Shown here: positions 1 to 56,014 of the stretch, in pieces
How positions within the stretch are numbered: the stretch's first letter is position 1
How the letters are laid out: each line of letters begins with the position of its first letter
Translations under genes and position numbers: made by a program
NCBI GenBank assembly: GCA_029775915.1
Contig: JARVKA010000004.1
Location: 1 to 56,014 of the forward strand
Reading direction: 5' to 3'
Length of the DNA stretch: 56,014 bases
Source: Nitrososphaeria archaeon
GTDB taxonomy: Archaea; Thermoproteota; Nitrososphaeria; Nitrososphaerales; JANXEG01
The notes under the pieces: generated by a model
What the model saw: the letters and a program-made list of their open reading frames with translations, nothing else
Databases searched by the model: none
What the model was told of the DNA's origin: nothing

Positions 1-390
1 AATAATGGCTTATTCTCACAACATTGTAATACATCTTTGAGGAAGCATCAAGGCTAGAACGATGAAGGATGCTCTATAAGCTAGGATCTCCTTGGTATCC
101 ATATCTCTCGCAGCCCATAGGTAGAGCTGCTCCTTGCCCAGCTTTGTCTTGGTTTCATCTATAGCTACACATCTCCTATACCTCCTCTCAAGCTTGGGAA
201 GACCTTTTAACGTTATGAAGACCCTTTGCACAGCCATATATGATAAGCCTCCCAAGAGCTGAGCTGCCTTCCTATATGATAAGCCTGCAAAGCAGAGCAT
301 GGCAGCAAGAACCTTCACATCCAATCTCTTATCCCTCTTGAAGACACCACTCTCCTTTACCTTATTTATCATAGCCTGTAGAGCTGACAT
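1..390 (-). pseudogene. Broken DDE transposase (IS6/IS240-like), 3' end off the window
   Basis: The first 124 codons read as a DDE transposase: a helix-turn-helix-like N-terminus (LSYRKAAQLLGG), then the first catalytic Asp in VAIDET, followed by LYLWAARDMDTKEIL, the usual strand pattern of IS6/IS240-type transposases. The frame then reads into unrelated residues and stops at base 16. A shift of one base near position 61-65 restores the expected continuation (RSSLDAS), which runs off the window edge. So one base appears to be missing. The second Asp and the Glu of the catalytic triad are not visible. A more decayed relative lies at about 28.1-28.5 kb. The family assignment rests on the motif pattern only. 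Confidence 0.7.
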
Positions 391-419
391 ACATAAAGTT
401 AGGTGATTCTACCAAACAA

Positions 420-739
420 AGGCCAAAAGACTTAAACAGAAAGGTCAAATCTTATCGTGACATCATCGGAATACCTATACAAAAAATTTATCAAGAAGTC
501 TCTGAATTTATGAGAGAGATGAGGGTTCAAGGGATGCCTTTTGGCCACTCCATAGGTATAGAAGTGGTGGAAAGCCCATCTTCCTTCCAGATAATGATAC
601 AATACTTAAACCAGGTATGATTCTTTGTATTGAGCCTAAGGTAACCATACCAGAAATTGGTACAGCAAGGTTTGAAGAAGAAGTCTTAATCACCGAGACT
701 GGGGTCGAAATTTTATCACATTGCCCTAGAGATTATTAA
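420..739 (+). pseudogene. Truncated, frameshifted M24 (Xaa-Pro dipeptidase-like) peptidase
   Basis: This is the C-terminal part of an M24 metallopeptidase. The frame from about 420 gives MPFGHSIGIEVVE (the conserved HxxG metal-ligand region). After a one-base shift near 568-572 it continues as FLPDNDTILKPGMILCIEP, then a metal-ligand Glu region (TARFEEEVLITETG), and ends at a TAA at 737-739. Together these match the second half of the pita-bread fold. The first half is absent: upstream of 420 the sequence runs straight into the transposase fragment. The gene therefore seems to have been cut by insertion or rearrangement and also carries an internal frameshift. Confidence 0.75.
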
Positions 740-887
740 AGGCTTTAAAGAAGGAATTAATCTAGAATTTAATTGAAGAAGAGCATAATCTCCTATTCTT
801 AGGATCAAATTTTTTAAAAAGCAATATATTGAGAATAATGTTATCCAAAATTTATTAAATTAGTCTATATAGAATCTTTTAAAAGTC

Positions 888-1631
888 TTAAATTTGCTCT
901 TTAAATAAAAAAGGGTCTCCGAGATTCCATTCTGGCAAGGAATACTTCTTTTCATATAAAGATTTTACAAGGGTTTGATCTTCATTATCTAATTCTCTCT
1001 CGATTAATTTTTCATTAAATGTGCTCTCTATGCTCAGAATCATTACTTGTAATACCTCTTCCAAACTTACCTTTACTTTTGATGATAGATTAATCACTGA
1101 AGTATGATTACTTCTTACATACCTCAATGAGCTTTTAGGATTGATTAATAACTCCTCCATCATTCGAAGGTTAGTATTAAATAAAATGGTACCATGTACG
1201 AGGCATGTATGCCATTTTAAAGCGGATGCAAAACCTGAGATTTTTTTATTATCTATCTCTATCCTTTGATCTTTAATAATGGGTTTTAAGCCAAGTTTTT
1301 GCATGCCGAATGCAAATGCCTCTATAAATTTCCTTTTAATGTATGAAAAATCGCTTTTAATTGCTAATGAAATATTAATATTGCCCATATCATGATAAAC
1401 CGTACCTCCACCTGTGAATCTTCTTACGATTGGTATGTTATACTTTTTGCATTTCTCTAAATCCACTTCTAATAATGGATGTTGAAACCTACCCAGTATT
1501 ACTGAACTTTGATTTCTCCAAATACGAATAGTTGGTAATGCATTATTACAACTTACCCTTCTCGCTAAAGCTTCCTCTAATGCTAAATTTAAATAAGGAT
1601 TCTCAAGCTCTGTGTATATTAAGCGCCACAT
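888..1631 (-). CDS. lplA: Lipoate-protein ligase / lipoyl-octanoyl transferase family protein
   Basis: At 247 residues this is a member of the biotin/lipoate ligase superfamily that attaches lipoate (or octanoate) to the lipoyl domain of E2 proteins. Visible motifs are RRFTGGGTVYHD (about residues 66-78), KISG (the catalytic-Lys region, about 128) and VHGTILFN (about 144), all in the family order. It is the last gene of the 2-oxoacid dehydrogenase operon and starts 2 nt after the E2 stop, so its likely client is the E2 encoded just upstream. Archaeal LplA is often split, with a separate C-terminal domain; no such partner is seen here, so a stand-alone LipM-like transferase is an alternative. 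The start is an ATG at 1629-1631. Confidence 0.85.
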   Translation of the reverse strand: MWRLIYTELENPYLNLALEEALARRVSCNNALPTIRIWRNQSSVILGRFQHPLLEVDLEKCKKYNIPIVRRFTGGGTVYHDMGNINISLAIKSDFSYIKRKFIEAFAFGMQKLGLKPIIKDQRIEIDNKKISGFASALKWHTCLVHGTILFNTNLRMMEELLINPKSSLRYVRSNHTSVINLSSKVKVSLEEVLQVMILSIESTFNEKLIERELDNEDQTLVKSLYEKKYSLPEWNLGDPFLFKEQI

Positions 1632-1633
1632 AA

Positions 1634-2731
1634 TTAAATGATATTAAATGGTTTCTCAATGATATTTTTTATTCTTTGCAAAAATTTTGCTGCTTCTGCA
1701 CCATCTGCAACTCTATGATCGAATACAAGGGTGAGTGTAAGCGTAGGCCTTACAGTAATCTCACCATTTATTACAACAGGCTTATCCATTACTCTTCCTA
1801 CACCGAGTATAGCTACCTCAGGTGGATTTATTATAGGTGCGAACATTTGCACATCATACATGCCGAGATTTGAAATGGTAAAAGTACCACCACTCGTCTC
1901 TTTTGTTGTAAGCTTTTTACCTCTTGCTTTCTCTATCAATTCATCAAGCCGCTTTGAAATTTCAAGAATATTTAAATTATCAGCATTGTGTATAACGGGT
2001 ACAATAAGCCCATCATCCGTTGCTACAGCAACTCCTATATTAATATTATCAACATATAAAATTCCATTCTCAGTAAATAATGCATTAAACTTTTGATATT
2101 CCTTAAGGGCTGTAGCAACAACCTTTATTAATACATCAGTATATGTGACTTTAAAGCCAGATTCCAAATAATTATCTAAAATCTTTTTCACCTCATACAT
2201 ATCTACATCCATCGTGATAGGGACATGTATAGCGCTTCTCGCACTTAATGAAAGGCGATCAGCTATTGTCTTTCTCATCCTACTAAGTGGAATTAACCTT
2301 CCAGGAAGTTCGATCTTTTTCTCTTTTAATTCACCAATAGCTCTTAATACATCTTCACGTGTTATCCTACCCTCTGGACCAGTCCCCTTTATCTTTGTTA
2401 CATCTAACTTATATTCTTCAGCCAATTTTTTAGCTACTGGTGAAATTTTTATTCTTCTCTCTTCAAATTCGATTAATTCTGGTAAAGGTTCGTCAGGAGA
2501 ACCGATTATCGCGATAGCTTGATTTACCTTTGCCACATTGCCAGATTGTATTAATATCTTACGAAGAATACCCGATGATGGAGCTTTTATCTCATCTACA
2601 GTTTTCTCAGTCTCTATCTCACAAATAACCTCTCCCTCATTCACCATCTCTCCTTCATTCTTTAACCATCGCGTAATAAGCCCTTCTTCCATCGTCCAAG
2701 TAAGCTTCGGTAATCTTACAATAACCACCAT
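1634..2731 (-). CDS. 2-oxoacid dehydrogenase E2 component (dihydrolipoamide acyltransferase)
   Basis: This E2 core protein has one N-terminal lipoyl domain with the lipoyl Lys in ETEKTVDEI (about residue 44), a peripheral-subunit-binding domain (about 97-130, ISPVAKKLAEEY to GRITREDVL) and a C-terminal catalytic domain ending with DHRVADGAEAAKFL, which carries the active-site His (about 338). It transfers the acyl group from lipoamide to CoA. The reading frame is open from a GTG at 2740, but the ATG at 2731 follows the E1beta stop directly and fits the start of the lipoyl domain, so I chose it. No E3 gene follows. The acyl substrate (pyruvate, acetoin or branched-chain 2-oxoacids) cannot be read from the sequence. 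Confidence 0.93.
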   Translation of the reverse strand: MVVIVRLPKLTWTMEEGLITRWLKNEGEMVNEGEVICEIETEKTVDEIKAPSSGILRKILIQSGNVAKVNQAIAIIGSPDEPLPELIEFEERRIKISPVAKKLAEEYKLDVTKIKGTGPEGRITREDVLRAIGELKEKKIELPGRLIPLSRMRKTIADRLSLSARSAIHVPITMDVDMYEVKKILDNYLESGFKVTYTDVLIKVVATALKEYQKFNALFTENGILYVDNINIGVAVATDDGLIVPVIHNADNLNILEISKRLDELIEKARGKKLTTKETSGGTFTISNLGMYDVQMFAPIINPPEVAILGVGRVMDKPVVINGEITVRPTLTLTLVFDHRVADGAEAAKFLQRIKNIIEKPFNII

Positions 2732-2732
2732 A

Positions 2733-3776
2733 TTAAACACCGACCATTTGCTTAATCGCTATCTCTATATCTTCTTCTTGAGGGATGACTTCTCTCTCCA
2801 ATACAGGGCTGTAAGGTATTGGAACATCTGGTGCGCATACACGTTTTATAGGCGCATCCAAATAATCAAAAGCATTCTCCACAATTATCGATAAGATCTC
2901 TGATGCCACGCTACCAGTTAAATTCTCCTCTGTAATTATAATCACTCTACCCGTCTTCTTTACAGACTTAATAATTGTATCTTTATCTAAAGGTACTAAA
3001 GTGCGAGGATCTATAACTTCTACACTTATACCTTCCTTTTCAAGCGCTTCACTGACCCTTAATGATTTATGAACCATCATCATCGTAGCTATTACTGTAA
3101 CATCCTCGCCATCTCTTTTCACGTCAGCCTTTCCCAATGGTATTGTGTAAGGTTCTTGTGGCACATACTCTATAAGTTTAGGATACCTTTCTCTAATCCA
3201 TGGTTGCCTGCGTGCATAATATTGGAATTTATGCTCAATGAATAATACTGGATCATCATCCCTAATGGATGATATTAAAAGGCCTTTTGCATCGTAAGGT
3301 GTGGATGGTATTACAACCTTCAAACCTGGAGTATGGATAAACCACGCTTCTAAGCATTGTGAGTGTTGTGCTGCGCCACAAGCAATAGGATATCGGGAAC
3401 CACATGGGGTTCTTATAACTACGGGTAGCTTAAGCTGACCTCCACTCATATACCTCATTTTAGCTAACTGATTAAATACTTGATCCATGCCACACCCTAT
3501 AAAATCTATAAATTCTATTTCAGCTATTGGCCTTAAACCAGTTAATGCAGCACCTATAGCAGTACCAATTATAGCTGCCTCTGAAATTGGTGTATCTCTT
3601 ACTCTCTCTTCTCCAAATTCTTGCTGCAAGCCCTTTGTACACCCAAAGAGCCCACCAAAGTATCCTACATCCTCACCAAATATTATAATTCTAGAATCTC
3701 TTTGCATCTCTTGCTTAATAGCTTCTCTAACAGCTTCAGCAAAGTCTAATTCTCTTCTCTCCAATTCAACCACCAA
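2733..3776 (-). CDS. 2-oxoacid dehydrogenase E1 component, beta subunit
   Basis: The 347 residues match the E1beta family in full: GEDVGYFGG near the N-terminus, RDTPISEAAIIGTAIGAAL (pyrimidine-binding domain with the Glu that activates thiamine diphosphate), RTPCGSRYP and a C-terminal transketolase-like domain (VIDPRTLVPLD). With E1alpha it forms the heterotetrameric decarboxylase that acylates the lipoyl arm of E2. The 5' end overlaps the end of E1alpha by 11 nt, and the start is a TTG or GTG at 3773-3776, which suggests translational coupling. Overall resemblance is to the pyruvate/acetoin dehydrogenase group; the substrate is not determined. Confidence 0.93.
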   Translation of the reverse strand: MVVELERRELDFAEAVREAIKQEMQRDSRIIIFGEDVGYFGGLFGCTKGLQQEFGEERVRDTPISEAAIIGTAIGAALTGLRPIAEIEFIDFIGCGMDQVFNQLAKMRYMSGGQLKLPVVIRTPCGSRYPIACGAAQHSQCLEAWFIHTPGLKVVIPSTPYDAKGLLISSIRDDDPVLFIEHKFQYYARRQPWIRERYPKLIEYVPQEPYTIPLGKADVKRDGEDVTVIATMMMVHKSLRVSEALEKEGISVEVIDPRTLVPLDKDTIIKSVKKTGRVIIITEENLTGSVASEILSIIVENAFDYLDAPIKRVCAPDVPIPYSPVLEREVIPQEEDIEIAIKQMVGV

Positions 3777-4752
3777 TAAATAAATCTTCTTTTACAGCAT
3801 CGAGAGGTGGATATGGACTATTAATAGCGAACTCTTCAGCTTCCTTAATCTTTGCATCAATTTCCTTCTCTATCTCATTAATCTCTCTTTCACTCAAAGT
3901 ACCGTCATTTATTAATCTCATCTTAAGCTTAACTATGGGATCTTTTTTCATCCATTCTCTTAATTCATCCTCACTTCTATACATTAAACCCATTTTAGGA
4001 TCGCCTTCATGGTGCCCTCTAAATCTATAAGTCTTGCATTCAATAAGAGTGGGGCCCATCCCAGCTCTCGCTCTTTGAACAGCTTTTTTAACCTCCTCAT
4101 ACACCGCTAATACATCCATACCATCAACAATCGCGCTAGCGATACCATACCCTTGTGCCCTCACAGCGATATCTTTAATGTTAAATGCCTTCACAAATGG
4201 TACTGAGATTGCGTAATAATTATTTTCACAAATAAAGATCACAGGTAAGCGCCATACCGATGCTAAATTGATACCTTCATGAAATGCACCTGTATTCGAT
4301 GCACCATCACCAAAGAAGCATGCACATACTTGATCCGTATTTCTCAATTTTATAGAAAGGCCTACACCTACTGCTATAGGGATACCAGCACCAGCTATAC
4401 CAGTACAGCAAACGATACCAACCTCAGGGGCGACGATATGCATGGAGCCACCTTTACCTTTACAATACCCTGTTGCTTTGCCTAATATCTCTGCCATCAT
4501 CTTCTTTAAATCACCACCTTTAGCTATACAATGGCCATGGCCTCGATGTGTGCTTGTCACATAATCATCCTTACGAAGGTTCATACATGCGCCTACCGCT
4601 ACCGCTTCCTCACCAATGTAAAGATGCATAAGGCCTGGGATTAAGCCCTGTGCAAATAATTGAGCAATCTTTTCTTCAAAACGCCTTATCGTTAGCATTT
4701 TTTTATACATTTCAATAAGGAGCTCATTAGATATGAGGTTTGGATTCATCAT
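3766..4752 (-). CDS. 2-oxoacid dehydrogenase E1 component, alpha subunit
   Basis: This 328-residue E1alpha carries the thiamine-diphosphate/Mg motif GDGASNTGAFHEGIN (from about residue 146) ending in ENNYYAISVP, and the upstream THRGHGHCIAKG and YCKGKGGSMHI segments typical of pyruvate and acetoin dehydrogenases. A phosphorylation-loop-like YRFRGHHEGDP segment is present. It is the first gene of a four-gene minus-strand operon (E1alpha, E1beta, E2, lplA). Two tandem ATG codons (4752 and 4749) follow a BRE/TATA box at the spacing expected for a leaderless message. Such complexes are found in some archaea but direct activity is often unproven. Confidence 0.93.
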   Translation of the reverse strand: MMNPNLISNELLIEMYKKMLTIRRFEEKIAQLFAQGLIPGLMHLYIGEEAVAVGACMNLRKDDYVTSTHRGHGHCIAKGGDLKKMMAEILGKATGYCKGKGGSMHIVAPEVGIVCCTGIAGAGIPIAVGVGLSIKLRNTDQVCACFFGDGASNTGAFHEGINLASVWRLPVIFICENNYYAISVPFVKAFNIKDIAVRAQGYGIASAIVDGMDVLAVYEEVKKAVQRARAGMGPTLIECKTYRFRGHHEGDPKMGLMYRSEDELREWMKKDPIVKLKMRLINDGTLSEREINEIEKEIDAKIKEAEEFAINSPYPPLDAVKEDLFIGG

Positions 4753-4770
4753 TATTATTGAATTTTTATT

Positions 4771-4786
4771 AATTTTTAAACCTTTC
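4771..4786 (-). promoter_or_regulatory. BRE/TATA promoter of the E1alpha-E1beta-E2-lplA operon
   Basis: Read on the minus strand, GAAAGG (4781-4786, purine-rich BRE) is followed by TTTAAAAATT (4771-4780, TATA box). The box centre is about 24 nt from the ATG at 4752, which places transcription start at or near the start codon, so the mRNA is probably leaderless. Confidence 0.6.
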
Positions 4787-5019
4787 TTAAAGAAATTTGA
4801 GATTACATATAATTATGAAGAAACTTTGAATTAATTTGATATTTATGCTAATATTTTATCTTATCTATTTTAATTTTACAAGAATTGAAAGCTCAGAACT
4901 TTCTGAATAATTGCAGCATTTTAAAACATTTAAAACATAATTCATCTAAGGTTGATTCGACACACTTACTAAACTAAGGATTTAATATTCTCTTGAATAA
5001 ATTCAAGGGAATATTAAAT

Positions 5020-5768
5020 CTAAATGTAGCCATACGCAGTCCAACCTCCATCCACAACAATTACACTACCATTTATATAATTCGATTCATCAGATGCCAA
5101 GAATAATGCAGTTTTTGCTATATCACTCATTGCAGCAAGGCGACCCATCGGTATTCTTTTTTCAAGTGATTCATAATTTATAACAGCTCAGCAATCATCT
5201 CAGTCTTTACATAACCTGGAGCGATAGCATTCACATTGATATTATACTTTGCCCATTCTATTGCAAGCACCTTTGTTAACATTATAAGCCCAGCTTTACT
5301 CGTGCAATAAGCGATTCTGAATGGGAAAGCGTTAATCCCAGCAATTGATGAAATATTAATGATCTTCCCACTCTTTTGCTTTATCATAATTTTTCCAACC
5401 GCTGTAGAACAGAGGAACGGTCCTTTAAGGTTAACGTTTAAAACTTTATCCCATTCATCTTCATTCATTTCTTCAGCTGGCTTTACTAAAGGTATTCCCG
5501 CATTATTTACCAGTATATCTATTCTATTGAATTTCTCTAAGACTCTTTGAACCATATGATTAACATTAAAAGAATTAGAAACGTCAGCTTTTATAGCTAA
5601 GGCGACTCTTCCCATATTCTCTATCTCTTTAGCTACTTCTTGAGCTGATTCGTACGCTATATCATTAACAACAATATTAGCACCCTCATTTGCGAATAGA
5701 AGAGCGATCTCTCTTCCAATACCTCTTCCTGCCCCAGTTACAATAGCCACTTTATCCTTTAATTTCAT
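5020..5768 (-). pseudogene. Short-chain dehydrogenase/reductase (FabG-like) with a one-base frameshift
   Basis: The first 196 codons give a classical SDR: TGAGRGIG (cofactor-binding TGxxxGxG), NNAG, the catalytic Ser in INISSIAG and the catalytic YCTSK, then IAPGYVKTEMIAELL. The frame hits a stop at about 5178. A one-base shift there recovers the normal SDR C-terminus (IPMGRLAAMSDIAKTALFLA to GSVIVVDGGW), ending at a TAG at 5020-5022. With the shift repaired the length (about 248 residues) is standard. It may be a real pseudogene or a sequencing error; the truncated product would lack the C-terminal strand and substrate-loop region. The substrate is unknown. Confidence 0.85.
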
Positions 5769-5879
5769 CTTTAAAGAGATAGGAAAAATTCTTATTAAAA
5801 CTTTAAGTTGAATTCGAAAGTTGATTCCATTCTATTAGTTAAAAAATTTAATTAATATTTAATAAGATGATGTTCATAA

Positions 5880-6256
5880 CTCAGAAGCATTGTTAGCATT
5901 AATCAATGAATCATATAAGCTTAGGAGAGTTTCTAAAGCCGTTATGGATGGGGCTTATGATAACTCTAAAGCTTACAATCTTCTTAGAAAGATGTGTGAA
6001 ACCAATCATAAAGTTTAGGCGTAATGCTAAAGTTGATAAAGGGCCTAGAAAGACGTAGGATGGTTAAGCTTATCAAAAGGATAAGTGATGAAGTGTGGAT
6101 GAGGATGATGGGCTATGGTAAACGCTGGCAATTGAAACAATATTCTTAACATTCAAGCGTATCTTCAGCGATTACTGCATGGTTAAGGAGCTAATAAACA
6201 TAGCCAATGAGCTAAAAATAAAAGCATTCATATACAACACAATCATAAACCTATAA
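5880..6256 (+). pseudogene. Decayed C-terminal part of an IS5-like transposase
   Basis: Across frame breaks the plus strand reads as the end of an IS5-type DDE transposase: AVMDGAYDNSKAYNLLRKM (second-Asp region), KFRRNAKVDKGPRKT, then GYGKRW and TIFLTFKRIFSDY (the Glu region with the ExxF-type helix) and a final KAFIYNTII. At least three frame changes or stops break the reading. An N-terminal fragment of an IS5-like transposase lies at 7188, on the other side of the VOC gene, so these may be parts of different copies or one rearranged copy. Confidence 0.65.
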
Positions 6257-6516
6257 ACAAAAACCTAACACTAAAACAAAGAGCAAACACACAACAATAA
6301 TTAAGCCACAAAGCTAAAATTTTTGAAAGACTATTTTAAAACTTGTTAAATATTCAACTTTTAGCCCATAGCCTCATAAAATACTTAAATTTGTATTATC
6401 TTTTCCAATCACATTTATCTTTGATGGAACATTAACGATTAAGCTTACTTCTTTTATATCTCATATTGAAAGATCCTTCATTAATGAAGTTATCTTTAAT
6501 AATTACTCTTCATAAT

Positions 6517-7002
6517 TTAAGGGTATACCTCCTCTGGTTTAGGCCTCTCACCCTTTAATTTCACTAACTCCACAACGTAGCCCAACTTATCCTCTGTATC
6601 TAAGTACGCAAAGAAGGCTTCAAATTTTTCATCATGGTATTTTCCACTTTGTAATACCTTTATACCCTCTTTCTCAAGATTTGCTAATGCTTTATCAATA
6701 TCCTCTATAGCATAAGATGCTATATGATGTATACCCTCACCTCTTTCATTTAAGAACTCTTTGTAAATGCTATTACCTTCAAGTGGTTCTATCAATTCTA
6801 ACATTAATGGTCCAACCATTGTAAATGCTAACCTCATGCTGTAAGGCTCAAACTTTCCTCTTACAATAGTCTCTGTCAATTTTGGTGGTTTATACGTATA
6901 TACTCTCCATGGTCCAATACTAAACATCTCCCAGTAATATTTCATCGCATTTTTAATATTTTTAACAACGATACCTATTTGTGATATTTCTTTGAGTTGC
7001 AT
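6517..7002 (-). CDS. VOC-superfamily protein (methylmalonyl-CoA epimerase/glyoxalase-like)
   Basis: The protein of about 161 residues shows the two beta-alpha-beta-beta-beta modules of the vicinal-oxygen-chelate fold: IGIVVKNIKNAMKYYWEMF at the N-terminus and GIHHIASYAIEDIDKAL after the mid-point, with metal-ligand candidates (Glu in LELIEP, His in IHHIAS, Glu in YVVELV). Methylmalonyl-CoA epimerase and related dioxygenase-like proteins share this pattern; which reaction is catalysed cannot be decided. The open frame extends upstream to 7071, but those codons translate an AT-rich promoter-like stretch, so I took the ATG at 7002. It stands alone between transposase fragments. Confidence 0.75.
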   Translation of the reverse strand: MQLKEISQIGIVVKNIKNAMKYYWEMFSIGPWRVYTYKPPKLTETIVRGKFEPYSMRLAFTMVGPLMLELIEPLEGNSIYKEFLNERGEGIHHIASYAIEDIDKALANLEKEGIKVLQSGKYHDEKFEAFFAYLDTEDKLGYVVELVKLKGERPKPEEVYP

Positions 7003-7187
7003 ATAAAAAATAAATAATATCTTAATTTTAACCCTTTCTAAACATTCATCTTCAAACTTGTATGATTTCAATATCTAGCTTGAGATAAGAGATAACCCAG
7101 AACCTAAGTTCTTTAACTTTTGAATATATGCGCTATTAAATGAACTCATCTGAAAACTATTTAAGCTTTTTATATAAAAGTTTAATT

Positions 7188-7442
7188 ATGGAGTTTCGTG
7201 AGCTTAGTGATGATGAATGGGGACTTATTAAGCCTTTACTTTCTCTTAGGGCTAGGATTGGTAGGCCTAGAATAATAGATGATAGAATGATTGTTAATGA
7301 ATCCTATATATGTGCTTGTTGTTATTACGTTATAGATCAGCCTAACTTCTTATATGTAACTCTTCTATATAAGTCGTGCAAGTCAACAATCAAATTCACT
7401 CCTTTAATTGAAGCTAAATCTATGCTTGGATGCTCAACATGA
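7188..7442 (+). pseudogene. N-terminal fragment of an IS5-like transposase
   Basis: The ATG at 7188 starts MEFRELSDDEWGLIKPLLS and continues RARIGRPRIIDDRMIV, the hallmark N-terminus of IS5-family transposases (DxEWxxIxPLL...GRPR..D). After about 45 residues the resemblance ends, no Asp of the catalytic triad is reached, and the frame stops at 7442. A TATA-like TTTTATATAAAAG (about 7168-7180) lies just upstream. This is a remnant, not a working transposase. Confidence 0.7.
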
Positions 7443-8711
7443 AATATTCTTCTAAGGATCGAGTTATCCCTAAATGAATTAAGTCTCGTAAGCAAAGCAG
7501 TTTTGGTAGCGTCTAAATTTTGAAATGTTAATTTCGCTTAATTAAAAATCACATAATCTTTAATCTTTGCTGAGAATTCTTCATTCTGCATTTTTTATTC
7601 AACTTCAATCGGCCTCCTTTTCGATTATCTCATTCAGCTATTGAATGAAATGTATGATGCAGGGAGCTATGAGTAAGCTGAGCGAGCTTAACCATTCAAA
7701 CCTTTGGATTTAACGCATTCATTCATAGCGCTTAATAACCACGCTTGCCCTTCCTTTACAGTCCTTTTATGCATACTGCCCATATGATGTGAAGGAGGTT
7801 TCAGGGCTTCACGCTCCACTCATCGTTTATCCACATGCTACTTCAGATGATCAGCTTAATGTCAGCGTAGATTTGGCTGTGCACACAGGAGCAGTGCTTC
7901 ATCAAGATAAAGAAGTTCTTGCTTGTTCTAACTGTGCTGAGTTAGTTGTGACAACATCGGCTTTTGTTGAGCTGCTTCTTGATCTTCTTGTGTAGAACTT
8001 GTGCAGTACTTGTATATACAAGCATCAGGATAAGTACAACAGAAGTAGTTAGAAAGATGCTCACGGTGGTACAGCCCTGTTACTTATTCTGTGCATCTAA
8101 GGCTTGAAGACAGCGATTTATTCATACCGAGCTTTAATGCTTAAAAGCTTTCAAGCTGGGCAGAATTTGAGGTGAGGGAGGGGTACTTCATCTTCTAATG
8201 GAGATAAAAATCCACCTCTTCATAAGTAATGGGTTGTAATTAAGGCCTCTGTATAGCCATCCTCTTCTTGATGCTTATGTTGCATAACTTTGGTAACATG
8301 TGATGTAAAATATCGTATCTTGCTTGTACACAGGCATGTACTTGTAAGTGACAAGTGAATCGAACAGATGGCAAAGTTAAGCAAGCTGTTGAGGGCGCTC
8401 CACTCTGCTGCAGAAGCTCAAAGATACCGGATTATGGCTCGAGCGTTCATTGAATAGAAGATTTAGGGGGTTTCAACTGGCTAATATATGCATGTGTGTG
8501 AAGATGACTGCTATAATTGGTGCTGAGACTTCAAGAAGCTTTGAGAAGGGGCACATCGAGTTGCTATAAAATTGGAGATAATATAGATGAGAATTGCTCT
8601 TAAGCAAACAACATATAGGAAAAGTGAGTTTAAGCTCTTATTGTGAAGCGAAAAAGATACTCATGCACTTTCTCATAAATTTCTATAATATAAAAGTCCT
8701 CTAAATTGAAT
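7443..8711. other. 1.3 kb with no recognisable gene; palindromic CTTGT/ACAAG motifs
   Basis: I found no convincing gene here. The longest open frame (about 7789-7995, plus strand, 68 codons) resembles nothing I know and has no clear start signals. Two related inverted repeats are visible: CTTGTATATACAAG at 8009-8022 (perfect, 14 bp) and CTTGTAAGTGACAAG at 8341-8355 (5-bp arms), each preceded by the same GTA. The stretch adjoins the GC-richer integrated element on its right and an IS5 fragment on its left, so it is probably decayed mobile DNA, possibly with old operator or origin sites. Confidence 0.4.
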
Positions 8712-8888
8712 TCAATGCGTTGGTAGATAAGCGTCCCAATCGTCGGAACTCGCTATCGCAGCATAGTATGCCTCCTTGATGTACTCCGGAGGCTTACCCA
8801 TATATACAGCCACTTGATTCAACGTGGGTTCGAATATGCCACATAACTCTTGAAGGTCTTCAATCGTATCCTTAACTCTCTCGATCAA
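8712..8888 (-). CDS. Small hypothetical protein (58 aa) coupled to a winged-helix gene
   Basis: A short frame begins at a TTG (8886-8888) that overlaps the TGA stop of the winged-helix gene (TTGA overlap), the classic sign of translational coupling. It encodes an acidic, helix-rich protein: RVKDTIEDLQELCGIFEP, then VYMGKPPEYIKEAYYAA and a C-terminal SDDWDAYLPTH. I do not recognise the family. Its composition matches the GC-richer integrated element around it, so it is probably an element-encoded accessory protein. Confidence 0.5.
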   Translation of the reverse strand: MIERVKDTIEDLQELCGIFEPTLNQVAVYMGKPPEYIKEAYYAAIASSDDWDAYLPTH

Positions 8889-9178
8889 ATCTGTTGAGGC
8901 AAGCTGGTGTAGATGTCACCATATTTGCCTAGTTCCACATCTAGCGATTGGTCACGAAGATAGTATACAGTCTCCCAGCGATAGCCTTTAATTCTCCTCG
9001 CGCCGATCATCACATCACCGTCTCTAACGAGTTTACGAATTTCGGTCCTCACCCTCTTGAGCGACCATCCGAGTTTGTGCGCTAAATCCTTCTCGTTGCT
9101 AGGACCCATGTTCAAAGCCTTGATCAACTCCTCCTGTTTATGGACATGAGCTTCGTTTCTTGTAGACATCATGTTCAC
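8885..9178 (-). CDS. Winged helix-turn-helix DNA-binding protein
   Basis: This 97-residue protein has a helix-turn-helix of the ArsR/MarR-like wHTH type: QEELIKALNMGPSNEKDLAHKLGWSLKRVRTEIRKL, followed by a short wing (GDVMIGARRIKGYRW). Such small wHTH regulators are common in archaeal viruses and integrated plasmids. The gene is divergent from the AbrB-like gene at 9246, so it may control that shared intergenic region. The local base composition (30 of 60 bases G+C in the row at 9001) differs from the host genes, supporting transfer. Confidence 0.7.
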   Translation of the reverse strand: MNMMSTRNEAHVHKQEELIKALNMGPSNEKDLAHKLGWSLKRVRTEIRKLVRDGDVMIGARRIKGYRWETVYYLRDQSLDVELGKYGDIYTSLPQQI

Positions 9179-9245
9179 TTCCCTATGATATGAAGGCCTA
9201 TACCTCGCTTTTAAATTTTAAAAAAATGTGGAGTGGTGGAGGAGA

Positions 9246-9420
9246 ATGGAGGGTTTAATCCCAATCCGCCTGACAAAGGTTACGACAAACGACTCTTCGC
9301 CAATGATTTACATACCAAAAGCGGCGAGGAGGCTTCTCGACTTGGAAGTTGGTACCTCCAATCCTGATCTCCGTCGACATAAAAGAGCAGCGATTAATTA
9401 TAGAAAAGCCGAAGCTCTAA
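9246..9420 (+). pseudogene. AbrB/SpoVT-like DNA-binding protein with an internal frameshift
   Basis: The ATG at 9246 is preceded by GGTGGAGGAG, a strong ribosome-binding site, and starts IPIRLTKVTTNDSSPMIYIP then KAARRLLDLEVG, the swapped-hairpin AbrB core. In this frame the rest is not AbrB-like. A one-base shift between about 9346 and 9362 gives ILISVDIKEQRLIIEKPKL, the expected final strands, with a TAA at 9418-9420. The repaired protein would be about 58 residues. It is likely a transcriptional regulator or antitoxin of the integrated element. Confidence 0.55.
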
Positions 9421-9436
9421 GAAGAGCTTGAGTGGG

Positions 9437-9559
9437 ATGAGCCTGCTTAATGAGAGGCAATGGCTTATTGAGAGGAAGAAGACCTGGCATCATAAAACTC
9501 AAGAGAGGTGCTACATAGCGAATGGCCAAACACGAGAATCGCGGTGTGAAAGGGTATGA
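9437..9559 (+). CDS. Small hypothetical protein (40 aa) in the integrated element
   Basis: The frame starts MSLLNERQWLIERKKTW and is rich in basic and aromatic residues. It follows the AbrB-like gene by 16 nt on the same strand and overlaps the next small frame by 38 nt. No family is recognised. Evidence for expression is only context and gene packing, so the call is tentative. Confidence 0.25.
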   Translation: MSLLNERQWLIERKKTWHHKTQERCYIANGQTRESRCERV

Positions 9560-9689
9560 TCCAGAGGTCTTGAAGAGGCTGCCTTATTGGGCCCGTGAGC
9601 TTCTATCCATGTTAGAGAAGGTGAGGGAAGAAAGAGAGCCGAGCGTCTTATCTTCTAAAAGGGGCCGGATTTCAAGCGCAAATTCATGA
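9522..9689 (+). CDS. Small hypothetical protein (55 aa) in the integrated element
   Basis: The ATG at 9522 opens MAKHENRGVKGYDPEVLKRL, then a helical YWARELLSMLEKVREERE segment and a basic tail. This looks like a small soluble DNA- or protein-binding accessory protein of the sort found in archaeal viruses. It converges on the nuclease-like gene, overlapping its end by 6 nt. I cannot assign a function. Confidence 0.4.
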   Translation: MAKHENRGVKGYDPEVLKRLPYWARELLSMLEKVREEREPSVLSSKRGRISSANS

Positions 9690-10331
9690 TTCCATACTCC
9701 CTGTTAAGAGGTTAAACAAATCTTCGGTCCACTTGTGGCGCTCCTCCACGATTTTCAAGCACTTCTCATCTCCGATCAGATCGCTCAAGGCGCCCTTTAT
9801 TGACAGAACCTCTTCGAATCCATACTCATCCTTGATTCGATCCAATTCCTTTTCATTAACCTCCCACCACATCAAGATCTTGCCAGAGGGTTTGACATCT
9901 TTCCGGCTCACTCTGAATCGATATTTATTCAGGAAGTCCTTGTCACAAAACTTTTTGAGGGATCTACTCTCCTCTTTCTTCACTTCATCGTTTATTACAG
10001 CTTGGGTCAGCGTTCTCCTATTTCCCTCATAGTAATTGGGCCAACACGTGGCCTCGACCACGTAGCACTTGCCCTCTTTCTCTACAAAGAAGTCGTACGT
10101 TGCCATCGGCCGATCTCTTCCTTCATAGTAGATGGATGCCTTCCCTCGTGCACTTTGTAGCCGTTCTTTTCAAACCACCTCCTCAGCAGGTCCTCGTAAA
10201 AGAGGACCAGAAGCCTGATTTTGAAGTTCTTGGCCCTCCTAACTTCATCCTTATCTCCCTTAAGAATCTCCACAGCGCTCCAGCCGATCTGGCGGCGTGA
10301 GTTCAAGATTTTTGGCCACCGCTTTGCCCAT
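9684..10331 (-). pseudogene. Restriction-endonuclease-fold-like protein, split by two frameshifts
   Basis: Three overlapping frames read best as one protein. From the ATG at 10331: MGKAVAKNLELTPPD; after a shift near 10280: SAVEILKGDKDEVRRAKNF and WFEKNGYKVHEGR; after a second shift near 10110: RPMATYDFFVEKEGKCYVVEATCWPNY. The order 'GYxVxEG ... DFFV ... YVVEA.CW' resembles the D-(x)n-ExK-like core of PD-(D/E)XK nucleases, though the usual Lys after Glu is replaced (EAT). Alternatively the downstream 140-codon frame (ATG at 10106) is expressed on its own. The gene lies 29 bp after the integrase stop. Confidence 0.45.
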
Positions 10332-10360
10332 AAGCTCGTAAGCTATGAGATTATGAAAGG

Positions 10361-11548
10361 CTAAGAGAAGCCATATTCTCTCATCTTCCTCATCAAAAGC
10401 TCCCTGAACTCTTTATCCTTCATCAACAAATCCATTATGCTATCGGTCTTTAATCTTGCTTCCTCAAGCTCTTGAGCTGCCTTCACATCCAAAGCCAGTC
10501 CACATCGAGAGCAGAACTTTGCATCCACTTGGTTGTTCATTTGGCATCTTGGGCATATTTTGGGCGTGAGCTTCGGCCTCTCCTCTGTGATTTTCTTCAA
10601 CCCATAAACCCCAAGGATCGCATCATCTAAATCTCGACCAGATAAGTGAACATAAATTGATGGCATCTTTGAGCCTTGTCTCCATCCGAAGACTTGATTC
10701 ATTTGTGCTTCTGTTAACTTTGATGCAAGAAATGTGGCTCTGCTATGCCTCAGCTTGTGAGGATGAACCTTTTTTGTTAAACCAGCCTTCTTTGCAGCAA
10801 CCTTAAGAATCTTTGCTAATGCAGGATAGCTCATGGGCTTATACCTGTTTACCGTGCCGATATTGATCCATAGAGGTGCATCAAGATTGTTTTTAAAAGG
10901 ATGGCTTTCAAGCCATGAGTGAATGTATGGCACACTCGCAACCACTATGATCCTTCTAGGGCCGGTTTTGCCAGTAAGCATAAGCTTGGCATAATTCTCC
11001 TCAAATACAACATCTTTTATCCTCATCGAGCCCAGCTCTCCTATTCTTGCACCGCTCTCATAAAGAGTCATGATGAATGCTTTATCTCTAGGATTGTCAC
11101 ATACTTCAACAAGCCTCATAATCTCTTCCTCCTTAATGAGCTCACCAGGCATAAGTTCATCCTTAGCTTTAAGTGTGGTCTTGATCCACTTCACTTCTTC
11201 AGGATACTCCTCATTATTGCCCTTCAGCCAACGGTAAAAACGCTTCAGGGCAACCTTGTAATCGTGCTTGGTCCAAGGTGAATAATCGCTCCTCTCAATT
11301 TTGTACACAAGATCCTCAATATCCTTCTTACCAGCTTCATCAAAATCCTTTCCAAGCATTTCACCAAGCTTTCTTACAATATCTAAGTATTTTTCAACTC
11401 TTCTCTTGCTTAAACCCTCAGAGAAGAGCTGCTTCTCAAATTCGAAGATGAGTGTTTTATTCTTTTCACTCAACGGGTTATGAAGCCTCCTCTCAGCCCT
11501 TCTTAACCTTGCCTCTGAATCGTGAATATCGATAAGTTGCTTGACCAT
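10361..11548 (-). CDS. Tyrosine recombinase/integrase with C-terminal zinc ribbon
   Basis: This 395-residue site-specific recombinase has an N-terminal SAM-like core-binding domain (about 40-125) and the catalytic domain with Arg in ESGARIGEL (about 167), Lys in LTGKTGPRR, HPHKLRHSRAT (about 261) and the nucleophile Tyr in SIYVHL (about 298). A C-terminal zinc ribbon, CPRC...CSRCG (about 330-350), is followed by a charged helical tail, an arrangement seen in archaeal XerD-like integrases. It begins 38 bp from the 3' end of tRNA-Thr and points away from it, the usual placement for an element integrated in a tRNA gene. The gene looks intact. Confidence 0.9.
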   Translation of the reverse strand: MVKQLIDIHDSEARLRRAERRLHNPLSEKNKTLIFEFEKQLFSEGLSKRRVEKYLDIVRKLGEMLGKDFDEAGKKDIEDLVYKIERSDYSPWTKHDYKVALKRFYRWLKGNNEEYPEEVKWIKTTLKAKDELMPGELIKEEEIMRLVEVCDNPRDKAFIMTLYESGARIGELGSMRIKDVVFEENYAKLMLTGKTGPRRIIVVASVPYIHSWLESHPFKNNLDAPLWINIGTVNRYKPMSYPALAKILKVAAKKAGLTKKVHPHKLRHSRATFLASKLTEAQMNQVFGWRQGSKMPSIYVHLSGRDLDDAILGVYGLKKITEERPKLTPKICPRCQMNNQVDAKFCSRCGLALDVKAAQELEEARLKTDSIMDLLMKDKEFRELLMRKMREYGFS

Positions 11549-11586
11549 CCATTAAGGATTAAGAAGGTGTATTTATACTTGTGGTA

Positions 11587-11693
11587 TGGAGCCTCGGGCG
11601 GGCTTTGAACCCGCGACCTCTGCCTTTTTGTTTTATCTTACCAAGGCAACGCTTTCTATGGCTAAAGCCTCTACCAGGCTGAGCTACCGAGGC
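11587..11693 (-). tRNA. tRNA-Thr (GGT) with two introns
   Basis: The acceptor stem is GCCTCGG/CCGAGGC, followed by T73 and an encoded CCA. The T arm is GCGGG-TTCAAAG-CCCGC. A normal cloverleaf appears only after removing two inserts: about 17 nt in the 3' strand of the D stem (about 11652-11668), restoring GAGC-G, and about 13 nt in the anticodon loop (about 11625-11637), giving stem TTGCC/GGCAG around loop TTGGTAA. The anticodon is therefore GGT (Thr); U73 is consistent with archaeal tRNA-Thr. Exact splice sites are ambiguous by one or two bases because of flanking repeats. The integrase gene follows the 3' end. Confidence 0.85.
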
Positions 11694-11771
11694 TCATTAT
11701 TTTTATAAACTTTGGTAGTTTTAAACATTTATGAATATTTAAAAAGAGATTTTCCGTTTAATTGATAATTG

Positions 11772-12326
11772 ATGGATAAGCACTCTGATGTATATAAAGG
11801 GAGAAAAGGCTTTGTTATTGTATATACTGGTGATGGTAAAGGTAAGACTACAGCCGCGTTAGGTTTAGCACTCCGCGCTATTGGTCATGGATTAAAGGTT
11901 TTAATGATTCAATTCATAAAAGGTGGTTGGAATTATGGAGAATTGAAAAGTGCGGAAAAATTAAGCCCTAATTTTAAGATTGTAACTATGGGTAAAGGCT
12001 ATGTGAGAAAAGAGGATAAAGAAGGGTTTGAGAAGCATAAAGTTGCTGCAAAGGAAGCTTTAGAGTTTTCTAAAGAAAAGATCATTTCGGGCGAATATGA
12101 TGTTATAATTTTGGATGAGATTAATTATGCTCAATACTTTCAATTGATTAGTGTTGAGGATATTTTGGATTTAATTCATTCAAAGCCAACCTTTGTGACT
12201 CTCGTTTTAACTGGTAATTACGCTCACCCCTCAATTTTAGAGGTGGCTGATTTAGTTACTGAGATGAAAATGATTAAACATCCTTATCAAAAAGGGATAA
12301 AAGCGAAAAAAGGTATAGATTATTAG
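11772..12326 (+). CDS. cobA: Cob(I)alamin adenosyltransferase, CobA/BtuR family
   Basis: The protein transfers the adenosyl group of ATP to cob(I)alamin, forming adenosylcobalamin. It has the P-loop TGDGKGKTTAALGLALRA (residues about 19-36), MIQFIKGGWNYGE and the Walker-B-like YDVIILDEINYA, and ends with the typical TEMKMIKHPYQKGIKAKKGIDY region. Length (about 184 residues) is normal. A TTG precedes the ATG at 11772; I prefer the ATG. The window also encodes a B12-dependent ribonucleotide reductase, a plausible user of the product. It is a single gene between tRNA-Thr and trxB. Confidence 0.93.
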   Translation: MDKHSDVYKGRKGFVIVYTGDGKGKTTAALGLALRAIGHGLKVLMIQFIKGGWNYGELKSAEKLSPNFKIVTMGKGYVRKEDKEGFEKHKVAAKEALEFSKEKIISGEYDVIILDEINYAQYFQLISVEDILDLIHSKPTFVTLVLTGNYAHPSILEVADLVTEMKMIKHPYQKGIKAKKGIDY

Positions 12327-12382
12327 CTTAAACATTTGTTAAATCATTTAAACTTATTAAGATTTTTCGAATATAATATTTA

Positions 12383-13306
12383 ATGATGAAAAAGAAGGTT
12401 ATCATTATCGGATCTGGTCCAGCTGGCTTAACCGCCGCCATTTATGCAGCACGAGGTGGTTTAGAGCCGTTGGTAATCGCTGGTAGCACACCTGGAGGGC
12501 AATTGATGCTCACCACAGAGGTAGAGAATTATCCTGGCTTTGAAACTGGCATTTTAGGTCCTGAATTGATGGAGAAAATGAGAAGGCAAGCTGAGAAATT
12601 TGGTGCAAAGTTTATAGATGCAGATGCTACCAAGGTCGATTTCTCTAAGCGCCCCTTTAAAGTTTGGGTGGGTGAAGAAGTTCATACTGGTGATGCAGTC
12701 ATTATCGCTACAGGCGCTTCTGCTAAATGGTTGGGTTTAAAGTCTGAGCAAAGGTTAAGAGGCAAGGGTGTTTCTTCATGCGCTACTTGTGATGGTTTCT
12801 TCTTTAAAGATAAGGATGTTGTAGTGGTGAGTGGTGGAGATACAGCCATAGAAGAAGCTTTATTCCTCACAAAATTTGCGAGGACGGTTACCATTATTCA
12901 CAGGAGAGATGCTTTAAGAGCTTCGAAGATTTTACAAGATAGAGCATTTAGTAATGAGAAGATTAAGTTTAAATGGAATAGTGAAGTAGTGGAAGTTTTA
13001 GGTGAAGATAGGGTAGTAGGTGTGAGATTGAAAGATGTAAAGACTGGGGAGTTATCTGAGTTAAAATGTGATGGAGTATTCATAGCGATTGGTCACAAAC
13101 CAAATACAGAATTATTTAAAGGCCAAATCGAGTTGGATAATGAGGGCTACGTGATTATTAAGAATGGGACTGCTACTAGCGTAGAAGGCGTATTCGCGGC
13201 TGGTGATGTATATGATTATAAATATAGGCAAGCTATAATCGCTGCTGCATCAGGATGCAAAGCCGCTATAGATACAATAAGGTATCTTGAGGCTAAAGAT
13301 CCATAA
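12383..13306 (+). CDS. trxB: Thioredoxin reductase (NADPH type)
   Basis: This 307-residue flavoprotein reduces thioredoxin. Seen are the FAD site GSGPAGLTAAIYAAR, the redox-active CATC (Cys about 133 and 136), a second nucleotide site (VVSGGDTAIEEA) and HRRDALRAS, whose two Arg residues bind the 2'-phosphate of NADPH. The C-terminal GVFAAGDVYDYKYRQAIIAAASG is the second FAD motif. The second nucleotide loop is SGGDTA rather than the more usual GGGNSA. Compare the paralogue at 24797, which lacks the HRR motif. It starts at tandem ATGs after an AT-rich promoter. Confidence 0.95.
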   Translation: MMKKKVIIIGSGPAGLTAAIYAARGGLEPLVIAGSTPGGQLMLTTEVENYPGFETGILGPELMEKMRRQAEKFGAKFIDADATKVDFSKRPFKVWVGEEVHTGDAVIIATGASAKWLGLKSEQRLRGKGVSSCATCDGFFFKDKDVVVVSGGDTAIEEALFLTKFARTVTIIHRRDALRASKILQDRAFSNEKIKFKWNSEVVEVLGEDRVVGVRLKDVKTGELSELKCDGVFIAIGHKPNTELFKGQIELDNEGYVIIKNGTATSVEGVFAAGDVYDYKYRQAIIAAASGCKAAIDTIRYLEAKDP

Positions 13307-13425
13307 TTTTAAATTATTTAGCTAAATTAAGACATTGGAAATATCGCTTGGAAATGCTATTATAAGCTTTAGGTCATAGTATCGTTCGATGGTGATTTAT
13401 CTTTAGATCCTTAGCTCAAATTAAA

Positions 13426-13896
13426 TTAACCAAGAGGTGCCCCATGACCGAGTACATCTTTCCATATAGCATCCCATACATCTTCTTCTAAAATAGCCTC
13501 ATGCCTAATAACCGCTTCTAAAAGGCGCCTCATAAAAGCGTGATGCTTGACTTCATCCTCATATATTTCTGTTATTAAATGCTTTACCCTACTATCCCTT
13601 TCAACCTCTAAAAGATTTTTAACCTCATTCACCATTCTCATCTCCACTTTGATATGCTCCTCCAAAATCGATTTGATTTGATTATACTCTTGCTCAACAA
13701 TAAGTTGGCCTTCACCCTTTAAGAGGCTTAAGATAGCATTGTAAAGATTGGCATGCTTTCGAGAATCATGAGCTATACCCCTCAAAGTTTCTTTAACTAC
13801 CACATTCTTTAACCCTTCAACACTAGATGAAAGGTTTGAAGCATAGCGCTCCTCTAATATCATCATATTTTTAACCTTATCAAATTTATTACTCAC
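13426..13896 (-). CDS. Ferritin-like four-helix protein
   Basis: This 156-residue, all-helical protein has repeated ExxxH-type motifs: EERYASN in helix 1, RGIAHDSRKHANLY in helix 2, EEHIKVEMRMVNEV in helix 3 and EDEVKHHAFMRRLLEAV in helix 4. This is the carboxylate/His pattern of ferritin-like or rubrerythrin-like di-iron proteins. It lacks a rubredoxin domain. The start is a GTG at 13896, preceded by GGGGAGG at good spacing, an example of a leadered gene in this genome. A role in iron or peroxide handling is inferred from the fold only. Confidence 0.65.
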   Translation of the reverse strand: MSNKFDKVKNMMILEERYASNLSSSVEGLKNVVVKETLRGIAHDSRKHANLYNAILSLLKGEGQLIVEQEYNQIKSILEEHIKVEMRMVNEVKNLLEVERDSRVKHLITEIYEDEVKHHAFMRRLLEAVIRHEAILEEDVWDAIWKDVLGHGAPLG

Positions 13897-14042
13897 TCTA
13901 AATACCTCCCCATTATGTAATTTTTCGCACTAAATAAGTTTTTATGCTTGAATAAATTCAATTTTTATTTATTAAAAATTTTTTAATTGAGAGAATGAAA
14001 TGTTTTTACCTTAGAAGTATTTATTTTAGTGCTTAATATGTA

Positions 14043-15506
14043 ATGAAAATTGAGGGAGAAGAATTGGAAGATTTATTAAGAATGGCAATTGAATATGCAA
14101 ATCAATTGGGCGCTACATATTCTGAAGCGAGATTCCAATCAGATATTTATGAAACGACCATTTTAAAGAATGGAATACATGAGGTTTCAGCTAAAGATCA
14201 ATTTATGGGTATTAGTGTTAGAGTATTATATAAAAATGCTTTAGGTTTTGCAGCTACCAATATAATTTCTCAAAATGAAGTTAGAGAATTGGTTGAAAGA
14301 GCTATTCATATTGCTAGTGCCACATCAAGCTTAATAAAATCTGGCATTACCATGGGTAAAGGCGAGCTTGGTTGTAATGTAAAGATTGAGATAAAGCCAA
14401 GGATAAAGTTTGATTGTGTAGATTATGATTCAAGAATCCAATTATTAAAGGAGGTTGATGAGTTTGCGAAAGATGGAGCAGAAAAGATTGGGGTTAAATT
14501 ACCTGCACGTATGCTCACTATCGATACTTTAATCACTGAGAAACTTTTAATAACGAGTGATGGTGTGTATGCTTACTCTAAAATCCCTAGGGTAGCATTT
14601 AACTTCTTCCTCACAGCTTACGATTCTCAAAAAGGAACTGCTCAAAGGTATGGTAATTTAGGCGAGTCTTTAGGATGGGAGGCGGTTGAAAGATGGGATT
14701 TGCCAAAATTACTTCACGAAGAGTCTTTATCCTTATCCAAAGTGGTTAAAGAAGCTAAAAAGCCTCCTACAGACGAATTGGATGTAATTTTAGGGCCTGA
14801 GGTGGTTGGTATTGTATGCCATGAGTCTTGTGGTCATCCTTCCGAAGCTGATCGAATCTTAGGTAGAGAGGCTGCTCAAGCTGGAGAGACATATCTCGAT
14901 ATGGATTCAATAGGCAAAAGGGTAGGTTCAGAGGTTATAAATGTGGTAGACGATCCTACTTTACCAAAGTCTTTTGGCTTTTATTTATATGATGATGAAG
15001 GTGTGAAAGCGAGAAAACGAGTATTAATAAAGAATGGTGTGATTAATGAGTTTCTCCATAATCGTGAAACTGCTTCAGTATTTAATTTGGAGAGTAATGC
15101 ATCATCAAGATCAGTAGCGTATAATCGTGAACCCATTATTAGAATGGCAAATACCTTTCTTGAACCTAAGGATTACTCATTTGAAGAATTAATAAAGGAT
15201 GTGAGGCATGGTGTTTATATTAAAAACTTTATGGAATGGAATATTGATGATAAGCGCTTTCATCAACGTTATGTAGGTTTGGAGGCTTATCAAATCGAAA
15301 ATGGTGAGTTAAAAGAAATGGTGAGAAACCCTGTACTTGAGTTAACTACAATAGGTTTATGGTCAGCTATCGATGCTGTAGGCAAAGATTTGGAATTTCA
15401 AGCTGCATATTGTGGTAAAGGTGATCCAATGCAAGGCATACCTGTATGGACTGGAGGCCCTCATGTAAGATTGAGAAAGGTTAGGTTAAGTGGGGTGTCA
15501 TTATGA
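14043..15506 (+). CDS. tldD: TldD metalloprotease subunit
   Basis: At 487 residues this is a standard TldD, the catalytic half of the TldD/TldE heterodimeric metalloprotease that trims unfolded peptides and, in some bacteria, modified peptides. The zinc-binding HESCGHPSE (HExxxH, about residues 260-265) is intact and followed by EADRILGREAAQAG. The C-terminal WTGGPHVRLRKVRLSG is typical. It overlaps tldE by 4 nt (ATGA), so the two subunits are translationally coupled. Substrates in archaea are unknown. Confidence 0.95.
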   Translation: MKIEGEELEDLLRMAIEYANQLGATYSEARFQSDIYETTILKNGIHEVSAKDQFMGISVRVLYKNALGFAATNIISQNEVRELVERAIHIASATSSLIKSGITMGKGELGCNVKIEIKPRIKFDCVDYDSRIQLLKEVDEFAKDGAEKIGVKLPARMLTIDTLITEKLLITSDGVYAYSKIPRVAFNFFLTAYDSQKGTAQRYGNLGESLGWEAVERWDLPKLLHEESLSLSKVVKEAKKPPTDELDVILGPEVVGIVCHESCGHPSEADRILGREAAQAGETYLDMDSIGKRVGSEVINVVDDPTLPKSFGFYLYDDEGVKARKRVLIKNGVINEFLHNRETASVFNLESNASSRSVAYNREPIIRMANTFLEPKDYSFEELIKDVRHGVYIKNFMEWNIDDKRFHQRYVGLEAYQIENGELKEMVRNPVLELTTIGLWSAIDAVGKDLEFQAAYCGKGDPMQGIPVWTGGPHVRLRKVRLSGVSL

Positions 15507-16834
15507 AAAGGGAAGAGTTACCATCATTTGCAGTGAAATTGGGTATAAAATTTGGTGCTTCAGATGTGGTAGCAAGTGTAATAGAGTGGGATGGGATTAT
15601 GATACGCTTCTCCAATAATGAGGTTACAATTTCTAAATTCTTTCATGAAGCTTTTTTGAAGATTTTTATAATGATTGGGAAGCATAGAGCTGCATCTACA
15701 GTTAATGTGCTATCAGAAAGTGTTGTAGAGAATACTATAAAGAATTTAATTAATATAGCGAAAATTACACCACCAGCTGATATTTACGCTCCTTTACCAA
15801 AGGGCCCATTTAATTATAATCCATCACTTCTTAAAGCTCCAACAATACCATTAGATTCAATTAAATTATCCAATTATGTTAAAGATGGTATTAATGGAGC
15901 GTTAGAAGCTGGTGCGCAACGTGTTGCTGGCTCACTTATAGCTGGAAATATTCGAGTTATATTGGAGACTTCAAGTAATGTGCATGCGGAGCAAGAAGGT
16001 TCGAGTTTGGAGATTTCAATAAGGGCTTTCACATCAAAATATTCATCAGGCCATGGTGTATCTATAGCTCAAAATGAAAAAGATTTTCAACCATTAAATG
16101 CTGGAAAGTATGCTGGAGAGATCGCTAAGTTAGCTTCAAATCCAAAGCAAATCGAGCCGGGTAAATATAAAGCATTACTAAGCCCATTAATCTTCGCTAA
16201 CCTCGTTAATCAAATAGGTATTCAATCATCAGCATTTTTAATAGATGCTGGCCAATCATTCCTCATTGATAAGATTGAACAAAAAGTCGCTAGTGATCGA
16301 TTCACACTATATGATGATCCTACAATCCCTAATACGTATGGTTCAAGAGCATTTGATGATGAGGGTGTGCCTACAAAAAATAATGTAATTGTAGATAAGG
16401 GTATTTTAAAGACTTATTTGCACAATACTACTACCGCAACTAAATACAATACACAAACAACGGGTAATGCTGGTTTAATAGTGCCAAAACCATGGAATTT
16501 AATCGTTGAGCAGGGTGATAAAAAGTTTGAGAGATTGCTATCTGAGATTGATTATGGTATTTATGTAACGAATGCTTGGTATCTCAGATTTCAAGATTAT
16601 CAAAAGGGAGACTTTTCAATAGTTCCTCGAGACGGTATGTTTTTAATTAAAAATGGGAGTATCGCATACTCAATAAAGGATTTAAGAATTAGTGATAATA
16701 TGTTAAGAATCTTTCAAAATATTGAAGATTTAAGTTTAGAGAGATTATGGGTTAAATGGTGGGAAGTAGAGATACCAACACTTACACCATACGCTATTGT
16801 AAGTGATTTAAACTTCACAAAATCTTTATTATGA
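15503..16834 (+). CDS. tldE: TldE/PmbA subunit
   Basis: This 443-residue protein is the non-catalytic partner of TldD. It has the shared fold (LYDDPTIPNTYGSRAFDDEGVP near residue 270-290, then NNVIVDKGILKTYLHN) but no HExxxH motif, as expected. It is the second gene of a two-gene operon and ends 1 nt before the convergent ABC permease gene, so the two transcripts must overlap at their ends. Confidence 0.93.
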   Translation: MKREELPSFAVKLGIKFGASDVVASVIEWDGIMIRFSNNEVTISKFFHEAFLKIFIMIGKHRAASTVNVLSESVVENTIKNLINIAKITPPADIYAPLPKGPFNYNPSLLKAPTIPLDSIKLSNYVKDGINGALEAGAQRVAGSLIAGNIRVILETSSNVHAEQEGSSLEISIRAFTSKYSSGHGVSIAQNEKDFQPLNAGKYAGEIAKLASNPKQIEPGKYKALLSPLIFANLVNQIGIQSSAFLIDAGQSFLIDKIEQKVASDRFTLYDDPTIPNTYGSRAFDDEGVPTKNNVIVDKGILKTYLHNTTTATKYNTQTTGNAGLIVPKPWNLIVEQGDKKFERLLSEIDYGIYVTNAWYLRFQDYQKGDFSIVPRDGMFLIKNGSIAYSIKDLRISDNMLRIFQNIEDLSLERLWVKWWEVEIPTLTPYAIVSDLNFTKSLL

Positions 16835-16835
16835 G

Positions 16836-17696
16836 CTAATCAAACTTTAACATTCTTTCAGCTACCAATATGCCTACTATAGAGAATGTTAAAGCAAATA
16901 TTATTAAAAATTCGAAATTGTGCAATAAAATTTGCATATTAAACTCATTACTCAAAATGAAGATGCGAATATTATCTGAAGCGTAAGATATTGGATTGAA
17001 TTTAGCAATCATTTGAAGCCAACTTGGCATTTGCTTTATAGGGAATAATGCACTACTTGCAAACATTAATGGTAAGTTAAGAAGATTCACTACAGCGGCA
17101 TGAGCTTCCCAACTCTTAATTCTAATCGTTATCGCTATGAATAATGATGATAATCCAATACTTAAAAGTAATAAGGTAGTGAGTATGCCTAATAAATTAA
17201 TCAAATTAAAATTATGTGTTAATTTAAGGCCGAAAGCAAGAGCGATACTAAATACTAATAATGCTTGAACTATACCTCTTAATACGCTAAAGCTTACTTT
17301 CGCTATTATAATTGAGCATCTCGATATAGGTGCTACAAGCAATTTATTGAGAAATCCAAAGCGCCTATCCCAAACTATCGACATACCACTAAACATAGAT
17401 GTGAAGAGTATAACTATGGATAGCATACCCGCTGATATGTATGTGAAGTAATCAGTAGTACCTCCAAATGTGTTTTGTAAAATACGATTAAATAAATCAC
17501 TAATAATGTGTGTTTTATCTGGAGGTAATTCTTTTATAATTTCAGGTGGGATTGAAATTAATCCACTAAGATTAAAAGCCTTTCCGAATAAACCTAGCCA
17601 AAGTGTTGGTTGAATAATCATCATGAGTATGAGAAAAGGCTCTCTAACCCATTTCTTCACCTCTCTCATTATTAAAGCAAATATTTCATCAATCAT
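16836..17696 (-). CDS. ABC-2 type exporter permease
   Basis: This 286-residue membrane protein has about six hydrophobic segments (for example FLILMMIIQPTLWLGLF, MLSIVILFTSMFSGMSIVW, LLGILTTLLLLSIGLSSLF) and the ABC-2 signature region around SSALFPIKQMPSWLQMIAKF. It pairs with the ATPase encoded immediately upstream (4-nt overlap). The family exports drugs, lipids or polysaccharides; the cargo here is unknown. Confidence 0.9.
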   Translation of the reverse strand: MIDEIFALIMREVKKWVREPFLILMMIIQPTLWLGLFGKAFNLSGLISIPPEIIKELPPDKTHIISDLFNRILQNTFGGTTDYFTYISAGMLSIVILFTSMFSGMSIVWDRRFGFLNKLLVAPISRCSIIIAKVSFSVLRGIVQALLVFSIALAFGLKLTHNFNLINLLGILTTLLLLSIGLSSLFIAITIRIKSWEAHAAVVNLLNLPLMFASSALFPIKQMPSWLQMIAKFNPISYASDNIRIFILSNEFNMQILLHNFEFLIIFALTFSIVGILVAERMLKFD

Positions 17697-18694
17697 GCTC
17701 GAATCCTTTTAAGAATTCTTCTCATTCTCCAAACATCCTCACTCGAACCTTCAATCTCTCTCAATAATCTCCCAGTATATTCAAGATAAACTTGATCTAA
17801 AGTTGGTTTAATTAATGAAACTCGACTTATTCTTAAATCCCTCTCAACCACTCTTTTAACGATTATTGGCAATACTTCTTCACCCTTCATAACCTTAATT
17901 CGATAATGATTACCCTCTTTCTTCACTTCTTTGACTTGGGGTATAGTTAAAAATGCACTCTCCATATTGGTATTTATCCCATTTATTAAATCCAATTCTA
18001 TAATATCTCCTCCAAGACTATCTTTAAGATTGCTAGGCGAATCTATCACTTTTATTCTTCCATAATCGATAATCGCTATTCTATCACAAAGCGTATCGGC
18101 TTCATCCATATAATGAGTGGTTAAGAAAATCGTCATGTGATGATCCTTTCTTAATTGTTTAATATAATCCCAAATTACAGCTCTCGTTTGTACATCAAGG
18201 CCCAATGTAGGTTCATCAAGAAAAAGAATCTTTGGATAATGAATCAAACCTTCAGCAAGCTCGAGGCGCTTACGCATTCCACCTGAATAAGTCTCAACCT
18301 TTTTATCTGCAAATTCTAACAAATTCACTAAGCTTAATACCTCATTAATTCTTTTTTTCGCAACATCTTTATCTAAATGGTATAATCGAGCGTGCAACAT
18401 TAAATTCTCTCTACCCGTTAAGTCCTCATCTACAGTTAAATCTTGAGGTACAAGCCCAATAACCCTTCTCACCATACTCTCATCCTTTACTATATCATAA
18501 CCTAAAATACTAGCGGTCCCATCAGTAGGTTTGAGAAGTGTAGTGAGCATATTGATCGTTGTGGTTTTACCAGCTCCATTCGGTCCAAGTAAGCCGAAAA
18601 TTTCACCTTCATTTACTGAGAAGTTAACATGATCAACCGCTATTAACTTACCAAAACGCTTAGTTAAATCATAAGTTTGAATAATCGATGCCAC
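17693..18694 (-). CDS. ABC exporter ATPase (DrrA/CcmA-like)
   Basis: This 333-residue ATPase has Walker A GPNGAGKTTTINML (about residues 37-50), the signature YSGGMRKRLELAEGL (about 138), Walker B ILFLDEPTLGLD (about 158) and the switch His in FLTTHYMDEAD. The C-terminal extension (about 230-333) is the DUF4162-type domain of daunorubicin-resistance-like ATPases. It forms an operon with the ABC-2 permease and is transcribed first. The function is export of an unidentified substrate. Confidence 0.93.
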   Translation of the reverse strand: MASIIQTYDLTKRFGKLIAVDHVNFSVNEGEIFGLLGPNGAGKTTTINMLTTLLKPTDGTASILGYDIVKDESMVRRVIGLVPQDLTVDEDLTGRENLMLHARLYHLDKDVAKKRINEVLSLVNLLEFADKKVETYSGGMRKRLELAEGLIHYPKILFLDEPTLGLDVQTRAVIWDYIKQLRKDHHMTIFLTTHYMDEADTLCDRIAIIDYGRIKVIDSPSNLKDSLGGDIIELDLINGINTNMESAFLTIPQVKEVKKEGNHYRIKVMKGEEVLPIIVKRVVERDLRISRVSLIKPTLDQVYLEYTGRLLREIEGSSEDVWRMRRILKRIRA

Positions 18695-18784
18695 ACTTTT
18701 ACTTTTACACCATTTTTATAAATCTTTTAATATTCAATTCATAAGCCTTATTAAATGCTAGTGTTAAGTTAAGATTTGGTAAAA

Positions 18785-18973
18785 ATGTGTGAATCAATCG
18801 TATATTTAATCGAAAAGACTGAAGAGCCTTTCATGAGGGATGTGATATTTGTAAATGTAGAAGGCAATCAAATTAAGTTAAGAGATATTATGGGAGTAGA
18901 GAAAATTGTATATGGAGAGATAGTAAAAATAGATTTCATAAATCACGCTTTATTTATTAGAGAGAGGTCTTAA
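18785..18973 (+). CDS. cooT: CooT-like small nickel-binding protein
   Basis: The protein of about 62 residues starts MCESIVYLIE and shows the full CooT pattern: an N-terminal Met-Cys, then RDVIFVNVEGNQIKLRDIMG and a closing IVKIDFINHALFI. CooT proteins form small dimers that bind one Ni(II) through Cys2 at the dimer interface, and are associated with Ni enzyme maturation. A TTG in frame at 18776 is less likely than the ATG at 18785, because Cys must be residue 2. No nickel enzyme gene is near it, so its client is unknown. Confidence 0.8.
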   Translation: MCESIVYLIEKTEEPFMRDVIFVNVEGNQIKLRDIMGVEKIVYGEIVKIDFINHALFIRERS

Positions 18974-19030
18974 AGTTCACGGCTTTCATTTACTTTGCAA
19001 GAAACTAGCAATTAAATTAATAGCTTTACC

Positions 19031-19096
19031 ATAGATTAGTGTCAAAATCGCAATAAAAATTATTTTTCTTTTGAAAATCTAACACTAAACGCTATG
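19031..19096 (-). repeat. Copy A of a 66-70 bp repeated element with inverted ends
   Basis: Read on the minus strand this begins ATAGCGTTTAGTGTTAGAT, passes an A/T-rich centre (AAAAATAATTTTT) and ends GACACTAATCTAT. The ends are imperfect inverted repeats (AGTGT...ACACT). A clearly related sequence lies at about 53915-53983 on the plus strand. Both copies are intergenic. Candidates are a miniature inverted-repeat element or a structured RNA. Confidence 0.5.
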
Positions 19097-19146
19097 TTTA
19101 AACTAGGAATAAATAATTCTCAAATAATCTCTTATAAGGATCTTTA

Positions 19147-19572
19147 TTAACCGATTTTACTGCACTTATCACAATATTTGTATATTTCTAAGCGTTGTCC
19201 AATAGGTTTAAAGTTAAGTTTTGTAATAAATTTAGACCACAATTCTTCAAATTTTTTATCTTCATAATCTTGGGTATTGCCACATTTAGGGCAAATTATG
19301 TGAATGTGAGGGGAAGTGTTTGCATCATATCTTGAGCTTATATTTGGGAATCCAAGTTCTTGTATCAATCCTAACTTCATAAGAAGATTTAATGTTTGGT
19401 AAATGGTTGATAAACTGATTGTTGGAAATTTTTGTGAAACTCTCTTATATATTTCATCAGCTGTTGGATGGCTTTTGTATGAGAATAAAATTTCACAAAT
19501 CGCTAAACGTTGGGGTGTTACCTTGTGTCCCTTTTGATGTAACATTGTTATTATTTGTTTAAGAGTTAGCAA
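19147..19572 (-). CDS. Fur/PerR-family metalloregulator
   Basis: This 141-residue regulator has the N-terminal winged helix (GHKVTPQRLAICEILFS...TISLSTIYQTLNLLMKLGLI) and the Fur dimerisation domain with HIHIICPKCG and a C-terminal CDKC that would form the structural zinc site. It is divergent from the peroxiredoxin gene with 112 nt between them, which suggests a PerR-like peroxide or metal response. The start is a TTG at 19572, with GAGG a few bases upstream. Confidence 0.88.
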   Translation of the reverse strand: MLTLKQIITMLHQKGHKVTPQRLAICEILFSYKSHPTADEIYKRVSQKFPTISLSTIYQTLNLLMKLGLIQELGFPNISSRYDANTSPHIHIICPKCGNTQDYEDKKFEELWSKFITKLNFKPIGQRLEIYKYCDKCSKIG

Positions 19573-19625
19573 TTCTAACCTCTTTTAATTTAATTGAATG
19601 TTATTTAAATCAATTTCTTAACATA

Positions 19626-19678
19626 AAAGTTTAAATAAAATTTATTTTTAATTAATAACGATTATGAATTAGGAGGAG
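19626..19678 (+). promoter_or_regulatory. Peroxiredoxin promoter and ribosome-binding site; possible Fur/PerR target
   Basis: A BRE/TATA-like AAAGTTTAAATAAAA (19626-19640) is followed by the AT-rich TTAATTAATAACGATTATG and then a strong Shine-Dalgarno AGGAGGAG (19671-19678) 6 nt before the ATG at 19685. TTAATAACGATTATG has the size and dyad-like form of a Per/Fur box but is an imperfect match, so operator function is only inferred from the divergent Fur gene. Confidence 0.45.
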
Positions 19679-19684
19679 AATTTT

Positions 19685-20347
19685 ATGGAAGAGTATAAAA
19701 TGCCATTAATAGGTGATAAATTCCCTCAAATGGAAGTTAGAACTACTAGAGGTATGATTAAGCTTCCAGATGATTACAATGGTAAGTGGTTTATTCTCTT
19801 CAGCCATCCAGCTGATTTTACACCAGTATGCACAACAGAATTTGTTGCATTTCAAAAAAGATTTGAAGAGTTTCAAAAGTTACAATGTGAATTAATAGGA
19901 TTAAGCATAGATCAAGTTTTCGCTCATTTAAAATGGGAGGAATGGATTAAAGAAAAGCTTGGTATAGAGATAAAATTCCCAATAATTGCTGATAATACTG
20001 GTGAAATATCTGCAAGATTAGGTATGCGCCACAAGCAAGCTGCAGGAACACAAACGGTTAGAGCTGTATTTATAGTAGATCCTAAAGGTATCGTTAGAGC
20101 GATACTTTATTATCCAATGGAGTTAGGTAGAAATATGGATGAGATACTTCGAATGGTAAAAGCACTTCAAATAGCTGATAAAGGTTATGCTATACCAGCC
20201 AATTGGCCTAATAATGAAATAATTGGTGATAATGTGATTATTCCACCGGCTAATAATGTAGATATGATTCAAAAAAGAAAAGAGCAAGAGAAGGCCGGAG
20301 AGATAAAGTGCATAGATTGGTGGTTATGCTACAAGAAAGTAGAGTAA
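19685..20347 (+). CDS. Peroxiredoxin (Prx6-type, archaeal)
   Basis: This 220-residue thiol peroxidase reduces H2O2 and alkyl hydroperoxides. The peroxidatic Cys is in [13 protein letters not shown] (about Cys49). The C-terminal extension has two more Cys ([10 protein letters not shown], about 209 and 215), as in the crenarchaeal peroxiredoxins, where they resolve the sulfenic acid. Reducing power could come from the thioredoxin-reductase-like proteins in this window. It is preceded by a Shine-Dalgarno and probably controlled by the divergent Fur-family protein. Confidence 0.95.
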
Positions 20348-20566
20348 ACTTAGTAATTGTATTTCTCCACTTTTATTTTTTATTATAAAGACGAACAGTT
20401 CTGATACTTTAATCATATTAATGGATTTGATTCCAATATCCAAAGTAATAGCTTACATCAATCTGGTTAATTCCTTATTCATGATTTTTTAGTAGAGGTT
20501 TATAATATTCAAGGAACATGAGTAGAAGTAAATTAGGATTTAAATCAAAGACTCACAGAAGAGTAT

Positions 20567-20685
20567 TGGTGCCGGGGACGGGTTTCGAACCCGCGACCTT
20601 TATCCGATTATGCTAAATGAGCATAATCTCCAGATTATGAGTCACACCCTTGAGACTGGCGCTCCACCAGCTGAGCTACCCCGGC
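20567..20685 (-). tRNA. Elongator tRNA-Met (CAT) with two non-canonical introns
   Basis: The acceptor stem is GCCGGGG/CCCCGGC with A73 and an encoded CCA; the T arm is GCGGG-TTCGAAA-CCCGT. A normal cloverleaf needs removal of about 13 nt inside the 5' strand of the anticodon stem (about 20643-20655), which rebuilds CCAGA-CTCATAA-TCTGG, and about 30 nt in the variable region (about 20599-20628), which rebuilds AGGTC. The second insert holds a perfect 9-bp hairpin (GATTATGCT/AGCATAATC). There is no intron at the common 37/38 site. The acceptor and D-arm sequence fit elongator Met rather than Ile2. Splice sites can shift by a base because of repeats. Confidence 0.85.
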
Positions 20686-20725
20686 TCCATATTAATTAAT
20701 AAAGCTCAATTTAAAAGGTTATTTC

Positions 20726-21772
20726 TTACAAATATTTTGGCTTAATGTAATCCTTACCACCAGCTTCAAGTGAACCAATTAAAACTCGATGATATTCTTC
20801 ACCACTTTTCACATTCACTACTTTTTCTAACTTACCATATGCGATGAATCTCTCACCTAATTTCATTATATCCCCATACAAAGATTCGTAACTGCTAACT
20901 TCTTTTATATCATTAACTTTTAGACCCTCTTTTATTGAGATATTTTTCACATGGTAAGTATGTGGTAGAAAAAGAGATTGTGAGGTATCACTAATCTCAC
21001 CTTCAATTTGGATCATACCCTTTGGTATGTATAATGTATCTCCATACTCTTCAAAAATCTCATTATTCAGCTTAACTGGATGAATAGAGAAATTATAATC
21101 TTCAAAAATGCCATAATTCCATTTACGATTGTAAATCCCTTTAGCCTCATTAATGGTAAGTGGATATGTTGAAGCTTTATCCTTGCACCACTCTTCTAAA
21201 CGCTTACTTGAGAGTCTATGTATTAATCGATCTTCATTGTATAATTGTATAATTGCTTCTTTAACTTTCAATGCATTTTTATAACCATACACTATAATAT
21301 CGATATCTGAGAGTATTGGATGATGAATATTTATAAGAATAGATCCAGTAATACCAAAATTCACAATCGGAACTTTAGCCTCTTTTGATAAATATTCAAC
21401 AAGATTTACTGTAGCTTCTTGTATACGATCTTTCTTCTCCTTTCTTAATAATTGTTGAATCTTTCTATCTGGATGATAGTAATGTTTAATGTAATTATAT
21501 GGCACTGCAGAGATCATCGTATTGAATACTTTCGAATTATATACATAATGTGGATAATACTCCTTTAAATTATAAAGATTTTTGAGTAAATTTAGCATGG
21601 TATAAGATGGCATTACACGATCGTATTTACCAGCCCACTTACCACCCTCTTTTGGCACATACTTTATATAGGATATTATGCGATCCTTTGGATGGGTATA
21701 ACCTATTGCACAAAAAAAGAAACCTTCTTTTGTTTTTATAAAATCTCTATCTCTCGGCTTCATTAATCCCAC
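20726..21772 (-). CDS. Predicted nucleotidyltransferase (COG1665-like), downstream paralogue
   Basis: This 348-residue protein has the nucleotidyltransferase signature GITGSILINIHHPILSDIDI (GS...SDID, about residues 141-160) with both Asp metal ligands. An N-terminal segment (DFIKTKEGFFFCAIGYTHPKDRIIS) and a C-terminal beta-rich region flank it. The family is archaeal and has no assigned function. It starts with a GTG that directly follows the TGA of its upstream paralogue (TGAGTG), and the paralogue's N-terminus (MSLLKGREGDF against MGLMKPRDRDF) aligns with this start. The two form a tandem duplicate pair next to the two-intron tRNA-Met gene. Confidence 0.75.
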   Translation of the reverse strand: MGLMKPRDRDFIKTKEGFFFCAIGYTHPKDRIISYIKYVPKEGGKWAGKYDRVMPSYTMLNLLKNLYNLKEYYPHYVYNSKVFNTMISAVPYNYIKHYYHPDRKIQQLLRKEKKDRIQEATVNLVEYLSKEAKVPIVNFGITGSILINIHHPILSDIDIIVYGYKNALKVKEAIIQLYNEDRLIHRLSSKRLEEWCKDKASTYPLTINEAKGIYNRKWNYGIFEDYNFSIHPVKLNNEIFEEYGDTLYIPKGMIQIEGEISDTSQSLFLPHTYHVKNISIKEGLKVNDIKEVSSYESLYGDIMKLGERFIAYGKLEKVVNVKSGEEYHRVLIGSLEAGGKDYIKPKYL

Positions 21773-22792
21773 TCAGATTGAGATTGTTATTATGTAATCT
21801 GATGGATATTTACCGAGAACGATTCGGTAATAATCTTTATGTTTACTAATCACTTTTTCAATCACCCCTTGAGCTATAATCAACTCATTATTCATTACTT
21901 GCTCACAAAATCTTCCTCTAAACGATACAACTTCATCAATATTCGATACTTTATCACCATCAAGAAACTCAACTTGTGATAAAGTATATTTGCAAGGTGT
22001 AAAAAAGGATTCTGAATCATCAATTACTTTTGCTTTAATCTTACCATATCCAATAGGCTTATAAATTACAGATCCATACTCCTCATTAATTTCATTCCAA
22101 TCTTTCACATATCTGATAAAATAATCAATATTTTCAAACTTTCCTTGAATCGTTTTTCTTTTCTCATGCCATAAGAAGTTATTTAATGGTATTTGTGTAT
22201 CACGTGAGCGAAATTGATACAATCGATACAAATCTCCATTATTATATGGCTTAACTTTTGATGAAGATTTGAATAATTCCATTAAAGCCTCTTTAACAGC
22301 TTTACAATACTTGCTACCATATACGATTACATCAATATCAGAAGATGGTAAGTTTAAACTTAATAAAATCGAGCCTGAAATCCCAAATTGACTTAATGGA
22401 GTATTTGATTCATTACTTAAAAGCTTTACAAATCTAATCGCTGCACTCTCAATCGAATTTAAATTATCAGCATTTAATAATTGAGTGAGTTTTTGTTGTG
22501 GTTTATAATGATAAAATACTTTCGAATACTCAATTTCACATAACTCTTGATTGAAGATCGGATCTAATATTAAAAATTGAGGGTATCTCTCTTTAAGAAG
22601 TTTGTATCTTTCATTAAGAGCATAAACTTTTTTATATCTCAATAATCCACGCACTCTTTCACCATTTTGATCAGGTATATATCGAATAAAGCTAATAAGA
22701 CGATTTGGTGGATGAACAAGCCCTTTTACTTCAAATATGCTATGATCCTCTAATTCTATAAAATCCCCCTCTCTTCCTTTTAACAAACTCAA
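21773..22792 (-). CDS. Predicted nucleotidyltransferase (COG1665-like), upstream paralogue
   Basis: This 339-residue protein has the same layout as its neighbour: N-terminal DFIELEDHSIFEVKGLVHPP, the signature GISGSILLSLNLPSSDIDV (about 141-159) and a C-terminal region with SFFTPCKYTLSQVEFLDGDK. Sequence identity to the neighbour is modest by eye, so the duplication is old. Both copies keep the catalytic residues, which argues that both are active and may have different substrates. Candidates are nucleotide transfer to RNA or to a small molecule; nothing decides. Confidence 0.75.
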   Translation of the reverse strand: MSLLKGREGDFIELEDHSIFEVKGLVHPPNRLISFIRYIPDQNGERVRGLLRYKKVYALNERYKLLKERYPQFLILDPIFNQELCEIEYSKVFYHYKPQQKLTQLLNADNLNSIESAAIRFVKLLSNESNTPLSQFGISGSILLSLNLPSSDIDVIVYGSKYCKAVKEALMELFKSSSKVKPYNNGDLYRLYQFRSRDTQIPLNNFLWHEKRKTIQGKFENIDYFIRYVKDWNEINEEYGSVIYKPIGYGKIKAKVIDDSESFFTPCKYTLSQVEFLDGDKVSNIDEVVSFRGRFCEQVMNNELIIAQGVIEKVISKHKDYYRIVLGKYPSDYIITISI

Positions 22793-22841
22793 TCCTAATA
22801 GAACTTTAGTTAAATAAATGTTTTAATACTTGTAAGCGATT

Positions 22842-24005
22842 TTAATCGAATTTATGGAGTTTTACAATCTCCTTTAAATCTTTACAAAATCTTTTAATAT
22901 GCCATAATTTCACATGGGGCATAATAACCAATCGAATGTGAGTGGGTAAATAAGATATAAACCACCCTCTTTTAGCTAACTCATTCACTATTAAATGCAA
23001 ATCAATATTTTCAGAACGTATGCCCACTATATTCATAATAGGTGGCGTCATTAAAGCCAAACCTTTAATTTCATTAATCTCTTCCACTAACGCCTCAGTA
23101 ACTCTCATACACTTTCTTACAATCTTCAAATATCCTTCGAAACCGAAATGCTTCAATAAAGCCCATACCGCTAAAACTGCAGCACCGGATCGGGTTGAAG
23201 TTATCGTTGCATATTCAAATTCACCATAAGCTCCATAAGGTATTCTCTCTTTTATCAAATTGAGATAAGATTCGTTACGAAAGATAATACCACCAGCAGG
23301 TATTGGGCAAAGGCCCATTTTATGAGGATCTATAGTTATCGAATCGACACCTTTTAACCTAAAGTCGAAATCATTTACCTTGTATCCTAATTCTTTAAGA
23401 AATGGTATAACAAAACCTCCAAAAGCAGCATCTACATGCAAGTATAAATCATGAGTGGATGCAAGTTCTGAGAGTTCATCAATGGGATCTATAATTCCCA
23501 AATCGGTAGAGCCAGCAACACCTACCAGAGCTAGTGTTTTATCATCTATCGCTCTTTTAACCTCATTTATATTTACTTGGAAATTTTGATTCAAATTAAC
23601 CTCTACAAGCTTAAGATTCAATATATCGATTGCACGGCGAAGTGATACGTGAGCAGATTTTGGTATGATTACTTTATTCTTACCTTTTTTCATTTTCCGT
23701 GCGACCCATAATGCGAGTAAATTACCCTCACTACCTCCCGATACTATATGGCCTGATGGGTGAGGATTTGAGAGTAAATCCCCAATCATTTTCACAACTT
23801 CCTTCTCCATTTCAAAAACTTTAGGGAAGAGAGTAGCATCACCAACATTCTTTTCTATAAATTTGGTAAAGATACTTACAGCAAATTTGTGAGGTTTTGT
23901 GCACATGGATGATAAAATCATTCCAGATTCGTACGTGGGCTCACATTTTAACCTCTCTTTTAACTCATGAAACACATAACTCTTCAATAACCCTTTCCTT
24001 TGCAT
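22842..24005 (-). CDS. mfnA: PLP-dependent tyrosine/aspartate decarboxylase, MfnA family
   Basis: This 387-residue group-II decarboxylase has GHIVSGGSEGNLLALWVAR, HVSLRRAIDIL, HVDAAFGGFVIPFL and the PLP Lys in TIDPHKMGLCPIPAGGI (about residue 230). In archaea the family makes tyramine for methanofuran or beta-alanine for coenzyme A; sequence alone does not separate the two. Because mtd, mer and DUF447 are present in the window, a methanofuran role is plausible. The next gene upstream on the same strand, DUF447, ends 25 nt before this start, so they may be co-transcribed. Confidence 0.88.
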   Translation of the reverse strand: MQRKGLLKSYVFHELKERLKCEPTYESGMILSSMCTKPHKFAVSIFTKFIEKNVGDATLFPKVFEMEKEVVKMIGDLLSNPHPSGHIVSGGSEGNLLALWVARKMKKGKNKVIIPKSAHVSLRRAIDILNLKLVEVNLNQNFQVNINEVKRAIDDKTLALVGVAGSTDLGIIDPIDELSELASTHDLYLHVDAAFGGFVIPFLKELGYKVNDFDFRLKGVDSITIDPHKMGLCPIPAGGIIFRNESYLNLIKERIPYGAYGEFEYATITSTRSGAAVLAVWALLKHFGFEGYLKIVRKCMRVTEALVEEINEIKGLALMTPPIMNIVGIRSENIDLHLIVNELAKRGWFISYLPTHIRLVIMPHVKLWHIKRFCKDLKEIVKLHKFD

Positions 24006-24030
24006 AATTCTTTTAAAATATACTCAATTT

Positions 24031-24690
24031 TTATACTCTACCTTTAATATTACTTTTCCACCCATTTACCTTTTCAATTAAATTAAGCATAATTGTAGAG
24101 TATATAGAGTTTGGTGCTATACGTTGAACAATCCCATTATAGTATTGTATCATTTCCATCAACCTCTCTAACTCAGTAAACCTTTTTTGTGAGAGAAAGG
24201 CTTGAATGCGGGTAGCATGTATAATACTTTCAATCACTATAAAGTTTGCTCTACAATAAACTTGGGGAATACATTCATCCTTTAAATCAATCATCTCCAC
24301 TTTTAATAAAATTTCAGCTCTATCTTTTCCATATTGTTGGATATTAATCACAGAAGTCTCAAGATGAGCATCAACATGCTTTAAATAAGGTGCATTCACC
24401 AATTTAGCAGATTCAAACCATTTTAATGGGATTTTTTCATCTTTAAATGTGGTTTGATAATAAAGCTCAGCTTTAGATGTAATATTTATTACAGCACAAC
24501 CATTTCTTACTATATTTTGATATGTACGAGTATTAATGAATGGTCTAATTAATAATTGCCCTTCTTTATTCATAATTATACCCATAGGTGCAGCATTTGG
24601 TTCACCATTCAGATTATAAGTTGAAATTATGGCCTCTACAATCACATTATCCAAAAAGCCCAATTGATGTAATTTATTTATTAAATCCAA
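24031..24690 (-). CDS. DUF447 family protein (flavin split-barrel), H4MPT-linked
   Basis: This 219-residue protein matches DUF447: VEAIISTYNLNGEPNAAPMG, LIRPFINTRTYQNIVRNG and CAVINITSKAELYYQT, an FMN-binding split-barrel layout. DUF447 genes recur in H4MPT/methanofuran gene clusters of archaea and of methylotrophic bacteria, and are thought to serve cofactor biosynthesis, though the reaction is not settled as far as I know. Here it precedes mfnA on the same strand. The link to C1-carrier biosynthesis is family knowledge plus context. Confidence 0.8.
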   Translation of the reverse strand: MDLINKLHQLGFLDNVIVEAIISTYNLNGEPNAAPMGIIMNKEGQLLIRPFINTRTYQNIVRNGCAVINITSKAELYYQTTFKDEKIPLKWFESAKLVNAPYLKHVDAHLETSVINIQQYGKDRAEILLKVEMIDLKDECIPQVYCRANFIVIESIIHATRIQAFLSQKRFTELERLMEMIQYYNGIVQRIAPNSIYSTIMLNLIEKVNGWKSNIKGRV

Positions 24691-24796
24691 TATCTTTCTC
24701 CAACACCAATAATATTTGGTTATGATTTAAAAGATATATTTTCAATTTGGCAAATTTAAGTAAAGTTAATATCACATTATTATTACAATAATTTTG

Positions 24797-25759
24797 ATGA
24801 GTGAAAAATTTTATGATGTGATTATAGTTGGAGGTGCAGCTGCAGGTTTATCAGCAGCCATTTACACTTCACGCCAAGGTTTGAAAACTCTTGTAGTAAC
24901 GAAGGATATTGGCGGTCAAGCTTTACTCGCCTCACACATAGAAAATTATCCAGGCTTCAAAAGTATTAATGGATTTGAATTAATGCAAATCTTTTATCAA
25001 CAAGCTGAAAGTTTTGGGGCTGAATTTGTGTATGAGGAGGTGAAAGAGGTTGGTGAGATTAATGGTAAATTTTATGTAAAGACTATTAATGATACTTATA
25101 ATTCACAAACACTCATTCTTGCTTTTGGTAAAACACCACGTGAAATGGGAGTTCCTAATGAAAGTAAGTTTATTGGTAAAGGTCTTTCATATTGCGCTAC
25201 ATGTGATGGCCCTCTCTTCAAGAATAAGATTGTTGCAGTAGTGGGATTTGGGGATTTGGCTATGGATGCAGCATTATTATTAGCCAATATCGCAAATAAG
25301 GTGTATTTGATTATTCCTAGTGATAAACTAATCGGTGATGAGGATCTTGTGAATAAATGTATGAGTGAAAAAAAGATCACATTAATACCAAACTCTGAAG
25401 TGATAGAAGTAAAGGGTGAAAAGAGGGTTGAGTCTTTAGTATTAAAGAATACAAAGACTTCAACCATTAATGAGTTAAAAATTGATGGTGTGTTTGTAGA
25501 GTTAGGATATACCACAAAGACCGATTTTATCAAAGGCTTTGTGAAGATGAATGAATTAGGCGAAATTATTGTGGATAAGAATCAAGCTACAAGCCGTGCT
25601 GGGGTATTCGCTGCAGGCGATGTTACCGATACACCATTTAAACAATTGGTAATCTCAGCTGGTGATGGTGCGAAAGCTGGTTTGGCTGCATATAATTATA
25701 TTCAGAGATTAAGAGGAAAGCCCATCAAAAAAGCTGATTGGAGGAAACTCTCAAAGTAG
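24797..25759 (+). CDS. Thioredoxin-reductase-like flavoprotein lacking the NADPH motif
   Basis: This 320-residue flavoprotein keeps both FAD motifs (VGGAAAGLSAAIYTSRQGL; AGVFAAGDVTDTPFKQL) and the redox pair CATC (about residues 134-137). In the second dinucleotide domain the usual GGGxSAxEEA and HRRxxxRA are replaced by VVGFGDLAMDAALLL and VYLIIPSDKLIG, so NADPH is unlikely to be the donor. Relatives in other archaea that lack the HRR motif use NADH, F420 or ferredoxin. It sits apart from the canonical trxB at 12.4 kb. The start is the ATG at 24797; a TTG precedes it. Confidence 0.85.
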   Translation: MSEKFYDVIIVGGAAAGLSAAIYTSRQGLKTLVVTKDIGGQALLASHIENYPGFKSINGFELMQIFYQQAESFGAEFVYEEVKEVGEINGKFYVKTINDTYNSQTLILAFGKTPREMGVPNESKFIGKGLSYCATCDGPLFKNKIVAVVGFGDLAMDAALLLANIANKVYLIIPSDKLIGDEDLVNKCMSEKKITLIPNSEVIEVKGEKRVESLVLKNTKTSTINELKIDGVFVELGYTTKTDFIKGFVKMNELGEIIVDKNQATSRAGVFAAGDVTDTPFKQLVISAGDGAKAGLAAYNYIQRLRGKPIKKADWRKLSK

Positions 25760-25831
25760 AATTTTTATTTTTGCTGAACTCCTCCTTTCCTTCTCTTATA
25801 CAAGTGGGCACACCTACTAGGGAGATGGGAA

Positions 25832-26595
25832 TTAAGACAAAGAGGTTATTATTAAGCCTTGAATTATTGTTAACAATATTTGAAAACCTATTTTGAATGG
25901 TACATCCCACTTAAATTCAAGGATCCATGGTACTGATGGGCTTGGCTCAGTTAACAAGACTGTTATAGTAGCATACTCAACCCTGCGCTCTAGATATTTA
26001 AGTTGACTTATGTAAAGCTCTATTTGCTCGCACACTCTAGTGAGTTCACGCTCGATACTTAACATCTCATCCACTTTTTGAGCTTTATCAAATAGTTGAA
26101 AGAGGTGTTGTTCCTCACGTTGTGCATTCTTCAACCTTGCCTCAAGATCTACATATCGCTCCGTTACATCTTGACTACTCACCCTTTTATCCGTCAATTC
26201 GCTCAATTGGCTGATACGTTGCAATGTAGCGTAAAAGTCTGCTTGTGAGATACGAAGTGTCAAACTCGCAGATCTAACTTTACTATCCTTCGAGATTAAC
26301 ATTTGTGAAATAAATCCTTTCATTTCTTGCGTAATTCTTTGTATCTGCTCGATTGTAGATCCGATATTTTCCACCTCTATAGCTAACCAACCATCATAAA
26401 CGATCTTCCTTCCTATCGTTTCTAACTCTGTGGCGAAAGAAGTCTCTATGAGTGTAAGCATAGGTAGTTTATTAGCTACGAGAGTCCTATCTCTTCTTTT
26501 GCTCCCATAAACTCAGTTTTTCGGATATAGCACCTTTCCCACAATATATCCTATTAATAAAAATACTATGATGAGAGTTACAATTACACCTAAAT
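25832..26595 (-). pseudogene. DUF4349 coiled-coil protein interrupted by an in-frame stop
   Basis: From the ATG at 26461 the frame encodes 209 residues of a DUF4349 domain: VYDGWLAIEVENIGSTIEQI, then TDKRVSSQDVTERYVDLEARL and a long coiled coil (REEQHLFQLFDKAQKVDEML) ending in a hydrophobic C-terminal helix. Upstream in the same frame, past a TGA at 26513-26515, is a membrane segment (VTLIIVFLLIGYIVGKVLYP) of the kind that anchors this family. No start codon for that segment is in frame. So the gene probably has lost its membrane anchor by a nonsense mutation and a frame change, or restarts at 26461. Confidence 0.6.
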
Positions 26596-26795
26596 GCTAA
26601 GTGCTTGCTATTTACCATCACAGTTTATCAAAAGGATATTTAATAAATCTATGGAGTAGAACGAACTGTTCTAATTTATGAGATAGATTATATAATTAAA
26701 GGTTTAAATATTTAACCACTTTGCAAACCTATAATGTGATGTCAAGTTTTTAAGCTCCTTTATACTAACTTATTTGAGGAAATATGCTTCAAAAG

Positions 26796-26849
26796 ATAGG
26801 CCATATTTATGAATTAAAACAAAAGCTTAGAATAGGCCATATTTATGAA
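26796..26849 (+). repeat. Two direct copies of an 18-bp sequence upstream of the retropepsin-like gene
   Basis: ATAGGCCATATTTATGAA occurs at 26796-26813 and again at 26832-26849, a 36-bp period (a multiple of three). They lie within 75 bp upstream of the ATG at 26869. They could be operator sites, or part of a small decayed frame (39 codons from 26784) in which each copy reads IGHIYE. Confidence 0.5.
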
Positions 26850-26868
26850 GAAGGTGTAAAAAAGAAAT

Positions 26869-27300
26869 ATGGCAGTGAGAGTAAAGCTGATAATAGTTGT
26901 TAAAGGCTCAAAAGAGCTTCGTGAAACAGTAGCTTTAGTTAATTCTGGATTTGAGACTATAACCCCTCAACTTTTAATACCTCGTAGACTCGCTGAGGAG
27001 CTTGAAATATGGCCCAATATGTTATCTAAAGCAAAGATAGTAACTTACGGGACAGCGGGAGGAGCAGTGAAGAATTATTTGATACCAAGTATCATAGAGG
27101 TCTCTATAATAGAAGAGGGTGTTCAATCTAAATGTATAGCAGATGCGGTAATATCAGAGATAGAAGAGGAGGTATTAATAAGTGATAAACTCGCTGGAAA
27201 GCTTGGAATAATACTGGAAGATATAAGTGAGGGTTTGTTTGCTTTAAAAGCAGATCCAAATAGAAAAATCAGAAGTTCTTATCCACCACAATATTGGTGA
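26869..27300 (+). CDS. Retropepsin-like aspartic protease-fold protein
   Basis: This 143-residue protein has the single-domain retropepsin layout: ALVNSGFETITPQLLIPRRL matches the active-site flap pattern 'ALVDTGA..t.ip..la..L', and VLISDKLAGKLGIIL matches the C-terminal 'iLG...L..lgl'. The catalytic Asp of D-T/S-G is Asn here (VNSG), so peptidase activity is doubtful. Such proteins are common in archaeal genomes, often near toxin-antitoxin-like genes. Context here is transposon debris. Confidence 0.6.
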   Translation: MAVRVKLIIVVKGSKELRETVALVNSGFETITPQLLIPRRLAEELEIWPNMLSKAKIVTYGTAGGAVKNYLIPSIIEVSIIEEGVQSKCIADAVISEIEEEVLISDKLAGKLGIILEDISEGLFALKADPNRKIRSSYPPQYW

Positions 27301-27430
27301 TTAAAAGTTAACGCCTTTTTAGATGTTATGAAGCTTACTAAACAAGAGTGACATAAACCTTAGCTACTTTTAAAGATGTCGTGATAAAGGACTCTGTTAC
27401 TTTAAGCCATCACTTTCTTAATAAGCTCTA

Positions 27431-28021
27431 TCAATTTAATATATTCTGTTTATGAAGAATAAATGCTTTAAGCCATTTTTGTATATGCTCAAGGCTACAT
27501 TCTCTCTTCCTAAATGGAATAATAATCATTAAAGCTCTCAATTTTATCTTTAAAATATTGAATAGCTCTTTCGATAAAGCTTTTATAATCTTCATAAAGA
27601 AGCCCATGATCAATCCTAAGCTTTTACAAGCTTCTTGATACCATAGTGCACCATCTGTATAAACAGTATGCTTTCCATAATGCCTTATTAGCTTCTTTAG
27701 AAAAAGCTCTGCTGTAAGAATACTTCTCATCCATGAGAATGATAAAGCAAGGAAGCGATGTTGATAAGGCTCATAAGCTACTTAAATCCTTCTAAGCCCT
27801 TAACTTTCACCATTGTCTCATCCACAAGAAAGCAATGAACATGTTTAAGCATGAAAAAGTCTTTTTAAAGGAGCTAAATCTTGAATCCATCTCCATATGG
27901 ATATATAGCTTCTTTGAATGAAAATTATTAAAGCTCTTGATGAAGCTCTAAGACTTAAGCCTTCAAAACTAAATATAGTATATAGGATTATAGCTATAGG
28001 AGTCCTATCCTTAATGAACAT
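27431..28021 (-). pseudogene. Decayed DDE transposase (IS240-like)
   Basis: The minus strand reads, across frame breaks, as a nearly full transposase. From the ATG at 28021: DRTPIAIILYTIFSFEGLSL, then RSYISIWRWIQDLAPLK (helix-turn-helix), FLVDETMVKVKG (first Asp), VAYEPYQHRFLALSFSWMRS, KKLIRHYGKHTVYTDGALWY (second Asp) and a C-terminal KRECSLEHIQKWLKAF. At least three stops or frame changes separate the parts, and the Glu region is scrambled. It belongs to a different subgroup from the fragment at 1-390. Confidence 0.65.
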
Positions 28022-28059
28022 AGATCATCGCAAGTTCTTCAGGGAGAGAGCTCCTCTTA

Positions 28060-28480
28060 AAGTAACAGCCTAATATTATAAATATCATTAATGAAGAGCT
28101 CAGTATCAAGGCTATGGATGAGCATTTAAATGTTAAAACCTCCTTATTATTCACATCTCTAGAAGCTTATATGGAAAGTGCTTACCTAGAGCTTCGCTTC
28201 ATTTATAGCTATACAATAATGGTCCTTCTCAAGCTTACATATTCTTCAATGCTATGAATGTTCTTTAATAGTTAAATAGAATAAGTAAGCATCTCAATAA
28301 ATTAGCAGCCTTTCTATAAGAGAAAGCATAGTAGCAAGACCTTCATATTTAAAGGAGTTTTATTTTATTATTCTTGAATATCTTTACATCTTTCACTCAT
28401 AAGAATAAGCTGCCCATAAGTAAAGCTTAACTCTTCATTAAAAAAGCTTGAAGATCAAAGAACCTAGAAGAGAAAAAACC
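28060..28480 (-). pseudogene. Heavily decayed copy related to the transposase at 1-390
   Basis: Across several frames the minus strand shows SYRKAANLL (compare SYRKAAQLL at 1-390), then a piece reading VAINEAKL and WASRDVNNKEVL (compare VAIDETKTKL and WAARDMDTKEIL). Order and spacing match. No frame is open over more than about 30 codons. The similarity by eye is convincing for common descent, but the ends of the element cannot be placed. Confidence 0.45.
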
Positions 28481-28614
28481 ATCATGACAATATCCCTTTA
28501 AGAGTATTTGAAGATTCGATAAGGAGAGTTATAAATTGATATGACTCAATAAATCTATCAAGCTTATACATTCATACCATACATTATAGCTCTCATATTA
28601 TAAGTAAAATTTGC

Positions 28615-29706
28615 TTAAATAATACTATATTTCCTTTTTAACTCTTCCACATGCTTTAAATAAATATGATCCAAAACCGTGCCCGATGCTTCTTTAATTC
28701 TCACAACATCGACTAAATCTTTGAATTTACCACCAGCTAAACCATCAGCTATCAATGCAGCACCTTCAGCAGCTTCTTTAGCAACTTTAGCGAATCTTCC
28801 TACCTTTCTTACAATACCAAAGTTTGAAAGTCTTTTTGCAACTTCATTATAAATTTTATCAACTCTTGAGAGTCTACCTGAGATTAAAATCTCTTTAGGA
28901 TTGGTTACAGAAACTCTCATAGATGCTACACTCTTTACAATACTCTCCATTAAAGCATCCCAAGCCAATTTATACCTACCACCTAATTCAACCTTATTTG
29001 CAAAATCTTCTGGTGTGATAAATTCATTACCAGCTATATACGCTGCACCACCTTGGAATAATAATTCTTTATTAAATGTGTTAAGAAGGTATGCTAACTC
29101 ACTATCCATTGAGCCTAAAGTGAGAAAGCCTAAACCACCACTAGTACCACCAATCCCATCAACAATCTCACCATTCTCCACACCTATTACAGCAGTAAAT
29201 CCAAAGCCTATTTCAACCAATATAAATGAAGTTTCATTATAATTTATACCAAGCCTCTTCGCTTGATCGTAAATCGCCAAGACTGCGCAGCAAAGCTTAT
29301 CCGCTGTGCCCATATCAATTTTATTCACCTTTCTATACTCAGGTACTGTAGGTAAATGAATTACACCAGGGATAAAGTATGTATTAAAACCTTCTTCTTT
29401 CATCATTTTTACCAATTTTCTCAAACCAACCAATACACCAACCTTTAAATCATCAGGCCTTACCAATATTGTGAGAAAATGCTCTCGATCGGTAATTTGG
29501 CTAATATGTGTTAATGGTAAACCATAACCAGAAGGGCCTACGATTAAATCCAAATCTCCTGCAGATTTAAGTAAATCGATTACAATTTTTGGATCTTTAG
29601 CAATCTCAATAGATGGTATGGTTGTATCTATGAATAATTCTCCATTATCCAATCCACAAAAATCAAAGCTCTTTGTTCCAGGATCTATACCTACAACTCT
29701 CACCAA
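28615..29706 (-). CDS. DUF1464 family ASKHA-type putative kinase
   Basis: This 363-residue protein starts with VVGIDPGTKSFDFCGLDNGE, a phosphate-1 loop of the acetate/sugar-kinase/Hsp70 (ASKHA) fold, with further ILVEIGFGFTAVIGVENGEI (phosphate-2) and ILISGRLSRVD (adenosine region). DUF1464 proteins have been annotated as predicted butyrate kinases without proof. The gene is divergent from the CitG-like gene with 61 bp between start codons, so the two may share regulation. Length is typical for the family. Confidence 0.75.
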   Translation of the reverse strand: MVRVVGIDPGTKSFDFCGLDNGELFIDTTIPSIEIAKDPKIVIDLLKSAGDLDLIVGPSGYGLPLTHISQITDREHFLTILVRPDDLKVGVLVGLRKLVKMMKEEGFNTYFIPGVIHLPTVPEYRKVNKIDMGTADKLCCAVLAIYDQAKRLGINYNETSFILVEIGFGFTAVIGVENGEIVDGIGGTSGGLGFLTLGSMDSELAYLLNTFNKELLFQGGAAYIAGNEFITPEDFANKVELGGRYKLAWDALMESIVKSVASMRVSVTNPKEILISGRLSRVDKIYNEVAKRLSNFGIVRKVGRFAKVAKEAAEGAALIADGLAGGKFKDLVDVVRIKEASGTVLDHIYLKHVEELKRKYSII

Positions 29707-29767
29707 ATTTGATCAACATCATGTGTAAGAGCACATTAATATAAGTATTTGGACAAATTAGGATTGT

Positions 29768-30754
29768 ATGATGAAGAACTTTCCAAATGAAGTTATGAAG
29801 GCTGCTCAATTAGCTGCATTATTGGAAGTTAGTAGCACACCAAAACCTGGTAATGTGCATAGAAATGCTGATTATCCCGATACCAAATTTGAGCACTTTT
29901 TAGCTGGCTCCATTGCCTTAGGACCGGTGATTAGAGATGTAACAATAAATGGAATGAGGATGAAAAACTCTTTGAGTAAGATAGGTATAGGAAGGTATAT
30001 TAAAAGAGCGATTTTAAATGTAAAAGCCTCTCATAAGGGTGGGAATACACATCTCGGTATGATTCTTCTCTTTGTACCTTTAGCCGCTTCTGCTGGCTTA
30101 AGTTATGTTGAAAATAGTGAAGTCGAAATAGGGGTTCTTCGCAAAAAATTGATTGAGATTTTAAGATCTACAACTGTTAAAGATGCGATAGAAGCTACTA
30201 AGGGTTTATGTGAAGCGAATGCTGCATTAGGAGTATTAGAGGATGAATATACCGTAGATGTGACCAAAAATAATGCATGTAAGGTTATTTTAAAAAGGGG
30301 TTTAACCCTTTATGAGTTAATGGAGTATGCTTCTGAATGGGATAATATCGCTAAGGAATGGGTTACAGGCTTAAAAATTTCCTTTGAGCTCGGTTATCCG
30401 GAGTTGGTAAGCGTTTATAAAAATACTGGTGATATTAATGTAGCTACTGTGCATACATTTTTGAAAATATTGGCTGAAATACCTGATACATTTATTGCAA
30501 GAAAGGTTGGGTTTAAAGTAACTCGAGATATAAGGGAAGCGGTAAAGATAGGCCTTCCCAAAGCTGAAGAGATATCAAAAGAAGTTAAAGAGATTTTGAA
30601 AATTGGTGGATTAATGAGTAATGAGGGTAAAGAGAGATTAATTAAATTGGATAAAAAATTGAGAGAATCAAATGGAATACTCAATCCGGGTACTTCTGCT
30701 GATATTACTGGATCTTCTTTAATGATCGCTTTATTATGTGGATTAAAGTTTTAA
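29768..30754 (+). CDS. CitG-like (triphosphoribosyl-dephospho-CoA synthase family) protein
   Basis: This 328-residue protein belongs to COG1767: EVSSTPKPGNVHRNADYPD, the FLAGSIALGPVI helix, HKGGNTHLGMILLFVPL and ILNPGTSADITGSSLMIALL at the C-terminus. CitG makes the prosthetic-group precursor of citrate lyase, but no citrate lyase gene is seen, and archaeal members of this family are commonly linked to H4MPT-pathway genes. Its neighbours mer and mtd favour that link. The 3' end overlaps the convergent mer gene by 4 nt. Confidence 0.8.
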   Translation: MMKNFPNEVMKAAQLAALLEVSSTPKPGNVHRNADYPDTKFEHFLAGSIALGPVIRDVTINGMRMKNSLSKIGIGRYIKRAILNVKASHKGGNTHLGMILLFVPLAASAGLSYVENSEVEIGVLRKKLIEILRSTTVKDAIEATKGLCEANAALGVLEDEYTVDVTKNNACKVILKRGLTLYELMEYASEWDNIAKEWVTGLKISFELGYPELVSVYKNTGDINVATVHTFLKILAEIPDTFIARKVGFKVTRDIREAVKIGLPKAEEISKEVKEILKIGGLMSNEGKERLIKLDKKLRESNGILNPGTSADITGSSLMIALLCGLKF

Positions 30755-31746
30755 CTCTTAAATCTTGGAATAATCTCTTTATTGATTAACATTAAGGATT
30801 TGCGTACATCTGGACCTATTGGTGATCCAACAACTATTAATGTAACGCCCAACTTAACTATTTTATCAATCTTCTCAATACAACTTTCTGGCGTGCCATA
30901 AATGGAGAAATTATCAAGCATTTCACTCGTAACTTTACTAAATGCTTCTTTCCATTGACCTTTATTAATCGCATCTTTAATAGCTTGTGCAGACTCAGGC
31001 TTAATCCCATGTGATTCAAGTATATGTGGTGGACAACCAGCTACGATAAAAGCTACTATAGGTGTTGCTGCTTTTCGAGCCTTATCTACATCCTCGGCTA
31101 CGGATACTGATGTAGCTGCCGTTATTTCAATATCTTCTAACCTTTTACCAGCTTTCGTGATACCCTCTTGTAAATACTTTAAAGCGATCTCAAAATCTTT
31201 TGGATGTGAAGCATTAATCATCACACCATCACCAATTTCTGCAGCCATACTCAACATCTTCGGCCCTTGAGCACCTATAAAGATTGGAATATTTTGCTTA
31301 GGTTTAAAATTCATTCTTACATTTGGAACTATGAATTTACTACCTTCAAACTTCACACTCCCTGTTGTGAATATGCTTCGTATAATTTGAACCGCTTCTT
31401 TAACTGCAATTAATGGCTTTTCATAATCTGGAATAACGGATTCTAATGTGGTTTTATCACCAGGCCCAATTCCACAAACTACTCTACCAGGAGCGATTTC
31501 ATTAAGTGAGGCAAATATTTGAGCGGTAACGACAGGATGAATCAAGTAAGGATTTGTTACACCAGCACCCATTTTTATACGCTCTGTGTGTAAAGCTATC
31601 GTTGTGAGTATGGTATACACATTACGATTCACACAATGATCAGTAATCCAAACATAATCGAAGCCCAATTTCTCAGCTAGTACAGCATAATATACAGTCT
31701 TCCAATATGGCTCCATTGGAACAAGTTCAAGCCCAAACTTTACCAT
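30751..31746 (-). CDS. mer: F420-dependent methylene-H4MPT reductase (Mer)
   Basis: Mer reduces methylene-H4MPT to methyl-H4MPT with F420H2. The protein is a bacterial-luciferase-like TIM barrel with FGLELVPMEPYWK at the N-terminus, DYVWITDHCVNRNVYTILT, MGAGVTNPYLIHPVVTAQ (the region with the non-prolyl cis bond), VCGIGPGDKTTLE and IPIFIGAQGPKMLSMAAEIG. Length (about 331) is standard. The frame opens at an ATG at 31758 that overlaps the stop of the small upstream gene (TAATG), but homologues begin near MVKFG, so the ATG at 31746 is likely. It is the last gene of mtd-small gene-mer. Confidence 0.92.
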   Translation of the reverse strand: MVKFGLELVPMEPYWKTVYYAVLAEKLGFDYVWITDHCVNRNVYTILTTIALHTERIKMGAGVTNPYLIHPVVTAQIFASLNEIAPGRVVCGIGPGDKTTLESVIPDYEKPLIAVKEAVQIIRSIFTTGSVKFEGSKFIVPNVRMNFKPKQNIPIFIGAQGPKMLSMAAEIGDGVMINASHPKDFEIALKYLQEGITKAGKRLEDIEITAATSVSVAEDVDKARKAATPIVAFIVAGCPPHILESHGIKPESAQAIKDAINKGQWKEAFSKVTSEMLDNFSIYGTPESCIEKIDKIVKLGVTLIVVGSPIGPDVRKSLMLINKEIIPRFKS

Positions 31747-31757
31747 GTGAATCACCA

Positions 31758-32039
31758 TTATTTTAAAATCGATGCAGCATCATTTAACCCTAATGTATTC
31801 AAAATTTCTATCACTTTCTCTTTCTCAATCATTAATAATGATTGAATCAATAATCTCAACCCCTCCTTTGAAGCCAACTCATCCCTCATAGCGAGTTTAA
31901 GGAAGTTCTTACCGAATTCGCTGGGAAGATTATCAACCTTTGAAGATTTCAATAATAAATTGAGCAAACCTTCTGATAAATCCTTATAGGAATTAATGGG
32001 TATTTTATTCAATGCATTCTCAACACTCATATCACTCAC
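31758..32039 (-). CDS. Uncharacterised 93-aa helical protein between mtd and mer
   Basis: This small protein overlaps mtd by 8 nt on one side and its stop touches the mer start region on the other, so all three are very likely one transcript. It is all-helical in appearance (PINSYKDLSEGLLNLLLKSS, then KEGLRLLIQSLLMIEKEKVI and a C-terminal LNTLGLNDAASILK), with no Cys, no membrane segment and no motif I recognise. A role as a subunit, assembly factor or regulator of Mtd or Mer is inferred from position only. Confidence 0.7.
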   Translation of the reverse strand: MSDMSVENALNKIPINSYKDLSEGLLNLLLKSSKVDNLPSEFGKNFLKLAMRDELASKEGLRLLIQSLLMIEKEKVIEILNTLGLNDAASILK

Positions 32040-32880
32040 CCTTCTTTGGTTTTTCCATTAATTTAACTTTACTCAATATAGTACCATCGTCATAATGTGG
32101 CATTCGAACTAAAGTATCACCAAACTTCTCAATTTCACGAGCCTCATCGGCGAGTCGAGCAGCCTCTCTTAACATCTCATGAGCGGCTGCAACCAAGGGT
32201 ATATACTTTTCAACTTCTTTTACTTTAAAGCAACCCTCAACGGTAAGATCCGCGACTCTTCTCGCTATTTCATAAGCGGCTAAAGCCTTTGCATATGCGT
32301 AAGGGTTATTAAAGTTTGCCGCATTAACAGCTTTCACTTTATCGATTATAATTTTAGGTAATGTGATAGCCTCTCCTTTTTTAATACTATCTATCACTTT
32401 ATCAATCTCTTTATAAAGAATATTGAATGCACCCGTAATCGCTAAAACCTTAATAATATCCGCATTGAATATAGCCATCTCAACCGGGTCTAAAAATTCT
32501 CTTCTCGCACCGATCATTGAATCTGCCTCCACAATTATATAACCTTGCCCCATCTCTTCTATTTGCTTTACAGCAGCTTTAGCTGGGCTATCTGATACTA
32601 CAATTAAGGGTATTCCAGCATTCTTTACCAACTCTCGAATCTTAGTCGGCCCGGGTAATGATGCATTGGGGCTAACGGTTATAATAAGATTCGGCTTAAA
32701 TTCCAAGATCTTTTGTGTTACTTCTATAGCTTGCTCAACGCCTAACTTAGCACCCGCACTAATTACTCTAACATCGATATCTTCCCTCTCAGCCCGTTCA
32801 TCCAATAAAAATTCGATCAAGGGAGCGCTACCTATATTACCAACCTTAACAAAACCAACTTTAATAGGCAAATCGATCAC
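32032..32880 (-). CDS. mtd: F420-dependent methylene-H4MPT dehydrogenase (Mtd)
   Basis: Mtd oxidises methylene-H4MPT to methenyl-H4MPT with F420. The 282 residues match the family closely: KVGFVKVGNIGSAPLIEFLL, ERAEREDIDVRVISAGAKLG, ITVSPNASLPGPTKIRELV and IVEADSMIGARREFLDPVEM. The start is a GTG at 32880. No mch, ftr, fwd/fmd or mtr gene is in the window, so whether the pathway runs toward methyl synthesis, formaldehyde/formate oxidation or methanogenesis cannot be said. Confidence 0.95.
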   Translation of the reverse strand: MIDLPIKVGFVKVGNIGSAPLIEFLLDERAEREDIDVRVISAGAKLGVEQAIEVTQKILEFKPNLIITVSPNASLPGPTKIRELVKNAGIPLIVVSDSPAKAAVKQIEEMGQGYIIVEADSMIGARREFLDPVEMAIFNADIIKVLAITGAFNILYKEIDKVIDSIKKGEAITLPKIIIDKVKAVNAANFNNPYAYAKALAAYEIARRVADLTVEGCFKVKEVEKYIPLVAAAHEMLREAARLADEAREIEKFGDTLVRMPHYDDGTILSKVKLMEKPKKGE

Positions 32881-33075
32881 CGAGAATCTATCCGTTTTTA
32901 TGATTATTAATTCTTACCTATATACTAAAATGATTTTCTTAACGGAAAAGGCTTTTTAATTATGCTCTTCATTCCACTTTTATTATCGTGATTGATATGG
33001 AATAAGCCTCTTTAGGATTTTGAATGAAGAGCCTCATTCTATAACTTTAAGTAATATCATGATTTTAATTACATT

Positions 33076-33750
33076 ATGTGTAATGTTGTTGTGTTTTGGA
33101 GTGGTGGAAAGGATAGTTGTTTAGCATGTTATGAGGCGATTTCACATTCTTTAACCATTTCATACCTCCTTAATTTTACAATAAGGGATAAGCCTTATTT
33201 TCATGGAAGCCCCGAATTGATACATGCTCAATTACAATCGATTAATATTCCATTTATCCAAAAGAATACTACATGGCGCACATATAAAGAGGATTTTGAG
33301 TGTGTGATTAATGAATTAAAAAAGGTAAATATATGCGGAGCGGTCTTTGGCGATATTCATTTACAAGAGCATAGAGATTGGTTAGAGAAAGTTTGTAATA
33401 AATTAAATATCAAGCCATACTTCCCCTTATGGCATAGGGATCCGATTCAAATTCTCAATACATTTTTGTCAAAAGGCTTTGAGGCTATTGTAATGAGCGT
33501 AAGAGCTGATTTATTTGATAAAGAATGGCTTGGAAAAAGGATAAATAAAAAATTCATTAAGGATTTGAGCAAGCGTAAAGGTGAAATAGATGTTTGTGGC
33601 GAATTTGGCGAATATCATACCTTTGTTACAAATGGTCCAATATTTAAAAAGCGCTTGATAGTGAATGGTTATAAGGTTTTAAAGGATGGTTATTGGTTTT
33701 TGAATGTTTCAAGATTCACCATTAAAAACAGCAATTTTAAAATTAGTTAG
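33076..33750 (+). CDS. dph6: Diphthine-ammonia ligase (Dph6 family) PP-loop ATPase
   Basis: This 224-residue ATP-pyrophosphatase has the PP-loop WSGGKDSCLACYEA (residues about 8-21) and the family motifs VFGDIHLQEHRDWLEKVC, VMSVRADLFDKEWLGK and DVCGEFGEYHTFVTNGPIF. Dph6 amidates diphthine on elongation factor 2, the last step of diphthamide synthesis, in archaea and eukaryotes. It appears to be a single-gene unit, divergent from mtd. Confidence 0.9.
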   Translation: MCNVVVFWSGGKDSCLACYEAISHSLTISYLLNFTIRDKPYFHGSPELIHAQLQSINIPFIQKNTTWRTYKEDFECVINELKKVNICGAVFGDIHLQEHRDWLEKVCNKLNIKPYFPLWHRDPIQILNTFLSKGFEAIVMSVRADLFDKEWLGKRINKKFIKDLSKRKGEIDVCGEFGEYHTFVTNGPIFKKRLIVNGYKVLKDGYWFLNVSRFTIKNSNFKIS

Positions 33751-33816
33751 CTAACTATCTAAAATATTGTAAATAACAAAAAAGATAAAGATGGATGATG
33801 TATATAATGGGGATTA

Positions 33817-35724
33817 ATGAAAAGGAATTCATTTACGTTGATAACAGATTACGATGTATATTTATTCAAACAAGGCAAGCATTATAGGCTTTATGAGAAA
33901 TTCGGCTCACGTATTTTAAAGAATGAAGGGGTGTATTTTGCCGTTTGGGCACCCAATGCTTCTCATGTATACGTAATGGGGAGTTTTAATGATTGGGGTC
34001 CAGAATCACATCCCCTCTCCCCCCGATTGGATGGGTCGGGTATATGGGAAGGTTTTGTGCCCAATGTAGGTAAGGGTGCATTATATAAGTATCGAATTAT
34101 ATCTAAGAATCAAAATTACAGAGTGGATAAAAGTGATCCTTTCGCGTATTACTTTGAAACTCCTCCAAAAAATGCATCGATAGTATGGGAGTTGGATTAT
34201 GAATGGGGCGATGATGAGTGGATGAAAAATAGAAAGAAGTATAACTCTCTTAATGCTCCAATCTCAATTTATGAGGTTCATTTAGGATCATGGAGAAGAG
34301 TGCCTGAGGAGAATAATAGATGGCTCACTTACAAAGAGATCGCTCATTATTTACCAAAATATGTAAGGAAGATGGGTTTTACACATGTTGAATTTTTGCC
34401 CATTATGGAGCACCCATTTTATGGTAGTTGGGGTTATCAAATCACAGGTTATTATGCACCAACAAGTAGGTATGGCAAACCACAAGACTTAATGTATCTA
34501 ATCGATCAATTACATCAAAATGAGATAGGTGTTATACTTGATTGGGTCCCTTCACACTTTCCTACTGATGAGTATGGCTTAGTTTACTTTGATGGTACTC
34601 ATTTATATGAATATGAGGATTGGAGGAAGCGTTATCATCCAGATTGGAATAGTTACATTTTCGATTATGGTAAGAATGAAGTCAAATCTTTCTTAATAAG
34701 TAATGCACTTTTTTGGCTCGATAAATATCATGTAGATGGTTTAAGGGTGGATGGTGTTGCATCCATGCTTTATCTCGATTACTCACGTAAGAATGGTGAA
34801 TGGATTCCAAATATATATGGAGGAAAGGAGAACCTTGAAGCTATATCCTTTATTAAAGAGTTGAATGAAGTAGTTTATAAATACTATCCAGATGTGCAAA
34901 TGATTGCAGAAGAATCAACAGCATGGCCAATGGTTTCTAAACCCACTTACGTTGGAGGGTTGGGATTTGGAATGAAGTGGAATCTTGGATGGATGCATGA
35001 TACTCTCAATTACCTTTCTAAAGATCCTATATACAGAAAATACCATCATAATCAAATCATATTTAGCATTTGGTATGCTTTTTCTGAAAACTTCATCTTG
35101 CCTTTATCCCATGATGAAGTTGTACATGGTAAAGGCTCTTTAATTAATAAGATGCCTGGAGATGATTGGCAAAAATTCGCAAATTTGAGATTATTATTTG
35201 CATATATGTATGCCCATCCTGGTAAGAAACTGTTATTTATGGGAGGAGAGTTTGGACAATGGTCTGAATGGAATCATGATAAGAGCCTCGATTGGCATCT
35301 TCTCCAATACCCTAATCATCAAGGTTTACAAAGGTTGATTAAGGATTTGAATAATATATATAAAAAAGAGAGAGCATTACATAAAACCGATTTTAATCCA
35401 AGTGGTTTTGAATGGATCGATTTTAATGATTGGGAGCAAAGTGTTATAAGCTTCATTAGAAAGGATTTAGAATCGAATGAGATTTTATTAATTGTTTGTA
35501 ACTTTACACCAGTTCCAAGAATGAATTATAGATTGGGTGCTCCTCGAAAAGGATTTTGGAGAGAGATATTAAATACAGACTCTGAATATTATGGTGGTAG
35601 TGGTTTAGGGAATTTAGGTGGTGTAGAAGCAAATCAAATACCATTTCATGGAAGGGATTACTCTATTGTAATCACATTACCACCATTAGCATGCTTATAT
35701 CTTAAGAGTGATGTTAGTGATTAA
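33817..35724 (+). CDS. glgB: 1,4-alpha-glucan branching enzyme (GH13, GlgB type)
   Basis: The enzyme makes alpha-1,6 branches in glycogen. An N-terminal CBM48 domain ([20 protein letters not shown]) precedes the GH13 barrel with [25 protein letters not shown], the nucleophile Asp in [11 protein letters not shown] (about residue 312), the acid/base Glu in MIAEESTAW (about 363) and [12 protein letters not shown] (about 430). The C-terminal beta domain is complete. Length (635) is that of bacterial GlgB without the N1 extension. Most archaea use GH57 branching enzymes, so this gene was probably acquired from bacteria. No glycogen synthase is nearby. Confidence 0.95.
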
Positions 35725-35795
35725 TAAGCTATAAAGCTCATCACTTCAATAAAGCTAACATAAAAATTATTTATCAAAATTTCTAAGGCTTATAT

Positions 35796-37034
35796 ATGCT
35801 AAAGCAAATATTGAATTATATAGAAGAGCTTGAGAATTACGCTATCTCTACTTTAAGTAAATTAATATCTATACCAACGGTGAATCCGCCTGGAGAGATG
35901 TATGTTAATATCACTAAATTTTTAGCTAATGAGCTTAAAGATAATGGTCTTGATGTAAATTTAATAGAAATACCCGATTCATACTTGGAGAGATATTATC
36001 CATATTCACCACAACATAAAGGGTATCAAAGGTTAATCGTTTATGGAAAGCTTGGTGATAATGAGCCTAGATTACATTTTAATGGGCATTACGATGTAGT
36101 TCCAGCTGGTCTCGGATGGAAAACCGATCCTTTCAAACCTGTAATCATTAATAATAAGATTTATGGTAGAGGAGCAACTGATATGAAAGGTGGAATAACC
36201 TCAATCTTAATAATGTTAAAAGCATTAAAAAAATTCAAGTTTATTCCTAATGGTACAATGGAAGTTGCTTTCGTACCAGATGAAGAAGCAAGTGGTATCG
36301 GTACGAAATATTTAGTGGAAGAGTGTAAAGTAATGCCTAATTTTGTAATAATCGCTGAACCTTCTGGTATTGATAGGTTAGCAATAGGGCATAAAGGACT
36401 TATTCGTGGAATGGTTAGAGTTAAAGGTAAGCAAGCTCATGGAAGCATGCCTTGGATTGGTAATAATGCATTTTTAAAAGCATCTGAGTTAGTCTTAAAT
36501 TTCAAAAAAGAGTATGATAAGCTATTGTTGTCAAGAAAGACGAGTTATCCAATTGATATACTTGAGGGTTCATATCCAACTATTAATATAGGTGGGTATG
36601 CTGAGTCAATAAGTAGAAAGGAGAGTATCGTTCCCGGTGAGTTTATCTTTAGTATTGATAGAAGAACAATCCCTGAAGAAGATCCGATTAAAGCTGAAGA
36701 AGAGTTGAAGCAAATTTTAATGCGATCTGCGAAAAATGTTGGGGCTGAGATCGATGTTAAAATAATTACCAATTTACCAGCGGTAGCTACACCTATTGAA
36801 TCACAAATAGTAAAAATAACTAGTGAATGTATTGAAAGTATTATTGGTAAAGAACCAATTTTGAGCTTAGCTTTTGGGAGAACGGATCTCCTTTATTATA
36901 AAGATTCAAAGGGGATTATGTATGGACCTGGTAAGCCTGAGTGTTCCCATGCTATTGATGAGTATGTAAGCTTAAAAGATGTGATTACGGTTGCAAAAGT
37001 ATTTGCTGAATTAACGATTAAAGTTATGGGTTAA
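35796..37034 (+). CDS. M20 family metallopeptidase (ArgE/DapE/acetylornithine deacetylase-like)
   Basis: This 412-residue co-catalytic zinc hydrolase has ligands in HFNGHYDVVPAG (His, with catalytic Asp two residues on), GRGATDMKGGI (bridging Asp), FVPDEEASGIGT (catalytic Glu-Glu), IIAEPSG and, at the end, GPGKPECSHAIDEYV (His). The dimerisation domain with KAHG-like KGKQAHGSMP is in the middle. The family removes acyl groups from amino acids or cleaves dipeptides; the exact substrate (for example N-acetyl- or N-succinyl-amino acids) is unresolved. Confidence 0.9.
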   Translation: MLKQILNYIEELENYAISTLSKLISIPTVNPPGEMYVNITKFLANELKDNGLDVNLIEIPDSYLERYYPYSPQHKGYQRLIVYGKLGDNEPRLHFNGHYDVVPAGLGWKTDPFKPVIINNKIYGRGATDMKGGITSILIMLKALKKFKFIPNGTMEVAFVPDEEASGIGTKYLVEECKVMPNFVIIAEPSGIDRLAIGHKGLIRGMVRVKGKQAHGSMPWIGNNAFLKASELVLNFKKEYDKLLLSRKTSYPIDILEGSYPTINIGGYAESISRKESIVPGEFIFSIDRRTIPEEDPIKAEEELKQILMRSAKNVGAEIDVKIITNLPAVATPIESQIVKITSECIESIIGKEPILSLAFGRTDLLYYKDSKGIMYGPGKPECSHAIDEYVSLKDVITVAKVFAELTIKVMG

Positions 37035-37170
37035 TTAAAAATCTTAAGAGATAATATGCTTATTAAAGCTTTCAAAATCTTATCTTTACAAAACTCATAT
37101 TCAACCATCAACTTTAAATTCTGCTTAAATAACTTACTTTTTGGGTGCAATAACCATAAAGGAGTTTGAT

Positions 37171-37247
37171 GGGCCCGTAACTCAGCCTGGCAGAGTGACC
37201 GGCTCATAACCGGTTAGTCGTGGGATCGAAGCCCACCGGGCCCACCA
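37171..37247 (+). tRNA. tRNA-Ile2 (CAT), intron-less
   Basis: The cloverleaf is clear: acceptor GGGCCCG/CGGGCCC, D stem ACTC/GAGT, anticodon arm ACCGG-CTCATAA-CCGGT, T stem GTGGG/CCCAC, A73 and an encoded CCA. The CAT anticodon could mean Met or Ile2. The elongator Met gene is at 20.6 kb, an archaeal initiator would begin with an A1-U72-type acceptor, and the GGGCCCG acceptor fits archaeal Ile2, whose C34 is changed to agmatidine. The T loop reads ATCGAAG, with A where T54 is usual, which is odd. Confidence 0.8.
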
Positions 37248-37344
37248 TTTAACATATAGGCTTGTTGCTTCTTATTTACAAAAAAGTGCTTTTAACATTC
37301 AGTATTTATGCAACCTTACTCTATATATTATAGAGGATATTGTT

Positions 37345-39468
37345 GTGAAGAGCACAATATTGAATGTTAAAAAAAGGGATGGAAGGATTGAACAATTTCA
37401 AGAGAAGAAGATAGCTGATGCTATATTAAAAGCCTTCAATGCGGTTGGGCGTAAAGATGGTGAGATTGCAAAGGAGCTTGCACATCAAGTTACAATCGAG
37501 CTTGAAAAGAATTTTGCTGGTAAAATCCCTTCTGTTGAGGATATTCAAGATATTGTGGAAAGGATTTTAATTAAGAATGGTTTTGATGATGTATCTAAAG
37601 CGTATATTTTGTATCGTAAAAAGAGAAGTGAAGTTCGTGAAGCAAAGCGCTTCTTTGGTGTTGAGGATGATTTAAAGTTAACAGTGAATGCAATAAGTGT
37701 ATTAGAAAAAAGGTATCTATTGAAGGATTTAAATGGTAGAGTTATTGAGACTCCGAGTCAAATGTTTTATAGAGTTGCAAAAGCTATTGCAGCTGCTGAA
37801 AGTCTTTATGGAAGAGCTAATGAGGTTTCTAAATTTGAAGAAGAGTTTTATAGAGTTATGAGAAATTTAGAGTTTATTCCAAATTCGCCAACTTTAATGA
37901 ATGCTGGTACGGAAATAGGTCAACTTTCAGCATGCTTTGTTTTACCCGTAGAAGATTCAATAAAAGGGATATTTGATGCGATTAAGTATATGGCTTTGAT
38001 ACATCAAAGTGGTGGTGGTACTGGCTTCTCATTCTCAAATATTCGACCTCGTGGAGATATTGTGAAATCAACGAGAGGTGTAGCTTCAGGACCGGTTTCA
38101 TTTATGCGTATATTCGATGCAGCTACAGAAGTGATTAAGCAAGGTGGTAAGAGAAGAGGTGCGAATATGGCGGTTTTAAGTGTTGATCATCCAGATATTA
38201 TCGAGTTTATTACTGCAAAATCGAGAGTTGGTGTATTGAATAATTTCAATATCTCAGTAGCTGTGACTGATGAATTTATGGAGAAGGTTTTCAAAGGTGA
38301 GGATTACAATTTGATCAATCCAAGAAATAAAGAAGTTGTTGGTAAGTTGAATGCGAATGAAGTTTTCAATTTAATGGCAACGATGGCTTGGGCTACTGGT
38401 GATCCTGGAATTATTTTTATAGATGAGATAAATAGGCATAATCCTACTCCTAGCTTAGGAAGAATTGAGAGTACAAATCCATGTGGGGAGCAGCCTTTAT
38501 TACCTTATGAATCTTGTAATTTAGGTAGTATCAATCTTGCAAAAATGGTGAAATATGGGAAATTGGATTGGGATAGATTAAGAGATGTGGTAAGAATAGG
38601 AGTTCGCATGTTGGATGATGTTATAGATGTTAATAAGTATCCTTTACCTCAAATTGAGGAGATAACGAAAGGTAATCGTAAAATTGGTTTAGGAGTTATG
38701 GGATTTGCTGATATGCTTATTCAATTGGGAGTTAAATACGATTCGAATGAAGGATTAGAGTGGGCTGAGAGAGTGATGAAGTTTATATCTGATGAGGCAA
38801 GAAAAATATCTGTAGAGTTAGCTGAGGAGAAAGGATCATTCCCAAATTTTGAAAAGAGTATATGGAAAGAAAAAGGTTATAAAGCTATGCGTAACGCTAC
38901 TTTAACCACTATAGCACCTACAGGCTCGATATCGATTATTGCAGGTTGTACAAGTGGTATAGAGCCTATATTTGCAATCTCATTTATTAGAAATGTATTG
39001 GAAGGCACCAAGTTATTGGAGGTTAATCCATATTTTGAAGCTATAGCAAAAGAAAGAGGTTTTTATAGTGAAGAATTAATGAGAGAGATAGCAAAAAAAG
39101 GCTCGATTCAAGATATTAAAGGAATACCTGATGATGTAAAGAATTTATTTGTAACAGCTTTTGATATCGCTCCCGAGTGGCATGTAAAGATGCAAGCTGC
39201 TTTTCAAAAGTATGTAGATAATGCAGTATCCAAAACGGTAAATCTGCCTCGTGAAGCATCTATTGAAGATGTAAAGAGAATTTTCATACTCGCTTACAAG
39301 TTAAAGTGTAAAGGAATTACAGTATATCGATATGGGAGCAAACCTGAGCAAGTGCTTTATATTGGCTCAGAGTTGAGAAGGGAGAGAGGTGAAACCTTAG
39401 AGTTTGTTGGTGCAGATTCTGAATATGCAGGTGGATGCCCAATTAGTGGTGTTTGCAATATATATTAA
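37345..39468 (+). CDS. nrdJ: Adenosylcobalamin-dependent (class II) ribonucleotide reductase
   Basis: This 707-residue enzyme makes deoxyribonucleotides with a B12-derived radical. An N-terminal ATP-cone (VKKRDGRIEQFQEKKIADAI) is followed by the catalytic barrel: SPTLMNAG and the first redox Cys in LSACFVLP (about 196), HQSGGGTGFSFS, the radical/active-site NPCGEQPLLPYESCNLGSINL-type segment (from about 377; catalytic Cys in PCGEQ) and PTGSISIIAG. The C-terminus GGCPISGVC has a Cys pair with wider than CxxC spacing, presumably the external reductant site. It starts at a GTG (37345). cobA at 11.8 kb could supply its cofactor. Confidence 0.95.
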   Translation: MKSTILNVKKRDGRIEQFQEKKIADAILKAFNAVGRKDGEIAKELAHQVTIELEKNFAGKIPSVEDIQDIVERILIKNGFDDVSKAYILYRKKRSEVREAKRFFGVEDDLKLTVNAISVLEKRYLLKDLNGRVIETPSQMFYRVAKAIAAAESLYGRANEVSKFEEEFYRVMRNLEFIPNSPTLMNAGTEIGQLSACFVLPVEDSIKGIFDAIKYMALIHQSGGGTGFSFSNIRPRGDIVKSTRGVASGPVSFMRIFDAATEVIKQGGKRRGANMAVLSVDHPDIIEFITAKSRVGVLNNFNISVAVTDEFMEKVFKGEDYNLINPRNKEVVGKLNANEVFNLMATMAWATGDPGIIFIDEINRHNPTPSLGRIESTNPCGEQPLLPYESCNLGSINLAKMVKYGKLDWDRLRDVVRIGVRMLDDVIDVNKYPLPQIEEITKGNRKIGLGVMGFADMLIQLGVKYDSNEGLEWAERVMKFISDEARKISVELAEEKGSFPNFEKSIWKEKGYKAMRNATLTTIAPTGSISIIAGCTSGIEPIFAISFIRNVLEGTKLLEVNPYFEAIAKERGFYSEELMREIAKKGSIQDIKGIPDDVKNLFVTAFDIAPEWHVKMQAAFQKYVDNAVSKTVNLPREASIEDVKRIFILAYKLKCKGITVYRYGSKPEQVLYIGSELRRERGETLEFVGADSEYAGGCPISGVCNIY

Positions 39469-39573
39469 AGTTCTGAAAAAGAATAATTAAAAAGCAAAAT
39501 TCTATTATGTGATTTTATTCTTCAATTTAATGTAAACATATAGATATCTTTGGATTATGGTATATAAATATTG

Positions 39574-39658
39574 GCGGGGGTTGCCAAGTCTGGCCAAAGG
39601 CGCAGGGCTTAGGACCCTGTCCCTTAGGGGTTCGTGGGTTCAAATCCCACCCCCCGCA
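39574..39658 (+). tRNA. tRNA-Leu (TAG)
   Basis: A class II tRNA: acceptor GCGGGGG/CCCCCGC, D stem GCC/GGC, anticodon arm CAGGG-CTTAGGA-CCCTG (anticodon TAG), a long variable arm TCCCTTAGGGGTTC able to form a short stem, and T arm GTGGG-TTCAAAT-CCCAC with A73. No CCA is encoded and there is no intron. TATA-like sequences lie directly upstream (for example TATATAAATA at 39560-39569). Confidence 0.93.
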
Positions 39659-39724
39659 TCAATTCATTAGTGAAGTATTCAATAATTTTGCTTCATGACT
39701 TTTATTAACCATTGGTATGTAAAA

Positions 39725-40000
39725 TTATCCTCCTGCAACTATTGGAATTAAAGTTACTCGATCCTTATCTTTTAACCTTGTTAATAAACCATTTTTGGGG
39801 TATTTGCCATTAATTAATGTTACTATCTCTTGCTCCACTCCTTTATTCCCATTAATTAAAACATCTTTAATTTGTTCATACTTTGATGAAAGTACTATTA
39901 AAAGATCCCTTATGGTTGCACCCTCAAATAATTTCTCATATATTACAGATTTACCCTTAGTAAAAAAGAACTCCACTTCTACTTCGAACATCTTTACCAT
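39725..40000 (-). CDS. MoaD/ThiS-like ubiquitin-fold sulfur carrier
   Basis: This 91-residue beta-grasp protein ends with VTLIPIVAGG, the Gly-Gly tail that is adenylated and thiocarboxylated in sulfur carriers. EGATIRDLLIVLSSKY and RLKDKDRVTLI are the family landmarks. Its ATG overlaps the stop of the aldehyde ferredoxin oxidoreductase gene (7-nt overlap), and this pairing is common in archaea, where the carrier is thought to feed tungstopterin synthesis. Confidence 0.88.
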   Translation of the reverse strand: MVKMFEVEVEFFFTKGKSVIYEKLFEGATIRDLLIVLSSKYEQIKDVLINGNKGVEQEIVTLINGKYPKNGLLTRLKDKDRVTLIPIVAGG

Positions 40001-41865
40001 ATATCCTTTATTACAAATTCTAAGCCGTATGCTTTAAGAGTTTCAGGTAATGGTTTTCCAGTTTCTTCATCCCATCCCATCTCTCTTCTATAAATTTTAA
40101 TCATTTTATCAAAATGTTCCATAATACCTTTTCCAGCAGCTGGACCATCTATTGGTGTAGAGCCATAGCGAGGAGAAGGTTTTTCAAATGATGGGTTCAA
40201 TCCATGTTTTATATTAAAGGCTCGAAGTAAATTCACAATTCTCTTTCCTATTATTAAAGCATCATTTAAAGTTAAAGACCAACCAGTAATTGCATTAACA
40301 GCTTTGAGTAATGTTTTGTTTTGTGAGCGAATACAAAATCTACATACACCTAAGCTATTTTCAAATATGTGCCAACCATTATACTTTGCATTTATTTTTG
40401 CAACTTCATCTGGATTAAACATATTTATATCACCTAATCCTAAAAGTCTTGTGATAGGAATCCCAGCTTGAGCCTCAATTGTAGATGTATTACTTGTGCA
40501 ACTATCAAGTAACTCAGGCCATCGGCTACGATGATCATGGCCACGTGGTGTTGTTCCTTTTAATGTATACACACCTATATTTAATGCTTCGCCTCCTATA
40601 TGCTCTGCTATTCTTTTTACCCCTTCAGCTAAAATATTCCCTATACCCTCTCTATTAGCTATTTTTATTAGTAACTTTCTCGCTGCTTCAGCATCTCCCC
40701 AATTTGCTTTAATACCATCTAACTCATGTTCTTTTAACAACCCTTTCTCATAACACTCCATTATAAAACCTAAAATCCAACCACTCTCATTACCATCCAT
40801 ACCTAGCCTATCAACTAAATCTCCTAACATTACTGTAGCTCCGGGATCTATTTGCCATATTTGAGAACCGAAAGCAGCTATTAACTCATATTCAGGCTCT
40901 TCGCCCTCAAACTCCTTGTATGGGCCTTCGGTAACCTTTGTATATCTATTATGAGCAATTTTGCACATCCAACATGTTTTCTTTTTACTTTCAAAATGAG
41001 TTCTCATATATTGGCTACTTAACCTTTCTGCAATCTCCATTGGGAATATATTCGTTGTATAATTCTTAACTGGCAATAAACCTATTTTGGCATACTCTGG
41101 GATAAGATAACCAGTTCCATACTCCATATTCATCTTCACGTGATAATCATTTTTTAAAGCTTCCCAATGCTCTTTGCATGCTTCAGAAAAAGCTTGCTCA
41201 TTTTTAATCGGTATTTTGTAATCACCTTTTACAACAACGATAGCTTTTAATCTTTTAGAGCCAAAAACTGCACCATTCCCTCCTTTTGAGCATATATGCC
41301 CATAATCACCTACCAATCCTGCGAATCTTACAAGCTTTTCTCCAGCTGGACCTATACAAAAAACACTAAGTTCTTCTTTTCTATACTTTCCAAATTCCCT
41401 TATTATCTCACCTTTGATTAGATCTTCTGTTTCCATCGTATCCTTACCTATTAAATGATTTCCATTTCTTAACTCAGCTGTACCATCATGTATAAATAAG
41501 TAAAACCATTTTTCAGCTTGTCCATGAATTACAATACCGTCAAAGCCAGATAATCTAAGAAAAGCTCCAAAATACCCATTCGCTTGAGTATCTACAGCTA
41601 AGTTAGTCATAGGGCCTTTGGTAACAAGAGTAAAAGTACCCGATCCTACAAAAATCGTTCCACCTAATGGACCACTCGCTATTATTATGCGATTCTCAGG
41701 ATCGTTCCATTGCACTTCAGAAGGGACTTCTTCATAAAGGATTTTTGCACCAAATCCGGTTCCACCTACAAATCTCTTTATATCATCATCATTTAAGTTG
41801 AATGTATTAATTTGTTGGGTTGTGAGGTTAACTCTTAATATTTTACCTTGATAACCGAAAATCAC
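39994..41865 (-). CDS. Aldehyde ferredoxin oxidoreductase family tungstoenzyme
   Basis: This 623-residue protein has the AOR N-terminal domain (GYQGKILRVNLTTQQI, FVGGTGFGAKILYEEV, IIASGPLGGTIFVGSG), domain 2 with EGEEPEYELIAAFGSQ and the C-terminal tungstopterin region (TPRGHDHRSRWPELLD). Iron-sulfur ligands normally sit in CxxCxxxC plus a distant Cys. Here the motif reads CWMCKIAH (about residues 295-302), with His at the third position, and the distant Cys is in GVCRFC (about 508). The start is a GTG at 41865. The aldehyde substrate is unknown. Confidence 0.9.
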   Translation of the reverse strand: MIFGYQGKILRVNLTTQQINTFNLNDDDIKRFVGGTGFGAKILYEEVPSEVQWNDPENRIIIASGPLGGTIFVGSGTFTLVTKGPMTNLAVDTQANGYFGAFLRLSGFDGIVIHGQAEKWFYLFIHDGTAELRNGNHLIGKDTMETEDLIKGEIIREFGKYRKEELSVFCIGPAGEKLVRFAGLVGDYGHICSKGGNGAVFGSKRLKAIVVVKGDYKIPIKNEQAFSEACKEHWEALKNDYHVKMNMEYGTGYLIPEYAKIGLLPVKNYTTNIFPMEIAERLSSQYMRTHFESKKKTCWMCKIAHNRYTKVTEGPYKEFEGEEPEYELIAAFGSQIWQIDPGATVMLGDLVDRLGMDGNESGWILGFIMECYEKGLLKEHELDGIKANWGDAEAARKLLIKIANREGIGNILAEGVKRIAEHIGGEALNIGVYTLKGTTPRGHDHRSRWPELLDSCTSNTSTIEAQAGIPITRLLGLGDINMFNPDEVAKINAKYNGWHIFENSLGVCRFCIRSQNKTLLKAVNAITGWSLTLNDALIIGKRIVNLLRAFNIKHGLNPSFEKPSPRYGSTPIDGPAAGKGIMEHFDKMIKIYRREMGWDEETGKPLPETLKAYGLEFVIKDIW

Positions 41866-42013
41866 ACATTATTAAAGCATTATAAAGCTTTAATATATTT
41901 TTCTATACTGTGATAAGATTATTAAGATAAGCTTCTCTTAAATATTATTATTCATTCTGATAAAACTTTAAAATTCCAATGCCAGAACTTTTTGGTGCAG
42001 GTATGGTTAATTG

Positions 42014-42926
42014 CTTTCAACTCTCTTTACGAGATTCTGCTACTGGAACTAATGCGGTTCATTTAACGATTTACTACTTTCAACTCTCTTTACGAGATTC
42101 TGATAGGGTGGTTGACCCGGTGCAAGTTGGTCTTTAAAGATAAATGCTAATACTTTCAACTCTCTTTACGAGATTCTTGTAATTTCTGGTATTCCTTCAT
42201 TTTGGGGAACCAAAACTTTCAACTCTCTTTACGAGATTCTAGACCCAGGTACTGCTGAGTATGTGGATGTAGCAAAACTAACTTTCAACTCTCTTTACGA
42301 GATTCATAGATATGTAATTGAATTGTGGAAAAATATGAAAGACACCTTTCAACTCTCTTTACGAGATTCTCGGCGAAACGAACGGAAGCGCAGAATGGGA
42401 TTTAACTTTCAACTCTCTTTACGAGATTCGAATTTCGTTGATAGGTAGAAAGGTATAATAACTTTTATTCTTTCAACTCTCTTTACGAGATTCCAGCACA
42501 TAGATAGTGCTGTTTGGCAGACCACCAGTACTTTCAACTCTCTTTACGAGATTCGGGTAGAATTGCTATTGGACCTATTGATGTTACTCCCTTTCAACTC
42601 TCTTTACGAGATTCCTTATCGCATTTATTGATGCTTTAAACGGTATTTCAATCTTTCAACTCTCTTTACGAGATTCATTTTTAATCACTTTTTGGAATTT
42701 CGTTGATAGGTAGAACTTTCAACTCTCTTTACGAGATTCGCTCTACCTATACCAGTAAGCTCTCTTTTTGTTTCCCACTTTCAACTCTCTTTACGAGATT
42801 CTTGTGCTTTAAAATCAAGCTTAATTGGGCATATCCAGACTTTCAACTCTCTTTACGAGATTCCTAATTCTTGCTCTAGCTATGCTTTTCTTTCACCTTG
42901 ACCTTTCAACTCTCTTTACGAGATTC
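42014..42926 (-). CRISPR. Type I-A CRISPR array: 15 repeats, 14 spacers
   Basis: Fifteen copies of a 24-bp repeat are seen with no mismatches noticed. On the plus strand each begins CTTTCAACTC and ends TTTACGAGATTC, so in transcript sense (minus) it ends GTTGAAAG, the usual crenarchaeal 5' handle of crRNAs. Repeats start at 42014, 42077, 42153, 42216, 42282, 42346, 42406, 42470, 42531, 42591, 42653, 42716, 42778, 42840 and 42903. Spacers are 36-42 nt, except one of 52 nt (42101-42152). Two spacers (42430-42469 and 42677-42715) share 21 nt. The array lies downstream of cas4 in the same direction as the cas operon. Confidence 0.98.
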
Positions 42927-43051
42927 CGAGGATTTTTTGCCTTCTTTAGTTAAGAAGAGGTTCAAATTAAACTTTTCTAAAGAGTTACCTTTCCCTGCAC
43001 CCTTTCTTGCATAACATGAGCGTAGGAGCAGGGAATTCATATAAATTAAAA
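42927..43051 (-). promoter_or_regulatory. CRISPR leader
   Basis: The 125 bp between the cas4 stop and the first repeat in transcript sense is where the leader should be. It is AT-rich near the array and contains an 8-bp inverted repeat TTCCCTGC (42991-42998) / GCAGGGAA (43028-43035). A TATA-like AGTTTAATTTG (minus strand, about 42963-42973) could start array transcription. Position and orientation support leader function; no motif proves it. Confidence 0.6.
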
Positions 43052-43639
43052 TTAAGTTTGTTTACAAACCCATCTATACCCACAAGTTTTACATGCAACT
43101 CTCTCTTTATAAGGAGGTAAGTATTCATATTCAATTATCTTCTTTATCTGATTTAAAGTCCATAAAACATGCTTCTTAATATCATCAGTTATCTCCACGA
43201 TAACTACTTTGTCTGACTTGAGATAATGTATAAGAGCCTTCTTAACATTCTTACCCAACACGTCTTCCACAAGCAATGAATATGCTGCTATTTGATATAG
43301 ATGATTTTTAGGCACTCTCCTAAGTGCCTTAGAAGCTTTTCTTTCAACTATCACAACTTCCTCACCTATTTGTATCACATCTACCTTCCCTTGCAAGTTT
43401 AACCTCATCGACTTAAGGCAAAGTTGAGAAATGCCTATTGGTCCCAACCTTTTGCCGAGTAATGTTTTCCTCCGCTTATCTCTCTCTTCTTCATCTTTAT
43501 GTAACTCCTCACCCTCTCTCATAAGTTCAGTAATTCTTTCTCTAACTCCTAGAACCTCTGAAAAGTATACTATTCTTGGGCAAAAGTGGTATTGCTTGAT
43601 TAAAAAGATTGGTATAAGTTGTGCTTCATCTTCACTCAA
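43052..43639 (-). CDS. cas4: Cas4 RecB-like nuclease
   Basis: Cas4 processes pre-spacers and helps select PAM-flanked ends. The 195-residue protein has HFCPRIVYF (first Cys), the nuclease core NLQGKVDVIQ and VIVERKASK (Asp and ExK), and the C-terminal CKTCGYRWVC that completes the iron-sulfur cluster. It is the last gene of the cas operon, overlapping cas2 by 4 nt, and adjoins the leader. Confidence 0.93.
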   Translation of the reverse strand: MSEDEAQLIPIFLIKQYHFCPRIVYFSEVLGVRERITELMREGEELHKDEEERDKRRKTLLGKRLGPIGISQLCLKSMRLNLQGKVDVIQIGEEVVIVERKASKALRRVPKNHLYQIAAYSLLVEDVLGKNVKKALIHYLKSDKVVIVEITDDIKKHVLWTLNQIKKIIEYEYLPPYKERVACKTCGYRWVCKQT

Positions 43640-43914
43640 ATTACGATTACACTCTCATCCTCTTCTTTATACTCTTTTCCTATAACCTCTCTTAAATTCA
43701 AATCAGCATTGCATATTACAAATATCTGTATATTTCCTTTATCATCTTTGAGTACATTTTTTAATGTGAATGTTAACTCTTTCCTCATAGCTTGAGGAAG
43801 ATTACCGAGGAAAGCACTTTTTTGTATACGCGAGAGACCAAAGTTCTTACATACCTCACTAACTCTTAACCTTATCTCATCATCAGATATATCATATATT
43901 ATTAATGTCTTCAT
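43636..43914 (-). CDS. cas2: Cas2 integration subunit
   Basis: This 92-residue ferredoxin-fold protein starts KTLIIYDISDDEIRLRVSEV with the conserved Asp after the first strand, then LSRIQKSAFLGNL and a final strand IQIFVICNADL. It bridges two Cas1 dimers in the integrase. It overlaps cas1 and cas4 by 4 nt each (ATGA-type junctions). Confidence 0.95.
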   Translation of the reverse strand: MKTLIIYDISDDEIRLRVSEVCKNFGLSRIQKSAFLGNLPQAMRKELTFTLKNVLKDDKGNIQIFVICNADLNLREVIGKEYKEEDESVIVI

Positions 43915-44921
43915 CTCTCAACATACCCGGTGTAAGTCGGCTCATACCCGAGCAAGTAGCCCTTTATCCTTTGAGCTTGCAAGAGCATGTGAGCCTCTAT
44001 AGGTGCTGATCTATTCTTAAATGTCACTCTCTCCTTAAGCCTCTCTTCCAATTTTAAGAGTAATAGCTTTCTAATGTCTTTTGTAAGCTCACCATCTTTA
44101 ACAATATCTTTAGGCCTCTCTCTTACCATTCTAAATACTACTCTATCAACGATAGGCTGCCTAAACTCTTCCATAAAGTCCATAGTTAAAGCAGGTCTCC
44201 TTGGAGTGTTAATATGCAAAAACCCTCTGTAAGGGTCTAAGCTTGATAACTCTAAAGCCAGTGTGCAATGAGAAGCGAGTACACCATATCCGTAATTAAG
44301 TAGAAGGTTTAAGGGATCAATAGGATTCTCGAATCTCTTCTTCCTACCTGGGAATTCTATAACTCCCTCAAAACTTTTAGCTACCATAATCCAGTAGATT
44401 TCAGCCACCTCAGCTTCAAGTCTTATCAACTCTCCTCTAACCCTCTCCAACTCACCTTTAACCTCTAAAAGCTTTTCGACATACCTTTTCACTTTATAAG
44501 CTGCTTCATGTAACTCATTCGCTAACTTTGGCTTATTATCCTCTCTATTGTATGCCATCGACTTTAACAAAGAATATTGATTAAGTATCTTCGCTTCAGC
44601 GAATGCCTTCGCTAACTCAAGCCCCCTCCCATCATTCAAGGCTTTTATTTGTTCCTCTACAACTCTCATCCCCTTTCTAATTAAAGGCAAAAGCCTTCCT
44701 AAAGGCTTGCCTCTTCCATTTAAGATTATAAGTTGTACACCATTCTTTAAGAGAAGGCGTAACGCAGCTGCAGATAAGGATGCCCCTTTTGTGCAAATAA
44801 GAACGTGACTAAGTTGTGCTACAGGTATCTCAGCTATTGCTTTCCCATCCTTCTTGACTAGCACTCTCTCTTCCTTTGCTCCTATAAAGCATCCAGGCTC
44901 GTTTATTATAAGTCTCCTCAT
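43911..44921 (-). CDS. cas1: Cas1 integrase
   Basis: This 336-residue integrase inserts new spacers. The N-terminal beta domain (MRRLIINEPGCFIGAKEERV) leads to the helical catalytic domain with metal ligands Glu in EAEVAEIYW (about 170), His in RGFLHINT (about 233) and Asp in ALTMDFMEEFRQPIVDR (about 248). All are intact. It overlaps csa1 and cas2 by 4 nt. Confidence 0.97.
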   Translation of the reverse strand: MRRLIINEPGCFIGAKEERVLVKKDGKAIAEIPVAQLSHVLICTKGASLSAAALRLLLKNGVQLIILNGRGKPLGRLLPLIRKGMRVVEEQIKALNDGRGLELAKAFAEAKILNQYSLLKSMAYNREDNKPKLANELHEAAYKVKRYVEKLLEVKGELERVRGELIRLEAEVAEIYWIMVAKSFEGVIEFPGRKKRFENPIDPLNLLLNYGYGVLASHCTLALELSSLDPYRGFLHINTPRRPALTMDFMEEFRQPIVDRVVFRMVRERPKDIVKDGELTKDIRKLLLLKLEERLKERVTFKNRSAPIEAHMLLQAQRIKGYLLGYEPTYTGYVER

Positions 44922-45859
44922 TTATTACAATATGTGTAGTATGGACAATAATCTGGACATTTAGAAGGCATACCAGGATCGGTTCTTTTTTCTATCAGCA
45001 AAGATGCTTCATCCCTTATCTCTAAAAACTCTGTTCTAAGCTCATCACCAATTAAGAAGAAGTCACTCTTTATATGAGGGGTTGGTGCATTTGGCTCTAT
45101 AGATATATAGAGCGTTATTCCAAAATTAACCTCTATGTTTTTATCTGCCTCTATAGCTAATGCGTAACCAGCGGAATTATACTTATGGAAGGTTCTAACA
45201 TCTCCAGTCTTAAGGTCTATTAAAGCATTGAAAGGTGTATAAACATCTACAGAGAGTTCTCTACTTAAGCCCACTAAACTCCCATCAACCTTCATCTCTG
45301 ATATTGATGGTAAAGTCTCTAACACTAAGGAATCAATATCTATGTGTTGGAATTTAGAGAGAGCGAGGTCGAGGCTAGCAGATATTTGTAGTGCTAAATA
45401 TTTGTAAAATTTGTGTAAAAATGGTATTAATTGCAAGCAATCTTCTTTTAATATGTAAACCTTTGAACTAGCTTCATTTAATGAGTTAGAGACTATTTCA
45501 TCCTCAAGTCCTAAAAGTAGTTCGTAAAGCATCCATCCACCAATCTTTTTATTCTGATATAGCAAGCTCTTAGCAGCGGTTATTGTTGAAGAAAGGATAG
45601 CATGATAAGCTATACCTCTGAACATCTTAAAGCTTGGTGGGGGCAATACCTTAACCACACGCTTTAAGTATATATCCCTCATCGTTGGACAATATCTCGA
45701 GGAGAGTTCACTAACAGATAATAAATATTTTCGCAATGGTTTTACTGGTTCCTTTGTATAACTCCAACCCCTCATTTCATCACTAATCCCATAAGAATCT
45801 ATTTGCTCGCGGAGAAGCTTAAATCTCTTCTCCACTTCTTCTCTCCTTAAAAGTAACAT
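44918..45859 (-). CDS. csa1: Csa1 (Cas4-family, type I-A adaptation protein)
   Basis: Csa1 is the second, larger Cas4-like protein of type I-A systems. Visible are SVSELSSRYCPTMRDIYLKR (first Cys, about residue 56), FRGIAYHAIL, the nuclease core FNALIDLKTGD and the C-terminal CPDYCPYYTYC for the iron-sulfur cluster. The frame opens at 45877, but the internal ATG at 45859 reduces the overlap with cas6 to 41 nt, still large; I take it as the likelier start. It heads the csa1-cas1-cas2-cas4 adaptation block of the operon. Confidence 0.9.
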   Translation of the reverse strand: MLLLRREEVEKRFKLLREQIDSYGISDEMRGWSYTKEPVKPLRKYLLSVSELSSRYCPTMRDIYLKRVVKVLPPPSFKMFRGIAYHAILSSTITAAKSLLYQNKKIGGWMLYELLLGLEDEIVSNSLNEASSKVYILKEDCLQLIPFLHKFYKYLALQISASLDLALSKFQHIDIDSLVLETLPSISEMKVDGSLVGLSRELSVDVYTPFNALIDLKTGDVRTFHKYNSAGYALAIEADKNIEVNFGITLYISIEPNAPTPHIKSDFFLIGDELRTEFLEIRDEASLLIEKRTDPGMPSKCPDYCPYYTYCNK

Positions 45860-46757
45860 CGTTAACCTCACTCTCAACCATCGGTTGGTATTTTATCATT
45901 CCAAAACCTGCACTCCTTCCCCCTCCCACATTTGTTAATTCGCCAAATCTTAGTAAGGTATCCACAACTTTTGCATAGCGTTTATCATAATATTCACTTA
46001 AAATACTGAAGTGAACAGTTCCAGTAAAACCAACAACCCACTTATTCATTGTTTTATGCTCATACACTCTATGTGTGATAATTCCCTTAGGGAAGCCAGA
46101 TATAACTATAGCACCTTCATCAAGCCAATCTAAAAACTTAATTGGATTAACTAATGGTTTATTTATGAAATTACACCAAAGTTTTAGTAAGTTCCTAAAA
46201 AGATGCTCAGGTTGGGGTAAAGGGATGAATTTATATGCTGAATGATTTGCAAGTACGAGTTTACGAAAAGAAGGATCTTTTCTAAGATAAACTCTACATA
46301 CTTTACAAAACTTTGGTGACGATCTGAAGTATGTAGGCGTGATAAATGTAACACTAAATTCTTTTACAGGCTCATACGAATAAAATGTTGATGGATCGAC
46401 TTCTTTAACCTCCACCATTTTAATAAGGAATTCAGAGCCGATTAAAGGCAGTGTAGATAAATCCTTTATTGATTGTATTAATGATAAGAAAAGATCATCA
46501 TTTAAGATAGAGAAGCCGATTCTAGTGATACAAGGTTTGTTAATAGTTGAGTAAATCACATGAAATTTATTATTAACCTTTAACAATGGTGTTGATGAAA
46601 ATGGAGCTATTTTCTTACTTGCATGCAATTCATCAGCAAGCTCTTTATTACTTTTAGTTAAGATATTGTAAAAAAGGCCACGAATAGCGAATCCTGAGTA
46701 TTGTTGAAACTTTATAGGCTTATCTATTAATAAATCTATAAAGAGTATGTGGATCAT
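45819..46757 (-). CDS. cas6: Cas6 crRNA-processing endoribonuclease
   Basis: Cas6 cuts the pre-crRNA within repeats, leaving the GTTGAAAG-type handle. The 312-residue protein has the two ferredoxin-like domains and the C-terminal Gly-rich loop RFGELTNVGGGRSAGFGMI. Catalytic His is not fixed in this family; H-containing N-terminal segments include FHVIYST. A short Cys cluster (FCKVC) lies mid-protein. It overlaps cas8a by 4 nt and csa1 substantially. Confidence 0.9.
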   Translation of the reverse strand: MIHILFIDLLIDKPIKFQQYSGFAIRGLFYNILTKSNKELADELHASKKIAPFSSTPLLKVNNKFHVIYSTINKPCITRIGFSILNDDLFLSLIQSIKDLSTLPLIGSEFLIKMVEVKEVDPSTFYSYEPVKEFSVTFITPTYFRSSPKFCKVCRVYLRKDPSFRKLVLANHSAYKFIPLPQPEHLFRNLLKLWCNFINKPLVNPIKFLDWLDEGAIVISGFPKGIITHRVYEHKTMNKWVVGFTGTVHFSILSEYYDKRYAKVVDTLLRFGELTNVGGGRSAGFGMIKYQPMVESEVNDVTFKERRSGEEI

Positions 46758-47863
46758 AATCTTTTAGAGAGTATATAAGTTGCGTATGAGAATACTTCAT
46801 CTCTTGGTAAGTAGAGTTTTTTATCTTCAGGCAACTCCTTATTGAGTTTATTAACATTATGTATAGCTAAGTTTAAACTTTCAGGATCTTTATAATTAAT
46901 CGCTCTGCTAATATGCAATATTATATCAATAATTCTTGATCGAAAGTTATCATTAAAAGCTAAGAAACTTACTTCACATAAGAAGCGCTTAAATTCATAA
47001 GTAAATTCACATAATTCATTAAAGAAATTAATGATTGGAGACGTTCTGATTATCTTAAACTCTCTAACAGCTTCCCCTCCACCTTCTTCACGTTGAAGAA
47101 CCCAATAGATAAAGTCTGGTGGGTTTAATAATAAGAATGATGAAAGGTCTAATATTGAAAGAGTTAAGAGTGGTATGGTTTGGCTTGGGAAGTATATAAA
47201 CAAACGTGAGAGTCGACGCCCTTCCTCACCATATATTTGTGAAGCTATGCGTCTCACTATAAATAAATCTTCTTCACAAATATCAACCCCGCTACGAGGC
47301 GATACAAGTAAGTGTATTCTCGTATTCTCGACTCTTTCAAAGATACAGTAATATGCGAATCCTATATAGTAAAGAATGACAAGTAAATCTGATGCACGCA
47401 TAGAGTGACCAGTGCTAAAGGCATTCCATCTCCTTAACCCTTTGCCATATATAGGCGCTATGGACATTGGTAATAGAGATAATGATTTATCTCCAGTCTT
47501 TCTTAACGTTATTTGTTGTTCAATCCATTCTAATATTCCCTCTTTATAACTTAATTTTTCACATACCTTCTCCATTAAATTCTTAAGATCAGTACTTGCA
47601 GGGACGTTCTTTGTCCCACCTTTATTAATTGGTATTTTACCAAGCCTACTTTCAATATCAGCACTCTCAACAATATCTTTAAGAACATTTGCGATGTAAT
47701 TAATACGTTCCTCTCTAATGTAAAAATCTGCTAATGGTCTCCCTCCAATTCTTGCTTTAAGCTTTAAAAGTGGATCAGCTCTGTAAAGAAACTCGAAAAG
47801 ACCATTTAAGATAATTGTATCTATAAATAAACTACCAGTACTCTCTATAGTTATTTTTCCCAT
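46754..47863 (-). CDS. cas8a2: Cas8a large subunit (Csa4/Cas8a2-like)
   Basis: This 369-residue protein sits between cas3'' and cas6, exactly where crenarchaeal type I-A operons carry csa4 (cas8a2), and its length fits. Sequence landmarks are weak, as usual for large subunits: GLRRWNAFSTGHSMRASDLL and ICEEDLFIVRRIASQIYGEE. The large subunit recognises the PAM in the Cascade complex. Assignment is by position and size more than by motif. Overlaps with both neighbours are 1-4 nt. Confidence 0.7.
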   Translation of the reverse strand: MGKITIESTGSLFIDTIILNGLFEFLYRADPLLKLKARIGGRPLADFYIREERINYIANVLKDIVESADIESRLGKIPINKGGTKNVPASTDLKNLMEKVCEKLSYKEGILEWIEQQITLRKTGDKSLSLLPMSIAPIYGKGLRRWNAFSTGHSMRASDLLVILYYIGFAYYCIFERVENTRIHLLVSPRSGVDICEEDLFIVRRIASQIYGEEGRRLSRLFIYFPSQTIPLLTLSILDLSSFLLLNPPDFIYWVLQREEGGGEAVREFKIIRTSPIINFFNELCEFTYEFKRFLCEVSFLAFNDNFRSRIIDIILHISRAINYKDPESLNLAIHNVNKLNKELPEDKKLYLPRDEVFSYATYILSKRL

Positions 47864-48612
47864 TATAAAGCCCTCCTTTTTGCTGCTTCATCATCAACAA
47901 GTGTTAGTGGTAGTAAAAAAGATGCAACGAGTAGCCTCAAGCTGGGTGCAATTGGTGAACCATCAATATAGTGAATAATAAGAGCGATATTTTTAATAAG
48001 TTCATTTTTATCAATAAACTTAAGTTCGATTTTTGTACCAATTTGTTCATTTAACCATTTAACGATTTTGTATGAGTCTTCAACCCATTTTATCTCTTCA
48101 TCCTCAAAGTTCTTAAAGCATGCTAACAAAAGTTCCATGGTGGGTGCTCTGAGCATTTGCGCAATTCGAGAGCTCATAGTTAAAAGTTGTGCTTCATGAT
48201 GTAAATAAACCGTAGCTGTAGCTAAATAAGCGATCTGTTTTACTTCAAGCTCGTGTATTAAAGAGTTAAGTATTATGTATGCACTTACATGTTCATGCCT
48301 AAAACCTTTTAATGACCTTATATCATAACAATAATCTTGGTAAATCCTCGTTAACTTACCTAAATCGTGATGTGCTATTATATATTTAAAAGCTGTTTCA
48401 GTACATCGAAGGATTGTGTCATAATCTACTTCAAGAATGGATGCTATACGTTTAGCGATTGTGAATAAAGTTCTTTTTTTGTACAATTTCTCCCATATAT
48501 CTAAGCAAATGCATATATGATCAATATAAAGCTCTTTTAATCCACCCTCTTTTTTCGCTTTATATGAAAATATTTTATACTCACGTAAAGTATTCGGTAT
48601 GGTAAGTGTCAT
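47863..48612 (-). CDS. cas3hd: Cas3'' HD nuclease
   Basis: This 249-residue HD-family nuclease has the HD signature IAHHDLGKLTRIYQ (about residues 83-96) and further metal-ligand His residues in FRHEHVSAYI and YLHHEAQLL. In type I-A the HD nuclease is separate from the helicase and both act with Cascade in target degradation. It lies 1 nt after the cas3' stop. Confidence 0.92.
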   Translation of the reverse strand: MTLTIPNTLREYKIFSYKAKKEGGLKELYIDHICICLDIWEKLYKKRTLFTIAKRIASILEVDYDTILRCTETAFKYIIAHHDLGKLTRIYQDYCYDIRSLKGFRHEHVSAYIILNSLIHELEVKQIAYLATATVYLHHEAQLLTMSSRIAQMLRAPTMELLLACFKNFEDEEIKWVEDSYKIVKWLNEQIGTKIELKFIDKNELIKNIALIIHYIDGSPIAPSLRLLVASFLLPLTLVDDEAAKRRAL

Positions 48613-48613
48613 T

Positions 48614-50530
48614 TTAATGACTCAACCTCCAAAGCCCTATCTCATCATCATAATAATCAGGATTAACGAGATAAATTCCTTCTCTCAATCGTTGCGTTGA
48701 TCTTTGTATCTTGTAAACTTTTACTCTCTTTCCCTCATACACATAAAAAGGCATTAACTCATAAACATACCCACCATTGATTTTTAAACAATCAGGTATT
48801 TTAGACGCATCCTTAAGGTTTAAAGGGAAGGATGAGTTAATAACTTCATCCTCCTTTAAAACTGTAAGATACTCCTCTTTATCTTCTTCATCTTTTTTAT
48901 TAAACTTACTTAAAAGGTCTTTAAGAGAGATTGTTATCTCTTCTAATACACTATACTCAGTCACAACATTCTTTCCCTTTATTTTATGCTCTACATGAGC
49001 ATTCATACATTTGAGGTTATCTTTTAATGCAACAAGCGTTAATTGAAGACCAGGTCTAGTTCTTAAGTTATCGATCATTTGCCAATCGATTGTAAATGTT
49101 AATAATCCTGTACCCTCTAAATAAGTTACATATTGTTTAACTTCATTATCGAGTTGTGTAAAAATAAGATCTGTATATGCATCATTAAGTAAATTTTGCA
49201 TCGCTTTGTATTCAAAAAGGTAAGGAGCTAAGTTACTCTCATATTCTTTAATAGCCTCTCTACTTCTTTTAATAAATTCAAGAGGGTATGGTAGTGGATC
49301 CTTTACATCCACTATCACTACCTTCCCTTTCTCACCCTTAAACCTTGCACATCTTCCACTACGCTGTATGAGACTATCAACTGGTGAAAGCTCAGTTATA
49401 AGTAAGTCTGATGATATATCAAGTCCTGCTTCAATTACTTGAGTTGCAAAAACCGCTATTCTATTTACTTTTATTGAGTTAGGTAATGATTCACCGCATT
49501 CTTCACATAAGACCTTAATGCTCGAATTTTTATCATCTTTTATGTATGATAATGGCTTTATATTGTTACATTCATCACATTTAGCCTCTCTCATCATTAA
49601 CTTTAACACTCTTTCTCTCCTTTCTCTTTCATCCCTTCTTATCCTTGAGTGAATAAGAATTTTATATACACCTTCTTCATTAAAATTTTTGTATAACTCT
49701 GTAGCTCTCTCTACAGTATTACACACAACTAAAAGCCTTTTCCACCAGCCACCTTCCTGTTTAAATATCTCATTTATATCCTTATCTTCCTTAAATGTAG
49801 CTTCTTCAATTATTCCTCTATATGTTGATGGGTCCTCATTAAACTCCTCATCTTTCTCAATTACATATTCAATATCTCTTTCAGGAATGCCATTTAACAC
49901 ATACTCTTCAACACATTTAGGGATGGTAGCACTCATGAATACGATTGGTACTCCTACTTTGTAAAGGCTTCGAATAATCGCTCTTAAAAGGCTAAAAGCA
50001 TGTAAATTTTCATCATGAAGCATATGAGCTTCATCAAGAACCAAAAGCGAGGTAGCGATAAAGCCTGCAGGTCTTTCAAGATGAGAACCCCCTATAGTCC
50101 TTCTGGCATATGATAGAGTGAATGTATCAAAAGTAGTGATCGCCACATCTGCAAAGAGCTCATCAGAACTTTCTATACCTCCATGAAAAGCTTTAATGTT
50201 CACGTTAAATTGTTTGTTTATCCCTTTCTTTAACTTCTCCAAATAACGATCTTCTATTTTATCCCTCACACTATTACAAAGAACTCTAGTTGGAAGGACA
50301 TAACAGAGCCAACTAAAGCTTAACCATTTATCGTTAATTAACTGATATAGGAAGGGGCTTAAACCGATTAACGTCTTCCCATAACCAGTCGGTAACTTCA
50401 CAAGGCATATTTTAGGCTTTAAAACTTCCTTATCTATTGTAGTAATAAGCTTTTCGATAGCTTTTCTTTGGAAATATCTTAATTCACCCTCAAGAGAAAA
50501 AATCTGATTTAAAAAGCTCAAGATAACCAA
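48614..50530 (-). CDS. cas3: Cas3' helicase with zinc-ribbon insertion
   Basis: This 638-residue superfamily-2 helicase has Walker A LPTGYGKTLIG (about 46-56), DEAH in LLVLDEAHML (about 166), motif III MSATIP (about 198) and motif VI QRSGRCARFKG (about 385). It lacks an HD domain, which is encoded by the next gene. In the second RecA domain two CxxC pairs (CDECNN... and ...CEECG, about 318-350) form a likely zinc ribbon. It unwinds target DNA in interference. It overlaps cas5 by 13 nt. Confidence 0.95.
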   Translation of the reverse strand: MVILSFLNQIFSLEGELRYFQRKAIEKLITTIDKEVLKPKICLVKLPTGYGKTLIGLSPFLYQLINDKWLSFSWLCYVLPTRVLCNSVRDKIEDRYLEKLKKGINKQFNVNIKAFHGGIESSDELFADVAITTFDTFTLSYARRTIGGSHLERPAGFIATSLLVLDEAHMLHDENLHAFSLLRAIIRSLYKVGVPIVFMSATIPKCVEEYVLNGIPERDIEYVIEKDEEFNEDPSTYRGIIEEATFKEDKDINEIFKQEGGWWKRLLVVCNTVERATELYKNFNEEGVYKILIHSRIRRDERERRERVLKLMMREAKCDECNNIKPLSYIKDDKNSSIKVLCEECGESLPNSIKVNRIAVFATQVIEAGLDISSDLLITELSPVDSLIQRSGRCARFKGEKGKVVIVDVKDPLPYPLEFIKRSREAIKEYESNLAPYLFEYKAMQNLLNDAYTDLIFTQLDNEVKQYVTYLEGTGLLTFTIDWQMIDNLRTRPGLQLTLVALKDNLKCMNAHVEHKIKGKNVVTEYSVLEEITISLKDLLSKFNKKDEEDKEEYLTVLKEDEVINSSFPLNLKDASKIPDCLKINGGYVYELMPFYVYEGKRVKVYKIQRSTQRLREGIYLVNPDYYDDEIGLWRLSH

Positions 50531-51396
50531 CCTATTTGAATCGGTATAGCTGTACCATCTTCAATCTTCACAAATACATAACCATCCTTTAACCTCACAT
50601 TAACAGCTACTGGTTCATACCATGTATGTGTAAGGCTTTTGCTCCCAAACCTTTCTAACCTTTGTAAAGGAAGGAGAAAACGCCTATACTCTTCTCTTGA
50701 GCTTTTAAAATTCTTAATGTTATGCATTTTATTATCCTCAAGAAGTAAGAGATTAACATGCATGCTCTCTATTATGCCCTTTTCAAAATTCTTAACCCAG
50801 TTGAGCGGTATATACACATTAATACTACCATTATTACCAAGACGCTCAATAATAAGTTGCTTTCTTGGATTCTCTCTTATTGATGAAAAGAATTCAGTCC
50901 CTCCGAGTCTTTGTATTATAGATAAAAACTTTATAATATCTTCATCATTCACCTTGATAGAACTATTTAAATTATCTTTAACATATTTATTCAACTCTTT
51001 AAAATTTATAACATAATATATTGCGAGTTCTCCAGTAGTGATATATTCACATTCTACTGCATCTTTTAATGAAGCTACACGATTTTTCCACATAGCTTCC
51101 AACATTATAACCCTCCAGATATGAGAACTTTTACATAAAGGGTCATGAGGTCTTACAAATGCGTAAGATGATAATTCAACAGCCCAACTTGCTATATCAC
51201 CAACTCTTAAACCATTAATAACTTCTTCTGAACTCATTCCATTAAATTCACAAAGCCCTCTAGCTATTATGGATAAACAAGTGCGTGGAGATGGTAATAA
51301 CGATGATGTGAATACCTCAGCCGCTTCTATGTATCTTGTGGAAAATATGGGTAGCCTAACTTTGATAGAATAGATGCTTATCAATTTATTAATCAT
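50518..51396 (-). CDS. cas5a: Cas5 (type I-A)
   Basis: This 292-residue RAMP caps the 5' handle of the crRNA in Cascade. The N-terminal region SIKVRLPIFSTRYIEAAEVF and the following LLPSPRTCLSIIARGL, the conserved loop of Cas5a proteins, identify it. A C-terminal extension with LERFGSKSLTHTWYEPVAVN follows. It lies 7 nt after cas7. A role as structural subunit rather than nuclease is expected, because Cas6 is present. Confidence 0.85.
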   Translation of the reverse strand: MINKLISIYSIKVRLPIFSTRYIEAAEVFTSSLLPSPRTCLSIIARGLCEFNGMSSEEVINGLRVGDIASWAVELSSYAFVRPHDPLCKSSHIWRVIMLEAMWKNRVASLKDAVECEYITTGELAIYYVINFKELNKYVKDNLNSSIKVNDEDIIKFLSIIQRLGGTEFFSSIRENPRKQLIIERLGNNGSINVYIPLNWVKNFEKGIIESMHVNLLLLEDNKMHNIKNFKSSREEYRRFLLPLQRLERFGSKSLTHTWYEPVAVNVRLKDGYVFVKIEDGTAIPIQIGWLS

Positions 51397-51403
51397 TCAA
51401 ACC

Positions 51404-52456
51404 TTACTCAAGATTGAAGAACTTAAGAGCTTTAATGAATACATCGAAAGGTTCATTCACAAGCTCAACGATTTCATCTAACTTGTCCTGAAAACCATAG
51501 GAGAAGATTTTCACTTTAGCCTTTGTTAAATTTGCAAATCCCTTATAAATATTTACCAAATCTGGATAATAATCATCATATATTGGACTTGTTGGTGCAG
51601 GTATGCTAACAGGCGTATCCATCACAACCACACATATAAGTTCCATAATTTTAACAGAAGGTAAAGCTCTAGCAAGAGAAGCTCCAGCTAAACCGCTCAC
51701 CAATGGTACATAACCTAATATTATAGCTTTACGCCTTAATACACGCTCTTCCTCTTCTAAAACCACATTTTTTGAAGTGAATGAGTAACCAACTTTTCCA
51801 AGATCAGCTATTGATGAAAAAGCAAAGACCCCACTACCATAAGCACGAGGATAAGGCATTTGCATTTGTTTTAACTCAGTAGATATCTTTTCAGGTATAT
51901 TACGAATATTTCTCGTGTGTTGTAAAACTGTAAACGGCGTAGGTGTTCCAAAATCCTCAAGTTCATTAATGTAAGTTGGAAGCATCCAAGAGAACTTTAT
52001 TAGCGATTCTCGCCTCAATGGAGGGTTTGGTCTTAAAAAGCCATGAACATCCTCACCAGCACAATTCTTTATTATCTCATCCTCACCTTTATTCCAGATT
52101 ATCTTAGTATAATCTTCAAGTAATTTATCATTCTCTTTTATTCCCAACCAGTTTGCAAGATCTTCCTTTTTAATCTCTTTAGATGGGACTCTTATAGCCT
52201 CTCTACGTGAGCAAATTAAACATAACTTTCCATTATTATTCTGTAAGAATTCAACCATGTTAGCAAAGTGGTAGTGTTTAAGCATAACACCGCTAATTGC
52301 AACAGCTTCCTCAACGAGCTTATAAGCACCCTTTCCCTCTTTATCTTTAACTTTATATAACACAGGAACTCTTCTAATTTCCTCAGCTCTTTCATTATTA
52401 AGATTATGCATATTAAGTTGAATTTTAGCCGTTAACGCTATCTGCATATCCTTCAC
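51404..52456 (-). CDS. cas7: Cas7 backbone subunit (Csa2/DevR family)
   Basis: This 350-residue RAMP forms the filament along the crRNA. Landmarks are LTAKIQLNMHNLNNERAEE with the RRVPVLYK following, AISGVMLKHYH, the Cys pair LCLICSRREA and PYPRAYGSGVFAFSSIADL. Length and pattern match the archaeal Csa2 proteins. Its start overlaps the csa5 stop by 4 nt. Confidence 0.93.
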   Translation of the reverse strand: MKDMQIALTAKIQLNMHNLNNERAEEIRRVPVLYKVKDKEGKGAYKLVEEAVAISGVMLKHYHFANMVEFLQNNNGKLCLICSRREAIRVPSKEIKKEDLANWLGIKENDKLLEDYTKIIWNKGEDEIIKNCAGEDVHGFLRPNPPLRRESLIKFSWMLPTYINELEDFGTPTPFTVLQHTRNIRNIPEKISTELKQMQMPYPRAYGSGVFAFSSIADLGKVGYSFTSKNVVLEEEERVLRRKAIILGYVPLVSGLAGASLARALPSVKIMELICVVVMDTPVSIPAPTSPIYDDYYPDLVNIYKGFANLTKAKVKIFSYGFQDKLDEIVELVNEPFDVFIKALKFFNLE

Positions 52457-52797
52457 CCCTCTTCACGACATTTCGAGCAAAATCCCCCAGCTCTAGCTAA
52501 CAATACTTGAAGATACTCTTTACCATATTTTTCGTAAAAGCTTTGAGCTTCCTTTATATCCTCATCGGTTGGAAAATTTTTTGTCACTTCCTTTGCATAA
52601 CTACTTAACTCAGGATCATTTTTAAGACGTGAAAATTCCTTCGTAATAAGGGCTATTGTTTCCGAGAATGTCATTAAGTCTTTAACACCTATCCTTAACT
52701 TATGAAATATCTGAGTCCATCTTGCATGATATATGATGAAATGAAGAAGTCTTCCTAGCCTTAATGTACTCTCTTTTTCTAAATACTCTATTACCAT
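52453..52797 (-). CDS. csa5: Csa5 small subunit (Cas11a)
   Basis: This 114-residue, mostly helical protein is the first gene of the operon, the position of csa5 in type I-A. Segments are RLGRLLHFIIYHARWTQIFH, FSETIALITKEFSRLKNDPE and a C-terminal FCSKC pair. It would line the Cascade belly with Cas7. Identification rests on position, size and helical pattern. The ATG at 52797 is preceded by GGTGG and by a TATA box at 52823-52841. Confidence 0.78.
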   Translation of the reverse strand: MVIEYLEKESTLRLGRLLHFIIYHARWTQIFHKLRIGVKDLMTFSETIALITKEFSRLKNDPELSSYAKEVTKNFPTDEDIKEAQSFYEKYGKEYLQVLLARAGGFCSKCREEG

Positions 52798-52822
52798 TTT
52801 TCCACCGCTAACATATACCCGG

Positions 52823-52841
52823 ATTAAATATTTAAATTTTT
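52823..52841 (-). promoter_or_regulatory. TATA region of the cas operon promoter
   Basis: On the minus strand AAAAATTTAAATATTTAAT (52823-52841) is the only strong TATA-like tract upstream of csa5. It is about 26-44 nt from the ATG at 52797, leaving a short leader with GGTGG. The palindrome begins 17 bp further upstream. Confidence 0.5.
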
Positions 52842-52857
52842 GTATTATTCAAGTAGG

Positions 52858-52895
52858 TTTTGGTATTTTTCACAATTTTGTGAAAAATACCAAAA
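52858..52895. promoter_or_regulatory. Perfect 38-bp palindrome between csa3 and the cas operon (operator)
   Basis: TTTTGGTATTTTTCACAA (52858-52875) is followed, after two T, by its exact reverse complement TTGTGAAAAATACCAAAA (52878-52895). The palindrome sits between two divergent TATA boxes, 17 bp from that of the cas operon and 11 bp from that of csa3. An 18-bp perfect inverted repeat fits a dimeric winged-helix regulator, and the CARF-wHTH protein Csa3 next to it is the obvious candidate. A cruciform or a bidirectional terminator is less likely in this position. Confidence 0.75.
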
Positions 52896-52906
52896 CAATT
52901 TAGAAA

Positions 52907-52920
52907 ACTTTAAAAATTTA
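52907..52920 (+). promoter_or_regulatory. TATA region of the csa3 promoter
   Basis: GAAAACTTTAAAAATTTA spans 52903-52920 and reads as a BRE followed by a TATA box. The TATA centre is about 25 nt before the ATG at 52939, which favours a leaderless csa3 message. Confidence 0.5.
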
Positions 52921-52938
52921 AGCACGTTACATCTAATT

Positions 52939-53574
52939 ATGAAGTCCTTCTTTTACACATTAGGGTGGAGCACCACATATATCTTGAGTTTAATAATTAG
53001 ACATGGAATTTCAACCAATGATGAAATAATCTTAATATTACCAAAAGTTAGAGATGAGCAAGCTGAAAAAGCGATTTTAGATGTGAAGAGTATAGCATCA
53101 CAATTAGGAACTTTATCAGTGAAGGAACTCACACTCGATATAAAAGATATACCTAGAAGTGTAATGATGATGATAGAGGAATTAAATCGAAGGAAGGATA
53201 AAGTATGTATAGTGAATCTCAGCGGAGGAATGAGAATATTGGTTATAATCACTTATTTAGCTTGCATTCTCAGCAAAAATGATAATATTATAGTGGAAAT
53301 TGAAACTGAGGATAGAGAGCTTGTAACTCAACTCCCCCTACTTAAATTCAAGTTTGAAGAGTTTATACCAGCAATGGCTTTAGAGATATTAAGAAAGTCT
53401 ATTGAAATAGGCGATTCAAAAGGGTTAAGAGAGTATTTTAACTTGCCTCCATCCACTTTTCATAATTATCTCATATTGTTGGAAAAGGCTAAATTAATCA
53501 ATAGGGAGAGAAAAGGAAAGTCTTATAATATAATTCCTACACAGTTAGGTAGGATCATTGCAACATCATCCTAG
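52939..53574 (+). CDS. csa3: Csa3 CARF-wHTH transcriptional regulator
   Basis: The protein of about 211 residues has an N-terminal CARF domain (SFFYTLGWSTTYILSLIIRH, IVNLSGGMRILVIITYLA with the ligand-binding NLSGGMR loop) and a C-terminal winged helix (GLREYFNLPPSTFHNYLILL, then KAKLINRERKGKSY). Csa3 proteins bind cyclic oligoadenylate and control adaptation, interference or array transcription in type I-A systems. The frame is open from 52840, but those codons translate the palindrome and TATA box, so the ATG at 52939 is the start. Confidence 0.9.
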   Translation: MKSFFYTLGWSTTYILSLIIRHGISTNDEIILILPKVRDEQAEKAILDVKSIASQLGTLSVKELTLDIKDIPRSVMMMIEELNRRKDKVCIVNLSGGMRILVIITYLACILSKNDNIIVEIETEDRELVTQLPLLKFKFEEFIPAMALEILRKSIEIGDSKGLREYFNLPPSTFHNYLILLEKAKLINRERKGKSYNIIPTQLGRIIATSS

Positions 53575-53914
53575 ATTGTTGAAATTAAGGTTCACCATTC
53601 TCAACCATAAGATTAAGACTAAAAGATTCTCTATTTTGCAACCACTATAAATAGAATTCGACACTCATATAGTATTTAATTTAAGTCCTTTAGTAAAAAT
53701 AAGGGTTGTAAGGTAATGAGCTTGACAAAAATAGAATTCTATCTCAAGAATATATCAAATAATTTTTCGTTTATTTTTATTCACTTTATCTTGAGAAAAC
53801 CATTTTTGTTTAATTCATTATTTCACAATCAAAATGAGTAAAAGTGATAAAGTGGAAAGAGAATAATAGAGCGATAATTAAGAAATTTGCTAAATTTGTA
53901 GTGATGGAGTTATA

Positions 53915-53983
53915 TTAGCGTTAAATTTGGTGTTAGATTTTTTGAAAAAATAATTTTTCTTGCTTCTCAACACTAAATCTAAC
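53915..53983 (+). repeat. Copy B of the 66-70 bp repeated element
   Basis: The sequence reads TTAGCGTTAAATTTGGTGTT, then AGATTTTTTGAAAAAATAA, and ends CAACACTAAATCTAAC. It aligns along its length with copy A at 19031-19096 (minus strand), sharing TAGCGTT, GTGTTAGATTTT, AAAATAATTTTT, TTGC and ACACTAA blocks in the same order. Copy B also has 9-bp inverted ends GTTAGATTT/AAATCTAAC. It lies in the 480-bp gap between csa3 and the end of fibrillarin; I saw no gene in the rest of that gap. Confidence 0.5.
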
Positions 53984-54054
53984 TCACAAGAGTGAATATT
54001 TTTATAATTTATTACTTATCTTGACAACTTAACAAGTTCAAAAATCAACATAAC

Positions 54055-54729
54055 TCATTCCATAATTGCATCTATTAAAGCATGATCTTTATCGAATGGA
54101 TCAAGCTTAATTATTTGATTTATTTTAAATCCTTCATTTTCGAGCTTCTCAGCCTCAATTTTAAAAATCTCTTTCGGTTCTTTAATCACATCAATACTCC
54201 TTGCCTTTACAATTAATAATAAATGACCACCATTCTTCAAATATTTTTTACAATTTAAAATAGCGATCTCAGTTTGATCTGGTTGTGCAAGATCACAATA
54301 AACTATATCAACCTTTCCAAATATTGAGAGATACTTATCTGGTCTTCTTGCATCTTCAATAATTGGGATTACATTCTTTCTATGCTTCACAACTCTATCG
54401 ATAAACTCTCTAGCTACTCTAGGAGCAAATTCTACACCAAATAAAATGCCTCCTTCTCCTATGATATCTGAGATATGGCTAGCTGTAGTTCCAGTAGATA
54501 CTCCTAAATACAAAACTTTACTACTCTCACTAATTGGAAATTCTTTTAAACCCTTTAATAATGCTGCAGCTAATTTACTTCTAAATGGATCCCAAACTCT
54601 ATACTCTAAGCCATTTAATTTTATCAATTTCTCATTATAAACTTGAATACCCTCAGCTAAATTTAAAGTTGCCAATCTCTCTTCTCCATTAATCTTTACC
54701 CTTTTTAATCTATCAACTTCTTTTACCAC
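54055..54729 (-). CDS. flpA: Fibrillarin (FlpA), box C/D RNP 2'-O-methyltransferase
   Basis: Fibrillarin methylates ribose 2'-OH groups of rRNA and tRNA, guided by C/D box sRNAs. The SAM-binding Rossmann fold is clear: VLYLGVSTGTTASHISDII, FGVEFAPRVAREF, IIEDARRPDKY and VDIVYCDLAQPDQTEI, with the conserved catalytic Lys in LLIVKARSIDV and Asp in KLDPFDKDHAL. The frame is open to 54765, overlapping nop5 by 53 nt; the GTG at 54729 fits the usual N-terminus and leaves a 17-nt overlap. It is co-transcribed with nop5. Confidence 0.95.
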   Translation of the reverse strand: MVKEVDRLKRVKINGEERLATLNLAEGIQVYNEKLIKLNGLEYRVWDPFRSKLAAALLKGLKEFPISESSKVLYLGVSTGTTASHISDIIGEGGILFGVEFAPRVAREFIDRVVKHRKNVIPIIEDARRPDKYLSIFGKVDIVYCDLAQPDQTEIAILNCKKYLKNGGHLLLIVKARSIDVIKEPKEIFKIEAEKLENEGFKINQIIKLDPFDKDHALIDAIME

Positions 54730-55891
54730 GTTTAACCCTCTCCTTTTTACCAATTGGTGGTTCACTATACTTTACTTTAATCTCCTCTAACCTTTTTTTT
54801 AAATCATCCTCTAACCACTTCTCCTTCCCTCCTCTATACATATCGATTCTTGCAGCTATTGCAATCTTATTTGCTATGGAGCGCGCAATCTTCCCTCTTT
54901 GCCATTTCGGTGCTGAATGAACCGCTGGATGTTGAAAAATTATACCATGCTTTGGAGGTTTCGATTTTGTTTTTAAAGCTCTAAATAAAGCCTTTTCAGC
55001 ACCTAAAATTTGTATAGTGCTAGATGGCAATTGTGCTAATTTTTCTAAACCACCAGCTTTAGCGATTAATCTCGCACCTACCATCGGTCCAGCTACCATA
55101 GCTACATTTGGTGCTACTTTTTCAATAGTTTCAATCACATGCTTCATTAAATGCTCTTTAATATCGAAGAGATGAAGAATCTCTTCACTCAAACTCATTA
55201 AACCTTCTAAATCTTCATCGCGTAAATCACCACCTTTAGATCGTGAAGCTGCATTTAATATCGCATTTATTTTCTTCTCTGAAAAGCCATCCTTTAATAA
55301 TCCGTCTTTACTAACTTTATCCCTTCTCCCATAATTCACTACAAATTTACAATACGATTTAAGATCACTTATAAGAGATGATAATTCTGGAAAGTGAAGG
55401 CCATACCACTCTTTTACTCTTGTAGCTAATAGATTTATTGATTTATCAACTTCATCGAGAGCTTGAATAGATTCAATGAGTTGAAGATCGAGTTTTGATG
55501 AAGACTTTCTTAATTTTACTTCAGAAGCTTCCATTGAGAAATCTCTAATTATATTTATTACTTCTTCTTTTGATGCTAAACCAGATTTAATCATAAGTTC
55601 AACTCGATTTAACCACAATTGCTCAAATTCATTTATATTGAAAGTTTCTGCTTTAAATCCTCTCTCTATTAAACTATTCTTTAATTTATCATCCATCACA
55701 ATAAACTCATCAAAACCTTTTTTCATTGCTTTTGATAATACTTTTTCAACCTCTATGGTAATTTCTCCGGATTGAATTCGATTAAATACTTCGAATGGCT
55801 TACCGATTTGATACTTCTCTGCAGATATAACATTAAGATTCGTATCTGTTACAATAACCCCTCCTTCACACAAAATTAAAAAGGCTTTCAA
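54713..55891 (-). CDS. nop5: Nop5 (Nop56/58-like) box C/D RNP core protein
   Basis: This 392-residue scaffold joins fibrillarin and L7Ae on the guide RNA. The N-terminal fibrillarin-binding domain (to about 120) and coiled coil (EVDKSINLLATRVKEWYGLH) precede the NOP domain with APNVAMVAGPMVGARLIAKA, GGLEKLAQLPSSTIQILGAE and HGIIFQHPAVHSAPKWQRGK. The Lys-rich tail (EPPIGKKERVKRGKRS-like) is typical. The start is a TTG at 55891; no in-frame ATG is close. It forms an operon with fibrillarin. Confidence 0.95.
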   Translation of the reverse strand: MKAFLILCEGGVIVTDTNLNVISAEKYQIGKPFEVFNRIQSGEITIEVEKVLSKAMKKGFDEFIVMDDKLKNSLIERGFKAETFNINEFEQLWLNRVELMIKSGLASKEEVINIIRDFSMEASEVKLRKSSSKLDLQLIESIQALDEVDKSINLLATRVKEWYGLHFPELSSLISDLKSYCKFVVNYGRRDKVSKDGLLKDGFSEKKINAILNAASRSKGGDLRDEDLEGLMSLSEEILHLFDIKEHLMKHVIETIEKVAPNVAMVAGPMVGARLIAKAGGLEKLAQLPSSTIQILGAEKALFRALKTKSKPPKHGIIFQHPAVHSAPKWQRGKIARSIANKIAIAARIDMYRGGKEKWLEDDLKKRLEEIKVKYSEPPIGKKERVKRGKRS

Positions 55892-55942
55892 ACTCTACCA
55901 AAAAACTTTAAGCGACCCATATTAAAATGTCTATTGATAATA

Positions 55943-56014
55943 TTGATTGAATTAGATTTATCGATTGAGATATCTGGATTTAAAATGAAGAATCCAACGA
56001 TGTTAGCTTCAGGG
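55943..56014 (+). CDS. pyrD: Dihydroorotate dehydrogenase (PyrD), 5' end only
   Basis: The last 72 bases open a frame reading ELDLSIEISGFKMKNPTMLA followed by SG, the N-terminal strand and K/NPxxxASG motif of class 1 dihydroorotate dehydrogenases (pyrimidine biosynthesis). The gene runs off the window. The start is uncertain: TTG codons are in frame at 55943 and 55934; I used 55943. It is divergent from nop5. Confidence 0.65.
   Translation, partial: MIELDLSIEISGFKMKNPTMLASG

Follow-up and report, generated by a model that had tools for sequence, protein, structure and literature searches.

Three PAM classes, CCN, TCN and GTN, are described for the type I-A CRISPR-Cas systems of the Sulfolobales, and in Thermoproteus tenax both CCA and CCT are active PAMs (PMC4390879). 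The spacers of the CCN-type I-A systems are 36-43 nt long, and overlapping spacers have been seen under intense uptake (PMC3468723). Here, we analyzed a CRISPR array and its adjoining cas genes in a window of 56,014 nucleotides (the whole stretch of DNA considered), which belongs to contig C5 in a 1.47 Mb genome (99% complete, 10 contigs). The spacers of this array measured 36-42 nt, with the exception of spacer 2 (window 42101-42152), which at 52 nt is far above the remaining ones.

The first-pass annotation had compared the PAM with that of type I-A systems, and the cas set adjoining the array (cas8a2, cas3'/cas3'', cas5a, cas7, csa1 and csa3) is of this type. The signature Cas8a large subunit was found in the operon, cas3' and cas3'' were present as two separate, adjacent ORFs, and only one cas3 in the genome scored over the curated cut-off. 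Cas7/Csa2 and Cas5a were both detected, the P. furiosus Cas7a matched by Cas7 being a chain of the solved type I-A complexes. Csa1 and Csa3, which belong to the adaptation and regulatory parts, were found as well. The 114-aa ORF in the csa5 position gave no family or PDB match, and the search for a type III module yielded no RAMP match in the genome. On its gene content, the locus beside the array is an ordinary type I-A CRISPR-Cas system of a crenarchaeon-like archaeon. The assignment to the archaea is based on gene content and on fibrillarin, for which the best PDB matches are crenarchaeal; a search of genome contigs with Cas1 yielded no relatives. Elsewhere in the window, a 116-nt tRNA match on the minus strand (20570-20685) is probably an intron-containing tRNA gene.

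Table 1. Positions of the features discussed in the text (window coordinates unless a contig is named).
Feature	Position	Strand	Remarks
CRISPR array	42014..42926	-	14 spacers of 36-52 nt; crRNA-strand repeat GAATCTCGTAAAGAGAGTTGAAAG
Spacer 7 (older)	42430..42469	-	40 nt; AATAAAAGTTATTATACCTTTCTACCTATCAACGAAATTC
Shared 21 nt in spacer 7	42430..42450	-	3' half of the crRNA spacer
CCT within spacer 7, putative PAM of the spacer 11 protospacer	42451..42453	-	AGG on the plus strand
Spacer 8	42494..42530	-	34-position overlap with c7, 29 identical; CCA inferred directly 5' of the protospacer
Spacer 11 (newer)	42677..42715	-	39 nt; TTCTACCTATCAACGAAATTCCAAAAAGTGATTAAAAAT; 21-nt overlap with spacer 7
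Shared 21 nt in spacer 11	42695..42715	-	5' end of the crRNA spacer
Putative leader	42927..43051	-	between array and cas4; first bases CGAGG[AG]TTTTT conserved in genus-mate G001
cas4	43052..43639	-	TIGR00372
cas2	43639..43917	-	PF09827
cas1	43911..44921	-	only cas1 found in the genome
csa1 (type I-A Cas4-like)	44918..45877	-	TIGR01896, above cut-off
cas6	45819..46757	-	TIGR01877, 51.5 bits against a cut-off of 58.65
cas8a2/csa4	46754..47863	-	PF09703, 29.9 bits, cut-off 25; TIGR01914, 38.2, below cut-off 232.5
cas3'' (HD nuclease)	47863..48612	-	TIGR01596, above cut-off
cas3' (helicase)	48614..50530	-	TIGR01587, above cut-off
cas5a	50518..51396	-	TIGR01874, 22.8 bits, just under cut-off 23.05
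cas7/csa2	51404..52456	-	TIGR01875, above cut-off; P. furiosus Cas7a chain 7r21_I, E=2e-27
Small ORF, csa5 position	52453..52797	-	114 aa
csa3-like CRISPR regulator	52840..53574	+	PF22662, E=1e-24, above cut-off
Second CRISPR array	contig C4:220039-220534 (L022:7040-7535)		8 repeats, 30 nt, GTTTCAAGCCCTTATAGGTATTCTTAGAAC

The array comprises 15 repeats of 24 nt, all identical (CTTTCAACTCTCTTTACGAGATTC), which enclose the 14 spacers. On the minus strand, the repeat ends at its 3' end in GTTGAAAG, which resembles the ATTGAAAC handle motif (PMC8482600). In the genus-mate G001, another array degenerates at the end opposite the leader side and, together with the conservation of the cas4-side flank, this places the leader on the right of the array. 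The minus strand was taken as the crRNA strand because of the 3' end of the repeat, the side of the leader and the side on which CCN is found. Given this leader position, the newest spacer is number 14, and spacer 7 had been followed by three other insertions before spacer 11 was acquired. The PAM end of each spacer is then its leader-proximal end, as is likewise the case in S. solfataricus (PMC3468723). Two further observations concern arrays of other genomes. In a genus-mate array (L057:100-189), a 90-nt spacer has about the combined length of two spacers and part of a repeat, and probably arose where a repeat degenerated or was lost. In G006, the units of a second nearby array (L061:8368-9541) are about 80 nt long, because its true repeat is longer than 24 nt (GATGCATTGGAGA precedes it in crRNA sense).

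Spacers 7 and 11 have the sequence GAATTTCGTTGATAGGTAGAA in common, i.e. 21 nt on the same strand without a mismatch, exactly as the first-pass annotation had described it and with coordinates that were right to the base. Among the remaining spacer pairs of the array 42014-42926, the longest match measures 9 nt; by chance, about 9e-8 matches of at least 21 nt would be expected between its spacers. In spacer 7, the shared block abuts the left-hand repeat; in spacer 11, it abuts the right-hand one. Once merged, the two spacers give a contiguous site, AATAAAAGTTATTATACCTTTCTACCTATCAACGAAATTCCAAAAAGTGATTAAAAAT, whose length of 58 nt agrees with the one already proposed. The two protospacers start 19 nt apart and end 18 nt apart, and a single open frame crosses the whole site (IKVIIPFYLSTKFQKVIKN).

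Arrays with identical repeats can recombine, so that one of the two spacers could have been made from the other inside the array, in which case the flank would carry no information on the PAM. However, repeat-mediated exchange preserves whole spacers together with their ends, whereas here the shared block borders opposite repeats and both spacers run on into differing sequence. Such an origin, which had been named beforehand as a possible refutation, is therefore extremely improbable. The position of the shared block at opposite ends of the spacers rather points to a staggered sampling of one 58-nt site, in agreement with the overlapping protospacers that had been suggested.

When the minus strand of spacer 7 is read, AATAAAAGTTATTATACCT is directly followed by TTCTACCTATCAACGAAATTC, and in crRNA sense the spacer 11 protospacer is immediately preceded on its 5' side by CCT, as claimed before this analysis. 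A second flank became readable when the whole genome was searched with the array. An extra match was obtained at the end of contig C4, in an array whose 30-nt repeat is unrelated to the 24-nt repeat of the array 42014-42926. The matching sequence is the last spacer (spacer 7) of that array, hereafter c7, which aligns with spacer 8 in opposite orientation over the 34 positions given in Table 1. The local score of this alignment was 20, against a best score of 11 in 40 shuffled spacer sets. All of the differences between the two spacers (5/5) fall on third positions and are synonymous in the frame HIDSAVWQTTS, which indicates that one conserved gene, present in two diverged elements, gave rise to both spacer 8 and c7.

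The extension of c7 beyond spacer 8 puts CCA directly 5' (-3 to -1) of the spacer 8 protospacer. The element that supplies this flank is a diverged relative of the one targeted by spacer 8; the flank was probably kept in the real target, because the coding strand reads ATG (Met) and then G at this place. In the same alignment, c7 itself would be preceded on its 5' side by CAG (or a synonymous CAR) and not by CCN, and c7 belongs to an array with a repeat different from that of the I-A array. No cas genes were seen beside the C4 array in the stretch of this contig that was read. As none were seen there, and neither a second cas1 nor a type III RAMP was found in the genome, the C4 array is either an orphan or has its own cas genes in an assembly gap. 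Two arrays of this genome, built on different repeats, have thus taken spacers from one conserved gene that related invaders share.

For the I-A array, both flanks that are readable within the genome are CCN (2/2), namely CCT for spacer 11 and CCA, from the diverged element, for spacer 8. CC dinucleotides occupy about 4-5% of the spacer positions, and two CC flanks out of two would be met by chance in about 0.2-0.3% of cases; the number of flanks is small and both are read from other spacers. These data suggest that the adaptation module most likely selects protospacers preceded by CCN, like the known CCN-type I-A systems. The CCN PAM of type I-A put forward in the first-pass annotation is thus strengthened by the I-A cas genes and by the addition of CCA to CCT, while it holds as a PAM inferred from spacers and not as one seen beside a matched target.

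Targets were sought in several collections. Neither the exact 21-mer nor codon-degenerate patterns for the spacer 7/11 site, the spacer 8/c7 pair and spacers 1 and 2 revealed a protospacer in IMG/VR, where the matches to those patterns were due to chance and lacked extension. The HIDSAVWQTT-degenerate pattern was absent from 84,980 genomes. By blastn against phages and plasmids, the merged site gave chance-level matches only and the spacers taken together gave none. No protospacer was found in 400 genomes of the order, for each of which the two best candidates were scored; the matches were short AT-rich ones (spacer 5) and a few partial others, covering at most 28 of 36-42 nt. In the host genome, no self-target of the spacers was detected, and the spacers of G001 had no convincing target in the 400 genomes of the order.

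We consider it very likely that spacers 7 and 11 stem from two separate samplings of overlapping, same-strand positions in one invader, carried out by a I-A module that selects CCN-preceded protospacers. The overlap, its geometry, the cas content and the two CCN flanks are direct readings on which this explanation is built. Spacer 7 would be the earlier acquisition, and spacer 11 would have followed as the fourth insertion after it, at an overlapping position of the same strand. The overlap would in this way expose CCT 5' of the spacer 11 protospacer, just as the spacer 8/c7 pair would expose CCA at the same place. What we infer from these readings is the real target with its flanks and the reason why the site was resampled; the same element may have re-infected the host or escaped, and priming may or may not have taken part.

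As to this cause, one overlapping pair does not allow priming, re-infection and a naive hot spot to be separated, and the persistent invader or primed adaptation invoked at the outset is possible. A first special case of the two-sampling explanation is that a single infection yielded both spacers, or that naive sampling recurred at a locally favoured place, with neither priming nor a long-lived invader; the PAM reading is unaffected by it. We regard it as a serious contender, if not quite a probable one. In S. solfataricus, uptake from one plasmid led to local clusters of overlapping spacers beside CCN sites, whereas natural Sulfolobus arrays are reported to contain overlapping spacers only rarely (PMC3468723), and here three other spacers were inserted between spacers 7 and 11.

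A second special case is primed adaptation, where the crRNA of spacer 7 would have partly matched an escaped invader and steered sampling to a nearby place on the same strand. Spacer 11 does lie on the same strand, was acquired four insertions later and is 18-19 nt PAM-distal of the spacer 7 protospacer, a direction reported for types I-E and I-B (PMC4390879). An escape mutation in the PAM or seed of spacer 7 would be outside the shared 21 nt and hence invisible in spacer 11. However, a single pair offers no statistics, a spacer overlying the priming site is not diagnostic alone, and the spacer 8/c7 pair is on opposite strands and from diverged elements. Moreover, Sulfolobales experiments gave no orientation bias or sign of priming (reviewed in PMC4390879), and we hold priming to be unlikely. 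Because neither the PAM nor the seed of spacer 7 falls within the shared 21 nt, the invader may have escaped this spacer before the second sampling. The fuller scenario, in which the I-A system revisited the same spot of the invader after such an escape and took the adjacent same-strand protospacer, seems to us quite improbable. If true, a type I-A archaeon, for which priming has been doubted, would have preserved a naturally occurring case of priming-like updating.

Under the explanation by two separate samplings, the arrays of an uncharacterised archaeal type I-A system were enough to obtain its likely PAM, and no virus sequence was needed. Knowledge of the PAM is a requirement for target prediction or for the use of this I-A system.

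The closest described systems are the CCN-PAM type I-A systems of Sulfolobales subfamily 1 and T. tenax, with which the present one shares the cas gene set, the 24-nt repeat, the spacer lengths and a CCN (CCT, CCA) at the leader-proximal side of the spacer. It differs from them in that the flanks were read from spacers and not from a mapped target, in that the 114-aa ORF at the csa5 position has no match to the csa5 family, and in that Cas8a2 and Cas5a are weakly recognised. In the study of de novo spacers of S. solfataricus P2 (Erdmann and Garrett 2012, PMC3468723), the PAM was likewise obtained from assembled overlapping spacers, but hundreds of experimental spacers were available there, against two natural pairs from one genome here. 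The present system is itself ordinary, and the reading of its PAM is supported by a second, independent case.
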